Source: Polaribacter sp.
GTDB lineage: Bacteria; Bacteroidota; Bacteroidia; Flavobacteriales; Flavobacteriaceae
DNA length: 64,000 nt
NCBI GenBank assembly: GCA_020740485.1
Contig: DYMN01000001.1
Span: 62,001-126,000 of the forward strand
Direction of reading: 5' to 3'
Made by a program: the position numbers and the translations under genes. The notes under the pieces were generated by a model that had not been told where the DNA came from, did no database searches, and saw only the letters and a list, made by a program, of their open reading frames with translations. Below are positions 1 to 64,000 of the stretch, one piece after another; within the stretch, counting starts at the first letter, position 1, and each line of letters starts with the position of its first letter.

Positions 1-661
1 AAGCATCTAACACATTTTCTAACCCAATGGAATTGACGTTAAAATCTAACATATAATTGTTAGGCATTAGGGTATAAACATATTCTAAATATTTACTTTC
101 AGACACTTTAAGACGCATAGATAAAGTTTGTACGCCTTTGTCTTGTAATAATTTAGGTTCAAAGTATAAGTCTTTGGTGTTCAGTACTCTATTGTCTTTT
201 GTATTGAAATTAAGTACAAAATTCGAATTTTTATTTTTAACTAAATAAAGTGGTTTTTTATCATAAGTCAAATACTTTTTCAATAGAATTTCATCAATTT
301 GTCCACCTTTATTGTTGATAGTAATTTTTAAAACGTCATTTTCTAAAACGGTTTTGTGCACTTGAGCGGAAGGTAAGGATGCACTATAAGCAAATGCTCC
401 AAATTGACTTTGAAGTTCAGCTGTTTTAAGTGAATCGACATTGGTTACAGCGGTAGTTGTGGAATCTTTAATAATTTGATTACCAAGTACTTTAGTTTTT
501 TGGTTTACTTTTTGAATGCTGTCTGCAATTTTTTGTTCTTTGGCTTGTTTGGCTTGATCTATTTTGGTTTGTTTTGATTGTGAATAAAACATCCACAATA
601 AAATCAACCCCATAAAAACAAAACCTAAAATGCTGTTTAAATCAAATTTTTTATTCTCCAT
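1..661 (-). CDS. yidC: Membrane protein insertase YidC, N-terminal part (cut by window edge)
   Basis: YidC/Oxa1-family insertase that places proteins into the inner membrane with or without SecYEG. Only the first ~220 residues are present; the gene continues beyond position 1. The start ATG at 661 is followed by a short MENKKFDLNS stretch, one hydrophobic segment (GFVFMGLILLWMF) and a lysine/glutamine-rich linker, then the beta-rich periplasmic domain that long Gram-negative YidC proteins carry. The conserved five-helix core lies outside the window. It follows pyrG on the same strand after a 223-bp gap that contains a dispersed repeat, so co-transcription is possible but not shown. Identification rests on the N-terminal layout and the pyrG neighbour, a common arrangement in Bacteroidota. 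Confidence 0.85.
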   Translation of the reverse strand, partial: MENKKFDLNSILGFVFMGLILLWMFYSQSKQTKIDQAKQAKEQKIADSIQKVNQKTKVLGNQIIKDSTTTAVTNVDSLKTAELQSQFGAFAYSASLPSAQVHKTVLENDVLKITINNKGGQIDEILLKKYLTYDKKPLYLVKNKNSNFVLNFNTKDNRVLNTKDLYFEPKLLQDKGVQTLSMRLKVSESKYLEYVYTLMPNNYMLDFNVNSIGLENVLDA

Positions 662-760
662 GATTATTGTATAAAAAAACTATATGTCGCTTAAAAATTT
701 AAAAGGTTGCAAATATATGAAAATGTTTTAGTGGTTTCAAGTTTCAAGTTTCAAATTTCA

Positions 761-845
761 GGTTGAGCGAAGCGAAATGACGATAGTTGGAAATCACGCT
801 CATACCAATTCGTGATTTTCAACATGGCGTGAGCGTTGTTTCAAG
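761..845. repeat. Dispersed intergenic repeat with imperfect palindromes
   Basis: The gap between pyrG and yidC holds a run of GTTTCAA-type words followed by GGTTGAGCGAAGCGAAATGACG. Nearly the same words recur at 31265-31286 in the hydrogenase cluster (one mismatch in the GGTTNAGCG part). The rest of the segment contains the inverted words AATCACG and CGTGATT. It looks like a degenerate copy of a genome-wide repeat family and has no coding potential. Confidence 0.6.
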
Positions 846-884
846 TTTCTTTTCTCCAGCCTTTGGATGAATTTTTGTTTTACT

Positions 885-2645
<1,761 letters not shown>

Positions 2646-2647
2646 CA

Positions 2648-5600
2648 CTACTTTTGACTTAATCTTCGTTTCAAAGCTACGTATTTGGCTATAGAAATAA
2701 GCTCCCTGCTCACTTTGTCTAAAAGCTTACCATTGTATATATCCTGAATATTGACGTATTTCTCAATCAACAGAATTTGAATGACGGCATTGTTAAGAAT
2801 GGTATCTTCAGCATAAGAGTCAGCAAAATACAAAGTAGGCAATGCGGCAAACAGACGCTCAGCTATTTTCATACTATTGGGCAGGGTCATCAACTGCTCC
2901 ATTGCTTCGGTAGCAGTATTGAGTTCTATGTTGAGATTGACATTTACTAACAATGGACTAAACTCGTGTTGGGAATCAACCGGTGTGAAACCGTAAGTAC
3001 CGAATAAATCAACTTGTTCTGTACGTTGATCTATTTTTACAATTTGAGCTTTTCGCATTTGCTCTAATTGATAAAGATAAAAATTATACCGCAATATTTC
3101 ATTGTTGATTAAATTTTTATTTTCAAAAAAGGCAGGGTAACATTGCAAAATCTGATTGAAGACATATTGCTTGTTTTGATTGACATCCGGACGTTCAATA
3201 CGTACTTCTTGTATTAATTTTCGCATATCTTCAGCTGCTTTTCTCGGACCGGTAATTTCTTTACCTTTTTTACCCAAATCGGTAGAGAGAATACCTAATT
3301 GAATAGGATGCGCTCCTGATTTTGCCAATTTTCCTGATTTGAGTACTTCTATCAGGTGTTTACGTCCGTCAGTTTGTCCTATTTCAGTAATGAAAGGTTG
3401 ACCTGCCGGCGTGCTGGCTAATGTATCAAACAGCTGACCAAAGAGTAAGCGATCAATGTCGGTTTCGGTTACTGTAGCGTCAGCATCAGAAAGTACCGCA
3501 GTAAAGCGGTTTTTGATGATGTCAAATTTAACTTGGTTAATGGTGTATTTTTTACCATACAAGTTTACCACTTTGGAAGTAAAGATTTTGTTGACCATTG
3601 CTTCGATGTCTATTTTGTCCAACATTTTGTAAGATGAACACAAATAATAGGATTTTTTTGAAGCATCGAAGTCCCAATCTAACACAATATCTAAATAATT
3701 TCCGTGCAAATCAATCACTTCTACAATGTTTTTATCCGAAGTATAACGCATTAAGGTTCTTAAGAAATTCGGACCGTCTTCACTGGTAGCTTTTTCCTTG
3801 CGCTCGCCGTGGGCATCGCGGTATAAGATGAAATTTTCGGGATTGTCATACCTTAAAATGCCGGCTTCGGTTTTTGCATAATTATAGGCAGTGAGCATAA
3901 TGTCAATTTTAAAAGGCATACTAATATCACAGAAACCGCTGATGGTACTGCGGCTGTTCAAGTCATCTACATTACTATCTGCCGCTTGTTGAAAGAGCGA
4001 ATTATAAGCGTGGATGTATTCCGGATCAAAATCGGTAACCCTTGAAAAATCGCCAATTTCGCTACCTATGCCGTAGAGGTTGCCCTTGCTGTCCGGAAAG
4101 ACGTGAAACATATCTCCAGCTATCAATTTGATAGAACGCACGCCTGTGAGATTGTTTTTCAACCATTTTAACATCATAGCCGCCAACATTTCGGATTTAC
4201 CCACACCACTGTCTCCACTGATTTGCACTACAAAGAGACTTCCGTCTTCTTCTTCTACTGCAAACAAGGAACCGTGTACCGGAATACCGCCTATTTCTTT
4301 TACTTTTTCATTGATAATGGTTAAACGCGGTTTCTTTACATTTCCAAAATAGTCAGTTTCTTTGCGCAGTGGCGTTATCACAGTTTTGATATTGCCGTTA
4401 GGACCCGGAATGTTGAAAGTGCCTATTTGTGGAAATGACATTAATTTTTCAGGAACTCCCAAGAACATCAATACTTCGGGAACAAAATTTTGTACTTCGC
4501 TGTGGCTAACCCCTTGTGGTGCTAACAATCTGAAATCATCAGTCAAATATTTTAAATAGGATTTGTGAACTACATACATTTCATTGAATAATCCTTGGCG
4601 GAATATCTTAGTTCTGTACTCATCCGGATTCAATTTGGCGGCAAAGTCTTTCAATCTTTCTAAAAAGAAATCGGCTTCGGGACGTGTGTCTAATTTTTTT
4701 ATAAAATCATAAGGTGAGCCGTTTGATATTTCGTCATCGGGTTTGAATTCTGCGGTTCTGTCCACTCTGTGAATAGGATATTCTCTTTTTTTAGCATCGG
4801 TAGCGATGCGTGTGTGCATTTGGACAGAAGTTTCAGCGGTAATTACTCCTGTTTTTGAAGCAATTTCATTGATCCATTTCAGTTTTCCCTTTTGCCACTT
4901 CTGTAGTGGATTTGGGGTGTAATCATCAAGTTTATAAACCGCTATTCCGTGTTGAATTATTTCATTGTAGCTCGAAGGTTGGCTTCTGAAACGTGCATAA
5001 ACAGAATGAATTAACGCGTGGTTAAACTTAGTAAAATACTCCGTTTGTTTTGATCTGTTGTGTAAACTGATGACGAACAAACACATTTTGCGGGTGTTTT
5101 CAAACAAATCTGATTCGTAAATTTTGACCTCAGCTTGAGCAAATGTTTCTTTTACAATTTCTTGAAAATCCCTTTGAGCGGACTGCCACAATATTTGTTG
5201 TGAGAAAAGTTGAACTTCCGTACTGCTGAAATTTTCGTGAGCCAACATCTCATTCCAGTGCTGCATTTTATCATTTATATTTTGGATAAATGAGGTTTGT
5301 TTCATCACAAAATAAGCTTCTAATAAAAGCGTGCTGTCTATTGTTGAATCGGTGAAATGGGTTTGTATTAACTGCAAAATCACGTTGCTCACTTTTATTT
5401 GCCAATCAGATTGTGGATTCAATTGACGGGTTATGAGGTCTGATATTTCTTTGGCAAAAAGTGACATATTAAATTCATCTATTTCGGCACCGGTCACCTC
5501 GGGGAATCTATAGGCTATTTCTTGCATCAACTCCTTGTAAGTAGGATATAAATTTTGTTGAGCAAAAGGCAAATTGAAATGCAAGAGCATCTCTTCAAAG

Positions 5601-8600
5601 TGTTTTTTGAGAATACTGTTGATTCCTTCCATTTTTGCAACATCGGCTGTTTTGTTGTCTGTGGAATGTACAGCCAATATTTTGGTTTTTTCATCAGAAA
5701 ACAACAGACGTTCTATTTCTAATAAAATTTCTTTCATCGTCATCAGGTCTTCCGGCTTGTCTAACACGTCTTGGAGCGGTTGAAAATTGAGCTTATTTTC
5801 TATGTATTTTAATAGTGTAGCTTTTCCAAATTTGTATTGTATTCGGTGGAGCGTCCATCCCTTGATACGCGGAATATGTGGTACAATTTGAGGTAACAAA
5901 TTATCGTAAATGCTACTAAAGACTTTACTTTTAATAAATTCGAGAAGTGTGAGTTTGTTGCCTACACTATCGTCAAACTCTATAACTGCATTGATAGAAT
6001 CGGGTATTGCATTGATGCTCACACCAACACTTGCGTCTTGAATGTTGTAAAAAGTCTTGGTATTACTGATTTTTAAATAGCTGATGCCTTTTTTGACGTG
6101 TGGTTGCAAAGCGTCGTAATCTACAAAAACACGCATCATAAAGTCTTTTTCAGATGGGCTGTAAAACAAATTTTGTAAAATCTGATCGGTTGTCAAGCTT
6201 TTGTTCTCCAGCTTGTTTTTTTCAGTGTAGAACAAGTTCCAATAATGCAACAATATACGCAAGGCAGTGGAGAGTTCTTCTTGAAAAATTTGATAACTCA
6301 TTTCAGTTCCTTCTATGTAGTTTCCAACCGAAAATCGCAGAAAACCGGACTCGTATGGAATAATAGAAATACCTCTTTCTTCTGCCAATTTCATCGCAAA
6401 TTTTTCTAAATCTTGATAAGAGAAAAAGTCAATTACTTTGATGTTGAGCAAGTAGGAACCGTCGGAATCTACTAAATGTAATTTTTTTTCATCGAGTGCA
6501 TTTAATTCGGCTTGAACTATTTTTTTTGCCATCGCTAATCGCTTGTTCGATTCGTTTCTGAAAATGCGATTAATGCGGAATGAATTGAGTTTTCTGATTA
6601 ATTCTTGAAGGTAATACACAAAAAACGGCGTGTCATTGTAACGGAAATCATCGGGAATCTGCAAAATGTCTAATTTGTCGAGTGATACTAACTCTTCTAA
6701 CAAAAACAAATGCAGTGGGCTTCCGTCAAAATAGTTTGACCTTACACTTTCTTTTTGAATATTTGCTGCGTCAGCGTGGGCAACGATGAATTTTTCAATC
6801 AATTTGACAATATTCGAACGCGAAGCATTTTTGGGTAATTGATGTTCCATCACATCTTTGACTTTCTTTGCCATTTGGGCCATCTCGAGCAGATTGACCA
6901 GCATATACAACGAAAATGTATTGCCTTTATCAACCGGATTGACGGTTTTGGCAAATTGAATGACGTCTTTTTTTGCAGGCGTGCTTACCAAGGCACCCAA
7001 TCTATTGCCCGTAGAGCCTAAATTTTTGGTAGTAGAGATAGACGCAACTATACTGATTTTAGGGTAATTACTCAGGTTATTGAGAACATAACGCGAAATG
7101 GTTCGCCATTTGGGTTCTTCCGGATCATCTATTTTTACAGCGTCATTGTAGGCTTCGTCTAATAATAGCGTTATTTTAGTTTTACTTAAAAATTTTAAGA
7201 ACTCTATCAGCTCCGGATTGTTAAAGTCAGTATATCCCGAGGGATTATTTGGGTCATTAATAATGATGCTCAAGTTATCGCAAAATTTATCCCAAATACT
7301 GCCGGACTCGTCAAATATTTGGAACGTTTTTTTGATTCGCAACAATTTCTGATGCAATCGGTCGTAATCAATATTGCCATCGTCTTTCAATTCCACATCA
7401 ATATCAAAAGGATTAATGTCAAATTTGTTTTCAGGAATCAAATCTCTGTATTCCCACGATTGTTGCTGATTCCATATCACATAAGGGCGCATCACTCTCT
7501 CATCGGCAATTAAATCTCTGATAATCATTTGAGCGTCATCTGAAATGCTGGTTTTTGTTGTAGTAGCCAAATTAGCCAAAAACTCAGAGAGGTATTTTTT
7601 TTCTTTGTCTTTTAGTGACTTGTATTTGTGATAAATACCCAATTCTATCAACATATTTCGATAGCGCCCTTTGTTATCGGCTTCGTTCTCGTGGATAATC
7701 ATATAATCACGATAACGTTCTAAAAATAGATTGATTCCGAAATTTTTGTGAAAGTGATTTTGCAACGTGCGTTCGTAACTATCGGGAATAACGTCAATGA
7801 TAACCCGGCAACGCTCTTCTACCTCTTTGGAAATGTTCACTAATTTTTTTTGTAGAAGATAATTGCCATACGTTCTGATTTGATTTCGTCCACCGCCTTC
7901 TATGATGGTTGCAGTTTGCAACGCGGGATTACCGGAATAGAAATAGTCAGAAAGACGTTGTTCAAACTCTGTTATCAGCGACTCATTGTAGCGGGTTCTG
8001 CTTTTATCGTCATTGATGACTAAAACACTCTTGATGATGGCATTCAGCTTAGAAAGCGTATATTTGTCTTTGATGATCTGTCGAGCAAATTGATCAAATT
8101 TGAATAGTACAATATCCTTGTCAAGGTTGTCAATTTCACCCAATTGGTCTTTTTTGAATTCATTCAACTCCTTTTCATAAGATTTGATTTTTTGGTTGAT
8201 TTTTTCGGAAAAAGTTTTTAAATAATCAGGGTGAATTTTATCTAAAATCAAGCGTAAATTCATCTGTGAGTTAGCCCAAGCCCCTAATTTTTTAGTGTGT
8301 ACTCTATTGAGCGTATTGATAACTAAATTGTTAAAAGAAAAAACTAATGAAGTATTTGTTTTGTGCGCATTGGCAGAATCATCTACCAAAATAATTCTCG
8401 TGAGATACTGAAACCAATGTGCAGCTTGAAAGAGGGGACGGTCAGCTTGTTTTATTTTGACTAAAAAAACACGACTTACATCACCTTCAATCATCTGATA
8501 AAGTGCATCTTCACTCTCAAAATTGACTACTTTGACCGTATGTTCATAAAATACCTCACCGGCGATGAGTTTGACCACGGTTTCAGTAGTTCCCGATACT

Positions 8601-9256
8601 AAAGTTTTTATAAAACCGTTGAGTCCTGCAAAATCAAGTGAAGTATTCATTCGGTTGAGAAAATCAGTTTGTTCTGCCTTGGTGGTGTAATGCGAATTTT
8701 GAGTAATAAGTTGGTCCAAAACTTCGATCAAATAGTTCCATTGAGCCATTTCAATAGGGTCGTTAATACCCAAAACATCTTTATATTTGTGCAGTTCGCT
8801 TGCATTATCTCCGAGAATGATGCTGTACACAAAATCCAATTGGTTTTTGGTCACAGGTGGATTTCCGATAGAAAAATCGTGAATATTGAGAATTTGTGAG
8901 GCTCTTTTTTTAGATTTATTACTAATTACATCATTGTCTATCAGGTATTTAATCCTATTTGTAAACTTCTGTTTTTTAGCGCTATAATCAAAGGCTTTGG
9001 AAAGTTGATGCGGATATAATAAAAGCGCCACATCCGTGTATCCCGGAATTTGGTCTTTCAATTCTTGCACTAACTTATCTGTTCGATATTGCAAGTGAAT
9101 CAAGTCATCAGTAGCTAAGTTACTTAATTCTTTCAACAAATGTAGCATTTCCACGACTTGTTCCGGCATAAAACGAGAAGCTTCTGTGCCTAAAGAATCG
9201 TAAAGATTGATAAAATTTAGAACTTCTTCACTCATTTTTAATTTTGTAGTACTCAT
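2648..9256 (-). CDS. Giant 2202-residue protein: PLP aminotransferase domain plus PEPCK/HPr-kinase-like P-loop domain
   Basis: I do not know a characterised protein with this layout. Two regions are readable. Residues of roughly 560-960 carry the signature set of fold-type I aminotransferases: PNNPSG (Asn671), LLLDEAY (Asp700, expected to contact the pyridine nitrogen), STTKNLG (Lys744, candidate Schiff-base lysine), GNRLG (Arg752) and, later, FLRFSVG (candidate carboxylate-binding Arg). Around residue 1687 lies GDSGVGKSE, the Walker A form typical of HPr kinase/phosphorylase and close to that of PEP carboxykinase. It is preceded by a hydrophobic strand and followed ~25 residues later by KLIAGDM, in the place of the kinase-2 acidic motif. 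The remaining ~1400 residues are mostly charged helical sequence with no signal peptide or membrane segment, so it is probably cytoplasmic. The ATG at 9256 is used; M8 is an alternative. It stands alone with its own terminator. Substrate and role are unknown. Confidence 0.8.
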   Translation of the reverse strand: MSTTKLKMSEEVLNFINLYDSLGTEASRFMPEQVVEMLHLLKELSNLATDDLIHLQYRTDKLVQELKDQIPGYTDVALLLYPHQLSKAFDYSAKKQKFTNRIKYLIDNDVISNKSKKRASQILNIHDFSIGNPPVTKNQLDFVYSIILGDNASELHKYKDVLGINDPIEMAQWNYLIEVLDQLITQNSHYTTKAEQTDFLNRMNTSLDFAGLNGFIKTLVSGTTETVVKLIAGEVFYEHTVKVVNFESEDALYQMIEGDVSRVFLVKIKQADRPLFQAAHWFQYLTRIILVDDSANAHKTNTSLVFSFNNLVINTLNRVHTKKLGAWANSQMNLRLILDKIHPDYLKTFSEKINQKIKSYEKELNEFKKDQLGEIDNLDKDIVLFKFDQFARQIIKDKYTLSKLNAIIKSVLVINDDKSRTRYNESLITEFEQRLSDYFYSGNPALQTATIIEGGGRNQIRTYGNYLLQKKLVNISKEVEERCRVIIDVIPDSYERTLQNHFHKNFGINLFLERYRDYMIIHENEADNKGRYRNMLIELGIYHKYKSLKDKEKKYLSEFLANLATTTKTSISDDAQMIIRDLIADERVMRPYVIWNQQQSWEYRDLIPENKFDINPFDIDVELKDDGNIDYDRLHQKLLRIKKTFQIFDESGSIWDKFCDNLSIIINDPNNPSGYTDFNNPELIEFLKFLSKTKITLLLDEAYNDAVKIDDPEEPKWRTISRYVLNNLSNYPKISIVASISTTKNLGSTGNRLGALVSTPAKKDVIQFAKTVNPVDKGNTFSLYMLVNLLEMAQMAKKVKDVMEHQLPKNASRSNIVKLIEKFIVAHADAANIQKESVRSNYFDGSPLHLFLLEELVSLDKLDILQIPDDFRYNDTPFFVYYLQELIRKLNSFRINRIFRNESNKRLAMAKKIVQAELNALDEKKLHLVDSDGSYLLNIKVIDFFSYQDLEKFAMKLAEERGISIIPYESGFLRFSVGNYIEGTEMSYQIFQEELSTALRILLHYWNLFYTEKNKLENKSLTTDQILQNLFYSPSEKDFMMRVFVDYDALQPHVKKGISYLKISNTKTFYNIQDASVGVSINAIPDSINAVIEFDDSVGNKLTLLEFIKSKVFSSIYDNLLPQIVPHIPRIKGWTLHRIQYKFGKATLLKYIENKLNFQPLQDVLDKPEDLMTMKEILLEIERLLFSDEKTKILAVHSTDNKTADVAKMEGINSILKKHFEEMLLHFNLPFAQQNLYPTYKELMQEIAYRFPEVTGAEIDEFNMSLFAKEISDLITRQLNPQSDWQIKVSNVILQLIQTHFTDSTIDSTLLLEAYFVMKQTSFIQNINDKMQHWNEMLAHENFSSTEVQLFSQQILWQSAQRDFQEIVKETFAQAEVKIYESDLFENTRKMCLFVISLHNRSKQTEYFTKFNHALIHSVYARFRSQPSSYNEIIQHGIAVYKLDDYTPNPLQKWQKGKLKWINEIASKTGVITAETSVQMHTRIATDAKKREYPIHRVDRTAEFKPDDEISNGSPYDFIKKLDTRPEADFFLERLKDFAAKLNPDEYRTKIFRQGLFNEMYVVHKSYLKYLTDDFRLLAPQGVSHSEVQNFVPEVLMFLGVPEKLMSFPQIGTFNIPGPNGNIKTVITPLRKETDYFGNVKKPRLTIINEKVKEIGGIPVHGSLFAVEEEDGSLFVVQISGDSGVGKSEMLAAMMLKWLKNNLTGVRSIKLIAGDMFHVFPDSKGNLYGIGSEIGDFSRVTDFDPEYIHAYNSLFQQAADSNVDDLNSRSTISGFCDISMPFKIDIMLTAYNYAKTEAGILRYDNPENFILYRDAHGERKEKATSEDGPNFLRTLMRYTSDKNIVEVIDLHGNYLDIVLDWDFDASKKSYYLCSSYKMLDKIDIEAMVNKIFTSKVVNLYGKKYTINQVKFDIIKNRFTAVLSDADATVTETDIDRLLFGQLFDTLASTPAGQPFITEIGQTDGRKHLIEVLKSGKLAKSGAHPIQLGILSTDLGKKGKEITGPRKAAEDMRKLIQEVRIERPDVNQNKQYVFNQILQCYPAFFENKNLINNEILRYNFYLYQLEQMRKAQIVKIDQRTEQVDLFGTYGFTPVDSQHEFSPLLVNVNLNIELNTATEAMEQLMTLPNSMKIAERLFAALPTLYFADSYAEDTILNNAVIQILLIEKYVNIQDIYNGKLLDKVSRELISIAKYVALKRRLSQK

Positions 9257-9575
9257 AGGACGAAATAGAGATTAATCTTAATAAAACACTTGCAATTTTG
9301 CGTAATATATCTTTAATTATAAACAATAATATAATTATTGCTTACATATTTAATTATTTAATCAATAAATAATTAAAAAATTCAACTACGAAATCGAATG
9401 TGAGTTAAATTTAAATAACCTTGTAAAATTACAAATATTATCCTCTCTTGGGTAAATATTTCTATAGTTTTCAAACGAATTGAAATCAAATTTGAAAAGC
9501 GGGTAAGAACTTTTTAGATTTTTTGAGTACTTTCGCACTTTGAATAAAATTCTAAAATCACTTGTACACACAAAA
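9257..9575. other. Divergent intergenic region between the giant gene and parE
   Basis: This AT-rich stretch must hold the promoters of the giant gene (leftward) and parE (rightward), but I see no exact TAnnTTTG box on either strand. TACTTTCG at about 9531-9538 is one base off for parE. An inverted repeat, TTTAATTATTT (9349-9359) with AAATAATTAAA (9367-9377), could be an operator or simply AT-rich sequence. Codons upstream of the parE ATG stay open to a TTG at 9540 but look non-coding. Confidence 0.4.
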
Positions 9576-11435
9576 ATGGTAGAAAATACGCAATACACCG
9601 AAGATAACATTCGTTCCTTAGATTGGAAGGAACACATCCGTATGCGTCCCGGTATGTATATCGGAAAACTCGGTGATGGTTCGTCTCCCGATGATGGGAT
9701 TTATATCCTCATCAAAGAAGTAATGGACAACGCCATTGACGAATTTGTAATGGGTTCGGGCAAAACGATTGAAGTTTCGATTAAAGATGAAACCGTTACA
9801 GTGCGTGATTACGGTCGTGGCATACCATTAGGAAAAGTGGTGGATGTGGTTTCCAAAATGAATACCGGAGGAAAATACGACAGCAAAGCATTTAAAAAAG
9901 CAGTGGGGCTAAATGGAGTAGGAACCAAGGCAGTCAATGCGCTTTCTACCAAATTTGTAGTGCAATCTATACGCGATGAAAAGACCAGAACAGCTGAATT
10001 TGAATGTGGTAATCTCATCAGTGAAAGTTCGATAGAAGATTCATCCATGCGAAAAGGAACAAAAGTAACTTTTACACCGGACAATTCCATTTTCAAAAAT
10101 TATAAATACAGAGGAGAATACATCGTCAAGATGATAAAAAACTACGTCTATCTCAATAAGGGATTGACCATCATTTTTAACGGTGATAGATATACTTCCG
10201 AAAATGGGTTGAAAGATCTTTTAATGGAAGAAATCAGTGAAGATACGATGCAATACCCCATTATTCACTTAATGGATGAAGATATTGAAATTGCTATGAC
10301 CCACAGTAAAACCCAGTACAGTGAAGAGTTTCACTCATTTGTCAACGGTCAACATACTACACAAGGTGGGACCCATCAAAATGCATTTCGCGAGGCGGTT
10401 GTAAAAACCATTCGTGAATTTTTTGGTAAGAATTATGAAGCATCCGATATTAGAAAATCCATCGTTTCTGCTATCAGTATTAAGGTGATGGAACCTGTTT
10501 TTGAAAGTCAGACGAAAACCAAATTAGGTTCTACTGAAATGGGGGAAGGTTTGTCCAGTATTCGCGTATTTATTACCGATTTTGTCAAAAAGCATTTAGA
10601 TAATTTTCTGCACAAAAATCCGGAAACGGCAGATGCTTTACACCGCAAGATTATTCAAGCCGAACGCGAACGTAAAGACTTAGCCGGGATTCAAAAATTA
10701 GCGCGTGAGCGAGCTAAATCGGTAAATTTGCATAACAAAAAACTACGCGATTGTCGGGTGCATCTCGGCGATATGAAAAAAGATGACCGACTCAATAGTA
10801 CCTTGTTTATCACCGAAGGGGATTCTGCTAGTGGAAGTATTACCAAATCTAGAAATGTAAACACGCAAGCTGTTTTTTCATTACGTGGAAAACCATTGAA
10901 TGTATATGGAAAAACTAAAAAAATCGTATATGAAAACGAAGAATTTAACCTTTTGCAAGCCGCACTCAACATAGAAGACGGAATGGATAATCTACGTTAC
11001 AATAATATAGTAATCGCCACCGATGCTGACGTTGACGGAATGCACATTAGATTGCTATTAATCACATTCTTTCTGCAGTTTTTCCCCGAACTCATCAAAG
11101 AAGGGCATTTGTATATTTTGGAAACACCCTTATTCAGAGTACGCGACAAGAATCAAACTTTTTACTGTTACAACGAAACTGAAAAACAGGCAGCCATTCG
11201 AAAACTGAAAGGCAAACCCGAAATTACGCGATTCAAAGGATTGGGGGAAATTTCTCCCGACGAATTCAAGAATTTCATAGGTGATGATATGCGTATAGAC
11301 CCTGTGATGCTCGACAAAACTATTGGAATCGAAGCCCTTTTAGAATATTTTATGGGGAAAAATACCCCTGAACGTCAGCAATTTATCATTGAAAACTTGA
11401 AGGTGGAAATGGATTTGGTGGATGAAGCCTTATAA
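9576..11435 (+). CDS. parE: DNA topoisomerase IV subunit B (ParE)
   Basis: ATPase subunit of topoisomerase IV, which decatenates daughter chromosomes with ParC. GHKL ATPase motifs are visible: [31 protein letters not shown]. The transducer domain follows, then the TOPRIM domain with [11 protein letters not shown] and the [10 protein letters not shown] metal-binding acidic cluster, and it ends in the usual KGLGE region. At 619 residues it has the short length of Bacteroidota ParE, without the GyrB insert. The ATG at 9576 is preferred to the TTG at 9540 because homologous N termini begin shortly before the [11 protein letters not shown]-like segment. Its partner parC follows after an inserted toxin-antitoxin pair. 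Confidence 0.94.
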
Positions 11436-11447
11436 GAATGTATAAAT

Positions 11448-11478
11448 TTGCAATATTCCTATTTTGTGCATATATTTG
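11448..11478 (+). promoter_or_regulatory. Bacteroidota-type promoter of the toxin-antitoxin pair
   Basis: TTG at 11448-11450, a 20-bp spacer and TATATTTG at 11471-11478 match the TTG-N17-23-TAnnTTTG consensus. The antitoxin ATG lies 21 bp after the box. It suggests the module is transcribed independently of parE, and it may also serve parC. Confidence 0.7.
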
Positions 11479-11499
11479 TACGTTAAAAAATACATAATT

Positions 11500-11754
11500 A
11501 TGTTAATAGCCAGTGTTACAGATTTTAGAAATGATTTGAAAAGTTACTTAGATAAAGTAACAAAAAGTTATGAAACGTTAATTATCAATAGAGGTAAAGA
11601 GAATGGTATTGTAGTTATGTCATTAGATGAATATAATTCATTAATGGCAACAAACCATGAACTTTCTTCTCGAATGAATGAAAAACGTTTAGATAGTGCC
11701 ATTAAAAAGTTATCTGATGGGGAAACTTTTTCACAAAATTTAATTGAAAATTAA
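11500..11754 (+). CDS. yefM: YefM/Phd-family antitoxin
   Basis: 84-residue antitoxin that should neutralise the YoeB-type toxin encoded one base downstream and repress the pair's promoter. The N-terminal segment (IASVTDFRNDLKSYLDKV) and the MSLDEYNSLMAT stretch are typical of the Phd/YefM DNA-binding fold. The C-terminal part, rich in Lys/Asp/Glu (AIKKLSDGETF), is the expected toxin-wrapping tail. The ATG at 11500 is chosen over an in-frame alternative codon at 11464, since it starts at the conserved MLIASVTDF and sits properly behind the promoter. It is more AT-rich than parE and parC, consistent with acquisition. Confidence 0.9.
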   Translation: MLIASVTDFRNDLKSYLDKVTKSYETLIINRGKENGIVVMSLDEYNSLMATNHELSSRMNEKRLDSAIKKLSDGETFSQNLIEN

Positions 11755-11755
11755 T

Positions 11756-12013
11756 ATGAAGTATGTTTTTGTTGATGAATCTTGGGAAGATTATTTATTT
11801 TGGCAAAAAACAGATAAGAAAAAATTAAAAAAAATAAGTGATTTATTAAGAGATATAGCAAGAAATCCTTATGAAGGATCAGGCAAACCCGAACCATTAA
11901 AACACAAATATTCAGGGTTTTGGTCAAGAAGAATTGATGAAGAACACAGATTAATTTATAGGTATCAAGAAAATGAAATTCAAATTGTTAAATGTAGATT
12001 TCATTATGATTAA
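11756..12013 (+). CDS. yoeB: YoeB-family ribosome-dependent mRNA interferase toxin
   Basis: 85-residue RelE-superfamily endoribonuclease that cuts mRNA in the ribosomal A site. Sequence landmarks are DESWEDYLFWQ near the N terminus, GKPEPLK, FWSRRIDEEHRLIY and a CRFHYD ending. The residues shown to be catalytic in E. coli YoeB (Glu46, Arg65, His83) are all present at exactly the same numbers, so the toxin is predicted to be active. It starts with the ATG one base after the antitoxin stop; the frame also opens at 11744 through a weak alternative start overlapping the antitoxin. It sits 32 bp upstream of parC. Confidence 0.93.
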   Translation: MKYVFVDESWEDYLFWQKTDKKKLKKISDLLRDIARNPYEGSGKPEPLKHKYSGFWSRRIDEEHRLIYRYQENEIQIVKCRFHYD

Positions 12014-12045
12014 AAACAATTAGAATTTCTATTCACACAATTACA

Positions 12046-14679
12046 ATGAGTGACGATATTGAAAAAAACGAACAAGAATTAACCCAAAACGAACAATCCA
12101 CAGAGACCATTATCAAGGTCAATGGGATGTTCAAAGAGTGGTTTTTGGACTATGCATCCTATGTGATTTTGGAACGTGCTGTGCCATCGGTTTATGATGG
12201 TTTTAAGCCCGTTCAACGTCGTATTATGCAGTCTATGAAAGACTTAGATGATGGTCGTTATAACAAAGTTGCCAATTTGGTAGGACATACCATGCAATAC
12301 CATCCGCATGGTGATGCAAGTATTGGCGATGCATTGGTGCAATTGGGTCAAAAAGATATTTTGATTGACACACAAGGGAACTGGGGAAATATTCTCACAG
12401 GCGATGGGGCTGCTGCGCCTCGTTATATTGAAGCCCGCTTGTCAAAATTTGCTTCGGAAGTAGTTTTTAATCCTAAAACTACCGAATGGCAAGCAACGTA
12501 CGATGGTAGACGAAAAGAACCGGTTAATTTACCGGTGAAGTTTCCATTGCTTTTAGCACAAGGGGTGGAAGGGATTGCAGTTGGTTTATCCACCAAAATT
12601 TTACCACACAACTTTAACGAACTTATTGATGCTGCCATTAAATATTTAAAAGGGAAACCTTTTCATCTTGACCCAGATTTTGAAACCGGTGGGATAGCCG
12701 ATGTAAGCGATTATAAAGAAGGTTTTCGTGGTGGAAAAGTTCGCGTGCGCGCACGCATTGCACAATTAGACAAAAACACCTTGGTTATCAGTGAAATCCC
12801 TTTTGGTACTACAACCGGTACGCTGATTGACAGTATTTTAAAAGCCAACGAAAAAAAGAAAATTAAAGTCAATAAAGTAGAAGACAACACCGCAGCGAAT
12901 GTTGAAATTCTCATTCATTTGCCTGGTGGTGTGTCACCTGATAAAACCATTGATGCACTCTATGCTTTCACCGATTGCGAATTGTCTATTTCGCCGATTT
13001 GTTGCGTGATTGATAATGATAGACCCTTGTTTATCGGTGTGCACGAAGTGTTGAAACGTTCTGTCGATAATACGGTTGAACTACTGAAAAGAGAATTAGA
13101 AATTGAACTCGATGAACTGCAAGAACAATGGCATTTTGCATCATTGGAACGCATTTTTATCGAAAATCGTATTTATCGCGACATCGAAGAAGAAGAAACT
13201 TGGGAAGGGGTTATTGCAGCGATAGACAAAGGATTGCAACCATATATTCAACACTTGAAAAGGGCTGTAACAGAAGAAGATATTGTAAGGTTGACTGAAA
13301 TTAGAATTAAACGAATTTCTAAATTTGATATAGATAAAGCGCAACAACTCATTGATTCTTTGGAAGATAAAATTGCTCAGGTGAGAAATCATTTGGCTAA
13401 TTTGATTGAATTTGCGGTTGATTATTTTAAAAATCTAAAAACCAAATACGGTAAAGGCAAAGAGCGCAAAACGGAAATTCGCTTGTTTGACACTATAGAA
13501 GCCACCAAAGTAGTTTTGGCAAATACCAAACTCTATGTCAATCGTGAAGAAGGTTTTATTGGAACCGGATTGAAAAAAGATGAATTTGTTACGGATTGTG
13601 CTGATATTGATGATATTATAGTTTTTCGTGAAGATGGAAAAATGATTGTTACCAAGATTTCTGAAAAGACTTTTGTAGGTAAAAACATCCTTCATGTAGC
13701 AGTCTTTAAGAAAAACGATACTCGAACCATCTACAATATGGTTTACCGAGATGGAAAGACCGGACCGAGTTATATGAAGCGCTTTTACGTTTCCGGAATT
13801 ACACGCGACAAAGAATATGACTTGACCAATGAAAACAACAATTCATCGGTATTATATTTTACAGCCAATCTCAATGGTGAAGCTGAAGTGATTACGGTTT
13901 ATTTGAGAGCCATTGGAACCATTAAAAAACTGAAATGGGATTTAGATTTTGCAGATTTGACTATCAAAAGTAGATCGAGCAAAGGAAATTTAGTAACCAA
14001 AAATTCGGTTAAAAAAATCGAACTGAAAGAAGCCGGTGTTTCTACTTTGAAACCGAGAAAGATATGGTATGATGACACTGTGATGCGTCTTAACACAGAA
14101 GAACGTGGGGAATTGTTAGGCGAATTCAAACCTAATGATAGATTGCTGATTATTAATCAACACGGCAATTTAAAAACGGTTATTCCTGACTTGACTATGC
14201 ATTTTGAGGAAGATATGGTCGTGTTGGAAAAGTGGATTCCAAACAAACCTATTACAGTTATTTATTTTGATGGTGAACGAGAACGTTATTATCTCAAACG
14301 ATTTGTAGTAGAAAATCCAAATAAATTAGAAGTAATTATCAGCGACCATGCCAAATCTCAATTGGAAATTGTGGTAACGGATTACAGACCGGTTTTGGAA
14401 GTGATACCTTCTAAAAAAGATACAAAAACTATAACTATCAATGCAGACGAATTTATGGAAGTAAAAGGCATCAATGCCTTAGGAAATTTAGTAACCAAAG
14501 AAAAAATAAAACAAGTAAATGCCCTTGAACCAATTCCTTATGAAGAACCGATTTTGGAAGAAATAGAAGTGGATGAAGAAATTGTGGAAGTAGAGCCATC
14601 TAACGATGCTGAAAATCCAAATCAGGATGAGGATAGCGAACCTAATATTGATGAATCCGGACAGGTTTCCTTGTTTTAA
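12046..14679 (+). CDS. parC: DNA topoisomerase IV subunit A (ParC)
   Basis: Breakage-reunion subunit of topoisomerase IV. The N-terminal catalytic core has the helix-turn-helix region (ERAVPSVYDGFKPVQRRI) and the HPHGDASIGDAL motif. GDGAAAPRYIEARL holds the DNA-linking tyrosine Tyr127 after Arg126. A coiled-coil gate region follows (about residues 340-480), then the beta-pinwheel C-terminal domain. The last ~40 residues are very acidic (EEIEVDEEIVEVE), as often in Bacteroidota ParC. At 877 residues it fits the family there. The quinolone-resistance region shows no obvious break. It probably shares transcription with the toxin-antitoxin pair or has its own weak promoter. Confidence 0.95.
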   Translation: MSDDIEKNEQELTQNEQSTETIIKVNGMFKEWFLDYASYVILERAVPSVYDGFKPVQRRIMQSMKDLDDGRYNKVANLVGHTMQYHPHGDASIGDALVQLGQKDILIDTQGNWGNILTGDGAAAPRYIEARLSKFASEVVFNPKTTEWQATYDGRRKEPVNLPVKFPLLLAQGVEGIAVGLSTKILPHNFNELIDAAIKYLKGKPFHLDPDFETGGIADVSDYKEGFRGGKVRVRARIAQLDKNTLVISEIPFGTTTGTLIDSILKANEKKKIKVNKVEDNTAANVEILIHLPGGVSPDKTIDALYAFTDCELSISPICCVIDNDRPLFIGVHEVLKRSVDNTVELLKRELEIELDELQEQWHFASLERIFIENRIYRDIEEEETWEGVIAAIDKGLQPYIQHLKRAVTEEDIVRLTEIRIKRISKFDIDKAQQLIDSLEDKIAQVRNHLANLIEFAVDYFKNLKTKYGKGKERKTEIRLFDTIEATKVVLANTKLYVNREEGFIGTGLKKDEFVTDCADIDDIIVFREDGKMIVTKISEKTFVGKNILHVAVFKKNDTRTIYNMVYRDGKTGPSYMKRFYVSGITRDKEYDLTNENNNSSVLYFTANLNGEAEVITVYLRAIGTIKKLKWDLDFADLTIKSRSSKGNLVTKNSVKKIELKEAGVSTLKPRKIWYDDTVMRLNTEERGELLGEFKPNDRLLIINQHGNLKTVIPDLTMHFEEDMVVLEKWIPNKPITVIYFDGERERYYLKRFVVENPNKLEVIISDHAKSQLEIVVTDYRPVLEVIPSKKDTKTITINADEFMEVKGINALGNLVTKEKIKQVNALEPIPYEEPILEEIEVDEEIVEVEPSNDAENPNQDEDSEPNIDESGQVSLF

Positions 14680-14787
14680 GGATTTGATTTTTTCAATTTA
14701 ATACCACTTGAACCAAGAATATATCACAATATCGGTTCCATCTCATTGGGCTGTTTGTTTGATTCTATCGGCATTAACCATTTTAAA

Positions 14788-15744
14788 TTAAAAAATAGAT
14801 CGAGCAATGCGTTTGATATTTGCACTTTTGCCCATGGTGTAAAAATGGATCACAGGAACACCATATTCAATCAATTCTTTGCATTGATGGATTGCCCATT
14901 CTACTCCAATTTCTCTCACTTTTTGCGGTGAATCGGCTTTTTTTACTTCTTCAACTAATTCATTCGGAAAGTCTAAATGAAACCGCTGTGGAATCAAATG
15001 CAATTGCGATGAACTTGTCAAGGGTTTTATCCCTGGTATGATAGGAACATGTATACCCTCGCTTCTGCAATTATCTACGAAATTAAAAAATTTGGTATTA
15101 TCGAAAAACATCTGCGTTACGATATAATCAGCCCCGTTTTCAATTTTTTTCTTTAAATTTTGGATATCGAAATCTAAACTTGGTGCTTCGATGTGTTTTT
15201 CGGGATAACCTGCAACGCCGATACAAAAATCGGTGTTTGCACCCGCCGTTTCAGTTTCATCAATGTAAATTCCCTTGTTTAGGTTTTTAATTTGTTGCAC
15301 TAACTCTGTTGCATAACGATGTCCGTCGGGTTTAGCTTGAAAGTAGGTTTCAGTTTTGATGGCATCACCACGCAATGCCATGAGGTTATCAATTCCCAAA
15401 AACTGCAATTCTATTAACATATTTTCGGTTTCTTCAGCTGAAAAACCACCACACAACACATGTGGAATGGCATCTACTTTGTATTTATGCTGAATAGCCG
15501 CACAAATTCCCACTGTGCCGGGCCTTTTACGAATTACTTTTAGTTCAAGATTCCCATTTTCTAAGGGTTTGTAAAAGTATTCTTCGCGGTGATAGGTAAC
15601 ATCGACAAATGCGGGATTAAACTCCATCAAAGGTTCTATACCGTCATATATTTCCTTGATATTCTGTCCCTTGAGGGGCGGAAGAATTTCAAAAGAAAAA
15701 AGAGTCCTATTTTCAGTGTTTTTTATGCGATCAATTACTTTCAT
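14788..15744 (-). CDS. metF: Methylenetetrahydrofolate reductase
   Basis: FAD-dependent TIM-barrel enzyme that reduces 5,10-methylene-THF to 5-methyl-THF, the methyl donor for MetH. Family landmarks: [11 protein letters not shown] near the N terminus (catalytic Glu region), FVDVTYH, the LRGD motif in [21 protein letters not shown], and QMFFDN with PIIPGIKP in the C-terminal half. 318 residues is the normal bacterial length. It is the last gene of the methionine operon, and its start overlaps the end of the metH C-terminal gene by 14 bp, which implies translational coupling. Confidence 0.95.
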
Positions 15745-18403
15745 AAGGATTGATAAGGTTTGAATTCAACCATTTTTTGGCTTCAACTATTGATAAATCA
15801 GCTCTTTTGGCATAATCAGCAACTTGTTCCTCTCCAATTTTTCCGACTCCGAAATATTTGGCTTGTGGATGTGCCATAAAGAATCCCGAAACACTAGCCG
15901 TGGGATACATTGCCAAATTTTCAGTTAATTTTGTTCCGATGTTTTTTTCGACTTGTAACAAATCCCAAATCATCAATTTGTCATAGTGATTAGGACAAGC
16001 AGGATAGCCGGGAGCAGGTCTGATGCCAATATATTTTTCATCTAATAGTTCATCTATTTTGAGATTTTCATCGGGAGTATAATCCCAATACTCTTTGCGA
16101 ATTTGCTGATGTAAATACTCCACTGCCGCTTCAACTAATCGGTCTGCTAATAACTTATACATTATCACGTGATAATCATCTGCTTGGCTTTCGTATCGAG
16201 CTATAATGGGGGCTAATCCAATTCCGGAAGTAACAGCAAAAACGCCAATATAGTCTTGCTGACCACTTTCTTGGGTTGCTATATAATCACAAAGTGCCAA
16301 ATTTGGCGAAGTATTTTTATCGTTTTGTTGTCTCAAAGTAGGAAATACAAAATTCCCTTTTTTCGGACTTTGAATTACAATATTGTCATCAGCAGTAGCA
16401 TTTGCCTTGAAAATTCCAAAAACGGCTTTTGTTTGTAGTGAATGATCTGTAATCATTTGACGGAGAATTTCTTGCGCATTGCGATATAATAGGGTTGCTT
16501 GTTCACCTACCATACTATCATTTAGTATTTTAGGATATTTTCCTGATAAATTCCAACCTTTGAAAAAAGGAGTCCAATCGATAACAGAGACAAGGGTTTC
16601 TAAGCTGATGTCATTCCAAACATTTATTCCTATTTTTTTTGGAACGACGGGTGGTTGGAGTTCCCAATCTATTTTTAGCTTGTTTTCACGTGCTTGCGTC
16701 AGCGAAATCAGTTGTTTTTTGCCGGTGTTAAAATATTGTTTTTTAATAATTTCGTTTTCTATTGCTACTTTCTCAAAAAAGGCGGTTTTGTCTTTTGCAC
16801 TGATGATCTCATTGAGTGCATTGACCGCTCTGGAAGCATCGTGTATGTGCATTACGCGCTCATAGTGAGGAGCAATTTTTAAGGCGGTGTGCACTTTGCT
16901 GGTCGTTGCCCCACCGATTACCAATGGAATGTCTAAATTATTGCGTTTTAATTCTTTAGCTACATGCACCATTTCATCCAACGAAGGGGTGATTAAACCG
17001 CTTAAACCCACGACATCTACTTTTTCCTTAATGGCTGTGTCAATAATCACTTGTGAAGGCACCATCACCCCTAAATCAATAATTTTGTAATTGTTACACG
17101 ATAGCACTACACCCACAATACTCTTACCAATGTCGTGTACATCGCCTTTGACCGTAGCTAATAAAATAGTTCCGTTGTTCCTCACGTCGCCTTGTTGCGC
17201 TTGCTCAATGTGAGGTGTGAGATAATTTACGGCTTTTTTCATCACGCGCGCTGATTTTACTACTTGTGGCAAGAACATTTTGCCACTGCCAAACAAATCG
17301 CCTACTTGCTTCATTCCGGACATTAAATCGTCCTCTATGAGCATCAATGGATTTTTTGTAATTTTTAATTTTTCGGCTAAATCTTCTACAATGTGTTCGT
17401 CAACTCCTTTGATAAGAGCATGGGAAATGCGCTCTTTGACCTCGTAAGTACGCCAAGCTTGTTCTGTTTTGGATTCTTTTTTCTCGCCTACAATAGTTTC
17501 GGAATATTTTAATAGGTTTTCAGTGGCTTGCGGATGTCTGTCGAACAAAACATCTTCTACTAATGTGAGCAATTCTTTAGGGATGGTATCATAATCTGTT
17601 AAAAGTCCCGGATTTACAATCCCAATGTTCATTCCGGCTTGAAAAGCATGATATAAAAATGAAGCGTGCATCGCTTCTCTTACTGTATTATTTCCCCTAA
17701 AAGAAAATGACACATTACTTACGCCACCACTTACACTGCAATAAGGTAGGTTAGTTTTTACCCATTTTGTGGCTTCAAAAAAATGAATGGCATTTTTATT
17801 ATGTTCTTCCATTCCGGTTGCCACCGGAAAGATATTTAAGTCCATAATAATGTCCTCGGGTGGAAAATGTACAACGTTTACTAAAATATCATAGGAACGT
17901 TTGGCAATTTCAATACGCCTTTCATAGGTGTCGGCTTGTCCATTTTCGTCAAAAGCCATCACTACTACGGCTGCCCCGTAGCGTTTTATTTTTTTAGCAA
18001 TTTCAATAAAATGCGTTTCTCCTTCTTTCAGGCTTATAGAGTTGACAACGCCCTTGCCTTGAATGGTTTTCAAACCGGCTTCGATCACTTCCCATTTTGA
18101 ACTGTCAATCATAATGGGCACACGGGCAATATCGGGTTCAGAAGCAATCAGGTTGAGAAAAGTAGTCATTGCTTTTACCCCATCAATGAGTCCGTCATCC
18201 ATATTGACATCTATAATTTGAGCTCCATTTTCTACTTGCTCTCTTGCAATGTCTATCGCCTTCTCAAATTGATTTTCCTTAATCAATCTCAAAAACATCT
18301 TAGAACCCGCCACATTGGTTCTCTCTCCCACATTGATGAAATTACTTTCTTTGGTGATGATAAGGGGTTCTAATCCCGATAATATTAAGGGTCTTTTCTG
18401 CAT
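15731..18403 (-). CDS. metH: Methionine synthase, folate-, cobalamin- and activation-domain part
   Basis: Carries the part of cobalamin-dependent methionine synthase missing from the upstream gene. The order is: pterin-binding TIM barrel (about residues 1-270, [21 protein letters not shown]); helical cap; B12-binding Rossmann domain with the lower-ligand motif in [10 protein letters not shown] (DxHxxG); and the C-terminal AdoMet activation domain ([15 protein letters not shown]). 890 residues plus the 327 of the upstream gene equal one full-length MetH. It starts 16 bp after the homocysteine-domain gene and overlaps metF. It acts in the cytosol, moving the methyl group from methyl-THF through cobalamin to homocysteine bound on the partner polypeptide. 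Confidence 0.95.
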
Positions 18404-18419
18404 TATTTAACGCATTCAT

Positions 18420-19403
18420 TTATTTAGAGTTGTGTTTTTCTACGACTTTGGCAATGGCTGCAATGTGTTCCGGAGAAGTACCACAACAACCGCCTACAAT
18501 ATTCACGCGACTATGGCTTAAAAAAGTGTCGATTTGTTGTGCCATTTCTTCTGCTGTTTGATCGTAATGCCCTAATGAATTAGGTAAACCGGCATTTGGA
18601 TGAAAAGAGATAGGTAAATTTGTTTTTTCAGCCAATTCAGCCACGTAAGGAGAAAGTTGTTTAGCCCCAAGTGCGCAATTAAGTCCGATGCTCATCAAGG
18701 GAATATGGGTAGTAGAGACCAAAAAAGCCTCTAAAGTTTGACCGGATAGCGTTCTTCCCGACGCATCTGTAATGGTACCGCTGAGCATAATGGGTATTTT
18801 TTTAGCCCTATGCTCATTGATTTCATCTATGGCAAACAAAGCTGCTTTCGCATTAAGGGTGTCAAATACGGTTTCTATGAGCAATACATCAACTCCTCCT
18901 TCAATTAAGGCAAGCACTTGCGTTTTATACGCCGCCAATAGTTCATCGAAGCCGACAGACCTAAAAGCCGGATTGTTTACATCGGGCGACATACTCGCCA
19001 TTTTATTGGTAGGGCCTATAGAACCGGCTACAAAACGCTTTTTATCGGGGGTAAGAGCTGAATATTTATCGGCTAAAGTCCTCGCAAGTTGGGCAGCTTT
19101 TAAATTCATTTCATAAACATAGTCTTCCAAATCATAATCAGCCATTGAAATTACATTCGCAGAAAAAGTATTGGTTTCGATGATATCAGCACCGGCTTTT
19201 AAAAAAGCTTCGTGCAATTCTGCAATTACTTGAGGCAAAGTAATAGAGAGTATATCAAAATTTCCTTTTAGGGGCTTTTCCCAATTCTTAAAAACCTCTC
19301 CTCTGAAATCCGGTTCTTCCAAATTTAAAGTTTGCAGATTGGTTCCGGTAGCACCGTCTAAAACGAGAATTTTTTCTTTAATGTAATCTTGTATATCCGA
19401 CAT
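18420..19403 (-). CDS. metH: Methionine synthase, homocysteine-binding domain (separate polypeptide)
   Basis: Homocysteine S-methyltransferase barrel corresponding to the first ~325 residues of a fused MetH. It begins with LVLDGATGTNLQ. The zinc ligands expected for homocysteine activation are seen as the Cys in GLNCALG and the Cys pair in GGCCGTSPEH near the C terminus. ETNTFSAN is another family motif. The split MetH arrangement is common in Bacteroidota, so this is not a broken gene: both halves have good starts and stops and keep the order of the domains. Confidence 0.93.
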   Translation of the reverse strand: MSDIQDYIKEKILVLDGATGTNLQTLNLEEPDFRGEVFKNWEKPLKGNFDILSITLPQVIAELHEAFLKAGADIIETNTFSANVISMADYDLEDYVYEMNLKAAQLARTLADKYSALTPDKKRFVAGSIGPTNKMASMSPDVNNPAFRSVGFDELLAAYKTQVLALIEGGVDVLLIETVFDTLNAKAALFAIDEINEHRAKKIPIMLSGTITDASGRTLSGQTLEAFLVSTTHIPLMSIGLNCALGAKQLSPYVAELAEKTNLPISFHPNAGLPNSLGHYDQTAEEMAQQIDTFLSHSRVNIVGGCCGTSPEHIAAIAKVVEKHNSK

Positions 19404-19463
19404 ATTTTAATCTTAATGTAATTTATAATTTTCTTTATCAATTTTTACAAAAAGTCTGCAAAA

Positions 19464-20405
19464 TTAAAAAATCTTTAGGAGAATTTTGTTTAATTGTTCA
19501 TATTCAATTAAAAAGGCATCATGTCCGTGAATAGAATCAATCGGATGATAAAAAATATTTTGTTTCAAAGGTTTTAAAAGTTCGTAGGTAAGCACAATGT
19601 CATCGGGGACGAAAAGCAAATCGGAATTGATGCCAATGAGATGAATTTCACTTTGGATGTGGCTTAAATTTACCACACTATCCGTAACATTAATCGATTT
19701 TAGCAAATGGTTCATCAGTTTATAAGCTTTTAATTCAAAGCGTTGCGATAGTTTTTCTCCGTGATGATCTAACCAATTTAAAACTTCAAAATTAGCGTTT
19801 GTACTTATTGCATTATTAAATTTTAAAGACAGAGATTGTGGTGTTCTGTAGGTAAGCATTGCGTGTTTTCGCGCGTCGTGCAGGGGATTTTCGGAATGAT
19901 TCAGGATGATTTCTTGAATGTGCGTAGTAGAAATGACCCAATCGCTTGCTTTCCAATGCGTAGCTATGGGAATGATGTATTGAGCTAAATTCGGACTTAA
20001 ATAAGCCATATTCCAAGTAACAGCTCCACCGATAGAACCGCCAATTATAGCATACAACCTATTGATATTCAATAATTTTAATGCTTTTAAGAAAATGGAA
20101 GCTACATCTTGAACTGTCAAAAGAGAGGCATTGTCAAAAAAGAGTCCGTCGTAACCGTTTCCGGGAACATTAATACTTAAAACTGTGTATTTTAACGTAT
20201 CAATGATTTTGTTCTCGCCCACCACATCGTTCCACCAACCCATTTCCCCTGTTACTGTTGAATTTCCGGTCAAGGAATGATTAATCAAAACAATAGGTGC
20301 TGAATGCAAGGGTTTTCCATACAATTCGTATGAAATTTTCAGGTCCAATTGCGTACCGTTGCTCAGTCTAATCTTATGTAATTCAATAGTTTTCAAATCA
20401 ATCAT
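19464..20405 (-). CDS. metX: Homoserine O-acetyltransferase-like alpha/beta hydrolase (MetX family)
   Basis: Likely makes O-acylhomoserine, the substrate of the adjacent MetY. Alpha/beta-hydrolase signs: oxyanion region INHSLTGNS, nucleophile elbow GGSIGG (Ser in the centre), Asp in INSDLLF and His in SIHGHDAFL, in the order Ser-Asp-His. GEMGWWNDVVG is a MetX family marker. At 313 residues it is shorter than the ~350-380 of classical MetX, as in other Bacteroidota homologues. It lies 11 bp after metY and 60 bp before metH. Whether it uses acetyl- or succinyl-CoA cannot be told from sequence alone. Confidence 0.85.
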   Translation of the reverse strand: MIDLKTIELHKIRLSNGTQLDLKISYELYGKPLHSAPIVLINHSLTGNSTVTGEMGWWNDVVGENKIIDTLKYTVLSINVPGNGYDGLFFDNASLLTVQDVASIFLKALKLLNINRLYAIIGGSIGGAVTWNMAYLSPNLAQYIIPIATHWKASDWVISTTHIQEIILNHSENPLHDARKHAMLTYRTPQSLSLKFNNAISTNANFEVLNWLDHHGEKLSQRFELKAYKLMNHLLKSINVTDSVVNLSHIQSEIHLIGINSDLLFVPDDIVLTYELLKPLKQNIFYHPIDSIHGHDAFLIEYEQLNKILLKIF

Positions 20406-20416
20406 CCTAAATGTTT

Positions 20417-21691
20417 CTAAATCAATTGAAAGGCTTGTGTTAAATCGTGAATCAAATCATCTATGTGTTCCAATCCTATGGACAATCGTATCAAATCCGA
20501 TGTTACACCGGTACTTTGTTGTTGTTCCTGTGTGAGTTGTTGATGGGTTGTACTCGCCGGATGGATGATCAGTGATTTTGAATCGCCTACATTGGCTAAA
20601 AGTTTGAAAAGCTTAGTGTTATCAGCCACTTTTTTAGCGCCTTCATAACCGGCTTTTAAACCAAAAGTTACGATGCCACTTTGACCATAAGGCAAGTATT
20701 TCTGAACCAAATCAGCATACGGATATTGGTCTAATCCAGGGTAATTTACCCATTTTACCTCCGGTCTTTCAGATAGCCATTTTGCCAATTGCAGTGCATT
20801 GTCGCAGTGTTTTTTCATTCGTAACTCTAAAGTTTCCAAACCTTGTATAATTTGAAATGCATTAAAAGGACTTAAAGCACTTCCTAAATCTCTTAGTCCT
20901 TCTGTCCTTACCTTAGTTATAAATGAAGCATTTTTAAAAACATCCCAAAAAACCATCTGATGATATGCATCAGAAGGTTCTGAAAATTCTGGAAATTTTC
21001 CGTTTGCCCAATTGAATTTTCCGGCATCTATAATAGCACCGCCTAAACTTGTTCCGTTGCCACTGATGTATTTAGTCAAAGAGTAAATAACGATGTCAGC
21101 ACCAAAATCTATAGGATTCAATAAGGCAGGCGAAGCAATAGTGTTGTCCACAATCAATGGAATGTCGTGTTGATGTGCGATAGTGGCAATGGCTTCTATA
21201 TCTAAAATATCTAATTTCGGATTTCCCAGCGACTCAATGAAGATGAGTTTAGTTTTTTCGTTAATCGCAGTGGTGAAATTTTTAGGATCACTGGCATCAA
21301 CAAATAAGGTATTGATGCCAAATCTTCTAAAGGTAACGTTAAACAAATTGTATGTTCCGCCGTATAAACTTGATGAAGAGACAATTCCATCGCCTTGTTT
21401 TAAAATAGAAAGTAAAGCAGTAACAATAGCTGAAGTTCCGGATGCAGTAACCACGGAACCAACAGCATTGTGAATGGCAGTGAGTCGCTTTTCGAGTACG
21501 TCATTGGTGGGGTTATTTAAACGAGTGTAGATGTAACCCGGTTTTTTTAGTTCGAACAGCGCGGCAGCTTCATTGGTATTTTCAAATACATAGGAGGAAG
21601 TTTGAAAAATAGGCACAGCCATAGCGGTTTGGTTTTCTGCCGGATTATAACCGGAATGTAGGGCTTTAGTGGCGATTTGGTGAACAGACAT
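20417..21691 (-). CDS. metY: O-acetylhomoserine sulfhydrylase (MetY-type Cys/Met PLP enzyme)
   Basis: PLP enzyme that forms homocysteine from O-acetylhomoserine and sulfide. It has the Cys/Met-metabolism layout: YTRLNNPTNDVLEKR near the N terminus, SLYGGTYNLF, DNTIASPALLNPIDFGADIV, the PLP lysine in YSLTKYISG (Lys207), and a C-terminal HPASTTHQQL block. The long form (424 residues) and the HPASTTH segment point to MetY rather than MetB or MetC. It is the first structural gene of the operon, directly downstream of the attenuator-like leader and terminator. Confidence 0.93.
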   Translation of the reverse strand: MSVHQIATKALHSGYNPAENQTAMAVPIFQTSSYVFENTNEAAALFELKKPGYIYTRLNNPTNDVLEKRLTAIHNAVGSVVTASGTSAIVTALLSILKQGDGIVSSSSLYGGTYNLFNVTFRRFGINTLFVDASDPKNFTTAINEKTKLIFIESLGNPKLDILDIEAIATIAHQHDIPLIVDNTIASPALLNPIDFGADIVIYSLTKYISGNGTSLGGAIIDAGKFNWANGKFPEFSEPSDAYHQMVFWDVFKNASFITKVRTEGLRDLGSALSPFNAFQIIQGLETLELRMKKHCDNALQLAKWLSERPEVKWVNYPGLDQYPYADLVQKYLPYGQSGIVTFGLKAGYEGAKKVADNTKLFKLLANVGDSKSLIIHPASTTHQQLTQEQQQSTGVTSDLIRLSIGLEHIDDLIHDLTQAFQLI

Positions 21692-21707
21692 TGGTTTTGA
21701 GTTTAAA

Positions 21708-21740
21708 TTAAAAAAAAACCGCTACAAGAGTGTAGCGGTT
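21708..21740 (-). terminator. Intrinsic terminator/attenuator upstream of metY
   Basis: On the minus strand AACCGCTACA pairs perfectly with TGTAGCGGTT (10 bp, 4-base loop) and is followed by about 9 T residues. It ends only ~16 bases before the metY start and after the leader ORF, so it can only make sense as a regulated terminator. Part of its 5' arm (CCGCT, 21734-21738) is complementary to AGCGG inside the leader ORF (21786-21790), a possible antiterminator. Confidence 0.8.
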
Positions 21741-21770
21741 CTATAAATCATATTTATTGCATCCATGATA

Positions 21771-21815
21771 TTATAGATATGCTATCCGCTTTAAGCGTTG
21801 CATTATCATCATCAT
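21771..21815 (-). CDS. Methionine-rich leader peptide (14 codons)
   Basis: ORF reading M-M-M-I-M-Q-R-L-K-R-I-A-Y-L-stop: four of the first five codons are AUG. It lies ~40 bases downstream of a TATTTTTG promoter box, ends 31 bases before the terminator hairpin, and precedes a methionine biosynthetic operon. That is the architecture of a classic amino-acid attenuator: methionyl-tRNA shortage would stall ribosomes on the AUG run and favour readthrough. Translation and regulation are inferred. Confidence 0.65.
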   Translation of the reverse strand: MMMIMQRLKRIAYL

Positions 21816-21856
21816 ATTGGCAAATTGAAACATATAGTTATAATATTAATACGGAG

Positions 21857-21864
21857 CAAAAATA
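21857..21864 (-). promoter_or_regulatory. Candidate -7 box of the methionine operon
   Basis: TATTTTTG on the minus strand matches TAnnTTTG. Transcription from here would begin around 21850, giving a leader that holds the Met-rich ORF and the terminator. No clear TTG was found at the -33 position. Confidence 0.45.
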
Positions 21865-22016
21865 GAATATTTTTCTAATAATAAAATAAATTATATAGAA
21901 ATAAGAAAATATTTTTTACAAATAAGGTGTTTAAAGTGTATTTTTCTATTTAAAAAGCAGATAGGAATTTAAAAAACTAAAATTTTAAAAAAGACAATAC
22001 CTATAAAGATTATATT

Positions 22017-22316
22017 CTATGTTTTTAAAATCCTCATCCGAATCAGCATTTTTTTTACCATTTTATTCCAAAAGAAATTATATTGTCCGAAAATCCATCC
22101 AAAAATTAAGAGAAGGATTTGATAGGAAATAAAACTAATGAGAACAAATAATATCCAGTATAATACGGGGTGCATTGTATCAGTACGAATCCCTAAAAAA
22201 GCAATAAAAGGTCTTGAAACGTATAGTGAAGCGGATCCGGTGATACTAAAAACAAAAAAAATGATGAGGATTTGAAAGTTAGATGTAATACCCCAACGTT
22301 GTTTGAGTTGCTGCAT
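22017..22316 (-). CDS. Small membrane protein, DUF6787-like
   Basis: 99-residue protein with two hydrophobic segments (FQILIIFFVFSITGSASLYV at about residues 14-33 and LYWILFVLISFISYQILLLI at about 52-71), each likely to span the membrane, and a basic C-terminal tail (KMVKKMLIRMRI). It begins with QQLKQRWGI. It resembles the short DUF6787 membrane proteins that flavobacterial genomes often mislabel as diacylglyceryl transferase fragments; that match is from memory and moderate. Function unknown. A small GC-rich hairpin (22350-22366, CCCCAAC-GCA-GTTGGGG) lies upstream. Confidence 0.65.
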   Translation of the reverse strand: MQQLKQRWGITSNFQILIIFFVFSITGSASLYVSRPFIAFLGIRTDTMHPVLYWILFVLISFISYQILLLIFGWIFGQYNFFWNKMVKKMLIRMRILKT

Positions 22317-22491
22317 TTGTTTGTTTAATTGATTATTGGGTTAACTTGTCCCCAACGCAGTTGGGGATTGATTAATAAGTTATTTTTAAATTTTAAAAAA
22401 TGTAGTTAAATCACATACAAAAAGCTTAATTTCAATCATTAAAATTATTCATAATTCTTAAATTGTAAATCTAAATTACAAAGTTTGAAAT

Positions 22492-22719
22492 TTATTTTTT
22501 TATGTTATCTTTTCCTTTCAATTCTTCTTTAGTTGGAACAGGATCATAACCGCTTCCACCCCAAGGATGACAACTTGCAATGCGTTTAATAGACAACCAT
22601 CCACCGCGTAATAATCCATGGGTTTGCAAGGCTTCTACGGTATAATGCGAACAAGTAGGCTGATACCGACACGAATTGGGCGTATAGGGCGAAATAGCTA
22701 CTTGATAAAACCGTACCAA
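22492..22719 (-). CDS. yidD: Membrane protein insertion efficiency factor YidD
   Basis: Small protein that assists YidC-dependent membrane insertion. The YidD core is clear: [41 protein letters not shown] and GYDPVP, with the conserved cysteines. The N terminus is uncertain. No ATG or GTG is available in frame. The first usable codon is TTG at 22719, but the open frame continues upstream to about 22761 and encodes a [11 protein letters not shown] stretch that resembles the amphipathic N terminus of relatives. Either the TTG or a rare ATT/ATA start is used. Another copy of the YidC system (yidC itself) is at the window's left edge. Confidence 0.85.
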
Positions 22720-23022
22720 GAGTACAAAAGGAAAGGTCGATATTTTTTTGATTAAGTTAATAGTTATTAGTTAATTAATTATTAGATTATTAATTATTGA
22801 TTGCTGAGCTTGCCTGCACTGAGTTTATCGAAGTGTCGAAGCATTGATTATTAGGCTGAACGTAGTGATTCCGATACCATGCTTATAGTTCTGTCACGCA
22901 AGGCGTGATTGGCAGGATTATCGGAACGCCCTAACGGGATTATTGATTATTAGATTATTGATATCAATATTTGCTGCCAGCCAACTAACAACTTCTACTT
23001 GCCGACTACCGCCTGCCTACTG
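22720..23022. repeat. Repeat-rich intergenic stretch between cysS and yidD
   Basis: No gene. It holds AT-rich runs of TTATTAATTATT-like words and the inverted sequence CACTGAGTTTATCGAAGTG (around 22816-22834), a form often seen in intergenic repeats. It also has short palindromes such as TCACGCAAGGCGTGA (22894-22908) and CGCCCTAACGGGA. These look like debris of several dispersed repeat families. Confidence 0.5.
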
Positions 23023-24507
23023 CTAACTTAATAAAGTGTAACTCGTCCCTTCTTTGCTGTCTTTCAATTGGATACCTAATGCTAAGAGTTTATCTCGGAT
23101 TTCATCTGAAAGCGCCCAGTTTTTGTTGGCTCTTGCTTCGTTGCGCATTTCAATCAGCATTTCAACCACTCCGTCTAATTTATTACTATCTTGATTAGAA
23201 TTAGGTTGTTCTATTCCCAAAACATCAAATACAAATGCTTGTAATGTTGCACTTAATACGCTTAAATCTTCCGCTGTGATTTGCACTTTACCATCGTTAA
23301 TCAAATTGATTTGATGCACGCCTTCAAAGAGTTGTGCAATTAAAATCGGAGTATTAAAATCGTCATTCATGGCATCATAACAAGCTTGTTGCCATTGTTT
23401 TACATCAAATTGAGATAGATTGGAAGTTTTTAAATGAGGAATTAATTTGATTGCATCCATCAGTCTTACATAACCTTTTTCAGCTGCTTCTAATGCGTCA
23501 TTAGAAAAATCTAAAATACTTCTGTAATGCGCTTGCATCATAAAAAATCTTACGACGGCTGGTGTGAATTTTTTATTCAATATAGGATTTCCTCCTTCGT
23601 AAATTTCTGCAGGAAGAATGTAATTTCCAGTTGATTTGCTCATCTTTTGTCCGTTTAAAGTGAGCATATTGGCGTGCATCCAGTATCGAACCGGTGCATG
23701 TCCGGTGCAAGCGACATTTTGGGCGATTTCACACTCATGGTGCGGAAACTTTAAATCCATTCCGCCTCCGTGAATGTCAAATTCTTCTCCTAAATATTTG
23801 GTACTCATCACGCTACATTCCAAATGCCATCCGGGGAAACCCTCACCCCAAGGAGAAGTCCATTTCATAATATGTTGCGGTTCTGCTTTTTTCCACAAGG
23901 CAAAATCCTGCGGATTGCGCTTGTCTGATTGACCGTCTAATTCGCGGGTATTGTGAATGGCTTCTTCAATATTTCTTCCGGAAAGAATTCCGTAATTATG
24001 TTTGGAGTTGTATTTCGTCACATCAAAATAGATAGACCCATTGATTTCATAAGCAAACCCATTTTCCAAAATCTCTTGAATCATTTGTATTTGTTCTACA
24101 ATGTGTCCGGTGGCGGTAGGTTCTATGCTTGGGGATTGTAAATTGTAGGTATCTAATACTTTGTGAAAATCAACGGTGTACTTTTGCACCACTTCCATAG
24201 GTTCTATTTTTTCTAATCTCGCTTTTTTGGCTATTTTATCTTCCGAATTTTGTACTTCATCTTCTTCTAAATGCCCTGCATCTGTTATATTTCGGACATA
24301 ACGCACTTTATATTCCAAATGTTTTAAATATCTGAAAATAACATCAAAAGACATAAAAGTGCGCAAATTTCCCAAATGCACATTGCTGTATACCGTTGGA
24401 CCACAAACATACATCCCCACAAAACCTTCGGTGATGGGTTTAAATATTTCTTTTTCTTTACTTAAAGAATTGTATACTTTGAGTTCTTGATTTTGATATA
24501 AAAGCAT
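23023..24507 (-). CDS. cysS: Cysteinyl-tRNA synthetase
   Basis: Class I aminoacyl-tRNA synthetase charging tRNA-Cys. Near the N terminus are the zinc-binding Cys in MYVCGPTVY and the HLGN version of the HIGH motif. Further along are the zinc site in HLECSVM with [18 protein letters not shown], and the KMSKS loop ([12 protein letters not shown]). The C-terminal DALR-like anticodon domain ends the protein. 494 residues is normal. It starts 25 bp after the end of hypC on the same strand, so the hydrogenase operon could read into it, although it is an essential gene and likely has its own promoter. Confidence 0.96.
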
Positions 24508-24532
24508 AATAAAATATTAAACTGCAAATATA

Positions 24533-24811
24533 TCAATTCGTTTCATTTTCCAACAAATTTTCTCCTTCATCCAGTTCCCCTAACTCATCCATATTCATCA
24601 AGATGTTCATGGTAAATTTGGCTTCTTCTTCGTCCACCACACTAATGGCACTTCCTACGTGAACCAACACATAATCACCAATTTGAGCTTCTGGTACCAT
24701 TGCCAAATTTACTTGTTTGATTATGCCATCAAATGACACTTTTGCCAATCGGAATAGATCATCTATTTGATTGTCTATACTAATTATTTTTCCTGGTATT
24801 GCTAAACACAT
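24533..24811 (-). CDS. hypC: Hydrogenase maturation chaperone HypC
   Basis: Small chaperone that, with HypD, carries the Fe(CN)2CO group to the hydrogenase large-subunit precursor. It begins MCLAIPGKI, the family signature, with Cys2 being the iron ligand once Met is removed. The beta-barrel core follows (GDYVLVHVGSAISVVDEEEA). 92 residues is typical, with an acidic tail (MDELGELDEGEN). The start codon at 24811 lies only 5 bp from a tandem array of a 7-bp unit, which must form its 5' untranslated region. Confidence 0.95.
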   Translation of the reverse strand: MCLAIPGKIISIDNQIDDLFRLAKVSFDGIIKQVNLAMVPEAQIGDYVLVHVGSAISVVDEEEAKFTMNILMNMDELGELDEGENLLENETN

Positions 24812-24816
24812 AATAA

Positions 24817-24884
24817 AGTTTGAAGTTTGAAGTTTGAAGTTTGAAGTTTGAAGTTTGAAGTTTGAAGTTTGAAGTTTGAAGTTT
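24817..24884. repeat. Tandem 7-bp repeat, nine perfect copies, upstream of hypC
   Basis: The unit AGTTTGA is repeated nine times without a mismatch (24817-24879) followed by a partial copy. It ends 5 bp before the hypC start codon. A perfect heptanucleotide array of this length is expected to change copy number by slippage. Confidence 0.95.
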
Positions 24885-24971
24885 TTCTAATTTATTGGGT
24901 ACGAAGTTATAAGTTTTAAGGCAAAAATACTAAAAAATTGCATTTACTAATTGAAATTAAATTAAATGGGC

Positions 24972-25035
24972 ACATTAACACGTTAGCATATTAACACATT
25001 GGCATATTAACATATTGGCACATTAACTCATTAAC
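24972..25035. repeat. Degenerate 8-bp tandem repeat after hypE
   Basis: Eight consecutive octamers fit the pattern (A/T)YRTTRRC, for example ACATTAAC, ATATTAAC, ACATTGGC and ATATTGGC. The last copy overlaps the hypE stop codon. Confidence 0.85.
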
Positions 25036-26089
25036 AAATCCTAGGTAACTGTTCTCCTATAGGCATATGAACTACTCTTTTTCCTCCCATAGCATTATTA
25101 ATTAATACTTGCCCATTGTGTTCTCCTACCACTTCTCCTATGATAGATGCGTATTGAGCTTCTTCAAATTGATGCAATATCGAGACTACATTATCCGCTA
25201 TTTCAGGAGCAACTATTGCCATAAAAACACCTTCGTTGGCAGTATAAAGTGGGTCCAATCCCAATATTTCACATGCAGCTTTTACTTGCACGTCTACAGG
25301 AATTTTCGATTCTAATAATTCTATTCCCAGATTAGCATCCCGCGCGATTTCATTGAGTGTTGCTGCCACACCTCCTCTTGTCGGGTCACGGAAAAGTTTA
25401 ATTTTATCTCCAAATTCATCTAACAATTTTAAAGTCATATCATTCAAATTGCGGGTATCGCTTTCTATGGTAGTTTCAAATTCCAATCCTTGTCGAACGG
25501 ACAGAATGGCAATACCATGCGTAGCAATCTGGTCACTTACTATAATTTGATCTCCGGCTTTAATATTTTGCAAACTTATATTGGCTTTGGGATGCATTTT
25601 TCCTATTCCTGTGGTATTGATAAATATTTTATCTCCTTTGCCTTTGTCCACCACTTTAGTATCGCCAGTAACAATTTTAACTCCTGATTTTTCTGCCGCA
25701 AATTTGATGGAAACTAAAATATTCCAAAATTCTTGCATGCTCAAACCTTCTTCCAATATAAAACTCAAAGACAAATATTGCGGTATAGCACCACACATGG
25801 CAATATCATTTACGGTGCCATTAATGGCTAATTCACCTATATCGCCTCCAGGAAAAAAAACAGGTGATATCACAAAACTATCCGTGGAAAAGGCAATTTT
25901 ACCATTCAATTCCAATGTTGCACCATCATGATGTTTGTCTAATTCTTCGTTTTTCAACAAATCAAAAACGCCATATTCTAATAGTTTATTGGTTAACAGA
26001 CCACCACTTCCATGCGCCAACGTAATGATGTCAAAATCAATCTTCGGCATGGGACATTGCATGTGTAACAAACTTTTATTGGTTTTCAT
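25031..26089 (-). CDS. hypE: Carbamoyl dehydratase HypE
   Basis: Dehydrates the thiocarbamate on its own C-terminal cysteine to the thiocyanate that becomes the CN ligands of the [NiFe] site. AIR-synthase-like fold: AHGSGG near the N terminus, FSTDSFVISPVFFPGGDIG (ATP binding), GDTKVVDKG, DPTRGG and TANEG. It ends in PRIC, the essential Cys acceptor of the carbamoyl group donated by HypF. Length (352) is normal. It lies 77 bp after hypD and 219 bp before hypC, a gap filled with tandem repeats. Confidence 0.96.
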   Translation of the reverse strand: MKTNKSLLHMQCPMPKIDFDIITLAHGSGGLLTNKLLEYGVFDLLKNEELDKHHDGATLELNGKIAFSTDSFVISPVFFPGGDIGELAINGTVNDIAMCGAIPQYLSLSFILEEGLSMQEFWNILVSIKFAAEKSGVKIVTGDTKVVDKGKGDKIFINTTGIGKMHPKANISLQNIKAGDQIIVSDQIATHGIAILSVRQGLEFETTIESDTRNLNDMTLKLLDEFGDKIKLFRDPTRGGVAATLNEIARDANLGIELLESKIPVDVQVKAACEILGLDPLYTANEGVFMAIVAPEIADNVVSILHQFEEAQYASIIGEVVGEHNGQVLINNAMGGKRVVHMPIGEQLPRIC

Positions 26090-26166
26090 ATTTATTGTCT
26101 TTTGTTTGTTGTTAGTCTTTAAAAGTAATTTGTTTTCAAAAATTAGTAAATGACTTCTATAATAAA

Positions 26167-27264
26167 CTATACAATTTCTTTAAATTTTGAGAAATTATAA
26201 TAGGCAGCACAAGCACCTTCTGAACTTACCATCGGAGCACCTAATGGATTTTGTGGGTTACACATTTTTCCAAAATGAACACATTCATAAGGTTTTTTAA
26301 TGCCTTTCATAATAGAGCCTGCAATACATTCTGCATTTTCGGGAGCTTTTTCGATGTCGATTTTAAATTTCAAATTGGCATCATAATTTTCATATTCTTT
26401 TCGTAAAACCAATCCGCTTTCTGGAATGGTTCCAATACCGCGCCACATTTGGTCACTTACTTCATATACTTGATTGATAATGCCTTGCGCTGAAGTATTT
26501 CCTTCTTCTTTTACCATGCGTGCATATTGATTATCAACTTCTGCTCGTCCTTCTTCCAATTGTTTTACTGTGGCATAAATTCCCTGCAAAATATCCAAGG
26601 GTTCAAACCCGGTAACCACAATCGGAATTTTGTATTTTTCTACTAACGGATAATATTCCCAATATCCCATGATACTACACACGTGTCCGGCGGCCAAAAA
26701 ACCGTCAATAGTGCTCTCAGGGTCTTCCATTAAAGCAGAAATGGCAGGTGGAACTAACACATGCGAATTGAGAATGGAATAATTTTTCAAACCTAATTTT
26801 TCTGCGTGCAAAACTGATAAAGCATTTGCCGGAGCAGTGGTTTCAAAACCAACTGCGAAAAAAACAACTTCCTTATCCGGATTTTCCTTTGCAATATTTA
26901 CCGCTTCGGTAGGGGAATAGAGTATTCTGACATCTGCGCCTTCGGCTTTTGCTTCTAACAAACTTTTCTTTGAACCCGGCACGCGCAACATATCGCCAAA
27001 ACTACATAGAATAACCTTTTTTTCGACTGCTAAATAAATGGCTTTGTCAATTAAATGAAGTGGCGTAACGCAAACCGGACATCCCGGACCATGTAGCATA
27101 GTGATGTTTTTTGGCAAAACGGTTAAAATTCCGTTTTTTACCAAACTATGTGTTTGTCCACCACAAATTTCCATAATTTTCCATGGTTTTGTGGTAATTT
27201 TTTCAATTTCATGTAACACTTTTTTTGCTAATTCAGGATCGCGATATTCGGTGAGATGCTTCAT
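26167..27264 (-). CDS. hypD: Hydrogenase maturation factor HypD
   Basis: [4Fe-4S] scaffold on which, with HypC, the Fe(CN)2CO unit is assembled. Conserved cysteine motifs are visible: ICGGQTHSLV, GPGCPVCVTP, the GHVCSIMG segment and the C-terminal ECIAGSIMKG with CVHFGKMCNPQNPLGAPMVS. 365 residues matches the family. It lies between hypF and hypE on the same strand. The 146-bp gap to hypF contains two identical 17-bp direct repeats. Confidence 0.96.
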   Translation of the reverse strand: MKHLTEYRDPELAKKVLHEIEKITTKPWKIMEICGGQTHSLVKNGILTVLPKNITMLHGPGCPVCVTPLHLIDKAIYLAVEKKVILCSFGDMLRVPGSKKSLLEAKAEGADVRILYSPTEAVNIAKENPDKEVVFFAVGFETTAPANALSVLHAEKLGLKNYSILNSHVLVPPAISALMEDPESTIDGFLAAGHVCSIMGYWEYYPLVEKYKIPIVVTGFEPLDILQGIYATVKQLEEGRAEVDNQYARMVKEEGNTSAQGIINQVYEVSDQMWRGIGTIPESGLVLRKEYENYDANLKFKIDIEKAPENAECIAGSIMKGIKKPYECVHFGKMCNPQNPLGAPMVSSEGACAAYYNFSKFKEIV

Positions 27265-27299
27265 TAAAAATGCTGATAATTAAATTTATTTAACTTTTC

Positions 27300-27352
27300 A
27301 AAGATAAAAAAAACATCCTAATATGTTCTGTTATTAAAGATAAAAAAAACAT
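27300..27352. repeat. Two identical 17-bp direct repeats upstream of hypD
   Basis: AAAGATAAAAAAAACAT occurs at 27300-27316 and again at 27336-27352, a spacing of 36 bp. The pair lies 36 bp upstream of the hypD start. It could be a protein-binding site or a chance AT-rich duplication. Confidence 0.7.
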
Positions 27353-27410
27353 ATTGCGTTAATAGATTACATGATTTAACTTTAATACAGTCAATGAAGT
27401 TTAAATACTG

Positions 27411-29765
27411 TCAAATTTCTGTAATTGACATTAATTGTCCGAAAGCAATTCCTTCATCGTTTGGTGAAAAATCTTCTTGGAAAAAAAGTTGATACTGAGT
27501 TGATAATTGCTCATAAATTAGATCAACCAATAAAGCATTTTGGAACACGCCACCGCTGAATGCAATTTTTTTAACCTCAAATTTTTGAATTTGATATGCA
27601 ATATAATCTACCAATGTACAATGAAATTTATAGGCAATTTCCCGCTTTTCAAGTCCATTTGATAGGTCTATGAAAATATTTTGAAAAAGAAAATCAGTAA
27701 AAGTTTGATTATCGTTCCAATTAGAAAAATAGGAACAATTAGATTCTATAGAAGTCCTTTTTTTTGGATTTTGGATTTTATATTTTGTTCTTCCCTCAAT
27801 CCCCTCCCAAGGAGGGGAAGAAATCGGAAAATAATATTTGTTGGCTTCATTTTCCAACTTCATACTCGCTTCTGCTTCAAAACTGTGCACATCAAATCCA
27901 AATAAAATAGACGAAACCGCATCAAATAATCGCCCCATACTGGTGCATTTGAGCGTGGTATTTTTAATTAACTTGGAATAAATTTTCCATTCGGTTTCTG
28001 AAAATTTATCTTTGATAAAAGTGTTGCTTTCCGGTAAATGTTGTGTCAACGCAAAGGCGGAAATGCGAGGTTCTTTCGGCATTTTATCTCCCAAAATAAA
28101 TGGAAATTCGTCTAAATGTGCCACTCGTTCCATTCTACTATTTTCAAAAAGAAAAAATTCTCCTCCCCAAATGTTGCCATCGTCACCCAAACCGGTTCCA
28201 TCCCAAATAATTCCTAAAATCGGGTCTTTAGATTTAATTAAATTGTGTTCTCCCAATACACTCCAAAAATGGGCTTTATGATGCTGAACTTCAACTAGAT
28301 TTGCATTATACTTTTTTGATAATTCTTGACCGAATCTGGTGGAAAAATAATCGGGATGTTTATCTGTAACCACAGAGTCAAATTGGATATTAAAAATATT
28401 TTGCAAATGCTCAAAGGTCTGAATGTAATTTTGTTGAGCATCATAACTTTCGGTATTGCCTAAATATTGAGTGACGTAGAAATTCTTTTGATACTGCATT
28501 GCAAAAACCGATTTCAGCATAGCACCTGAAGCAAGAATTGACTTTTCATTGGGTTGCAAATTAGGATTAATGTAAATGGGTGCTTTGCCACGTGAACGAC
28601 GTAAAGTAATTTTAATCTGATGTTTTGGGGTAAATTGCACTACGCCATCATCTTGAGGAATGGTTATTTCTCTGTTATTCATCAAAATCAAATCTGCAAT
28701 TTTGCTTAATTCGATTTTGGCTTTATCATCATCAAAAATGATAGTGGAATTAGAGACATTGGCACTAGTTGCCACAATGGGTTTGCTAAATTTATTCAAC
28801 AACAAATCCATCAAAGGGGTGTAAGGCAACATGACTCCAATTTTTGTAAGACCTTTATTTGCTGATTCATAAGCTAATTTTTTAACATTTTCTTTCACAT
28901 TCAATAATACAATGGGTGCTGTTATGCTTTGTAATTCCATCTTTTCATTTCCTGAAATATAGGTAATTTCAGATAATTTTTCCATATTGGGAAACATCAA
29001 AGCGAAGGGTTTAGAAGGTCTATGTTTACGTTTTCGCAATTCTTCTATAGCAAAAGCATTCGTTGCATCACAAGTTAATAAATAACCACCTATACTTTTG
29101 ATTGCTATAATCTTACCTTCGTTCCACGATTGAATTATGAAATTTAAATCATTAAAATTTTCAATTAATTTTTCTTCATTTTCAATACTTTTAGGGAAAT
29201 ACAACTGCATTTCCACACGACAATCCGAACAAGAATTGGTTTGAGAATAATGTCTGCGTTCTAATGGATTGTTGTATTCTTCTTGACAAACAGGACACAT
29301 TTCAAATTTATCCATTGTTGTGAATGGGCGATCATAAGGCAATTTTTGAATAATTGAATAACGTGGTCCACAATTGGTACACGTTATAAATGGATACTGG
29401 AAACGGCGATTATCCGAATTGTGTAATTCAGACTTACAATCTTCACACATAGCCACATCGGGTGTGATTAAAAGTTTGGGGTTTATGGCACTATCGCTTT
29501 CAATAATTTGAAAAGAATCAAAATGTTGAAGGTTGGTTTCGCATATATTATAATGAGTGACAATGGCTAATTTTGGTAAGTTATTTATTATTTGATTTAA
29601 AAAAGTTTCGGATTTTTCTTTGGAATCGGTTATTTCAATATGAACTCCATCATTTGCATTGTTGACCCATCCTTTTAAATCGTTTTGTAATGCTAATTTA
29701 TAAACAAAAGGTCGGAAACCCACCCCTTGCACAATACCTTCAATATGTATATGATATGTTTTCAA
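27411..29765 (-). CDS. hypF: Carbamoyltransferase HypF
   Basis: Converts carbamoyl phosphate to carbamoyl-AMP and passes the carbamoyl group to HypE. Domain order: acylphosphatase (GIVQGVGFRPFVYKLA); two zinc-finger-like motifs (CEDCKSEL..CTNCGPRYS and CPVCQEEY..CSDC); YrdC-like domain; and a Kae1-like domain (VQHHKAHFWSVLGEH, IIWDGTGLGDDG, FSGGVFQNALL). The start is a TTG giving LKTYHIHIEG, which matches family N termini. No ATG is available, and an earlier TTG at 29810 would put the start inside a hairpin. A ~30-residue segment around SSPPWEGIEGR (27770-27830) appears to be translated repeat DNA. Confidence 0.93.
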   Translation of the reverse strand: MKTYHIHIEGIVQGVGFRPFVYKLALQNDLKGWVNNANDGVHIEITDSKEKSETFLNQIINNLPKLAIVTHYNICETNLQHFDSFQIIESDSAINPKLLITPDVAMCEDCKSELHNSDNRRFQYPFITCTNCGPRYSIIQKLPYDRPFTTMDKFEMCPVCQEEYNNPLERRHYSQTNSCSDCRVEMQLYFPKSIENEEKLIENFNDLNFIIQSWNEGKIIAIKSIGGYLLTCDATNAFAIEELRKRKHRPSKPFALMFPNMEKLSEITYISGNEKMELQSITAPIVLLNVKENVKKLAYESANKGLTKIGVMLPYTPLMDLLLNKFSKPIVATSANVSNSTIIFDDDKAKIELSKIADLILMNNREITIPQDDGVVQFTPKHQIKITLRRSRGKAPIYINPNLQPNEKSILASGAMLKSVFAMQYQKNFYVTQYLGNTESYDAQQNYIQTFEHLQNIFNIQFDSVVTDKHPDYFSTRFGQELSKKYNANLVEVQHHKAHFWSVLGEHNLIKSKDPILGIIWDGTGLGDDGNIWGGEFFLFENSRMERVAHLDEFPFILGDKMPKEPRISAFALTQHLPESNTFIKDKFSETEWKIYSKLIKNTTLKCTSMGRLFDAVSSILFGFDVHSFEAEASMKLENEANKYYFPISSPPWEGIEGRTKYKIQNPKKRTSIESNCSYFSNWNDNQTFTDFLFQNIFIDLSNGLEKREIAYKFHCTLVDYIAYQIQKFEVKKIAFSGGVFQNALLVDLIYEQLSTQYQLFFQEDFSPNDEGIAFGQLMSITEI
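27790..27825. repeat. Palindromic repeat copy inside hypF
   Basis: CCCTCAATCCCCTCCCAAGG and the following GAGGGGAAG form an inverted repeat (CCCCTCC-CAA-GGAGGGG, 27801-27817) typical of intergenic repeats in Bacteroidota. Here it lies in an open hypF frame and adds SSPPWEGIEGR to the protein. Confidence 0.6.
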
Positions 29766-29777
29766 ATTTGTTTTAAA

Positions 29778-29816
29778 ATAAAAAACTTTGTCTAAAAAAG
29801 TTTTTGACAAAGTTTT
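29778..29816 (-). terminator. Terminator-like hairpin between the protease gene and hypF
   Basis: On the minus strand AAAACTTTGTC pairs with GACAAAGTTTT (11 bp perfect, 13-base loop), followed by TTTATTTT. It could end or weaken transcription between the structural hydrogenase genes and the hyp genes. Confidence 0.6.
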
Positions 29817-29841
29817 AATTTTTTAAAAAATAACTAAAAAA

Positions 29842-30381
29842 TTATTTTGGTTCCATTATTATTGCCTGCAATATTTCCTGTACTTTATTCACTACTTTTG
29901 GAATACTTTCTTGCACTTTTGAACTCAATTCAATGGTCATCGGACGCATTTCTTCAATGGTTACTGTTATTAAAATTATTTTAGGTAATTGATCTATTAT
30001 TTCCAATGCGTCAATCATATCTTTTAGTCCCACATCATGTGCACTCAACACCTTTGGAAAATCATTGGCATAATGTGGATACAAAACATTTAGCGAACCT
30101 ATAGGCTTGCCATCCATCGTCGCATCAATAAATATAACTAACGGGTATTTTGACAATATGGGCATTAAATTAAAACTACCTGTGCCTCCATCAATAATGT
30201 CTACATTTTCAGGTAATTTTATTTTGCTTAAAGCATGAATACTATGTACGCCAACACCTTCATCTCCCATCAAAAAATTTCCTATTCCCAAAATTAGTAT
30301 GCGTTTACGAAAATCATCGTCCGTGTAATCATGGGTTTGATAAAAAAGTTTTTGTAGTTCTATAACTTCGTCAGATATCAT
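29842..30381 (-). CDS. hyaD: [NiFe]-hydrogenase maturation protease (HyaD/HycI family)
   Basis: Endopeptidase that removes the C-terminal tail of the hydrogenase large subunit after nickel insertion. It contains LGIGNFLMGDEGVGVHSIHAL, with the Glu of GDEG, plus IDGGTG, FIDATMDGKPIG (Asp) and SAHDVGLKD (His), the three nickel-sensing ligands of the family. 179 residues fits. Gene position downstream of hyaC matches its substrate HyaB, whose 20-residue tail follows His558. The 142-bp gap to hyaC contains a long inverted repeat. Confidence 0.95.
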   Translation of the reverse strand: MISDEVIELQKLFYQTHDYTDDDFRKRILILGIGNFLMGDEGVGVHSIHALSKIKLPENVDIIDGGTGSFNLMPILSKYPLVIFIDATMDGKPIGSLNVLYPHYANDFPKVLSAHDVGLKDMIDALEIIDQLPKIILITVTIEEMRPMTIELSSKVQESIPKVVNKVQEILQAIIMEPK

Positions 30382-30405
30382 ACTATATTAAATTAAAAAT
30401 TAAAG

Positions 30406-30473
30406 AAATTCCAAATTCCAAATCTCAAAGTAAAATTAATAATTATATCTGAGAAAATAGGAATTTGGAATTT
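30406..30473. repeat. 14-bp perfect inverted repeat between hyaC and the protease gene
   Basis: AAATTCCAAATTCC (30406-30419) is the exact reverse complement of GGAATTTGGAATTT (30460-30473). An inner TCTCA/TGAGA pair allows a branched or extended stem. There is no T-run typical of a terminator on the minus strand. It may be a transcript-processing or stability element. Confidence 0.8.
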
Positions 30474-30523
30474 AAAAAATCAGGATTTTAAAAAATTTAA
30501 TCCTTCATTGCTGCAGTGGTAAA

Positions 30524-31228
30524 TTATATCTTGTTTTGTTTAATTCTTTCTGAACGAACAAATTTATAACCACTCAACATAGCTGATGTTTCGCCACTAG
30601 CTTCAATATAATCATGGAAGAGCACTAAATAAACATGGATTACTATAAATGCCATGAATATATAAGTCAATAAATGATGAATATAGCGCACATAAATATC
30701 ACCGCCCAAAGCAGGCAATACCCAAGCAAACATTTTAGGAAACCACCAAGAAGCCGTTTCAGACATCAGTGCAAATCCGGTAGCAGCTTGCAAAATAAAA
30801 ATGAATGCCATGATTAGATAGCTGGTAGCAGCCAAATAATTGTGACCTATACTCGCGTTTGATAAATCATGTTTTTTATCAGGAAAAAGTAATATGTCAT
30901 ATTTTAAAACATGCAATATATTGCTCCATCCTTTTTTTGAATAAGGAACAAAATTACGCCAATCTGCAAATTTATTCCCCGCAAACGCCCAATACAATCT
31001 AAAAACTGCCACAGCAAAAGCTAAAAAAGCAGCAGTAAAATGTATTAAACGTATATATCCCATCCAATATGAATTAGATGCTTCAGCATGACTACTAATT
31101 GCCGGTGGATAGGATATCAAGAAACCAGTTAATATCATTGCAAAAATTGAAATAACTGTTGTCCAATGAAATATCCTTACCGGTAGTTGCCACACATATA
31201 CTCTTTTGAAATTAAATGTTTTTGCCAT
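30524..31228 (-). CDS. hyaC: Ni/Fe-hydrogenase b-type cytochrome subunit
   Basis: Membrane anchor and diheme cytochrome b that passes electrons from the hydrogenase to quinone. The protein starts with VYVWQLPVRIFHWTTVISI, whose His is a conserved heme ligand, and shows four hydrophobic segments (around residues 20-40, 60-80, 130-155, 185-205). Further conserved histidines are in RLIHFTAAF and YIHHLLTYIFMAFIVIHVYLVLFHDY. 234 residues is standard for HyaC/HupC. Gene order hyaA-hyaB-hyaC is that of membrane-bound uptake hydrogenases. Confidence 0.95.
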   Translation of the reverse strand: MAKTFNFKRVYVWQLPVRIFHWTTVISIFAMILTGFLISYPPAISSHAEASNSYWMGYIRLIHFTAAFLAFAVAVFRLYWAFAGNKFADWRNFVPYSKKGWSNILHVLKYDILLFPDKKHDLSNASIGHNYLAATSYLIMAFIFILQAATGFALMSETASWWFPKMFAWVLPALGGDIYVRYIHHLLTYIFMAFIVIHVYLVLFHDYIEASGETSAMLSGYKFVRSERIKQNKI

Positions 31229-31264
31229 TTTAAAAAAGTTTCAAGTTTGATGTTTAAAGTTTAA

Positions 31265-31286
31265 GGTTAAGCGAAGCGAAATGACG
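31265..31286. repeat. Second copy of the GCGAAGCGAAATGACG dispersed repeat
   Basis: GGTTAAGCGAAGCGAAATGACG in the hyaB-hyaC gap matches 761-782 except for one base, and is preceded by the same GTTTCAAGTTT-like words. It can form a hairpin with the following CGCTTTGCGTT. Confidence 0.75.
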
Positions 31287-31353
31287 CTTTGCGTTGTTTA
31301 AAGTTTAATAACTTATTAATTAAAAATAATCAATAACTTAATAACCTATTAAC

Positions 31354-33090
31354 TTAAATTGAACAAGCCGAACCAACTTCTATATGGCTCACACTTTTAC
31401 CGTGTTCGTCATATAAGTGTACTGCACAAGCTAAACAAGGGTCAAATGAGTGAATAGTTCTCAATATTTCCACCGGATTTTTTGGATCTGCAATCGGGGT
31501 TCCTATAAGCGCAGATTCATATGCCGATAATTGGTTGTTAGGATCGCGTGGGGAAGCATTCCAGGTAGATGGTACTACCATTTGATATTTTTTGGTCTTC
31601 ATGTCATTGATAACAATCCAATGTGCCAAACCTCCTCGTGGAGCTTCCATAAATCCAACGCCTTTTGCTTCCTTGGGCCAGGTATCAGGATACGTTTTAT
31701 CCATATTTGCCATTTTGGTATCCCCTTTTTTGAAATTGGCTAATAATTCGTTGTAGAATTCCAATCCCCAATCGGCTACTAATTTGGTTTCCAAACCACG
31801 TGCAGCAGTTCTGCCCAAAGTTGAAAATAAAACAGTAGCTGGTACATCTAATGTTTTTAACGTGTAATCTACAACCTCTTTATACTCCGGTATACCGGAA
31901 GCATATCCTACTAATACACGAGCCAATGGGCCAACTTCCATCGGTTTGCCTTGCCAACGCGGTGTTTTAACAAAACTGTACTGCTTTTCGACATCTAAAT
32001 ATTCGTATGGTGGCTTAGGTCCTGTATAGTTGATATCGGTTTCACCATCGTAAGGATGTTTACCTTTGTCATTACCGCCTTGATAATTATACCAAGATTT
32101 ATTAATGAACTCTTGAATTTCATTTGTTTTTTCTAAATCTACTGGATGTACCTTTGTCAAATCACCATCTAAAATAATACCACGTGGAAATTTGAATGAT
32201 TTCACATCATTGATATTAGTTGTGGGCAAATCGCCATAAACCATGTAATTGGCAAATTTTGATTCTCCTATTGCACCCCAATCTTTATAAAAAGAAGCAA
32301 TAGCCAATAAATCAGGTAAATACACTTGATTTACAAAGGTATGGGCTTGTTGTAATAATTGACCTACATAAGCCAAACGTTCCATGTTCAAACTACCTGC
32401 ATCGTCCAAATTTACAGCAGCAGCTGAACCACCAACTAAGAAATGCGGATGTGGATTTTTACCACCGAGTATAGTGTGTATTTTAACTACTTCCTTTTGC
32501 CATTCTAATGCTTCTAAATAGTGAGCAACAGCGAGTAAATTAACTTCTGCAGGTAATTTCATAGCAGGATGACCCCAATACCCATTTGCAAAAATACCTA
32601 ATTGACCACTATCAACGAATTTTTTAATTCTGTTCTTAACATCAGTAAAATAACCAACTGAGGATTTAGGCCAGTTGGATATGCTTTGAGCTAAAGCAGA
32701 AGTTTTGGCTGGGTCTGCATTTAATACTTTCGTAACATCTACCCAATCCAACGCATGTAGATGATAGAAATGTACCACGTGGTCTTGCATAAATTGTGAA
32801 ATAGTAACAATATTTCTAGTGATTTCAGCATTTCTAGGAATATTAATATCCAAAGCATCTTCAACTGAACGAATGGAGGCTATTGCGTGGACAGTAGTAC
32901 AAACACCACAAGCTCGTTGTACAAAAGCCCACACATCACGTGGATCACGACCTTCTACAATTTTCTCTAAACCGCGGACCATTGTAGAAGAACTATATGC
33001 ATTTACTACTTTGCCGTCTTTGATCTCAGCTTCAATACGTAAATGCCCTTCTATTCTTGTTATAGGATCTATAACTATTCTATTTGCCAT
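31354..33090 (-). CDS. hyaB: [NiFe]-hydrogenase large subunit (group 1)
   Basis: Carries the NiFe(CN)2CO active site. The four nickel-ligand cysteines are present: Cys61/Cys64 in RACGVCTTVHA and Cys552/Cys555 in DPCLACAVH. Maturation should cut after His558, releasing a 20-residue tail (LYDEHGK...SACSI). The N terminus (IDPITRIEGHLRIE) and GRDPRDVWAFVQ match group 1 membrane-bound enzymes. 578 residues is typical. No own signal peptide: it is exported by hitch-hiking on the Tat signal of HyaA, whose gene ends 6 bp upstream of the hyaB start. Confidence 0.97.
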   Translation of the reverse strand: MANRIVIDPITRIEGHLRIEAEIKDGKVVNAYSSSTMVRGLEKIVEGRDPRDVWAFVQRACGVCTTVHAIASIRSVEDALDINIPRNAEITRNIVTISQFMQDHVVHFYHLHALDWVDVTKVLNADPAKTSALAQSISNWPKSSVGYFTDVKNRIKKFVDSGQLGIFANGYWGHPAMKLPAEVNLLAVAHYLEALEWQKEVVKIHTILGGKNPHPHFLVGGSAAAVNLDDAGSLNMERLAYVGQLLQQAHTFVNQVYLPDLLAIASFYKDWGAIGESKFANYMVYGDLPTTNINDVKSFKFPRGIILDGDLTKVHPVDLEKTNEIQEFINKSWYNYQGGNDKGKHPYDGETDINYTGPKPPYEYLDVEKQYSFVKTPRWQGKPMEVGPLARVLVGYASGIPEYKEVVDYTLKTLDVPATVLFSTLGRTAARGLETKLVADWGLEFYNELLANFKKGDTKMANMDKTYPDTWPKEAKGVGFMEAPRGGLAHWIVINDMKTKKYQMVVPSTWNASPRDPNNQLSAYESALIGTPIADPKNPVEILRTIHSFDPCLACAVHLYDEHGKSVSHIEVGSACSI

Positions 33091-33095
33091 GTTAA

Positions 33096-34223
33096 TTATG
33101 ATTTAATGTTGTTTAAATTATCTTCGCCACAATCATTAGCTTCCTTCAATTCTTTGCGTTTGGTCAAATTTGTTGCCACGGCATGTACTGCAACACCCGC
33201 AACAGCCGTTCCAAGAACTATTTTCCCAATTTTATCGGCTGTGGCTTCGATGCCAATGCCGTTTACATTGGTCAATCTTTCCATAAAAGGTCCATTGTCC
33301 CAGAAACCGGGCTCACTGCATCCAATACAAGGGTAACCTGACTTAATTGGAAAACTTACTCCATTGTTCCATCCTGTTGTACTACAAGCATTGTAAGTTA
33401 CGGGACCCCTACATCCTAATTTGTATAAACAATGTCCTTCTTTGGCTTCTTCACTATCAAATGTTTCAGCAAACAAACCGGCATCAAAATAAGGACGACG
33501 ATAGCAAGAATCGTGGATGCGTTTTCCATAGAATTGTTTTGGACGGTTAAAACTGTCTAATTCTGGTATGGTGCCAAAAGTAACGTAATATAAAACTATT
33601 CCGGTCATCACTTCCGAAATAGGAGGACAACCCGGTATATTAATAATTGGTTTATCTTTGATAATATCACCCACAGGTACTGAACCAGTTGGATTTGGAT
33701 GAGCAGCTTGAACTCCACCAAAAGAAGAACAACTACCGAAGTTTAAAATGGCTGCTGCGCCTGCTGCGGATTCTTTGAGAATTTCTACGGCAGTTCTACC
33801 GGCAATGGTGCAGTAAACGCCACCATCTTTGGTTGGTATTGCGCCTTCTACCACTAATATGTAGTTACCATAATTTTCTTTCATTGATTTTTGTTTGGCT
33901 TCTTCGGCATTATGACCGGCAGCTGCCATCAAAGTATCCGTGTAGTCCAATGAAATGTTGTCTAAAATAACATCGGCTACGAGAGGATGGTCTGAACGAA
34001 TGAAAGACTCTGAGCAACCAGTGCATTCTTGGAAATGTTCCCATATTACAGGAATGCGTTTTTTGGTTTCCATGGCTTTCATAACTTGACCTACCATGCT
34101 GTGTTCCAATCCCATGAAAGCTGTCATAAAAGTGGCAAACTTCACGAAATCTCTACGAGAATACCCTTGTTCGGAGATATGATCGTAGTAAGTTCCATTT
34201 TTGGTTTTGAGTAATGTTCCCAT
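33096..34223 (-). CDS. hyaA: [NiFe]-hydrogenase small subunit with Tat signal
   Basis: Iron-sulfur subunit that relays electrons to cytochrome b. It has a twin-arginine signal (YSRRDFVKF, residues 21-29) with a hydrophobic stretch, then ECTGCSESFIRS (Cys67, Cys70), Cys165, Cys199 and the medial and distal cluster residues (HDSC, GHCLYKLGC, YNACST, GYPCIGC). A C-terminal membrane helix (IGKIVLGTAVAGVAVHAVA) anchors it. Residue numbers run exactly 50 ahead of mature E. coli HyaA. The two extra cysteines of the oxygen-tolerant 4Fe-3S cluster (E. coli 19 and 120) are Gly69 and Gly170 here, so a standard 4Fe-4S proximal cluster is predicted. First gene of the leftward operon. Confidence 0.97.
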   Translation of the reverse strand: MGTLLKTKNGTYYDHISEQGYSRRDFVKFATFMTAFMGLEHSMVGQVMKAMETKKRIPVIWEHFQECTGCSESFIRSDHPLVADVILDNISLDYTDTLMAAAGHNAEEAKQKSMKENYGNYILVVEGAIPTKDGGVYCTIAGRTAVEILKESAAGAAAILNFGSCSSFGGVQAAHPNPTGSVPVGDIIKDKPIINIPGCPPISEVMTGIVLYYVTFGTIPELDSFNRPKQFYGKRIHDSCYRRPYFDAGLFAETFDSEEAKEGHCLYKLGCRGPVTYNACSTTGWNNGVSFPIKSGYPCIGCSEPGFWDNGPFMERLTNVNGIGIEATADKIGKIVLGTAVAGVAVHAVATNLTKRKELKEANDCGEDNLNNIKS

Positions 34224-34280
34224 TTGTACAATGTTTAGTTGAGATAATTATCTGATTATCAATATAAAAAATTAATACTT

Positions 34281-34288
34281 CAAAAGTA
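34281..34288 (-). promoter_or_regulatory. Candidate -7 box of the hya operon
   Basis: TACTTTTG on the minus strand, 58 bp upstream of hyaA, matches TAnnTTTG. I see no TTG at the expected -33 distance, so confidence is limited. Confidence 0.4.
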
Positions 34289-34403
34289 AAGAATTGATTT
34301 TATTATTTTATGATAAAAGTCAATAAAACAGTTATTTATATTCATTGAAAATAATAAATAGTTGTTAAATGTTCAATTTTTTTAAAAAAAATATATAAAA
34401 ATG

Positions 34404-34472
34404 GGTTAAATCTTTTTTTCCTGTGCTGGATTAATTTTATTAATTTAGCGGTATGACAAAAAAGATTTAACC
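34404..34472. mobile_element. 69-bp MITE-like element with 15-bp inverted ends and 8-bp target duplication
   Basis: The ends GGTTAAATCTTTTTT (34404-34418) and AAAAAAGATTTAACC (34458-34472) are perfect inverted repeats. They are flanked on both sides, with no gap, by the same octamer TAAAAATG (34396-34403 and 34473-34480). Perfect ends abutting a perfect direct repeat is the hallmark of a transposed miniature element. It has no ORF. It sits between the divergent hya and hyp promoters. Confidence 0.85.
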
Positions 34473-34511
34473 TAAAAATGTCGAAATAATGAATTATTAT
34501 AAGAAATAATA

Positions 34512-34519
34512 TAAATTTG
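34512..34519 (+). promoter_or_regulatory. Candidate -7 box of the hypA-hypB operon
   Basis: TAAATTTG lies 22 bp before the hypA start and matches TAnnTTTG. The region where the -33 element should be is partly formed by the end of the MITE-like element and its target duplication. Confidence 0.5.
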
Positions 34520-34541
34520 TTTTTCATAAAGATACGTTATT

Positions 34542-34883
34542 ATGCACGAAATGTCAATCGTAATGGGTATAATTAAAATTGCTGAAAATGAAGCTGCTAA
34601 AGCCAATGTTACACAATTTTCCGCCATTGATTTGGAGATAGGTAATCTATCGGGAGTGGAATATGAAGCCCTGGATTTTGCTTGGAATGTAGCAGTCGAA
34701 GGTACTGTTTTAGAAAATGCCACCAAAAATGTGCATAAAATACAAGCAAAAGCACAATGTGGGGATTGTGACACCATATTTGATGTGCAATACATTTATG
34801 ACAATTGTCCTAAATGTGGTAGTTATTTTAAAAGTATTTTACAAGGAAAAGAATTGAGAGTAAAGAGTTTGGATACTTATTAA
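34542..34883 (+). CDS. hypA: Hydrogenase nickel insertion protein HypA
   Basis: Nickel metallochaperone that works with HypB. It begins MHEMSIVMGI, where the N-terminal Met-His-Glu binds nickel. The zinc domain has two CxxC motifs (CGDC and CPKC). 113 residues is typical. It is transcribed away from hyaA and followed after 265 bp by hypB. Confidence 0.95.
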   Translation: MHEMSIVMGIIKIAENEAAKANVTQFSAIDLEIGNLSGVEYEALDFAWNVAVEGTVLENATKNVHKIQAKAQCGDCDTIFDVQYIYDNCPKCGSYFKSILQGKELRVKSLDTY

Positions 34884-35110
34884 AGTTAAATAATATTGCT
34901 TTATAAGATTTTTTGAGCTAAATTTTTAATTTTATTAACTTTTCATATTATGAAAACTGTTCACATATTTACCACAAAAATTTTAGTAGAACCAAGAATA
35001 GTAACAACAATTTTATAAAACATAACATTTATCAGAATTTATTATTTTTATATTTTTTACTTTTGTTTGATTAATTAGCCAATTTAGAAATTTGCTAATT
35101 GATAAATTCA

Positions 35111-35140
35111 CTTTTTAACTTTTTAACTTTTTAACTTTTA
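35111..35140. repeat. 8-bp tandem repeat upstream of hypB
   Basis: CTTTTTAA is repeated three times (35111-35134), followed by a partial copy, ending about 9 bp before the hypB ATG. The rest of the 265-bp hypA-hypB gap is AT-rich; a 22-codon ORF (34950-35018) in it has no recognisable product. Confidence 0.75.
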
Positions 35141-35148
35141 CTTTTATT

Positions 35149-36003
35149 ATGTGTGGAACTTGTGGCTGCGGAACCGGAAACTCCTTTTCAATCAACAAAC
35201 CGGGCGAACTTCATCACGATCAGCAGGAATCGCATAGTCATTCGCATGAACATAATCACGATCATACACATTCACATGATTTACACGACCATGCTCATCC
35301 ACAGAATGATTTTGTGCATTTGCATCATCATGACCATTCTCATGAGCATTCTCATTCGCACACCATTGATGTAGAGAAAAATATTTTGCAATTCAATGAT
35401 ATGCAAGCGTCACGTAATCGTGGTTATTTTGAAGCAAAAAATATTTTTACCATCAACTTGGTGAGTTCACCGGGTTCTGGAAAAACCACTTTTTTAGAAC
35501 GAACTTTAACTGATTTAAAATCAAAAATTGACTTTTTTGTCATTGAAGGCGATCAACAAACTTTAAACGATGCCAATCGTATTGACGCCGTCCAAATTCC
35601 AGTGATTCAAATTAATACAGGAACAGGGTGTCATTTGGAAAGCGATATGATTTATGATGCTGTAAAAAAATTGGAAGTCAAAGATAATTCCGTTCTTATT
35701 ATCGAAAATGTGGGAAATTTGGTTTGCCCAGCAATGTTTGATTTAGGTGAAAATCAGCGTGTTGTTATCATAAGCGTTACCGAAGGCGACGACAAACCTT
35801 TGAAATATCCGGATATGTTTGCCGGATCTCAAATCTGTATTATCAACAAAATTGATTTATTACCTTATGTGAATTTCAATGTGGAAAAAGCTAAAGAATA
35901 CGCCAAAAAAGTCAATCCTAATCTGCTATTTTTTGAAGTTTCTGCTACAAAAGGAGATGGTATGGATATTTGGTATGAATGGTTGTTAAAAGTCAAAAGG
36001 TAA
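35149..36003 (+). CDS. hypB: Hydrogenase nickel incorporation GTPase HypB with histidine-rich nickel-storage region
   Basis: GTPase that delivers nickel to the large subunit. The N terminus CGTCGCG is the high-affinity CxxCxC nickel site. Residues 22-71 contain 22 histidines, mostly in alternating His-Ser/Asp/Glu pairs, a form associated with nickel storage. The G domain follows with P-loop SSPGSGKTT (107-114), IEGDQQT, GTGCHLE, the IENVGNLVCPA switch region and INKIDLLPY (NKxD). 284 residues, longer than HypB proteins that lack the His tract. The adjacent nickel permease makes nickel supply the joint job of this side of the locus. Confidence 0.96.
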   Translation: MCGTCGCGTGNSFSINKPGELHHDQQESHSHSHEHNHDHTHSHDLHDHAHPQNDFVHLHHHDHSHEHSHSHTIDVEKNILQFNDMQASRNRGYFEAKNIFTINLVSSPGSGKTTFLERTLTDLKSKIDFFVIEGDQQTLNDANRIDAVQIPVIQINTGTGCHLESDMIYDAVKKLEVKDNSVLIIENVGNLVCPAMFDLGENQRVVIISVTEGDDKPLKYPDMFAGSQICIINKIDLLPYVNFNVEKAKEYAKKVNPNLLFFEVSATKGDGMDIWYEWLLKVKR

Positions 36004-36123
36004 AAATTACAATAATTTTAAATTTCAATTTCCAAATCCTCCCCCTTTAGTTGAAGTTAGACGGGAAATTATTCCCTAATAACTCAATAATTAGTAACCT
36101 AATTAACCCTATTAACCAAATAA

Positions 36124-36858
36124 ATGGTAGCACTTCACGAATTTACTGGTATAAATATTCCAATTTTATTAGGGTTAATGGCTTCTGCATTACATGTTTG
36201 GACAGGACCTGATCATTTGGCTGCGGTTACCCCTTTGGTTTTTGATAGCAAAAAAAGTCATTGGAAAATTGGTGTGGCTTGGGGTTTTGGACATTTACTA
36301 GGGATGTTGTTGATAGGATTATTGTATTATTTGTTTAAGGAGTTTATTCCCATAGATGCTATTTCGGCTTACAGTGAGCAAATCGTTGGTGTCATTTTGA
36401 TTGGATTAGGTTTTTGGTCGTTCTATAAAATGAAAAAAGTGCATGAGCATCATCACATTCATCCTCACTTTCACTCAGATGGTTATCAAGATTTTGTTCA
36501 TGTTCACGCACACGAAGATGAATCGCATCAACATAAACACCCGAAAGAGAAATCTAAAAATCAAAATTTGATGGCAGCAACAAGTGTTGGTGTTGTTCAT
36601 GGTTTTGCAGGTATTTCACATTTTGTATTGATGCTACCCGCCTTAGCATTTCATTCAGGATGGCAAACGCTGCAGTATCTCATTGGATTTGCTATCGGAA
36701 CTATTGGTGCTATGGTTGTTTTTTCATTCATAATCGGGAAATTTCACAAACTCAATCCCAATCAACACAATCATAATGTGTTTAAAAATCTACGGTTTTG
36801 GGGAGGAGTGGTTGCTATTTTAGTTGGTATTTTTTGGATTATTAATAGTTATGTTTAG
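36124..36858 (+). CDS. Nickel/cobalt permease (UreH/NicO-like)
   Basis: Integral membrane protein with about six hydrophobic segments and a cytosolic or periplasmic histidine-rich loop (residues ~103-145, EHHHIHPHFHS, HVHAHEDESHQHKH). ALHVWTGPDHLAAV near the N terminus resembles the His..Asp-His signature of NicO/UreH/RcnA-type transporters, although the spacing (H-x5-DH) differs from HX4DH of NiCoT. VVHGFAGISHFVLMLPAL is the second conserved helix. The position after hypA and hypB strongly suggests nickel uptake for the hydrogenase. Export cannot be excluded by sequence. Confidence 0.82.
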   Translation: MVALHEFTGINIPILLGLMASALHVWTGPDHLAAVTPLVFDSKKSHWKIGVAWGFGHLLGMLLIGLLYYLFKEFIPIDAISAYSEQIVGVILIGLGFWSFYKMKKVHEHHHIHPHFHSDGYQDFVHVHAHEDESHQHKHPKEKSKNQNLMAATSVGVVHGFAGISHFVLMLPALAFHSGWQTLQYLIGFAIGTIGAMVVFSFIIGKFHKLNPNQHNHNVFKNLRFWGGVVAILVGIFWIINSYV

Positions 36859-37062
36859 ATGCAAAGGTTTAAAATTTTTGCTCTTACCATTTTTATATTA
36901 TTAATTTTCATTGGATTAGACGGAATTCCCCATGATTAAATAGCTTATTTAATTTGCCATTTGCTAGAAAAAAATCATTCTCCTAAGTTTTACAAAATAC
37001 TCTCCGAAAAAATACCTAATTGGGAAAAATGGAAGAGAAGATTGGATGAAGTTATGGCGTAA
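36859..37062 (+). pseudogene. Small membrane protein gene interrupted by one in-frame stop
   Basis: An ATG directly abuts the permease stop (TAGATG). The first part encodes MQRFKIFALTIFILLIFIGL-DGIPHD, one hydrophobic segment, then TAA at 36937-36939. The same frame continues 40 sense codons (IAYLICHLLEKNH..., IPNWEKWKRRLDEVMA) to a second stop. A single base change in the first stop (for example TAA to TAT) would give one 67-residue protein. I do not recognise the family. It may be a recently broken accessory gene, or the first 26 codons alone may be functional. Confidence 0.5.
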
Positions 37063-37176
37063 ATCTTTTCATTTGAACTTTTAAAAAACTTCATTTTAAA
37101 ACACAGATGATAAAATCAATTTATTATGTTTGTAAAATAGTTACCGTAAATTAGCACCAATAATAGCACCTAACAA

Positions 37177-37214
37177 AACAAAACCCTGACAATCAATAGA
37201 TTATCAGGGTTTTT
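37177..37214 (-). terminator. Intrinsic terminator of tRNA-Ser
   Basis: Immediately after the tRNA 3' end the minus strand folds AAAACCCTGATAATC with GATTGTCAGGGTTTT (one mismatch), followed by TTTG. A standard terminator. Confidence 0.75.
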
Positions 37215-37215
37215 G

Positions 37216-37300
37216 CGGAGAGATAGGGATTCGAACCCCAGGACCTGTTACAGTCAACGGTTTTCAAGACCGCCGCAATCGACCACTCTGCCATCTCTCC
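37216..37300 (-). tRNA. tRNA-Ser (anticodon UGA)
   Basis: 85-nt class II tRNA on the minus strand. The acceptor stem GGAGAGA pairs with TCTCTCC and the discriminator is G. The anticodon arm CGGTCTTGAAAACCG shows TGA in the loop, and the T-arm GGGGTTCGAATCCC is canonical. A long variable arm fits serine. CCA is not encoded. Confidence 0.95.
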
Positions 37301-37505
37301 TTATTAAAGGGTGAAGTTTGAAGGCTACCATTCGAATGCATCGAATTCAACTCATAAACTTAAACCTTTTTTTAATATTTCAAATCTATTTTCCTTTTAC
37401 CTTTTTCGGAGTGCAAATATATAATCAAATATTTTATTATTAAAATTTTTTTTGAAATAAGTTAGATTATTTTTGTCAAAACATTCTAACGTTTGACTTT
37501 CTTAG
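37301..37505. other. Intergenic, nothing recognised
   Basis: AT-rich stretch between the tRNA and the TSUP transporter. It must contain both promoters, but no exact TAnnTTTG box with a spaced TTG was found. Confidence 0.4.
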
Positions 37506-38255
37506 ATGAATGAGTATATTAATTACCTGATTTTAATTTTAGTAGGATTATTTGCCGGCGTTGTTAATACACTTGCAGGTGGAGGTTCTATTTTGACTTT
37601 ACCTATTTTGATTTTTATGGGATTACCACCGGCTTATGCTAATGGAACCAATAGAGTAGGCATTTTTTTGCAAACTTTTACAGGAGTAATAGGATTCAAA
37701 TCTAAAGGGGTATCCGTTATGCCGCATGGATTGTATTGGGGGCTTGCCGCTATGATTGGCTCTATCATTGGAGCTAATTTAGCCATAGATATCAAGGCTG
37801 AAGCCTTTAATAGGATATTGGGAATTGTAATCATATTTGTGGTTGCTTTAACAATTTATAAACCTAAAAATATAGAACAAAAAATAGAGCGTGTAAAAGG
37901 TAAATTTCTATGGATTAGTTTGTTTCTGTTTTTTCTGATAGGTGTTTTTGGGGGCTTTATTCAAGCCGGCGCCGGTCTTTTTATTATGTTGGTACTCTCT
38001 CAAATTAATCACATCAGCTTAGTTAAAAGCAATGCAGTAAAATCAATGATTGTTGCAGTGTATACTTTTGCAGCTTTAATGGTTTTTATTTATTACGATG
38101 AAGTAAATTGGATTTACGGATTATTATTAGCTTTCGGACAATCCATAGGAGCGTGGTTTTCCAGTAGATGGTCCGTAAAAAAAGATGATAATTTAATAAG
38201 ATTTTTCTTGATAGTTGCCGCATTTGGTATGGCAATTAAACTTTGGTTTTTTTGA
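37506..38255 (+). CDS. TSUP-family (TauE/SafE) membrane transporter
   Basis: Predicted anion exporter/importer of the sulfite/sulfonate permease family. It has about eight hydrophobic segments in two similar halves, each with a glycine-rich re-entrant motif: GLFAGVVNTLAGGGSILTLP in the first and GVFGGFIQAGAGLFIML in the second. 249 residues is typical. The substrate is not predictable from sequence; members move sulfite, sulfoacetate, thiosulfate or other small anions. Its stop is 15 bp from the end of the convergent pyrE. Confidence 0.88.
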   Translation: MNEYINYLILILVGLFAGVVNTLAGGGSILTLPILIFMGLPPAYANGTNRVGIFLQTFTGVIGFKSKGVSVMPHGLYWGLAAMIGSIIGANLAIDIKAEAFNRILGIVIIFVVALTIYKPKNIEQKIERVKGKFLWISLFLFFLIGVFGGFIQAGAGLFIMLVLSQINHISLVKSNAVKSMIVAVYTFAALMVFIYYDEVNWIYGLLLAFGQSIGAWFSSRWSVKKDDNLIRFFLIVAAFGMAIKLWFF

Positions 38256-38270
38256 AATTGAAATTATTTT

Positions 38271-38912
38271 CTATACTGAAAATGCATCCGGTTTTTCTTT
38301 CCATTTTTTTAAAAGTTCTAATTCATCTTCTTTTATGTAGTTTATAGAAAGTGCTTCATCAAGTAAAATATCATAATTACTCAAAGTTTTAAACTTTACT
38401 TTTTCCAATTCAAAAAGTTGTATAGCTTGCGGAAAACCGTAAGTAAAAATGGCAAGCAATCCTAAAACTTCGTTCCCATTTTCTTTTAAAGCTTTTACAG
38501 CATTCATACTACTCATACCTGTGCTGATTAAATCTTCAATTACCGTTACTTTTTTATTAATTTCTAAAAATCCTTCGATTTGATTCTTTCGTCCGTGACC
38601 TTTCACTTCAGGACGGACATACACAAAAGGCAAATTCAGTTTTTCTGCTACTAACACGCCAATAGCAATGGCTCCAGTTGCTACTCCGGCAATCACTTCT
38701 GTTTCCGGGAAATCATCAAGTATTTGTGTGGCAAACTGTTCCGATAGAAATTGTCTTATTTCAGGATAGGAAAGCGTAATTCTATTATCGCAATAGATAG
38801 GAGATTTCCAACCGGAAGCCCAAGTAAAAGGGTCTTTTGGCTGAAGTTTAATAGCATTTACGCTTAATAATTGTTTGGCAGTTTTTTTTGCTGTATCTTT
38901 GTTGCAAATCAT
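38271..38912 (-). CDS. pyrE: Orotate phosphoribosyltransferase
   Basis: Joins orotate to PRPP to give OMP in pyrimidine synthesis. It shows FTWASGWKSPIYCDNR near the N terminus, the YVRPEVKGHGRKNQIEG loop, and the PRPP-binding motif VTVIEDLISTGMSSM (acidic pair followed by the small-residue loop). 213 residues is normal. The convergent neighbour is the TSUP gene; the Nudix gene diverges on the other side. Confidence 0.95.
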   Translation of the reverse strand: MICNKDTAKKTAKQLLSVNAIKLQPKDPFTWASGWKSPIYCDNRITLSYPEIRQFLSEQFATQILDDFPETEVIAGVATGAIAIGVLVAEKLNLPFVYVRPEVKGHGRKNQIEGFLEINKKVTVIEDLISTGMSSMNAVKALKENGNEVLGLLAIFTYGFPQAIQLFELEKVKFKTLSNYDILLDEALSINYIKEDELELLKKWKEKPDAFSV

Positions 38913-39025
38913 AATTTGACGTAATAATAATTTGTGGAAAGTAAAAAATATCGTTTTTTTTAAATCGATTAAGTTTTACAAAGATAATTTATAAAAGTCA
39001 AAACTGTAATTTCAATTTGCAATAA

Positions 39026-39634
39026 ATGTATAAAGTTTTTGTAAACGATAAACCAATCATTCTTTCTGACAAAGTAAATACATTATCAGAATATGAGGTA
39101 TTTTTATACAAAAATACAAGCATTGAGGAAATAGTACACAAACTTCAAAATACACATTGTAATGGAATATATTTTTATCATCACGATATTGATATACTGT
39201 GGCAGAAGTTTAAAAGTAAATTTAAAATAGTCAATGCGGCAGGAGGGTTAGTGCTAAATCCGGAAGGACAAATTCTTTTTATCAGACGAAATGAACATTG
39301 GGATTTACCCAAAGGGAGAATGGAAAAAGGAGAAATTGAACAAGAAACAGCCATCAGAGAAGTGCAAGAAGAATGTTCGATTCATCGTTTGGAAATAAAG
39401 ACTGAATTAGCCGTAACTTACCACATATATCAGGAAAAAAATAAAAACAAGTTAAAAAAAACATTTTGGTTTGTTATGCAAACAGATGATAATCAATTAC
39501 CTATACCGCAAGAAGAAGAAGGAATAACAGTAGCTAAATTTGTTTCAGTTGAAAATTTAAAAAATTATGAAACAGAAATGTATGCCAATATTGAAGAATT
39601 AGTTCAACGTTACCTTAATCTAATTGATAAATGA
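39026..39634 (+). CDS. Nudix hydrolase
   Basis: Hydrolyses a nucleoside diphosphate linked to another group; the substrate is unknown. The Nudix box is present at about residues 97-119 (GRMEKGEIEQETAIREVQEE) with the catalytic REVQEE core; the usual Gly after EE is Cys (EECSI). About 70 residues before the box form an extra N-terminal domain, giving the 200-residue form common next to pyrE in flavobacteria. Its stop overlaps the next start by 4 bp (ATGA). Confidence 0.9.
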   Translation: MYKVFVNDKPIILSDKVNTLSEYEVFLYKNTSIEEIVHKLQNTHCNGIYFYHHDIDILWQKFKSKFKIVNAAGGLVLNPEGQILFIRRNEHWDLPKGRMEKGEIEQETAIREVQEECSIHRLEIKTELAVTYHIYQEKNKNKLKKTFWFVMQTDDNQLPIPQEEEGITVAKFVSVENLKNYETEMYANIEELVQRYLNLIDK

Positions 39635-40836
39635 AGTTCGCCCTAATTACAGAAAGAAAATTACCTCAAGACAAGAGAGTGGTTCTGACGCCCGAAATAT
39701 GCGTAAAAGCCATGCAAATGTTTCCTGAATTAGAAATTATTGTTGAAAAATCAGCAATAAGATGCATTCCTGATCGAAGTTATAAGGATGCAGGTATCAA
39801 AGTTAAAGAAGATATTTCGGATTGCGATGTGTTTATTGGTGTAAAAGAAGTTCCAATCACAAATTTAATAGAGGGGAAAAAATATTTCTTTTTTTCGCAT
39901 ACCATTAAAAAACAAGAACATAATAGAAAATTATTGCAAGCCGTTTTAGATAAAAAAATAACTTTGTATGATCATGAGACCATTACAGCGCAAAACAACG
40001 TCAGATTGATAGGTTTTGGATATTATGCCGGAATTGTAGGCGCTTATAACGGCTTTAGAACATGGGGGTTAAAATACGATGAATTTCAGCTTCCTGCAGT
40101 AGAAACCTTGAAGGACAAGTTGGCGCTTGTAAGTGAATTACATAAAATAAAATTGCAACCCATTAAAATACTCTTGACCGGAACCGGAAGAGTAGGAAGT
40201 GGAGCAAAAGAAATTTTGGATGCCATGTATATTAAGAAAGTCAGTGTTAACGATTTTTTAAATCAAACGTTCGATGAGCCGGTCTACACTCAAGTAGATG
40301 TATTGGATTACAATAAAAGAATTGATGGACAGACAAGAGATATGTTCGATTTTTTTAATCATCCGGAGCAATATCAAAGTACTTTTTTGAGATTTGCTCA
40401 TGTTTCAGATATACTCATTGCAGGGCATTTTCACAATGCAGCTGCTCCCGACTTTTTTTCGTTAGAAGATGTAAAACATTCTGATTTTAACCTAAGGGTC
40501 ATTGCAGACATCAGTTGCGATATAGGTCATCCAATGCCTACTACGCTTCATTCAACGACAATTTCAGATCCCATTTATGGTTTTGATAGAACTACTGGTG
40601 GTGAAGGAGAATTCCGAAATATGGAGAATATTGCGATTATGGCTGTAGATAATTTACCGGCTTGTTTGCCAAAGGACGCCAGCGACGGCTTTGGCGAAAT
40701 GTTTTTAGAACACGTAATTCTTGCTTTTTTTGATGGAGACAAAAATGGAATATTACAAAGAGCAAAAATTACAGAAAACGGAAAATTAACAGAAAGGTTT
40801 AGTTATTTACAAGACTATGTCGATGAACAGGATTGA
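39631..40836 (+). CDS. Saccharopine/alanine dehydrogenase-like NAD-dependent oxidoreductase
   Basis: Two-domain dehydrogenase of the AlaDH/PNT-saccharopine dehydrogenase group. The N-terminal catalytic domain begins FALITERKLPQDKRVVLTPE, followed by YFFFSHTIKKQEHNR and YDHETIT. The Rossmann segment reads KILLTGTGRVGSGAKEIL near residue 190. The C-terminal part has VIADISCDIGHPMPTT and TTGGEGE. This pattern resembles lysine-forming saccharopine dehydrogenase (LYS1). Whether it acts on saccharopine, alanine or another amino acid cannot be decided. Translationally coupled to the Nudix gene. Confidence 0.8.
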   Translation: MKFALITERKLPQDKRVVLTPEICVKAMQMFPELEIIVEKSAIRCIPDRSYKDAGIKVKEDISDCDVFIGVKEVPITNLIEGKKYFFFSHTIKKQEHNRKLLQAVLDKKITLYDHETITAQNNVRLIGFGYYAGIVGAYNGFRTWGLKYDEFQLPAVETLKDKLALVSELHKIKLQPIKILLTGTGRVGSGAKEILDAMYIKKVSVNDFLNQTFDEPVYTQVDVLDYNKRIDGQTRDMFDFFNHPEQYQSTFLRFAHVSDILIAGHFHNAAAPDFFSLEDVKHSDFNLRVIADISCDIGHPMPTTLHSTTISDPIYGFDRTTGGEGEFRNMENIAIMAVDNLPACLPKDASDGFGEMFLEHVILAFFDGDKNGILQRAKITENGKLTERFSYLQDYVDEQD

Positions 40837-40937
40837 ATTTTGACATTTATAGAATTTATTAAAATTCAATCCACCTTTGACGATACCAACAATATCAATA
40901 TCAATAGCAACAACAGTATCAATAAAACCAATAGAAT

Positions 40938-41546
40938 ATGTTAATCATAGGGATAGCAGGTGGAACCGGAAGTGGTAAAACCACAGTAGTCAATCAAATT
41001 ATGCATGAATTACCTGCAGATGAAGTGGCAATTATCTCTCAAGACAATTACTATCAACAAAATGATAATATGTCTTATGAGGAGCGCACCAAAATCAATT
41101 TTGACCATCCTAAATCTATAGATTTTGAATTATTGGTGTCGCATTTGGAAACACTTAAAAGAGGAGAATTTATTGAACAACCGGTATATTCATTTGTTAC
41201 GCACAACCGAACAAAAGACACTATCAAAACACATCCGCGCAAGGTGATAATCATTGAAGGGATTTTAGTCTTTACGAACAAAGAATTAAGAAACTTATTC
41301 GATATCAAGATTTTTGTACACGCCGATAGTGATGAACGATTAATTAGGCGTATCAAACGTGATTTTATTGAAAGAGGTCGTGATGTAGAAGAAGTGTTGG
41401 AACGCTATCAAAAAACCTTAAAACCCATGCACGAACAGTTTATTGAACCCACCAAGGCTTATGCAGATATTATCATCCCAAATGATAGATATAATACTGT
41501 AGCAGTGGATATTGTGCGAACTGTAATCAGTAATAAACTCGTGTAA
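40938..41546 (+). CDS. udk: Uridine kinase
   Basis: Phosphorylates uridine and cytidine in pyrimidine salvage. P-loop GGTGSGKTTV at residues ~8-17, ISQDNYY, NFDHPKSIDFELL, YSFVTHNRT and EGILVF are all family motifs, followed by the lid RRIKRDFIERGRD. 202 residues is normal. The start ATG at 40938 gives MLIIGIAGGTGSG. It begins a run of short-gap genes with the FtsB-like and mutA genes. Confidence 0.96.
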   Translation: MLIIGIAGGTGSGKTTVVNQIMHELPADEVAIISQDNYYQQNDNMSYEERTKINFDHPKSIDFELLVSHLETLKRGEFIEQPVYSFVTHNRTKDTIKTHPRKVIIIEGILVFTNKELRNLFDIKIFVHADSDERLIRRIKRDFIERGRDVEEVLERYQKTLKPMHEQFIEPTKAYADIIIPNDRYNTVAVDIVRTVISNKLV

Positions 41547-41561
41547 TTTATTTTAAGAAAT

Positions 41562-41849
41562 ATGAAAAAATATATTTTAAATAAATATGTACTCATCCTG
41601 ATAGGGTTTGCTATTTGGATGTATTTTTTTGATGATAATTCCTTTTTAATACACAAAGAATTGAGAAAAGAAGCTGAGAAATACAATTCTTCCATTGATT
41701 TTTATAAAAAAGAAATTGAAAAAGATAAAAAGATTTTAAAAGATTATGATAATCCCGAAGCTATGGAAAAATTTGCCCGCGAAACCTATCAAATGAAAAA
41801 GGATAGCGAAGATATTTATATAATTCAGATTGATTCAATTGAAGATTAA
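41562..41849 (+). CDS. Septum formation initiator / FtsB-like protein
   Basis: 95-residue bitopic membrane protein: a short basic N terminus, one membrane helix (YVLILIGFAIWMYFF, about residues 9-23), then a predicted coiled coil (ELRKEAEKYNSSIDFYKKEIEKDKKIL) and the DNPEAMEKFARETYQMKKDSEDIY tail that matches the FtsB/DivIC C-terminal pattern. It probably bridges divisome proteins in the periplasm. Only 15 bp from udk and 5 bp from mutA. Confidence 0.88.
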   Translation: MKKYILNKYVLILIGFAIWMYFFDDNSFLIHKELRKEAEKYNSSIDFYKKEIEKDKKILKDYDNPEAMEKFARETYQMKKDSEDIYIIQIDSIED

Positions 41850-41854
41850 TTCGT

Positions 41855-43219
41855 ATGGATACCAATCAAAAAAACCTTTTTTCAGCGTTTCCCGAAGTAG
41901 GGTCAAAGGAATGGAAACAACTCATACAGTTCGAGCTCAAAGGGAAAGATTACAATCAAACTTTGGTTTGGGAATCTTTGGAAGGCATTAAAGTCAAACC
42001 TTTTTATCACGCAGATGAAACTGAATATTTAGAAATTCCATTTATTCAAAAAGACTATCTTATTAGCCAGACTTTTTTTGTAGATAATGAAAGTATTACC
42101 AATAAGATTGCTTTAGAAGCAGTTCTGAACGGAGTTGAAGTTATTCAATTTATTGCAAAAGAAGGTTTTGACGCTGATATTTTGTTGCAAAATTTTGAAA
42201 AATCAAAGGTTAAAAAAGTAATATTCTCGCTACATTATTTAGCGCCACATTATATAAAAACGTTACAAAAGGCTTTACCTACCATTCAAATTGAAATTAG
42301 AATTGACCCAATTGGAAATTTAGCTGAAACAGGCAATTGGTTTATCAACGAAAAACAAGATTTTGAACAAATCAAAACCGTTCTCAACGAATTGAAAGAT
42401 GATAATGTGTTGTTTATCAATTCGGGAATTTATCAAAATGCAGGTGCCAATATTGTACAACAGGTTGCCTATGCATTGGCGCACACCAATGAGTATCTAA
42501 ATACTTTTACAGACAACATCAAAGGAAAAATAAGAGTCGGATTTGCTATGGGAAGTAATTTCTTTTTTGAAATTGCCAAGCTGCGCGCCTTTCGCTATTT
42601 GATACAACAACTCATTGAAAAACATCATTTAAAACTTGAATTAGAACTATTCTGCCAACCATCGCTTCGCAATAAAACGCTTTATGATTACAATGTAAAT
42701 ATCTTACGTTCAGCAACTGAAAATCTTAGTGCCATCATAGGCGGAGCTACGATTATCAATTCATTGGCGTATGACTCTTTTTTTAAAAAATCAAATGATT
42801 TCAGCGAAAGAATTGCAAGAAATCAGTTGATAATTCTTCGCGAAGAAAACGAAATGAAAGAAATGGGAAGTATTGCCAATGGAAGTTATTATATTGAAAA
42901 TCTTACCGTAGAAATAGCGAACAAAGCGCTAGAAATTTTTAAAGAAATTGAAAAAAACGATGGTTTTTTGAATCAATTAAAAAAAGGAATTATTCAAAAA
43001 AAGATAGCTGAAGCTACAAAAAAAGAACAGCTTCTTTATGAAGAAGGAAAAATAGTATTAGTTGGGACAAACAAATTTGCCAATTCAAACGAAAAAATGA
43101 AAAACATAAGTGAAATACTTCCATTTACCGCATTTAAAACAGAAAAAACGGATATAATTCCAATCAAATCGCGCAGATTGGCTGAAAAAATGGAAAAGGA
43201 AAGATTGGCAAAAGAATAA
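41855..43219 (+). CDS. mutA: Methylmalonyl-CoA mutase small (beta) subunit
   Basis: Non-catalytic partner of the B12-dependent mutase that interconverts succinyl-CoA and methylmalonyl-CoA. Recognised by the barrel sequences FPEVGSKEWKQLIQFELKGKDY near the N terminus, INSGIYQNAGANIVQQVAYALAHTNEYL, and FFFEIAKLRAFRYLI. At 454 residues it lacks the C-terminal cobalamin-fold domain of longer small subunits, as is usual in Bacteroidota. The catalytic subunit gene, normally next, is absent: a LOG-family gene with its own promoter follows instead. Confidence 0.9.
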   Translation: MDTNQKNLFSAFPEVGSKEWKQLIQFELKGKDYNQTLVWESLEGIKVKPFYHADETEYLEIPFIQKDYLISQTFFVDNESITNKIALEAVLNGVEVIQFIAKEGFDADILLQNFEKSKVKKVIFSLHYLAPHYIKTLQKALPTIQIEIRIDPIGNLAETGNWFINEKQDFEQIKTVLNELKDDNVLFINSGIYQNAGANIVQQVAYALAHTNEYLNTFTDNIKGKIRVGFAMGSNFFFEIAKLRAFRYLIQQLIEKHHLKLELELFCQPSLRNKTLYDYNVNILRSATENLSAIIGGATIINSLAYDSFFKKSNDFSERIARNQLIILREENEMKEMGSIANGSYYIENLTVEIANKALEIFKEIEKNDGFLNQLKKGIIQKKIAEATKKEQLLYEEGKIVLVGTNKFANSNEKMKNISEILPFTAFKTEKTDIIPIKSRRLAEKMEKERLAKE

Positions 43220-43232
43220 TTGTATACATTTG
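43205..43232 (+). promoter_or_regulatory. Bacteroidota-type promoter of the LOG gene
   Basis: TTG at 43205-43207, a 17-bp spacer, and TACATTTG at 43225-43232. Transcription would start around 43239, which supports translation from the ATG at 43289 and not from the frame opening at 43220. Confidence 0.7.
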
Positions 43233-43288
43233 CAACCCTTAAAATAGTAAACTATATTAAACTGAGATTCCATTATTTAATACAAATT

Positions 43289-43996
43289 ATGACAGAAGAC
43301 GACAGAAGAATAAGAGATAAATTTCAACAAAAAACGTGGAATGAGATAAAGATCAATGATTCTTGGGCAATTTTTAAAGTAATGTCTGAATTTGTTGAAG
43401 GTTACGAACGCTTAAGTCGTATTGGACCTTGTGTAACTATTTTTGGTTCAGCAAGAACCAAGCAGGAGCATCCTAATTATATTTTGGCGGAAGAAATAGC
43501 TTATAAACTGACGCAACACGGTTTTGGTATCATTACGGGTGGAGGACCCGGTATTATGGAAGCAGGAAACAAAGGAGCTCATAGAGGAAAAGGAATCTCA
43601 GTTGGATTGAATATAGAATTACCATTTGAACAGCATTTCAATCCCTATATTGATAGAGACAAAAATATGGAATTTGATTACTTTTTTGTCCGCAAAGTGA
43701 TGTTTGTTAAGTATTCTCAAGGCTTTGTAGTGATGCCGGGTGGTTTTGGAACCATGGACGAACTTTTTGAAGCTATCACTTTGATACAAACCAAAAAAAT
43801 AGGAAGATTTCCCATTGTCTTGGTAGGTACGAAGTTTTGGAGTGGTTTATTAGATTGGATTAAAAACACTTTATTGGAAGAACATAATATTGCTCCTGAA
43901 GACCTCAACTTATTCAGAGTAGTGGACACTTCAGATGAAGCAGTTGAACATTTTGTGAAATTTTACGAAAAATACACACTTTCTCCGAATTTTTAA
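43289..43996 (+). CDS. LOG-family protein (cytokinin riboside 5'-monophosphate phosphoribohydrolase-like)
   Basis: Rossmann-like nucleotide hydrolase. It shows VTIFGSAR, ITGGGPGIMEAGNKGA, the arginine-bearing YFFVRKVMFVKYS segment and the family hallmark MPGGFGTMDELFEAITL (PGGxGTxxE). 235 residues from the ATG at 43289. Family members release the base from nucleoside 5'-monophosphates; the physiological substrate in bacteria such as this one is uncertain. Its own promoter lies at the end of mutA. Confidence 0.9.
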   Translation: MTEDDRRIRDKFQQKTWNEIKINDSWAIFKVMSEFVEGYERLSRIGPCVTIFGSARTKQEHPNYILAEEIAYKLTQHGFGIITGGGPGIMEAGNKGAHRGKGISVGLNIELPFEQHFNPYIDRDKNMEFDYFFVRKVMFVKYSQGFVVMPGGFGTMDELFEAITLIQTKKIGRFPIVLVGTKFWSGLLDWIKNTLLEEHNIAPEDLNLFRVVDTSDEAVEHFVKFYEKYTLSPNF

Positions 43997-44081
43997 CAAT
44001 TAAAATACATCATTTTAATCAAATAAGTTTATTGTTGCACGTGAAAAAAAGGAAGCAAAATTTTAGCTCAATCAAACTTAT

Positions 44082-45347
44082 ATGGCTTCAAGATTTGTTG
44101 TATTTTTTTTTCTGTTTGTTACCATTTTTCAGTATGCACAAACACGCATTAAAGTAATGACTTTCAACTTAATGCATTACCCCGGTACTTATTATTATGA
44201 TGAGGCAACAAATTCCTTTAAAAATAGAACCTATGTTCTTAAAAGTATATTAGACTCCTACCAACCGGATATTTTTTCTGTTTGTGAACTGCAAAATGCA
44301 ACCGGTGCAGAGCAAATACTTAATATTGCTTTGGCTACCCCTAATCATATTTATAATAGTGCAAATTTTGTTGTAAATCAATCATCTAATGACGATACAT
44401 TACAACAATTGGTTTTCTACAATCAACAAAAATTTACATTACTTTCTCAAGATGTTATAACCACACACATTAGAGACATTAATCATTATCATTTTAAATT
44501 GAATTCAAATGTTGATGTTTATTTAGACGTTTTTGTAACCCATCTAAAAGCAAGCAACAACGATGAAAGTGAGTACAAAAGATGGGAAATGGTCGATCAG
44601 TTTACAACTTATTTGTCAAATTTAAGTACTGATAGTAATGTCATTTTTACAGGTGATTTTAATTTTTACGATAGTTACGAATCAGGCTATCAAGAAATTA
44701 TAGATACAACCAATCCTATTGTGATGGTCGATCCTATTAATTCGCCCGGTTATTGGTCAAATAATTCTACCTATGCCGGTATTCATACGCAGTCGCCTAT
44801 CACAACCAACGGACATTTTCAATACTCTTCTACAGGAGGAACCGACGGCGTTACAGGCGGAATGGATGATCGATTTGATTTTATAATGCTTTCTCAAAAC
44901 ATGATGAGTTCCGCAAATTTGACTTATGTTCCTGATACTTACAAAGCTTATGGAAACAACGGAAATTGCTATAATAGTTATATCAGCAATACATCATGTA
45001 ACGGTACATACAGCCAAGAATTGAGAAATTTATTATTCAATATGAGCGACCATATTCCCATTGTTTTAGAGTTAGAAACCCCATACGCACTTCACAATCC
45101 GGAGTTAGAGATAACTAAAGCGGTAAAAATAATTAATGGAAATGTTCAAAGTACAACTTTATCTCTTGAGGTGCCTTATCCGTATTTGAATACTGAATAC
45201 AAGCTCATAAACTCATTAGGTCAAACAGTGAGTAAAGGATTTTTAGAAAATATAAATCAAAAAATTGAAATAGATCATTTGAATCAAGGTGTTTATTTTA
45301 TACAATTTGAAAATTCCATTCAAGCACTGAAGTTTATTAAGATTTAA
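44082..45347 (+). CDS. Secreted endonuclease/exonuclease/phosphatase-fold protein with T9SS sorting domain
   Basis: 421 residues: signal peptide (FVVFFFLFVTIFQYAQ), then an EEP-fold catalytic domain with MTFNLMHYPGT, CELQ (metal-binding Glu), FVTHLKAS, FTGDFNFYDS (Asn-Asp pair) and MSDHIPIVLEL (Asp-His pair). These are the motifs of DNase I-like hydrolases. The last ~75 residues (YKLINSLGQTVSKGFLEN, LNQGVYFIQFEN, KFIKI) form a type A C-terminal sorting domain that sends proteins through the type IX system. Likely a secreted or surface nuclease or phosphodiesterase; the substrate is unknown. Confidence 0.88.
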   Translation: MASRFVVFFFLFVTIFQYAQTRIKVMTFNLMHYPGTYYYDEATNSFKNRTYVLKSILDSYQPDIFSVCELQNATGAEQILNIALATPNHIYNSANFVVNQSSNDDTLQQLVFYNQQKFTLLSQDVITTHIRDINHYHFKLNSNVDVYLDVFVTHLKASNNDESEYKRWEMVDQFTTYLSNLSTDSNVIFTGDFNFYDSYESGYQEIIDTTNPIVMVDPINSPGYWSNNSTYAGIHTQSPITTNGHFQYSSTGGTDGVTGGMDDRFDFIMLSQNMMSSANLTYVPDTYKAYGNNGNCYNSYISNTSCNGTYSQELRNLLFNMSDHIPIVLELETPYALHNPELEITKAVKIINGNVQSTTLSLEVPYPYLNTEYKLINSLGQTVSKGFLENINQKIEIDHLNQGVYFIQFENSIQALKFIKI

Positions 45348-45930
45348 AACGTTGAATCAGTTTTTGATAGATTATTTCAGCCTGTTTTACCGTATCTTCC
45401 CAATTATTATTGTAAATAACATAATCTGATTTTTCAATTTTTTTATCATCTTCCCATTGATTTTGCATCCGTTGCAGTACTTGTTCTGATGTCATTTGAT
45501 CTCTTAGCATTACTCTTTTGATTCTTTCCTCTTTTGGAGCTGTAATGGTTATGATGACATCACAATTAGAATCAAATCCGTTTTCAAATAAAATAGCGTT
45601 TTCGTAAATAATAAATTTTTCCTTGCTGTTTTTTAATACATTTTTGAAGTGTTTTTGTACCGCCGGATGAACAATAGCATTTAAAATGTTAAGCTGTTCC
45701 TTGTTGTTAAAAACCTTATCGGCTAAGTATTTACGGTTTAGTACGCCATTATTAAATGTCTGAACGCCAAATTCAGAGACGAGTTGTTTGATGAGTTTTG
45801 CATCGTGATTCATCAATTTCTTCGCTTCGATGTCAGCTACATATACATCGATTCCTTTTTCTGTAAAAAGGTTTAAAACGCGGCTTTTACCACTTCCAAT
45901 GCCACCAGTGAGACCTACAACTTTTGTCAT
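45337..45930 (-). CDS. coaE: Dephospho-CoA kinase
   Basis: Last step of CoA synthesis. P-loop GLTGGIGSGKS at the N terminus, DADIEAK-like segment as VADIEAKKLM, HPAV, and the lid RVMLRDQMT with RMQNQ are family features. 197 residues is normal. Its 3' end overlaps the convergent nuclease gene by 11 bp. It starts 2 bp after the YbbR-like gene ends, in the nusB-DUF1573-yajC-ybbR-coaE order common in Bacteroidota. Confidence 0.95.
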   Translation of the reverse strand: MTKVVGLTGGIGSGKSRVLNLFTEKGIDVYVADIEAKKLMNHDAKLIKQLVSEFGVQTFNNGVLNRKYLADKVFNNKEQLNILNAIVHPAVQKHFKNVLKNSKEKFIIYENAILFENGFDSNCDVIITITAPKEERIKRVMLRDQMTSEQVLQRMQNQWEDDKKIEKSDYVIYNNNWEDTVKQAEIIYQKLIQRFKS

Positions 45931-45932
45931 AA

Positions 45933-46910
45933 TTAATTTTTTTTTATAAAATCGGCATATGCTGGGATTACACGATAGCTTAAAACAAAATCTGGTTTTT
46001 CGACTAATTTTAATATTGCTTTTTGTTTCGTTTTAGTCTTGGGGTCATAAAATGCTTGCAATTTGAATTCTTGAGAATTAATTTTATCTACATTTTCTAA
46101 CTTTATTAACAAATATACGATAGCCTTGTTCGGAATAATTTGGGTATTATTTAATAGTGTTTCATCAAAAATTTGGATAGGTAATTCCACCTCAATTTCT
46201 GTATATTTTGAAAAATATGCGGAAAAATTAACATGATCAACATTTACAATAACTTTATTAACGAACTGTTTATCTAATACTAATGGAATTTTTTGTTCAA
46301 AAGTTCCTGATACTTTTTTAAAATATAAAGTAGGGGTAGAAACAAAATTAATTTTACTCAACGCTTCTTTTTCTCCAAAAACAATAACACTATCGGGCTG
46401 TATTTTTATAGGATTGTCTAACAAATAACCTTTTTTTGGCTCAATATTAACGTGAGAAATTACTTTTACTTTTTTATGAAATTTATTTTTTATAGTAAGA
46501 AAAAGAGTATCCTTTTCAAATTCTAAAAATGTCGCATTAAGACTCTGTTTTTGTAATGCTTGAAGTGTATTTTGATCTAAAATAATAAAGCATTTATTGT
46601 TTTTGCATACAATATCAGGGGTTTGTAAAACTAAATTTTTTGGAAATAAGTTGTAGTATATAAAGAGATAAGTTTTAGATTTAATCTTAATTTTTTCTAA
46701 TTCAGAGCTTATTTCTGATTTATTTTCATTATTAATGGTTAGTTTGAAATTTGTAAAACCCTCATAATTTGAAGATAAAGAAAAGAAAAACCAAGTCAAA
46801 AAGGAAAAAACAAAAAACAACAAGAAAAGCTGAATTTTTTTAAATAATCGAATTCTTTTAATATTTTCAGGTCTTTTCAATTGGAAAAAATTAATGAAGT
46901 AAAAATACAA
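45933..46910 (-). CDS. YbbR-like domain membrane protein
   Basis: 325 residues with one N-terminal membrane helix (IQLFLLFFVFSFLTWFFFSL, about residues 26-45) and an extracytoplasmic beta-rich region made of YbbR-like repeats (VISHVNIEPKKGYLLDNPIKIQPDSVIVFG is the clearest one). Relatives in Firmicutes regulate a diadenylate cyclase; no such partner is present here. Assigned mainly by position between yajC and coaE and by the PDSVIVFG repeat. Function in Bacteroidota is unknown. Confidence 0.8.
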   Translation of the reverse strand: MYFYFINFFQLKRPENIKRIRLFKKIQLFLLFFVFSFLTWFFFSLSSNYEGFTNFKLTINNENKSEISSELEKIKIKSKTYLFIYYNLFPKNLVLQTPDIVCKNNKCFIILDQNTLQALQKQSLNATFLEFEKDTLFLTIKNKFHKKVKVISHVNIEPKKGYLLDNPIKIQPDSVIVFGEKEALSKINFVSTPTLYFKKVSGTFEQKIPLVLDKQFVNKVIVNVDHVNFSAYFSKYTEIEVELPIQIFDETLLNNTQIIPNKAIVYLLIKLENVDKINSQEFKLQAFYDPKTKTKQKAILKLVEKPDFVLSYRVIPAYADFIKKN

Positions 46911-46968
46911 AAAAAAAGTGAATCCACTTTAGGGACTCACTTTATAAATAACTTCAATAGGTAATAAA

Positions 46969-47259
46969 TTATTCGGCTGTATTTTGATATTTTTTGCTTA
47001 ATTCCATAGAAATAGCTGATTTTTCAAATTTGATTTTGCCGGAAAGTGTTTCTATGGTTACGGTACCTTCAGCTTCATTGATATCTGCTATTTTCCCGTG
47101 TATTCCACTTGTAGTAACAACTCTGCTACCTCTTTTTATTGAATTTTGAAATTCTTTTTCCATTTTTTGACGCTTCATTTGCGGTCTAATCATAAAAAAA
47201 TACATTACTACAAAAAGTAGAATAAAGGGTAATAACGGATTTGCTAAAATTGATTCCAT
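46969..47259 (-). CDS. yajC: Sec translocase accessory subunit YajC
   Basis: 96-residue single-span membrane protein of the SecDF-YajC complex. N-terminal helix (NPLLPFILLFVVMYFFMIRPQMKRQK), then RGSRVVTTSGIHGKIADINEAEGTVTIE, the characteristic small cytosolic domain. 20 bp after the DUF1573 gene. Confidence 0.95.
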   Translation of the reverse strand: MESILANPLLPFILLFVVMYFFMIRPQMKRQKMEKEFQNSIKRGSRVVTTSGIHGKIADINEAEGTVTIETLSGKIKFEKSAISMELSKKYQNTAE

Positions 47260-47279
47260 AAAATAAATGTTTGTTAATT

Positions 47280-47756
47280 TTAATGTTTATATAAACTATT
47301 TGGATTTGGTTTGACATAACCTTTAATATTGACAGTCTCTTGTTGTCTTTTTGTATTGCAATAAACTGAAATGGATTTATTTTGATTTTCCGGTTTTCCT
47401 GAAGTATCAAAAACGAACTTAAGCTTCCCTTTTTCACCCGGTTTTAAAGGTTTATCTTTGTCATATTCAGGCACGGTACATCCGCACGATGCCTTTGCAG
47501 CAGTAATGATAAGGTCACTTTTACCTGTATTGGTGAACTCAAAGTAGCCTTCTACTTTGTCTCCTTCATTAACTGTTCCAAAATTATATTCCAGATTGTC
47601 AAAGGTTATTTCAGGGAATCCAACCTTAGCTAACAGCGCCTTTTCATTAGCTAATTTGACATCTTGGTCATCTACTTTTTCTGAAGCATTTTTTTTGCAG
47701 GAAAAAGTAAATACTACGAAAAAAATCGTGAAAACTGTGATGATTTTTTTATTCAT
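47280..47756 (-). CDS. DUF1573 lipoprotein
   Basis: 158 residues. The signal peptide with lipobox (FVVFTFSCKK, Cys about residue 20) predicts a lipoprotein. The mature part is an Ig-like DUF1573 domain: FDNLEYNFGTVNEGDKVEGYFEFTNTG, ASCGCTVPEYDKDKPLKPGEKGKLKFVFDTSGK. The CGCT motif is typical. The function of the family is not established. Fixed neighbour of nusB and yajC in this phylum. Confidence 0.92.
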   Translation of the reverse strand: MNKKIITVFTIFFVVFTFSCKKNASEKVDDQDVKLANEKALLAKVGFPEITFDNLEYNFGTVNEGDKVEGYFEFTNTGKSDLIITAAKASCGCTVPEYDKDKPLKPGEKGKLKFVFDTSGKPENQNKSISVYCNTKRQQETVNIKGYVKPNPNSLYKH

Positions 47757-47766
47757 GCTAATAAAA

Positions 47767-48705
47767 TTATAATAAGCCTCTACCTGTTTTTTGAATTTTA
47801 TTGGAATTTGTAAAATCTACAACCAATTTATCCAAAACTCCATTAATAAATACACTACTATTTTGTGTGGAATAATCTTTTGCTAACTCAATGTATTCAT
47901 TAATGGTAACTTTAGTAGGTATAGACGGAAAATTCAGAAATTCTGAAATGGCCATAACCATTAATAGTTTATCTACTTTGGTAATCCTGTCAGATTCCCA
48001 ATTAGGTGTTTTGCCTTCAATTTCTTTTTCGTATTTTTCAAAATTTAACATTGTTTTTCTAAATAATAATTTTGCAAAATCCTTATCTTCAGGATCTTTG
48101 TACAACCCATCTAATCTAAAAGAAGTATTTTCCTTCAAATGGTAAAGATTGTTGTAAATCCAAGTATTTACAAAAGGAATATCATCTGTCCAACTTATGA
48201 CTTCACTTTCGTAAAATTCGTGCAAATTATCATTGGGCGCCATCAACTCATTGTGAAATGCTATGATAAATTTTTTATCATCTTCAAAACTCGGGTGTTC
48301 TAAACTTAAATATTTAATAAATATCTTTGAATTCAACATTTGAGACCAGATAATATCTACAATTTCAGAATGTTGTTCCCAGTTTGTCTCATCTTTTTTA
48401 ATAGGATAATTTTGTATTTCAGCTGATAAATCAAAAGCAGAAACTACTTTGTTCTCAATAAAATTCCTGCTCTTTGTAATAATATTATTGGTTGGGATAT
48501 ATTTTTTTTGAGAGGATTGAAAATATTCAATATTTTTTTTAAGCAATGCCAACAATAACTTATATTGAAGAACATAAAGAAGATGTAACTTTTCAATACT
48601 TCCTAACAAGTATTTTTCTTGCAAATCTAAATTTTCGCTGTCCGAAAGCAACATAGCATAAGCAGATTGCATTACTTTTATTCTGATGTGACGCCTATTG
48701 ATCAT
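47767..48705 (-). CDS. nusB: Transcription antitermination factor NusB (long Bacteroidota form)
   Basis: Binds boxA RNA with NusE in rRNA antitermination. The N terminus NRRHIRIKVMQSAYAML and the C-terminal half (KVDKLLMVMAISEFLNFPSIPTKVTINEYIELAKDYSTQNSSVFINGVLDKL) are NusB. A ~130-residue helical insert makes it 312 residues, about twice the E. coli length and normal for Bacteroidota. It heads the yajC/coaE gene row and has a good promoter upstream. Confidence 0.93.
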   Translation of the reverse strand: MINRRHIRIKVMQSAYAMLLSDSENLDLQEKYLLGSIEKLHLLYVLQYKLLLALLKKNIEYFQSSQKKYIPTNNIITKSRNFIENKVVSAFDLSAEIQNYPIKKDETNWEQHSEIVDIIWSQMLNSKIFIKYLSLEHPSFEDDKKFIIAFHNELMAPNDNLHEFYESEVISWTDDIPFVNTWIYNNLYHLKENTSFRLDGLYKDPEDKDFAKLLFRKTMLNFEKYEKEIEGKTPNWESDRITKVDKLLMVMAISEFLNFPSIPTKVTINEYIELAKDYSTQNSSVFINGVLDKLVVDFTNSNKIQKTGRGLL

Positions 48706-48746
48706 AATGTGTTTAAAATATCAAAGTACATAAATTAGTGGGATTG

Positions 48747-48775
48747 CAAAAATACATATTTATCAAAAGAAACAA
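48747..48775 (-). promoter_or_regulatory. Promoter of the nusB-coaE gene row
   Basis: On the minus strand TTG (48775-48773), an 18-bp spacer and TATTTTTG (48754-48747), 42 bp upstream of the nusB ATG. Confidence 0.6.
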
Positions 48776-48823
48776 TGCAATTATTCGAATAAGATGTTTG
48801 TTTGTAAAAAGTTTTTTTAAAAG

Positions 48824-48856
48824 TTGTCAAAAAATAAATTTTTTTATGTACGTTTG
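48824..48856 (+). promoter_or_regulatory. Promoter of the PUR-family gene
   Basis: TTG at 48824-48826, a 22-bp spacer and TACGTTTG at 48849-48856, 61 bp upstream of the ATG at 48918. Confidence 0.65.
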
Positions 48857-48917
48857 TATGTTCTGTATGTAAAACATCAGAATTGAATAAGAATATTAAA
48901 CAAATTATTTAAGCATT

Positions 48918-49295
48918 ATGAACGACAGACAACACAATGAACATGAAGAGATTTATTCTCAAATGTTAAAAGCAGGAAAACGTACTTACTTTTTCGATGT
49001 AAGAGAGACCAAAGCTGGAGATTATTATTTAACGGTAACTGAAAGCAAAAAATTTATTAATGATGATGGTTCTTTTCAATTTAAAAAACACAAGATTTTT
49101 CTTTACAAAGAAGATTTTAGAGATTTTAAAGAACAATTAGAAGCAGCTTTCGATTTTATAATAAAAAATAAAGGAGAAGTAGTTATTTCTGAAAGACATC
49201 AAGATAATTACGTTCGTCCGCAACGAGAAGAAAATGCCGAAGAACCACAAAAAGAAAATGGTTCATTTACAGATGTTAGTTTTGATGATATTTAG
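48918..49295 (+). CDS. PUR-family DNA/RNA-binding protein (DUF3276)
   Basis: 125 residues with a PUR-alpha-like repeat: EEIYSQMLKAGKRTYFFDVRETKAGDYYLTVTESKK, then KHKIFLYKEDFRDFKEQLEAAFDFI. The acidic, low-complexity tail (EENAEEPQKENGSF) is usual. Such proteins bind single-stranded nucleic acids; the cellular role in Bacteroidota is not settled. Followed by a strong terminator. Confidence 0.92.
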   Translation: MNDRQHNEHEEIYSQMLKAGKRTYFFDVRETKAGDYYLTVTESKKFINDDGSFQFKKHKIFLYKEDFRDFKEQLEAAFDFIIKNKGEVVISERHQDNYVRPQREENAEEPQKENGSFTDVSFDDI

Positions 49296-49320
49296 TAATA
49301 TAAAATCAAATTAAATCATT

Positions 49321-49355
49321 AACGGTTAGTAATACTATTTGCTAACCGTTTTTTA
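49321..49355 (+). terminator. Intrinsic terminator after the PUR gene
   Basis: AACGGTTAG (49321-49329) pairs with CTAACCGTT (49342-49350), followed by TTTTT. The 3' arm overlaps the stop region of the convergent flavoprotein gene. Confidence 0.75.
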
Positions 49356-50565
49356 TTGATTCACTTACAATCCAAGCGCCTGTCCAAGCATTTTGAAAAT
49401 TAAATCCTCCGGTGATACCGTCAATATTGAGAATCTCGCCTGCAAAAAATAAATTTGAAAACAATTTGCTTTCCATCGTTTTAAAGTTGACTTCTTTTAA
49501 ATCAATGCCGCCGGCAGTTACAAACTCATCTTTAAAAGTGCTTTTACCACTTACTGAGTAATTTGTATTAGTCAGAACTTGAGCCAAATTTTGCAAATGC
49601 AATTTTGAAGTATCAGCAAAATTTAAATTTTCAGGTATTTGTGCCAGTTGAATAAGGTATTCCCACAATCTGTGGGTAAATCCGAATTGTGGATTTTTTA
49701 AAACATTTTTCTTTGCTTGGTTTTGTTTGATTACTTTCAATTTTTCAATAACTTGGTCGTAGGTATTGTCTTTCAACCAATTTACCATTAAAGTGAACGT
49801 GTAGTCTGTTTCAGATAAATTGACAGCACCGAAAGCCGATAGTTTTAAAACCGCAGGTCCACTCAAACCCCAGTGCGTTATCAGTATATTTCCTTGTTGC
49901 ATCAAAGATGTGCCTTTAATTCTTATAGTTACTTCTTGGCTGATTCCCATCAATTGATTCAATTTTTGGTCTTCAATGTTAAAAGTGAAAAGTGAAGGTA
50001 CCGGCTTAACAATTTGATGACCTATATCTTCTAATATTTGCCAGATTTTAGAATTACTGCCTGTGGTTAAAACTAGTTTTTCTGAAAAAAAAGTAGCATC
50101 ACGGGTTTTTATTTCCCAATTATTATTTGATGATTTAGTAAAACTTTCTACATTTTGTTTCAATAAAATATTTATTTTTAATTCTTTAGCTCTTGTTAGA
50201 AAATAATCAATAATCGTTTGCGAAGTATCCGATTTGGGGAATACCCTACCATCAGGTTCTGTTTTTAAAGCAATACTTTTAGATTCAAACCATAAGATAG
50301 TTTCTTTATTTCCAAATTGCTGAAAACAACTGCGTAATTCTTTTTTGCCTCTCGGATAATTTTTCACAAACTCATTGATTTCTGCAACCGCATTGGTCAG
50401 ATTACATCTTCCTCCACCCGATATTTTTACTTTTTGCAATACTTCATTTCCTCTCTCTAAAATTGCAATTTTGAGATTCGGATTTTTTTCTTTTATATTA
50501 ATTGCTGTAAAAAAACCGGCGGCACCACCACCAATAATTATAGTGTCAAAATGAGTTGAATTCAT
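49342..50565 (-). CDS. HI0933/BaiN-family NAD(P)/FAD-dependent oxidoreductase
   Basis: 407-residue flavoprotein. The N-terminal FAD-binding GGGAAGFFTAINI dinucleotide fold is followed by KVKISGGGRCNLTNA, KTEPDGRVFPKSDTS, LTTGSNS, and HWGLSGPAVLKLSAF. The C-terminal GGIDLKEVNFKTMESK, FFAGEILNIDGITGGFNFQNAWTGAW closes the fold. These are diagnostic for the HI0933 family, whose physiological role is mostly unknown. Only 17 bp downstream of the T9SS lectin-like gene. Confidence 0.92.
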   Translation of the reverse strand: MNSTHFDTIIIGGGAAGFFTAINIKEKNPNLKIAILERGNEVLQKVKISGGGRCNLTNAVAEINEFVKNYPRGKKELRSCFQQFGNKETILWFESKSIALKTEPDGRVFPKSDTSQTIIDYFLTRAKELKINILLKQNVESFTKSSNNNWEIKTRDATFFSEKLVLTTGSNSKIWQILEDIGHQIVKPVPSLFTFNIEDQKLNQLMGISQEVTIRIKGTSLMQQGNILITHWGLSGPAVLKLSAFGAVNLSETDYTFTLMVNWLKDNTYDQVIEKLKVIKQNQAKKNVLKNPQFGFTHRLWEYLIQLAQIPENLNFADTSKLHLQNLAQVLTNTNYSVSGKSTFKDEFVTAGGIDLKEVNFKTMESKLFSNLFFAGEILNIDGITGGFNFQNAWTGAWIVSESIKNG

Positions 50566-50582
50566 TTCTTTTTTTTAACAAT

Positions 50583-52646
50583 TTATCTTTTTAGAGTAAA
50601 ATGACCCTTGATGATTTTTTCTCCGGAATTTAACTCTACAACATACCAATAATCAGAAGCGGGAAGTGGGTTTCCAAGATACGTGCCATCCCATCCTGTA
50701 TCCGAAGCGTTATATTGAGCTAATAATTTTCCAAATCGATTAAATATTCTTATGCTTGCATTAGCATACAAATTTAAATCCCGTATTTCAAAAGTGTCGT
50801 GAAAACCATCTCCGTTGGGTGTGAAATAATTCGGTATTTTTAACACGAAAAAAGGAGCCGTTGCAATAAAGCAATGTTCAGTATCAGTAACATAAGCAGT
50901 GTACTGTCCTCCTTCTAAAACCGTAAAAATCGGAGAATTTTGATATACATTTCCATCTATTGAATATAAATAATAGTCTTGAGGTATCTTTACATTAATT
51001 TGAACATCACTATTATTAACATCTACATTAACTATTTCAGAATTTAAATGCGAAATTACTTGGAAATGTTTGGTTTGACTACATCCGTGTTGATTTGTTA
51101 TTTCAACAAAATAATTTCCGGGAATAAAAATTTCAAGAGTGGCATTCGTGGAATGGTCATTCCATAAATAGGTGCAACCAGACGTTTCGGCGTCTAAAAT
51201 CATTGGTTTATTTTCACATAAAACTACTTTCTCGTCATTAACTTCAGGAAGAGGGTACACATTCACATTGATGGAACTTCTATTTCCGTTTGTACAACCA
51301 CTATTGATAGCTTCAGCATAAAAAATAGTGGTTTCAGTAACGTTATTAATGGTAATACTATCTCCTGTTCCTATTGTATTTGTAGCATTGGCAGCATCAT
51401 ACCAATAGATAATCCCATCGTTACTGTGTGCGTGAAGGGTTACATTTCCTTGACCGCAAAGAGACTGGTCTGCATCAATCGCATCAATAGTTGGAATTAG
51501 ATGAACATCTGCTGTAATAGGAACTCTAGACTTATTGCATTCGGCTTGAGCATAGTATGTTGTTGGAGTAGATAGGGTAGGAGTAGTAAAGGTATTTCCA
51601 CTGCCTATAATCGTTCCGCCTGTTGGGCTGTCATACCAGTAAATAATTCCGATAGATGCTGTTGCTTCTAATGTTACTGAACTCTGACCACAAGCAGATA
51701 CAGAAACAGTAGCGTTAATTTCAGGAATAACCATTCTAGAGCTGGCTGCTATTTGTAATATCGGGTCATTGGGCATTCCGCCGAATTCTACAATATACCC
51801 TTTGGGTTGATAATCTCCACTGGGATCTCCTGCGTTTTTTAAGTCGTTCCATGAGCCCAAAATACCAATTCCGGGTGCTGTAACGTGCGCATAATCTTCA
51901 TCGTTTTGATTGTTGGGTTCACCGGTATTCCAATAAGTGTATGTAAAATTATTCCCTACTTCAGGTCCGGTCATCCATTTCCAAATCCCTTCGGTGCTGG
52001 CATCACTTCCGCCAATCCAACCTGCTCCTGCTGCTTGAGCACCAGCTAATTGAGCTTCATCTGAGGAGGTTATTGTTGCCAAATAACCCTGCAAACCATA
52101 ATAGGTTGTTCCTTCAGCGGCAATTTTGGCATCTGTCCAGGAAATACCTACTTGTGGGTAATACACGTAGTAATGTCCGTTACTCGGCAAATAGTTTGCT
52201 AACCCTATTGTGATTGAAAAATCACGAATTCCAGAAGGATTTGTCGAAGAGTTGTAGAAAATGACATCTTTTAAGGCTGAGATAAAATCTGTATATAATA
52301 CCTCTGCATTACCTATACCATAAAGTTTCAGTTTTCCCTCTGTAGCATTCCACTGAGTTAATATATTGGGATGCGTCCCATTTAGCGTTAATATATCTTG
52401 ACCGTTGACGTAACCATTAGTGATTTGTATATACACTGCCGGAGCTCCGGTATTATCCGGATCTGTTATTTGGACATCCGTTACAATATTCAGGTGGGTT
52501 TGAGGGCAATACATTTGATGTCCTGTTGCAGTTATGGTAGGGGGAACATCTAAGACCCCTTTAACTGTACTTATAGCCTGTTGCTGTCCAAAAAAAACAA
52601 AGGGAATCAAAGACAGCAAAATAGAAAGTAATATATTTTTAAACAT
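50583..52646 (-). CDS. T9SS-exported protein with C-type lectin-like and Ig-like domains
   Basis: About 687 residues from the ATG at 52646; an ATG at 52658 would start almost at the predicted transcription start. Signal peptide (ILLSILLSLIPFVFFGQ). Next a cadherin-like stretch, then a C-type lectin-like domain (SWTDAKIAAEGTTYYG, WIGGSDASTEGIWKWM, WNTGEPNNQNDEDYAH), whose EPN motif is that of mannose-type sugar binding. Two similar Ig-like repeats follow (SVTLEATASIGIIYWYDSPTGG / NVTLHAHSNDGIIYWYDAAN). It ends with a gliding-motility-type sorting domain (IPNYFTPNGDGFHDTFEI, FNRFGKLL, GWDGTYLGNPLPASDYWYVVEL). A likely cell-surface adhesin. Confidence 0.9.
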   Translation of the reverse strand: MFKNILLSILLSLIPFVFFGQQQAISTVKGVLDVPPTITATGHQMYCPQTHLNIVTDVQITDPDNTGAPAVYIQITNGYVNGQDILTLNGTHPNILTQWNATEGKLKLYGIGNAEVLYTDFISALKDVIFYNSSTNPSGIRDFSITIGLANYLPSNGHYYVYYPQVGISWTDAKIAAEGTTYYGLQGYLATITSSDEAQLAGAQAAGAGWIGGSDASTEGIWKWMTGPEVGNNFTYTYWNTGEPNNQNDEDYAHVTAPGIGILGSWNDLKNAGDPSGDYQPKGYIVEFGGMPNDPILQIAASSRMVIPEINATVSVSACGQSSVTLEATASIGIIYWYDSPTGGTIIGSGNTFTTPTLSTPTTYYAQAECNKSRVPITADVHLIPTIDAIDADQSLCGQGNVTLHAHSNDGIIYWYDAANATNTIGTGDSITINNVTETTIFYAEAINSGCTNGNRSSINVNVYPLPEVNDEKVVLCENKPMILDAETSGCTYLWNDHSTNATLEIFIPGNYFVEITNQHGCSQTKHFQVISHLNSEIVNVDVNNSDVQINVKIPQDYYLYSIDGNVYQNSPIFTVLEGGQYTAYVTDTEHCFIATAPFFVLKIPNYFTPNGDGFHDTFEIRDLNLYANASIRIFNRFGKLLAQYNASDTGWDGTYLGNPLPASDYWYVVELNSGEKIIKGHFTLKR

Positions 52647-52665
52647 GAAAAAGTACATAAATGTA

Positions 52666-52673
52666 CAAATTTA
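52666..52673 (-). promoter_or_regulatory. Candidate -7 box of the lectin-like gene
   Basis: TAAATTTG on the minus strand, 20 bp upstream of the ATG at 52646. It decides against the upstream ATG at 52658. Confidence 0.45.
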
Positions 52674-52865
52674 GAACTTATTTGTAATTAAGATAAAATT
52701 TGTTAAAAATATCAAATACTATTAATTTTAAATATACAATTTATTAATAAATTAAACAGTATTTCTACCTATTCGTTGAGAAAAAACAGTTTCGACAATC
52801 TGTAAATAGAAAGAACATTTATAAAAAAAGATGGACATCTACATTTTTTAAAGTATTAAAAATCT

Positions 52866-52873
52866 TAAATTTG
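52866..52873 (+). promoter_or_regulatory. Candidate -7 box of uvrA
   Basis: TAAATTTG 20 bp before the uvrA ATG matches TAnnTTTG; no clear TTG at -33. Confidence 0.4.
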
Positions 52874-52893
52874 CAAAATCGAAAATCTACTCA

Positions 52894-55677
52894 ATGACTA
52901 AAAATATTTCTGCGCTTCATCCTAAAGAATACATCCTGATAAAAGGGGCGACCATGCACAATCTCAAAGGGATTGATGTAGCCATTCCGCGAAATAAATT
53001 GATTGTAATTACGGGTTTGTCCGGTTCCGGAAAATCAAGCTTGGCTTTTGATACTCTTTATGCAGAAGGACAACGCCGATATGTAGAAAGCTTGAGTTCA
53101 TATGCACGTCAATTTATGGGTAAACTCAACAAGCCCAAAGTAGATTATATCAAAGGAATTGCTCCGGCTATTGCCATAGAGCAAAAGGTGAATACTACTA
53201 ATGCGCGTTCTACTGTGGGTACAAGTACTGAAATATACGACTATATCAAATTGCTCTATGGGCGAATTGGAAAAACTGTTTCACCTATTTCAGGTAGAGA
53301 AGTGAAGAAACACAGTGTAACTGACGTAGTTGATTTTGTAAAATCTTTTTCGAATGAGAGCAAATTAATTCTTACCGCTCCTATTTATTTAGAAAAAGGG
53401 CGCGATATGAAAACCCATTTGCAAGTACTCTCACAGCAAGGATATGCTCGGGTAAAAATAGAAAATGAAGTACTTCGTATTTCTGACGTGAGTAATTTTA
53501 AGATAAAGTCAATAGAATTAGTAGTGCAGCGCTTGGTAGTGCAACACGATGAAGATTTTTATTTTCGTCTGGGCGATGCCGTTCAATTGGCTTTTTTTGA
53601 AGGAAAAGGAGAATGCAAAATAGAAAATTTAGAAACAGGTGTGGTTCAAGAATTTAATAATAAATTTGAATTAGATGGTCTTACTTTTAATGAACCGAAC
53701 GAATATTTATTCAGTTTTAATAATCCTTATGGTGCTTGTCCAACTTGTGAAGGATATGGAAATATTATAGGGATAGATGAAGACTTAGTGATTCCGAATA
53801 CCGGACTTTCTATTTACGAAAATTGTATTCAACCTTGGCGTACAGATGCTTTTAACTCCTATAAGTTTCCTTTGTTTCATTTTGCTGAAAAATATGGTGT
53901 CAGTATTCACAAACCTTGGTTCCAATTGACTGATGAACAAAAGAAAACCGTGTGGAAAGGGACTAAAGATTTTGAAGGCTTGGACGATTTTTTTCAAAAT
54001 TTAGAAAAAGAAAGTTACAAAATTCAAAACAGAGTATTACTATCCCGTTACAGAGGAAAAACCAAATGTCCCACTTGTAACGGCACTCGCTTGAAAAAAG
54101 AAGTCGATTATGTAAAAATAGGGGGCAAGAGTATTTCTGAATTAGTAGACTTGCCTATTGATGAATTAGCGCAATTTTTTTACCAATTACCATTAAGCGA
54201 CCACGATGCCACTATAGCCAAGCGACTGCTCATTGAAATAAACTCGAGAATTCACTTTTTAATGGACGTAGGCTTGACGTATCTCACTTTAAACAGGAAT
54301 TCAAATACTTTGTCAGGAGGTGAAAGTCAACGTATTAATTTGGCCACTTCATTGGGTAGTAGTTTAGTGGGAAGTATGTACATCTTAGACGAACCCAGTA
54401 TAGGATTGCACAGTAAAGATAGCGAAAATCTCATTAAAGTATTAAAAAATCTAAGAGACTTGGGCAATACGGTTATTGTGGTAGAACACGATGAAGAAAT
54501 CATGCGTCAAGCCGATTACATCATTGATATAGGTCCTGAAGCCGGTAGTTACGGAGGTGAGGTAGTAGCCGAAGGCAATTTTAAACAAATTTTAAAGGCA
54601 AATACACTTACTTCAAAGTATCTGAATGGTGAATTAACAATAAAAATTCCCAAGCAAAGAAGAAAGTCTAACGATTTTATTCATATTAAAGGAGCGCGTG
54701 AGCACAATTTGAAAAATATAGATGTAGCTTTTCCATTGCACTGCTTATGTGTAGTAACCGGTGTATCCGGAAGCGGAAAAAGTACTTTAGTGCGTAATAT
54801 CTTGGTACCGGCTCTGCAAAAAAAATTAGGCGGATATGGTGAAAGAATTGGTCATTATTCATCTATTGAAGGGAGTATTGACCAAATAAAAAACGTAGAA
54901 TTTGTTGATCAAAATCCTATAGGCAGATCTTCACGAAGCAATCCGGTAACTTATATTAAAGCGTATGATGAAATACGTGAGTTGTTTGCTGCCGAAAAAC
55001 TGTCTAAAATCCGAAATTTTCAACCAAAGCATTTCTCTTTTAACGTTGAAGGTGGACGTTGTGAGGTATGTAAAGGAGAAGGAACTGTAACTATTGAAAT
55101 GCAATTTATGGCGGACGTGCACTTAGAATGTGAAGCTTGCGAAGGAAAGCGGTTTAAAAAAGAAGTGTTGGAAGTGCAGTTTCAAGGAAAAAACATTCAC
55201 GATATATTAGAGATGACCGTAGCGGATGCAGTTTCTTTTTTTACAAACTTCCAACAAAAGAAAATCGTTCAAAAATTGCAACCCCTTTTGGATGTTGGTT
55301 TGGGTTATGTGCAATTAGGTCAATCTTCATCCACATTATCCGGAGGGGAAGCTCAACGCATCAAATTAGCTTCATTTCTCGTAAAAGGAACAACGAAGGA
55401 AAAGACCCTTTTTGTATTTGATGAACCAACTACCGGTTTACACTTTCACGATATCAAAAAATTATTAGATTCATTCAATGCATTGATTGAGAACGGACAT
55501 AGTATTATCGTGATAGAACATAATTTAGACTTGATAAAAACTGCGGATTACCTTATAGATTTAGGAAAAGAAGGTGGAAAGGATGGAGGTAATCTGATTT
55601 ATCAAGGTACACCTGAAGATATGTTTGAAAATATTGATTCTTATACTGCTAAATATTTAATGGATAAGTTTAAATAA
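52894..55677 (+). CDS. uvrA: Excinuclease ABC subunit A
   Basis: DNA-damage recognition ATPase of nucleotide excision repair. It has two ABC modules: Walker A TGLSGSGKSSLAFDT near residue 45 and TGVSGSGKSTLVRN around residue 625. Their signature motifs are NTLSGGESQRINLA and STLSGGEAQRIKLA. Zinc-binding cysteines appear in CPTCEGYG/CPTCNGTRLK and CEVCKGEGTV/CEACEGKRFK. 927 residues is normal. Single full-length copy; no sign of the truncated UvrA2 form. Confidence 0.97.
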   Translation: MTKNISALHPKEYILIKGATMHNLKGIDVAIPRNKLIVITGLSGSGKSSLAFDTLYAEGQRRYVESLSSYARQFMGKLNKPKVDYIKGIAPAIAIEQKVNTTNARSTVGTSTEIYDYIKLLYGRIGKTVSPISGREVKKHSVTDVVDFVKSFSNESKLILTAPIYLEKGRDMKTHLQVLSQQGYARVKIENEVLRISDVSNFKIKSIELVVQRLVVQHDEDFYFRLGDAVQLAFFEGKGECKIENLETGVVQEFNNKFELDGLTFNEPNEYLFSFNNPYGACPTCEGYGNIIGIDEDLVIPNTGLSIYENCIQPWRTDAFNSYKFPLFHFAEKYGVSIHKPWFQLTDEQKKTVWKGTKDFEGLDDFFQNLEKESYKIQNRVLLSRYRGKTKCPTCNGTRLKKEVDYVKIGGKSISELVDLPIDELAQFFYQLPLSDHDATIAKRLLIEINSRIHFLMDVGLTYLTLNRNSNTLSGGESQRINLATSLGSSLVGSMYILDEPSIGLHSKDSENLIKVLKNLRDLGNTVIVVEHDEEIMRQADYIIDIGPEAGSYGGEVVAEGNFKQILKANTLTSKYLNGELTIKIPKQRRKSNDFIHIKGAREHNLKNIDVAFPLHCLCVVTGVSGSGKSTLVRNILVPALQKKLGGYGERIGHYSSIEGSIDQIKNVEFVDQNPIGRSSRSNPVTYIKAYDEIRELFAAEKLSKIRNFQPKHFSFNVEGGRCEVCKGEGTVTIEMQFMADVHLECEACEGKRFKKEVLEVQFQGKNIHDILEMTVADAVSFFTNFQQKKIVQKLQPLLDVGLGYVQLGQSSSTLSGGEAQRIKLASFLVKGTTKEKTLFVFDEPTTGLHFHDIKKLLDSFNALIENGHSIIVIEHNLDLIKTADYLIDLGKEGGKDGGNLIYQGTPEDMFENIDSYTAKYLMDKFK

Positions 55678-55772
55678 TGAAGTGTTGACAGATTAGGTCT
55701 GTTTATATAGCATTTCATGAAAATATTTAACTATTTTAATTTATGTTAACAATTTTTTCACTCAAAATTAAT

Positions 55773-55780
55773 TACATTTG
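55773..55780 (+). promoter_or_regulatory. Candidate -7 box of the kinase-regulator operon
   Basis: TACATTTG 47 bp before the kinase ATG. It is part of the palindrome ACATTT-GTA-AAATGT, which could also be an operator. Confidence 0.4.
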
Positions 55781-55827
55781 TAAAATGTAGAGGTTAGATA
55801 TTTTTCACTGTTTTCTAATACCCTAAG

Positions 55828-57849
55828 ATGTCAAAATACCCAAAAATATTCTTTTTGATATTGTTTTTTGGTGTGAGTGGTTTTGCACAAAGTAAACCTT
55901 CTGTTGGTCAGCTTTTTACAAAATACAGTCAAAATCCTAAAGACAGAGATAATTTGTCTGAATTAGCGCTATACTATATTCAAATTAATTTAGATTCCGC
56001 CAATTTTTACGCCGAAAAGTTGCTTCATTTGTCCAAAAAAAATGAATTTATTTATTTATCAAGAGCATATACCGTCCTCGGTCATGTACATTATTTAAGC
56101 AATAGATTGGATTCTGCACAATACTATCATCAAAAAGCGGTTGATGTTGCAAAAGCTTCTAAAAATGAGTATGCCTTTGGGGTCAATTTGTCAAATCTCG
56201 CACAGGTTTATATGACAAAAGGAAACATAAATAAATGCATTGAAACCTATCTTGAAAGCGAAAAAATATTATTAAAATATGCCAATGAGGACAAGGCTGA
56301 TTATTATTTTTCAACAATGTACTCAGGTTTAGGCGAAGCTTATAAATATCTAGCTTTATATGATAAATCACTTCACTATTTGTATAAATCATTTGAATAT
56401 TCCAAAGCGTTAGGAGATGAAACCAATATGGCTATAACAACAAGTGCAATAGCCGGAGTGTATCTCGATATGAAAGACTATGATAAAAGTGAAATTAATT
56501 ATAAAAAAACGCTTATTCATTTGAGCAAAGTTGACTATAAATTAGCCAAAGCGCTTACTTATTATAATTTAGCAGAAGTTTACTTTGAAAAAAATGAAAT
56601 TTCAAATACGCTTAAGTATTTAGATTCCTCTCGCCGATACTACATACTTTCTAAAAATAGTTACCAATTGGGAAATATCTATAATTTGACGGGAAAGGTA
56701 AATTTAAAAGAAAATAATTTAGATAAAGCGTATCAAAACTTCAGTATTGGATTAAAATACAACCAAGAATCCAATAATTTAACTGATACGGGTAAATCGT
56801 ATGAAAGTTTGGGCGATTATTATAATTACAAAAACTCAGAAGAAGCTTTGAATTATTATAAAAAAGCGTTGGAAATTTTTGATAAAGGAAATCTATTAAA
56901 AGATAAAAAAGCCATTTTAGAAAAAATTTTAAATCTTTCTTCTGTAATTAATAACCCAGAACTTTCACACACCTATTTTTTAGCCTATCAGAAAGCTAAT
57001 GCTTCTTATTTAAACGAAGAAAAACAAAAAGCAATTGTGAGTCAGGAGGTCCTTTATGAAACAGAATTAAAAGAAGCCAAAATAAAAACACAAGAATTAG
57101 AATTAATTAAAGAGAAAGACAAGCAAAAAAATATGATTTATGGAACTGGTTTTTTGGTAACTATTGGATTGTTAAGTTTTTACGTATTTTACAATCAACA
57201 ACGAAAAAATCAATTTATAATTAAAAATACTATTCTGAACCTGCAAAACAACTTAAATCAGATGGAGTTACAAAATTTGAATCAGCAACTCAATCCGCAC
57301 GAATTTAAAAATTTATTAATAGGCATTGCCCCTGAAATTCAGCAAAAAGCACCTGAAGCCTATAAAAATATGATTCGGTTACTCAACATAACCAAAGAAG
57401 GAATAAAATCAAACGCGCTTACTGATAGTGTTGAGAATCAATTAGAACATCTCAAGTCTTTTTTGATATTAGAACAAAATATTGCATCTCATCCTTTTGA
57501 ATGGAATATTGATAATGATTTAAAGGTTGAAAATTTTCAAATTCCCAGATTAATATTAAAAAATGCGGTTGATAATGCTATCAAACACGGTATAAAAAAC
57601 ATTGAAAAGGGGAAAATCAATATAAAATTATACAATGATTCAAATTCAGTATATATTTCAATCAAAGACAACGGTGTTGGAAAAAACAAACAGCAAACTA
57701 AAAGTACAGGTATTGGAATAGTAACGTATCAAAAATTATTTGAGACTTTAAATCAGAAAAATTCAAATTTTGCTATTTATGAAGTGCGTTTCGCTGAAAA
57801 TGGAACTAATGTAGCGATAAACATACCCTTAAACTACATCTATATTTAA
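55828..57849 (+). CDS. TPR-containing LytS-like sensor histidine kinase
   Basis: 673 residues: signal peptide, then an extracytoplasmic array of about eight TPR-like helical repeats (residues ~30-380, for example ALNYYKKALEIFDKG). One membrane helix follows (YGTGFLVTIGLLSFYVFY, near 437-454), a coiled coil, and a LytS/YehU-type kinase domain. The phosphoacceptor His491 sits in LNQQLNPHEFKN, where relatives normally read LNPHFLFN. The ATPase part has LKNAVDNAIKHG, IKDNGVGKN and STGIGIVTYQKLF. The LytTR regulator gene follows after 5 bp. The signal is unknown; the TPR region suggests protein or peptide sensing. Confidence 0.9.
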   Translation: MSKYPKIFFLILFFGVSGFAQSKPSVGQLFTKYSQNPKDRDNLSELALYYIQINLDSANFYAEKLLHLSKKNEFIYLSRAYTVLGHVHYLSNRLDSAQYYHQKAVDVAKASKNEYAFGVNLSNLAQVYMTKGNINKCIETYLESEKILLKYANEDKADYYFSTMYSGLGEAYKYLALYDKSLHYLYKSFEYSKALGDETNMAITTSAIAGVYLDMKDYDKSEINYKKTLIHLSKVDYKLAKALTYYNLAEVYFEKNEISNTLKYLDSSRRYYILSKNSYQLGNIYNLTGKVNLKENNLDKAYQNFSIGLKYNQESNNLTDTGKSYESLGDYYNYKNSEEALNYYKKALEIFDKGNLLKDKKAILEKILNLSSVINNPELSHTYFLAYQKANASYLNEEKQKAIVSQEVLYETELKEAKIKTQELELIKEKDKQKNMIYGTGFLVTIGLLSFYVFYNQQRKNQFIIKNTILNLQNNLNQMELQNLNQQLNPHEFKNLLIGIAPEIQQKAPEAYKNMIRLLNITKEGIKSNALTDSVENQLEHLKSFLILEQNIASHPFEWNIDNDLKVENFQIPRLILKNAVDNAIKHGIKNIEKGKINIKLYNDSNSVYISIKDNGVGKNKQQTKSTGIGIVTYQKLFETLNQKNSNFAIYEVRFAENGTNVAINIPLNYIYI

Positions 57850-57854
57850 GTATT

Positions 57855-58655
57855 ATGAAGTATAGTTATATAATCATTGAAGATAACCCAAAAGCAGTTG
57901 AAAGTTTAAAACTATTTTTAAATAAATATGAAAATTTTATTGAAGTTGGTATAAGTGATAGTGTCAAAAAAAGTGTAAATCTAATTTTAGAGCAAAAACC
58001 GGATTTGGTTTTTTTAGATGTTGAAATTATTGATGGGAAAGGATTCGACGTCATTAATGAATTAAATAAACAATTCGTTAAATTACCTGTTTTTATCATG
58101 ATTACCAGTCATGATCATTACGCAAAAGAAGCCTTGAATAATGAAGTATTCTATTTTATTTCGAAACCTTTTGATCCGGATGAATTAGAAAGGGCTTTGC
58201 ATAAATTCGAAAAATTCTACATCAATAATTTAAAACAAATTTCTGTAAAAACATCAGAAGGACTTTTTAAGGTCAATCTTAATGATTTGTTGTTAATAGC
58301 TTCAGATGCTAATTACAGTTATATATATAAAACAGATAGTTCTTTTATTTATACATCAAAGACAATTAAAGATTATTTTTCAATGCTTCCTGAAAAATTT
58401 ATAAGAATTCACAAGAGTTACATTGTAAATAAGGATTTTATTGATTTAGTGAGTATGAAAAACAAATGCATCGTGCTTAAGACGAACGCGAATATCAACC
58501 CGATTAAGAATTTTGTTTACGAAAAAGAAAGCGGAGAGATAACTGAACTTATAAGAAATAACAAAGTTCTAAAGCAATCTTTTGAAGATCATCAAAAGTT
58601 GATATTGCCAATTGGAAGAACTTTTTTAGATGAAATTAAGAAACAACTATTCTAA
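57855..58655 (+). CDS. LytTR-family response regulator
   Basis: 266 residues. Receiver domain (1-~120) with acidic pocket IIEDN, phosphoacceptor Asp in LVFLDVEI, Thr in MITSHDHYAKEA and Lys in FISKPF. LytTR DNA-binding domain from ~135 (LLLIASDANYSYIY, MLPEKFIRIHKSYIVNKDFID). Between CIVLKTN (Cys205) and LPIGRTFLDE (~251) lies an extra stretch of about 35-40 residues rich in Lys/Glu/Asn. Most LytTR domains join these two elements with a short turn. Partner of the upstream kinase. Confidence 0.93.
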   Translation: MKYSYIIIEDNPKAVESLKLFLNKYENFIEVGISDSVKKSVNLILEQKPDLVFLDVEIIDGKGFDVINELNKQFVKLPVFIMITSHDHYAKEALNNEVFYFISKPFDPDELERALHKFEKFYINNLKQISVKTSEGLFKVNLNDLLLIASDANYSYIYKTDSSFIYTSKTIKDYFSMLPEKFIRIHKSYIVNKDFIDLVSMKNKCIVLKTNANINPIKNFVYEKESGEITELIRNNKVLKQSFEDHQKLILPIGRTFLDEIKKQLF

Positions 58656-58836
58656 GATGGTACTATGAAATGACCATAAGATAAGCATCATACCAACCGA
58701 AATGTTTATTAAGGTCATTCCATTCCTGTCCCGCAATCCGATAGCTATCGGGTTGAAAATCACGCATCGGCGTGGGCGGGATGACCATTAAAAACAAATA
58801 ATTATAAACAGATGAAAATATATGGCTAAAGCTAAG
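58656..58836. repeat. Intergenic repeat remnant
   Basis: No gene. It contains the palindrome CCGATAGCTATCGG (58739-58752) and inverted GC-rich words (TCCCGC and GCGGGA; ACGC, GCGT) in an otherwise AT-rich gap, resembling the dispersed palindromic repeats near 761 and 22894. Confidence 0.5.
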
Positions 58837-58884
58837 AATTCTGACTCAATGCTGCCGTAGCTTCATTGAGTCAGAATTTTTTAT
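58837..58884 (+). terminator. Strong intrinsic terminator after the LytTR gene
   Basis: AATTCTGACTCAATG (58837-58851) pairs perfectly with CATTGAGTCAGAATT (58864-58878), followed by T residues. Confidence 0.85.
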
Positions 58885-58946
58885 GATGCCTTGTCCATTT
58901 CAGAAAGCCTATTTTTCTCAAAGCTAAACGAGTTTTTATCTCTGGT

Positions 58947-59675
58947 TTATTCAATAATATCAGATTTCACAATAAATTCAGTTCTGTCGTTATCTACACA
59001 TCGATCTTTATTTTGTTTCATAATATCATTATTACATTTATCAATAGGTTTTTCAAAACCTAAACCAGCTGCATTAGTTCTGTTTGAATCAATTCCTTTG
59101 GAAGTAATATAATTAGCACAAGCATCAGCTCTTTTTTGACTTAAGTTTTTCAAAAAACTCAAATCACCCATATTATTGGTATGAAAAACAATATCAATTT
59201 TTAAATTGTTGTATTTGTTTAAAATATCAACAACCATATCTAATTGCAATGCAGTTTCTTTTGTGATTGAAGCATCATCCGGCTCAAATTCTAAAGGTTC
59301 CATCACAATCATCTTAACTCCATTTTCAATTTTGAATTCATTCAAAGGAATTAATTCCAATTTTAAGATGTGATTAGTGTTCGTATTCGATGTAAACACT
59401 AATTTGATGCTCTTAGAATAATTTTCATAAATCGCACTAACCTGGTACCGCGAGGCACAATTCAATTGAAAGGAAAAAGAACCCTCCGCATCAGAATATG
59501 TTTCTTCTACCACATTTCCGTTTAGTTTTAACTGAATTAGAGCATTTGTTATTTCCTTACCCGAATTTTTATTTAGAACTTTTCCGGTTACATTATTGAT
59601 GCAATTTTCTTTTGGATTCTGTGCAATCACGACGGTCGTGAATAGTAGCAACATAAAATTAATAATTGTTTTCAT
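58947..59675 (-). CDS. OmpA-family protein, copy 2
   Basis: 242 residues: signal peptide (INFMLLLFTTVVIAQ), a carboxypeptidase-regulatory-like beta domain (GKVLNKNSGKEITNALIQL, DAEGSFSFQLNCASRYQV, residues ~28-105) and an OmpA C-terminal peptidoglycan-binding-like domain (LEFEPDDASITKETALQLDMVV, NLSQKRADACANYI, AAGLGFEKPI). The OmpA core motif is less canonical than in copy 1: FHTNNMG replaces the usual HTDS type, and the Asp expected to contact diaminopimelate is uncertain. It lies 42 bp downstream of copy 1. Confidence 0.88.
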   Translation of the reverse strand: MKTIINFMLLLFTTVVIAQNPKENCINNVTGKVLNKNSGKEITNALIQLKLNGNVVEETYSDAEGSFSFQLNCASRYQVSAIYENYSKSIKLVFTSNTNTNHILKLELIPLNEFKIENGVKMIVMEPLEFEPDDASITKETALQLDMVVDILNKYNNLKIDIVFHTNNMGDLSFLKNLSQKRADACANYITSKGIDSNRTNAAGLGFEKPIDKCNNDIMKQNKDRCVDNDRTEFIVKSDIIE

Positions 59676-59717
59676 TGGGGGATGTATTAGGGTTATTAAA
59701 TATTATTCTACTTTAAA

Positions 59718-60446
59718 CTAATCTATTACCATAAATTCTATTCTTTTATTTGCTTTATGTTCAGCTTCTGTGCATTTGACGTCTTTAGCGCAATGATTTA
59801 CTAATTGTGTATCACCATAGCCATTTGTTTCGAATCTGCCTCCTTCAATTCCCATCTCAATCAGTTGGTTTACAATTACATCAGCTCTTTGCTTTGTTAT
59901 TTCTAAAGCATAAGCAGGTTCACCTTTGCTGTCTGTATGAACATCAACACTTATTCTAATATCAGGATATTTGCGCATAATATTTACTACTTTTTCAAGC
60001 TGCTTCTGACTGGCTTCACTCATTAAATCCACATCGGTTTCAAAATCGATATTATCAATATCAATATACTTATTAGGGTTTTTTTTAACAAATTCAAGAA
60101 TAGGATATAGGAATAAATCTATAGTATTACTTTCCGATTTAGATGAAGTATAAACAATTTTTGAGCTTATTGTGAAATTTTCTATACGCGCATTAACATT
60201 GTACTTGGTGCCACAACTTAATGAAAATTCGTAGGATCCATCACTCCCGGTTTCCAAAGAATTTACCAATTGTCCGTTGGTAAAAAGTTGTACATTTGCT
60301 TTTGGTATGATTTCACCGTTTTTATAATTTTTAATATAACCGGTTAAAATTTGTTTGCAATTTGGATCAGGAATACCTTCCACTTCACTCTGTGAGTGAA
60401 GTTCAAGCGAAAAGATCAAAAAAAGTATAGAAATAAATTTATACAT
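59718..60446 (-). CDS. OmpA-family protein, copy 1
   Basis: 242 residues with the same plan as its downstream neighbour: signal peptide (FISILFLIFSLELHSQ), carboxypeptidase-regulatory-like domain (TGYIKNYKNGEIIPKANVQL, GSDGSYEFSLSCGTKYNV), and OmpA domain (FETDVDLMSEASQKQLEKVV, DVHTDSKGEPAYALEITKQRADVIVNQLIEMGI, TNGYGDTQLV). The canonical VHTDS and KQRAD motifs predict peptidoglycan binding. The two genes have equal length and clear similarity, so they arose by tandem duplication. Confidence 0.9.
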   Translation of the reverse strand: MYKFISILFLIFSLELHSQSEVEGIPDPNCKQILTGYIKNYKNGEIIPKANVQLFTNGQLVNSLETGSDGSYEFSLSCGTKYNVNARIENFTISSKIVYTSSKSESNTIDLFLYPILEFVKKNPNKYIDIDNIDFETDVDLMSEASQKQLEKVVNIMRKYPDIRISVDVHTDSKGEPAYALEITKQRADVIVNQLIEMGIEGGRFETNGYGDTQLVNHCAKDVKCTEAEHKANKRIEFMVID

Positions 60447-60559
60447 TTAATAATATATTTTGTGGGTTCTTATTATCTAACGCAAATAAAATAAAAAAAT
60501 TTTAAAATTAAAATGATAAATGTCAAAATACGTAAAATATTTTCAAAAGATAACATTAA

Positions 60560-60590
60560 ATAAAAAAACCTGCATAAAATGCAGGCTTTT
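60560..60590 (-). terminator. Intrinsic terminator of trxB
   Basis: CCTGCAT (60569-60575) and ATGCAGG (60579-60585) pair with a 3-base loop; on the minus strand seven T follow. Confidence 0.85.
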
Positions 60591-60607
60591 TATGTGTTTT
60601 ATAATAA

Positions 60608-61555
60608 TTATTCAATACTGCCTAAATATCTTTCAGCATCGAGGGCGGCCATACAACCACTTCCGGCAGCCGATATAGCTTGGCGGTATTCGTGGTCTTG
60701 TACGTCACCGCAGGCAAAAACACCGGGTTTGTTGGTTTTCGATGATTTTCCTTTGGTAATCAAATATTTATTATCGTCCATATCTAATTGCCCTACAAAT
60801 AATTCAGTATTGGGTTTGTGGCCAATCGCAATGAAAACTCCGGTTACGGGAATATCCTTCTTTTCTTTTGTTTTATTGTTGATGACGCGCACACCTTCAA
60901 CCGTTTTTTCTCCGAGAACTTCATCAATTTCTGTGTTGAACAGCACTTCTAAATTTGGAGTGTTAAACACGCGATTTTGCATTGCTTTAGAGGCACGCAA
61001 CTCATCACGACGGAGCAATAAGGTTACTTTTTTGCAAAGCTTAGCAAGATAGGTGGCTTCTTCAGCCGCAGTGTCGCCACCACCCACCACAATCACATCT
61101 TGATTGCGATAAAAGAACCCGTCGCAAGTAGCACAAGCAGAAACACCACCCCCGCGAAGACGTTGCTCACTGGGTAAACCTAAATATTTGGCACTAGCAC
61201 CTGTTGCAATGATTACTGTTTCGGCTTCTATTTTTTTGCTGCCATCTATTTCTAAAGTATGTATCCCGCCGGGCACATCGCTAAAGTCAATTTTGGTAAC
61301 AGAACCAAAACGCACTTGCGTCTCAAAACGCTCGGCTTGCGCTTTGAGATCTTCCATCAATTTTGGACCTTCCACGCCTTCAGGATAACCTGGAAAATTG
61401 TCCACTTCTGTAGTGGTAGTCAATTGTCCGCCCATTTCCATTCCGGTATAGATAACTGGTTTCAAATCAGCTCTCGCAGCGTAAATCGCAGCGGTATAGC
61501 CTGCAGGTCCCGAACCGATGATCACACATTTAATTCTTTCGATATTTTCTGACAT
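60608..61555 (-). CDS. trxB: Thioredoxin-disulfide reductase
   Basis: FAD/NADPH flavoenzyme that reduces thioredoxin. FAD-binding IIGSGPAGYTAAIYAARA, the redox pair CATCDG (CxxC), NADPH-binding VVGGGDTAAEEATYL, and the C-terminal FACGDVQDHEYRQAISAAGSGCMAA are all standard. 315 residues. A thioredoxin-fold protein lacking the usual CxxC is encoded divergently upstream. Two candidate -7 boxes (61646-61653 and 61658-61665) lie about 100 bp upstream. Confidence 0.97.
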   Translation of the reverse strand: MSENIERIKCVIIGSGPAGYTAAIYAARADLKPVIYTGMEMGGQLTTTTEVDNFPGYPEGVEGPKLMEDLKAQAERFETQVRFGSVTKIDFSDVPGGIHTLEIDGSKKIEAETVIIATGASAKYLGLPSEQRLRGGGVSACATCDGFFYRNQDVIVVGGGDTAAEEATYLAKLCKKVTLLLRRDELRASKAMQNRVFNTPNLEVLFNTEIDEVLGEKTVEGVRVINNKTKEKKDIPVTGVFIAIGHKPNTELFVGQLDMDDNKYLITKGKSSKTNKPGVFACGDVQDHEYRQAISAAGSGCMAALDAERYLGSIE

Positions 61556-61821
61556 TTTATGTAGTTTTAAAGTTTAAAGTTATAAAGTTTATAAAGAAAT
61601 GAACGTAAATTTAATGGTTGATTTTAAATTTATCAGATACCATTTCAAAAATATTTGCAAAAGTAACCCTAATTTTTAGAATTTTACTTCTTTTAAATTG
61701 ATTGCAAAAATGTAGTTATCAAAAAAATTGATTTGTAACTTTTGTTACTGGTTTTACCTTCTTATAAAATTACTTTTGCCCTAACCTAAAACTTGAAATC
61801 TTAAACCAGAAACTATAAGAA

Positions 61822-62163
61822 ATGAGTTACGAATTTGGCTTTTTAAACAATATCGAAGAATTTGACACAGCATTACAAAACGAAGACGCTTTTTTGGTGT
61901 ATTTCAATTCGAGTTCCTGTAATGTGGGTGAAGCAATTGCACCCAAAATTATGAATTTGATCAAAGAGAAATTCCCCAAAATGAAATTTTATTTTGTAGA
62001 TCGTGAACTTAGTCCGGAAGTAGCCGCTCAATATTCCGTATTTGTAGAGCCCACTATTCTCACCTTTTTTGCCGGAAAAGAAACCCTGCGTAAAAGCCGT
62101 CATTTCAGTATGGAAGAAGTTGAAAATGCTATCGAAAGACCGTATTCTATTATTTTTGAGTAA
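61822..62163 (+). CDS. Thioredoxin-fold protein without a CxxC pair
   Basis: 113 residues with a thioredoxin fold: AFLVYFNSSSCNVGEAIAPKIMNLIKEKF, FYFVDRELSPEVAAQYSVFVEPTILTFFAGKE. The position of the CGPC active site reads SCNVG, so the first cysteine is kept and the resolving one is Val or Gly. The cis-Pro is kept (VEPTIL). It is therefore not a normal disulfide reductase; a monothiol, chaperone or binding role is possible. Divergent from trxB and upstream of ligA. Confidence 0.8.
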   Translation: MSYEFGFLNNIEEFDTALQNEDAFLVYFNSSSCNVGEAIAPKIMNLIKEKFPKMKFYFVDRELSPEVAAQYSVFVEPTILTFFAGKETLRKSRHFSMEEVENAIERPYSIIFE

Positions 62164-62205
62164 ATATTATTATTCCAATGTAACTATATTTCTCAGACAT
62201 TTTTT

Positions 62206-62213
62206 TAAATTTG
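62206..62213 (+). promoter_or_regulatory. Candidate -7 box of ligA
   Basis: TAAATTTG 33 bp before the ligA ATG fits TAnnTTTG; no TTG at the expected distance. Confidence 0.35.
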
Positions 62214-62225
62214 CTAATTCAATAA

Positions 62226-64000
<1,775 letters not shown>

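Follow-up and report, generated by a model that had tools for sequence, protein, structure and literature searches.

Class I/II aminotransferases (PF00155), ATP-dependent phosphoenolpyruvate (PEP) carboxykinase (ATP-PEPCK; PF01293, EC 4.1.1.49) and HPr kinase/phosphorylase are the described enzymes to which the locus reported here can best be compared. A further type, pyrophosphate-dependent PEPCK (PPi-PEPCK), exceeds 1000 aa in length. According to an excerpt of a review (PMC8100219), PPi-PEPCKs belong to no InterPro family and occur in limited but diverse bacteria. For Lb. bulgaricus, a split route from aspartate through oxaloacetate to PEP has been proposed (excerpt of PMC3022021). Judged by title and start of abstract, the papers listed in searches of an open-access library gave no description of a protein in which a pyridoxal phosphate (PLP) domain is fused to a PEPCK-like domain, in agreement with the first-pass annotation of this DNA, which knew of no enzyme with a PLP and P-loop combination. 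The gene described below encodes both parts in one chain.

The gene and its locus

The window, i.e. the whole 64,000-nucleotide stretch of Polaribacter sp. DNA that was analysed, carries the following gene and downstream element:

2648..9256, minus strand, whole gene, protein P0001, 2202 aa (ORF call and full-length homologues)
2608..2644, minus strand, intrinsic-terminator-like hairpin downstream of the gene (16-pair stem with 4 G-C pairs, followed by a T-run)

The ORF starts with ATG, and the 2202-residue frame proposed earlier at this place was recovered, now with its strand. Because one uninterrupted ORF of 2202-2244 aa was read in each of 11 distinct members, that of the window among them (hereafter called giants), the gene is not an assembly fusion. 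One terminator-like hairpin was counted downstream of it, compared with a mean of 0.2 in shuffles, and pyrG lies beyond this hairpin; the earlier description of a stand-alone gene with its own terminator is thereby supported. The GC3 value of the gene (0.374) was the highest of the 23 window ORFs, the other 22 giving 0.297 ± 0.032. The adjacent gene reached 0.369 and the total GC of the giant gene is ordinary, and GC3 is not decisive for a recent foreign origin.

The aminotransferase part

6227..7918, minus strand, PLP fold-type I (aminotransferase class I/II) region, residues about 447-1010 (PF00155, hhalign to aminotransferases, Foldseek on a low-confidence model; outer borders by eye)
6884..7405, minus strand, Aminotran_1_2 stretch, residues 618-791 (Pfam)
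7025..7027, minus strand, K744, predicted Schiff-base lysine in STTKNLGSTGNRLG (11/11 giants)
6467..6883, minus strand, probable insert in the PLP small domain, residues 792-930 (PF00155 stretch on one side, significant C-terminal hhalign match on the other)
6323..6343, minus strand, FLRFSVG, residues 972-978, with R974 as the expected alpha-carboxylate arginine (11/11 giants and hhalign test)

Aminotran_1_2 (PF00155) was the sole Pfam family above its cut-off in P0001 (51.3 bits against 19.7, E 1.3e-13), and it matched 8 of the 8 aligned giants at E up to 0.01. The PLP motifs listed in the first-pass annotation (N671, D700, K744, R752 and FLRFSVG) all lie where they had been placed. Residues N671, D700, Y703, S741, K744, R752 and R974 are unchanged in 11 of 11 giants, window included. 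In hhalign tests against 9 aminotransferases, which had been found with the giant profile itself, the C-terminal part was significant in the giant (0/100 shuffles as good) and the N-terminal part was not recognised (94/100). Like class I/II aminotransferases, the giant has the catalytic core and residues above the curated cut-off. It differs from them in that this core is embedded in a 2202-aa chain with the apparent insert, and in that the first 118 positions of the PF00155 profile find no match. Judged from its sequence, the giant carries a class I/II PLP site with its predicted catalytic residues.

The PEPCK-like core

3737..4489, minus strand, PEPCK-like catalytic core, residues 1590-1840, in which conservation reaches its highest level in the protein (hhalign, shuffles)
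4331..4351, minus strand, YFGNVKK, residues 1636-1642, equivalent of PEPCK YxGExKK (alignment to PEPCK, conservation in giants)
4274..4276, minus strand, H1661, aligned with the histidine of PEPCK MHCSAN (alignment, 11/11 giants)
4190..4216, minus strand, P-loop GDSGVGKSE, residues 1681-1689, with K1687 (alignment, conservation, PDB profile search)
4112..4114, minus strand, D1715 of IAGDM, proposed metal-binding aspartate (equivalence to PEPCK GDD by eye)
3950..3952, minus strand, R1769 of LNSR, aligned with the arginine of PEPCK NTR via the stand-alone family (alignment, 11/11 giants)

The GDSGVGKSE loop had been reported about 940 residues beyond the PLP motifs, and K744 and K1687 are indeed 943 residues apart; the acidic strand KLIAGDM, with D1715, was also correctly located. 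The G, D, S, G, G, K, S and E sites of the loop are kept in 11 of 11 giants, as are Y1636, K1641, K1642, H1661, K1687, S1688, D1715 and R1769. The closest relatives of the core are stand-alone proteins of about 570 aa, namely AYP99509.1 of Limosilactobacillus fermentum, annotated as phosphoenolpyruvate carboxykinase, and two unannotated proteins of a Bacteroidia genome (G608). The core aligned with this family at an hhalign E of 1.3e-20, and together with the PF00155 match this bears out the two-domain anatomy, PLP plus P-loop, claimed for the protein. Against ATP-PEPCK the hhalign score was 43.8, and the best of 100 shuffles reached 22.5 (0/100 as good), with YxGxxKK, the histidine and the P-loop lysine aligned in order.

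No family of Pfam or NCBIfam scored above its cut-off in the P-loop part of P0001, where the only sub-threshold matches were nSTAND3 (E 0.051) and NACHT (E 0.18 and 0.078). PF01293 and PF00821 found no match in P0001 or in the 8 scanned giants; one giant matches PF01293 below threshold (17.1 bits, E 0.0016). Hpr_kinase_C (PF07475) was likewise absent from P0001 (E up to 10) and from 8 giants (E up to 0.01). A PDB profile search with the core placed HPr kinase first, at sub-threshold E values of 0.14 and 0.16, and ATP-PEPCK at 0.35 and 0.46. Two stand-alone relatives also showed sub-threshold HPr-kinase matches (E 0.053 and 0.13 in Pfam, 0.033 and 0.1 in NCBIfam).

Because the core matches the PEPCK-annotated family and aligns with ATP-PEPCK through YxGxxKK, histidine and P-loop, it looks closer to PEPCK than to HPr kinase. 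The Walker A assignment of the first-pass annotation, HPr-kinase type and similar to PEPCK, holds for the letters of the loop, while the core as a whole looks nearer to PEPCK. The giant shares GDSGVGKSE with HPr kinase/phosphorylase, yet it is much larger, is fused and has the YxGxxKK motif of PEPCK. With ATP-PEPCK it shares the order and spacing of YxGxxKK, histidine and P-loop, but PEPCK GDD has become GDM (by eye), the oxaloacetate arginine was not located and the core is fused to a PLP domain. The alignment begins beyond the oxaloacetate-binding arginine, and the PEPCK N-domain was not recognised in the giant; with the N-domain of the stand-alone proteins, 4/100 shuffles were as good. The residue before D1715 is G (A in 1 of 11 giants), whereas the stand-alone proteins have D there, and hhalign places their DDM slightly differently from the by-eye match to D1715. 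These alignments establish a putative site of the PEP-carboxykinase superfamily in the giant, comprising lysine pair, histidine, P-loop and arginine.

The stand-alone family and the giant have in common a homologous core with YFGxxKK, (I/V)HG, GDSGxGKSE, DM and N-x-R. The former has no PLP domain and is about 570 aa long, compared with about 1160 aa for the C half of the giant; the N-domains are not detectably similar, and DDM stands in place of GDM. The L. fermentum protein nearly reaches PF01293 (23.9 bits, cut-off 26.5), unlike P0001.

Regions with no recognised relatives and structure models

7937..9256, minus strand, conserved N-terminal region, residues 1-440, no recognised relatives (Pfam and NCBIfam scans)
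4562..6136, minus strand, residues 1041-1565, with the most variable stretch at about 1251-1400, no recognised relatives (N-domain tests not significant)

About 60% of the giant found no recognised relatives in the family scans, close to the share of over 60% given earlier. In 296 genomes, profile A8 of residues 1-440 found 2 giants (its own included) and 1 marginal place (E 0.0013, in a reading frame with a stop). An internal duplication of 1-440 and 1041-1610 was not significant.

AlphaFold, with Foldseek a check suggested in the first-pass annotation, modelled the two halves poorly (pLDDT 52.3 for the N half and 51.0 for the C half). On these low-confidence models, the best 50 of 223 Foldseek matches of the N half were all PLP fold I and the best 50 of 418 of the C half were all PEPCK; the best E values for the two halves were 7.5e-3 and 8.3e-2, and none reached 0.001. 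VIA-align put other folds first for the C half. Among its 50 matches listed, mostly helical stretches and small barrels, one PEPCK chain stood at rank 50 (Z 3.9, rmsd 7.4, 101 aligned), and absence from this list excludes no family.

Distribution and conservation

The survey of phyletic spread and gene neighbourhood that had been proposed revealed a patchy family. Full-length giants occurred in 1/395, 2/296 and 4/245 genomes of three samples, with 13 distinct carriers in total. Neighbours, compared by eye, were shared inside two close pairs (L003/L004 and L005/L007) but not more widely, and a conserved operon partner was rejected. Across 11 full-length giants 670 of the 2202 columns are invariant, and dN/dS was 0.03-0.06 in four close pairs, with dS above 1 in three of the four. 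By these measures, the PLP and PEPCK-type sites of the giant are under strong purifying selection. In a tree built by a quick method with no mixture model, the Flavobacteriales member L036, a long branch, grouped with Ignavibacteriota-side sequences (support 91), apart from the clade of the window.

A phage origin was rejected (no phage match, no PHROG at E up to 0.1), and so were a defence origin (a PADLOC match of 12 bits only) and a plasmid origin (the single plasmid-record match belongs to the stand-alone family). Among viral contigs, 48 stretches fitted a pattern and 0 were relatives of the giant.

An ordinary ATP-PEPCK (PF01293) is also present in 8 of the 13 carriers, and the idea that the giant merely substitutes for a missing PEPCK was therefore rejected; PF00821 was found in 0 of 12 carriers tested. 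At 3 of 9 carrier loci examined (L026, L027 and L028), from 2 lineages, the ATP-PEPCK gene adjoins an aminotransferase gene, whose nearest families in L026 and L028 are aspartate aminotransferases, below cut-off. The two enzyme kinds of the giant are thus encoded side by side, but as separate proteins, and the PEPCK lies above the PF01293 cut-off, unlike the giant. Genome G608 (99% complete) has two stand-alone copies and no PF01293 or PF00821 match. One copy is directly upstream of PEP carboxylase, and the other is divergent from class I FBP aldolase.

Proposed function and alternatives

Two sites in one 2202-aa chain suggest a giant enzyme that links amino acids to central carbon metabolism. 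Our preferred reading, to which we give a probability of roughly 0.38, is a cytosolic enzyme that serves central carbon and nitrogen metabolism with two activities in a single chain (Asp ⇄ oxaloacetate ⇄ PEP). The PLP part would transaminate an alpha-amino acid, most likely aspartate to oxaloacetate, and the PEPCK-like part would decarboxylate and phosphorylate oxaloacetate to PEP with a nucleotide or pyrophosphate as donor. The reverse direction, from PEP and CO2 through oxaloacetate to aspartate, is the alternative. The large extra regions may tether the two sites to each other, in the service of channelling or regulation. In favour of this reading are the PLP and PEPCK-type residues that do not vary among the 11 giants, the low dN/dS, the alignments of the core with ATP-PEPCK and with the stand-alone family, the gene content and gene neighbours of G608, the adjoining ATP-PEPCK and aminotransferase genes of carriers, the route proposed for Lb. 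bulgaricus and the Foldseek matches. Against it, the PEPCK N-domain with its oxaloacetate arginine and the N-terminal aminotransferase part were not recognised, the DD pair has lost one aspartate and the other was placed by eye, 8 of 13 carriers have an ordinary ATP-PEPCK, the models are poor with no Foldseek E of 0.001 or better, VIA-align ranked other folds above PEPCK for the C half, and HPr kinase precedes ATP-PEPCK in the sub-threshold PDB list. A bolder form, which we regard as a tentative possibility, makes the stand-alone proteins and the giant a third, undescribed lineage of PEP-carboxykinase type, with the giant as a single-chain machine that leads from aspartate to PEP; oxaloacetate would be channelled between a transaminase and a PEPCK site, and the donor might be pyrophosphate. 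It is distinctly improbable that the C half is a relative of the large, sequence-divergent PPi-PEPCKs, itself a version of the aspartate-to-PEP explanation. The size of the C half and the lack of PF01293 and PF00821 in P0001 would fit, but PDB profile searches with A4 and A7 named no such enzyme, maybe for reasons of sensitivity, and a half-size stand-alone relative exists, so the match in size may be coincidence.

Other readings take the loop as a sign of a kinase. The PEPCK-fold part might phosphorylate a hydroxy-amino acid which the PLP part then decarboxylates or eliminates, as with threonine kinase and CobD. The NCBIfam list of P0001 is headed by GntC and CobD, and the HPr-kinase form of the loop and the first, sub-threshold place of HPr kinase in the PDB search also speak for it. 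But both NCBIfam matches are below cut-off and span the generic class I/II core only, YxGxxKK and the closest stand-alone family are PEPCK-like, that family adjoins PEP carboxylase and FBP aldolase in G608, and no biosynthetic cluster was seen by eye around the inspected giants; we consider this pairing unlikely. The first-pass annotation had proposed a multifunctional regulator or enzyme; taken as a regulator, its PLP domain would detect an amino or keto acid and thereby control a protein kinase/phosphorylase of HPr-kinase type. Large conserved regions with no assigned role, a stand-alone gene, the HPr-kinase-like loop and the sub-threshold matches of the two stand-alone relatives agree with it. 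Nevertheless, this regulator is quite unlikely in our view: Hpr_kinase_C found no match in the giants scanned, the Pfam matches of P0001 include no DNA-binding or receiver domain, and every one of the PLP and PEPCK-type residues is conserved, more than a pure sensor would require. An enzyme pair acting on amino acid, oxo acid and phosphoenol would be a simpler account of the parts than a regulator that phosphorylates proteins.

Implications

If the bifunctional enzyme reading is true, the giant would be, to our knowledge, an unusually large fusion at the PEP-oxaloacetate-aspartate node, and would show nitrogen and carbon flow covalently coupled in nature. The reading would further set apart a PEPCK-like lineage which is missed, or only just reached, by the PEPCK families of Pfam, and would bear on how PEP is formed in genomes that have neither PF01293 nor PF00821.

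A single-chain fusion of a PLP site and a PEPCK-like site

The giant protein P0001 and its full-length relatives (the giants) unite a PLP site of class I/II with a site of the PEPCK superfamily in one conserved chain that is kept under selection. P0001 is encoded by a single-copy gene in its own genome (2.18 Mb, 84.6% complete):

2648-9256, minus strand: P0001 gene, 2202 residues

The first-pass annotation had placed an aminotransferase-type PLP site and an HPr-kinase/PEPCK-like P-loop in this one chain, and both were recovered. Aminotran_1_2 was the sole Pfam family above cut-off (residues 618-791, 51.3 bits) and was matched in all eight aligned family members, while DUF4145 (E 0.13) and NACHT (E 0.18) remained sub-threshold. 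All NCBIfam matches fell below cut-off, six of the seven being PLP families. The PEPCK-like core (residues 1590-1840) scored 43.8 against PEPCK, compared with a maximum of 22.5 in 100 column shuffles, the number used for every comparison. The C-terminal part of the PLP region likewise scored 37.6 against aminotransferases (shuffle maximum 20.9), a comparison not fully independent as its nine aminotransferases were themselves found with the giant profile; the N-terminal part showed no significant likeness to them (score equalled in 94 of 100 shuffles). The C-terminal STDLGKKGKEITGPRKAAEDM resemblance was marginal (18.7; shuffle maximum 18.5). About 60% of P0001, outside roughly 447-1010 and 1566-1840, carries no domain assignment.

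The gene was also said to have its own terminator, and a 16-pair terminator-like hairpin indeed lies at 2644-2608, past the gene's end and before pyrG, whose probable ATG is about 150 bp from that end as judged from the ORFs. The upstream neighbour, which is transcribed divergently, looks from its ORF like a subunit of a type IIA topoisomerase. Elsewhere in the window, two neighbouring same-strand 242-aa ORFs (58947-60446) look by eye paralogous and secreted, each with an OmpA-like C-terminal part, and appear to adjoin a histidine-kinase/LytTR-type regulator pair (55828-58655).

Active-site conservation and predicted structure

Residue conservation was assessed in 11 giants including P0001, two of them 99% identical. 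Overall, 670 of 2202 columns were invariant, and all 11 retained the PLP residues N671, D700, Y703, S741, K744, R752 and R974 and the PEPCK-type residues Y1636, K1641, K1642, H1661, K1687, S1688, D1715 and R1769. Variation among the sites examined was confined to L033, which has A in place of G1714 and M in place of K1820. We take the E. coli PEPCK equivalents to be Tyr207, Lys212/213, His232, Lys254, Thr255, Asp269 and Arg333. The giant/ATP-PEPCK alignments cover the Tyr, both Lys, the His and the P-loop, and the Arg333 equivalent is reached via the alignment of ATP-PEPCK with the stand-alones (PEPCK-like proteins of about 570 aa without a PLP domain). The metal Asp was paired by eye, and the profile alignment differs from this pairing in placing the stand-alone DDM opposite a later WDDD; the oxaloacetate-site Arg was not located. 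The dN/dS values were 0.031 (L003/L004, dS 0.12), 0.043 (L005/L007, dS 1.2), 0.059 (L005/L008, dS 1.9), 0.055 (L007/L008, dS 1.9) and 0.076 for a more distant pair (dS 4.0); one further pair was not computable.

AlphaFold models of each half, built from seven sequences per alignment, had poor pLDDT (52.3 for the N half, 51.0 for the C half). By Foldseek, the best 50 of 223 N-half matches were all PLP fold-I enzymes (top E 0.083) and the best 50 of 418 C-half matches all PEPCKs (top E 0.0075), with no match at E 0.001 or better for either half. VIA-align did not favour PEPCK for the C half, where one PEPCK stood among the 50 matches listed (rank 50, Z 3.9). Against PDB sequences the core profile gave only sub-threshold matches: HPr kinase came first (E 0.14, 0.16), followed closely by Rab proteins and by ATP-PEPCK (0.35, 0.46). 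The predicted structures lean weakly towards the two-site reading.

Stand-alone PEPCK-like relatives

Searching a plasmid collection with P0001 returned a single record, a Limosilactobacillus fermentum protein annotated as PEP carboxykinase (29% across residues 1629-1827), and the giant profile found two stand-alones of 576 and 577 aa in the Bacteroidia genome G608:

L022:5083-6792: stand-alone PEPCK-like gene carried by a mobilizable L. fermentum plasmid of 252 kb, the sole plasmid record matching it at E up to 0.001
L045:6450-8177 (G608:C44): stand-alone PEPCK-like gene
L046:6329-8059 (G608:C122): stand-alone PEPCK-like gene, paralogue of the L045 gene

Profile comparison linked giants with stand-alones (E 1.3e-20), stand-alones with ATP-PEPCK (E 8.9e-6) and giants with ATP-PEPCK (E 1.1e-4), and the stand-alone core scored 48.3 against PEPCK (shuffle maximum 31.4). 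Outside the core, giants and stand-alones showed no significant likeness in the N-domain (score equalled in 4 of 100 shuffles), and the N-terminus failed the same test (3 of 100). G608, which is 99% complete, gave no PF01293 (ATP-PEPCK) or PF00821 (GTP-PEPCK) match, and its stand-alones may be its only PEPCKs. A full PEP carboxylase gene (1105 bits) directly follows one of them in the same orientation, and a class I FBP aldolase gene lies divergently beside the other. Across 375 genomes, the stand-alone profile found stand-alones in G608 only, together with two giants and one marginal match.

Distribution of giants and other PEPCK genes

Full-length giants occurred in 2/296 genomes of the phylum (own genome counted), in 1/395 of the class (the own genome) and in 4/245 of the class of G643. 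The other 11 matching genomes among the 395 were G608, through its stand-alones, and ten with aminotransferase matches. Six of 149 relatives matched: besides the own genome, these were two of its three genus mates and a further three genomes of genus g386, in which the G991 giant is spread across two contigs and the G1001 giant is partial. The named genome collection held six giant loci, all in MAGs (Flavobacteriaceae, Flavobacteriia, Draconibacterium, Paludibacter, Bacteroidetes and Ignavibacteriae). With duplicates removed, there were 13 distinct carriers. Gene neighbourhoods appeared by eye to be common to close pairs only. In the tree, the giant L036 (G977), from another Flavobacteriales family, grouped with Ignavibacteriota-side sequences and not with the clade of P0001, which may hint at transfer of the gene; L036 sits on a long branch.

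ATP-PEPCK was found in 8/13 carriers and not in G000 (the own genome), G642, G644, G879 or G1001, of which G000 (84.6%) and G1001 (68%) are incomplete; GTP-PEPCK was found in none of 12 carriers, a set without G1001. At three of nine carrier PEPCK loci (two lineages, with two of these loci from one genus), an aminotransferase gene directly adjoins PEPCK. At L028:43-4214 (G062), an aminotransferase, a PEPCK paralogue and a second aminotransferase follow one another on one strand. The neighbour aminotransferases of L026 and L028, the ones run against NCBIfam, matched aspartate aminotransferase families best, below cut-off. The PEPCKs of L028 and L026/L027 read (H/W)TARAA(A/D)DK, those of other carriers TGRSP(K/N)DK.

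Possible function

Searches of open-access papers aimed at the PLP-PEPCK fusion turned up no description of it. In a Lactobacillus bulgaricus genome paper, conversion of aspartate to PEP via aspartate transaminase and PckA is proposed (PMC3022021). That the giant is a kinase/lyase pair seems unlikely to us, and that it is a regulator slightly less likely still. With a PLP site and a PEPCK-like site in one chain, the giant may couple transamination to PEP/oxo-acid phosphotransfer, for which PPi might, less probably, serve as phosphoryl donor. In its simplest form, we infer, this coupling would run Asp ⇄ OAA (oxaloacetate) ⇄ PEP.
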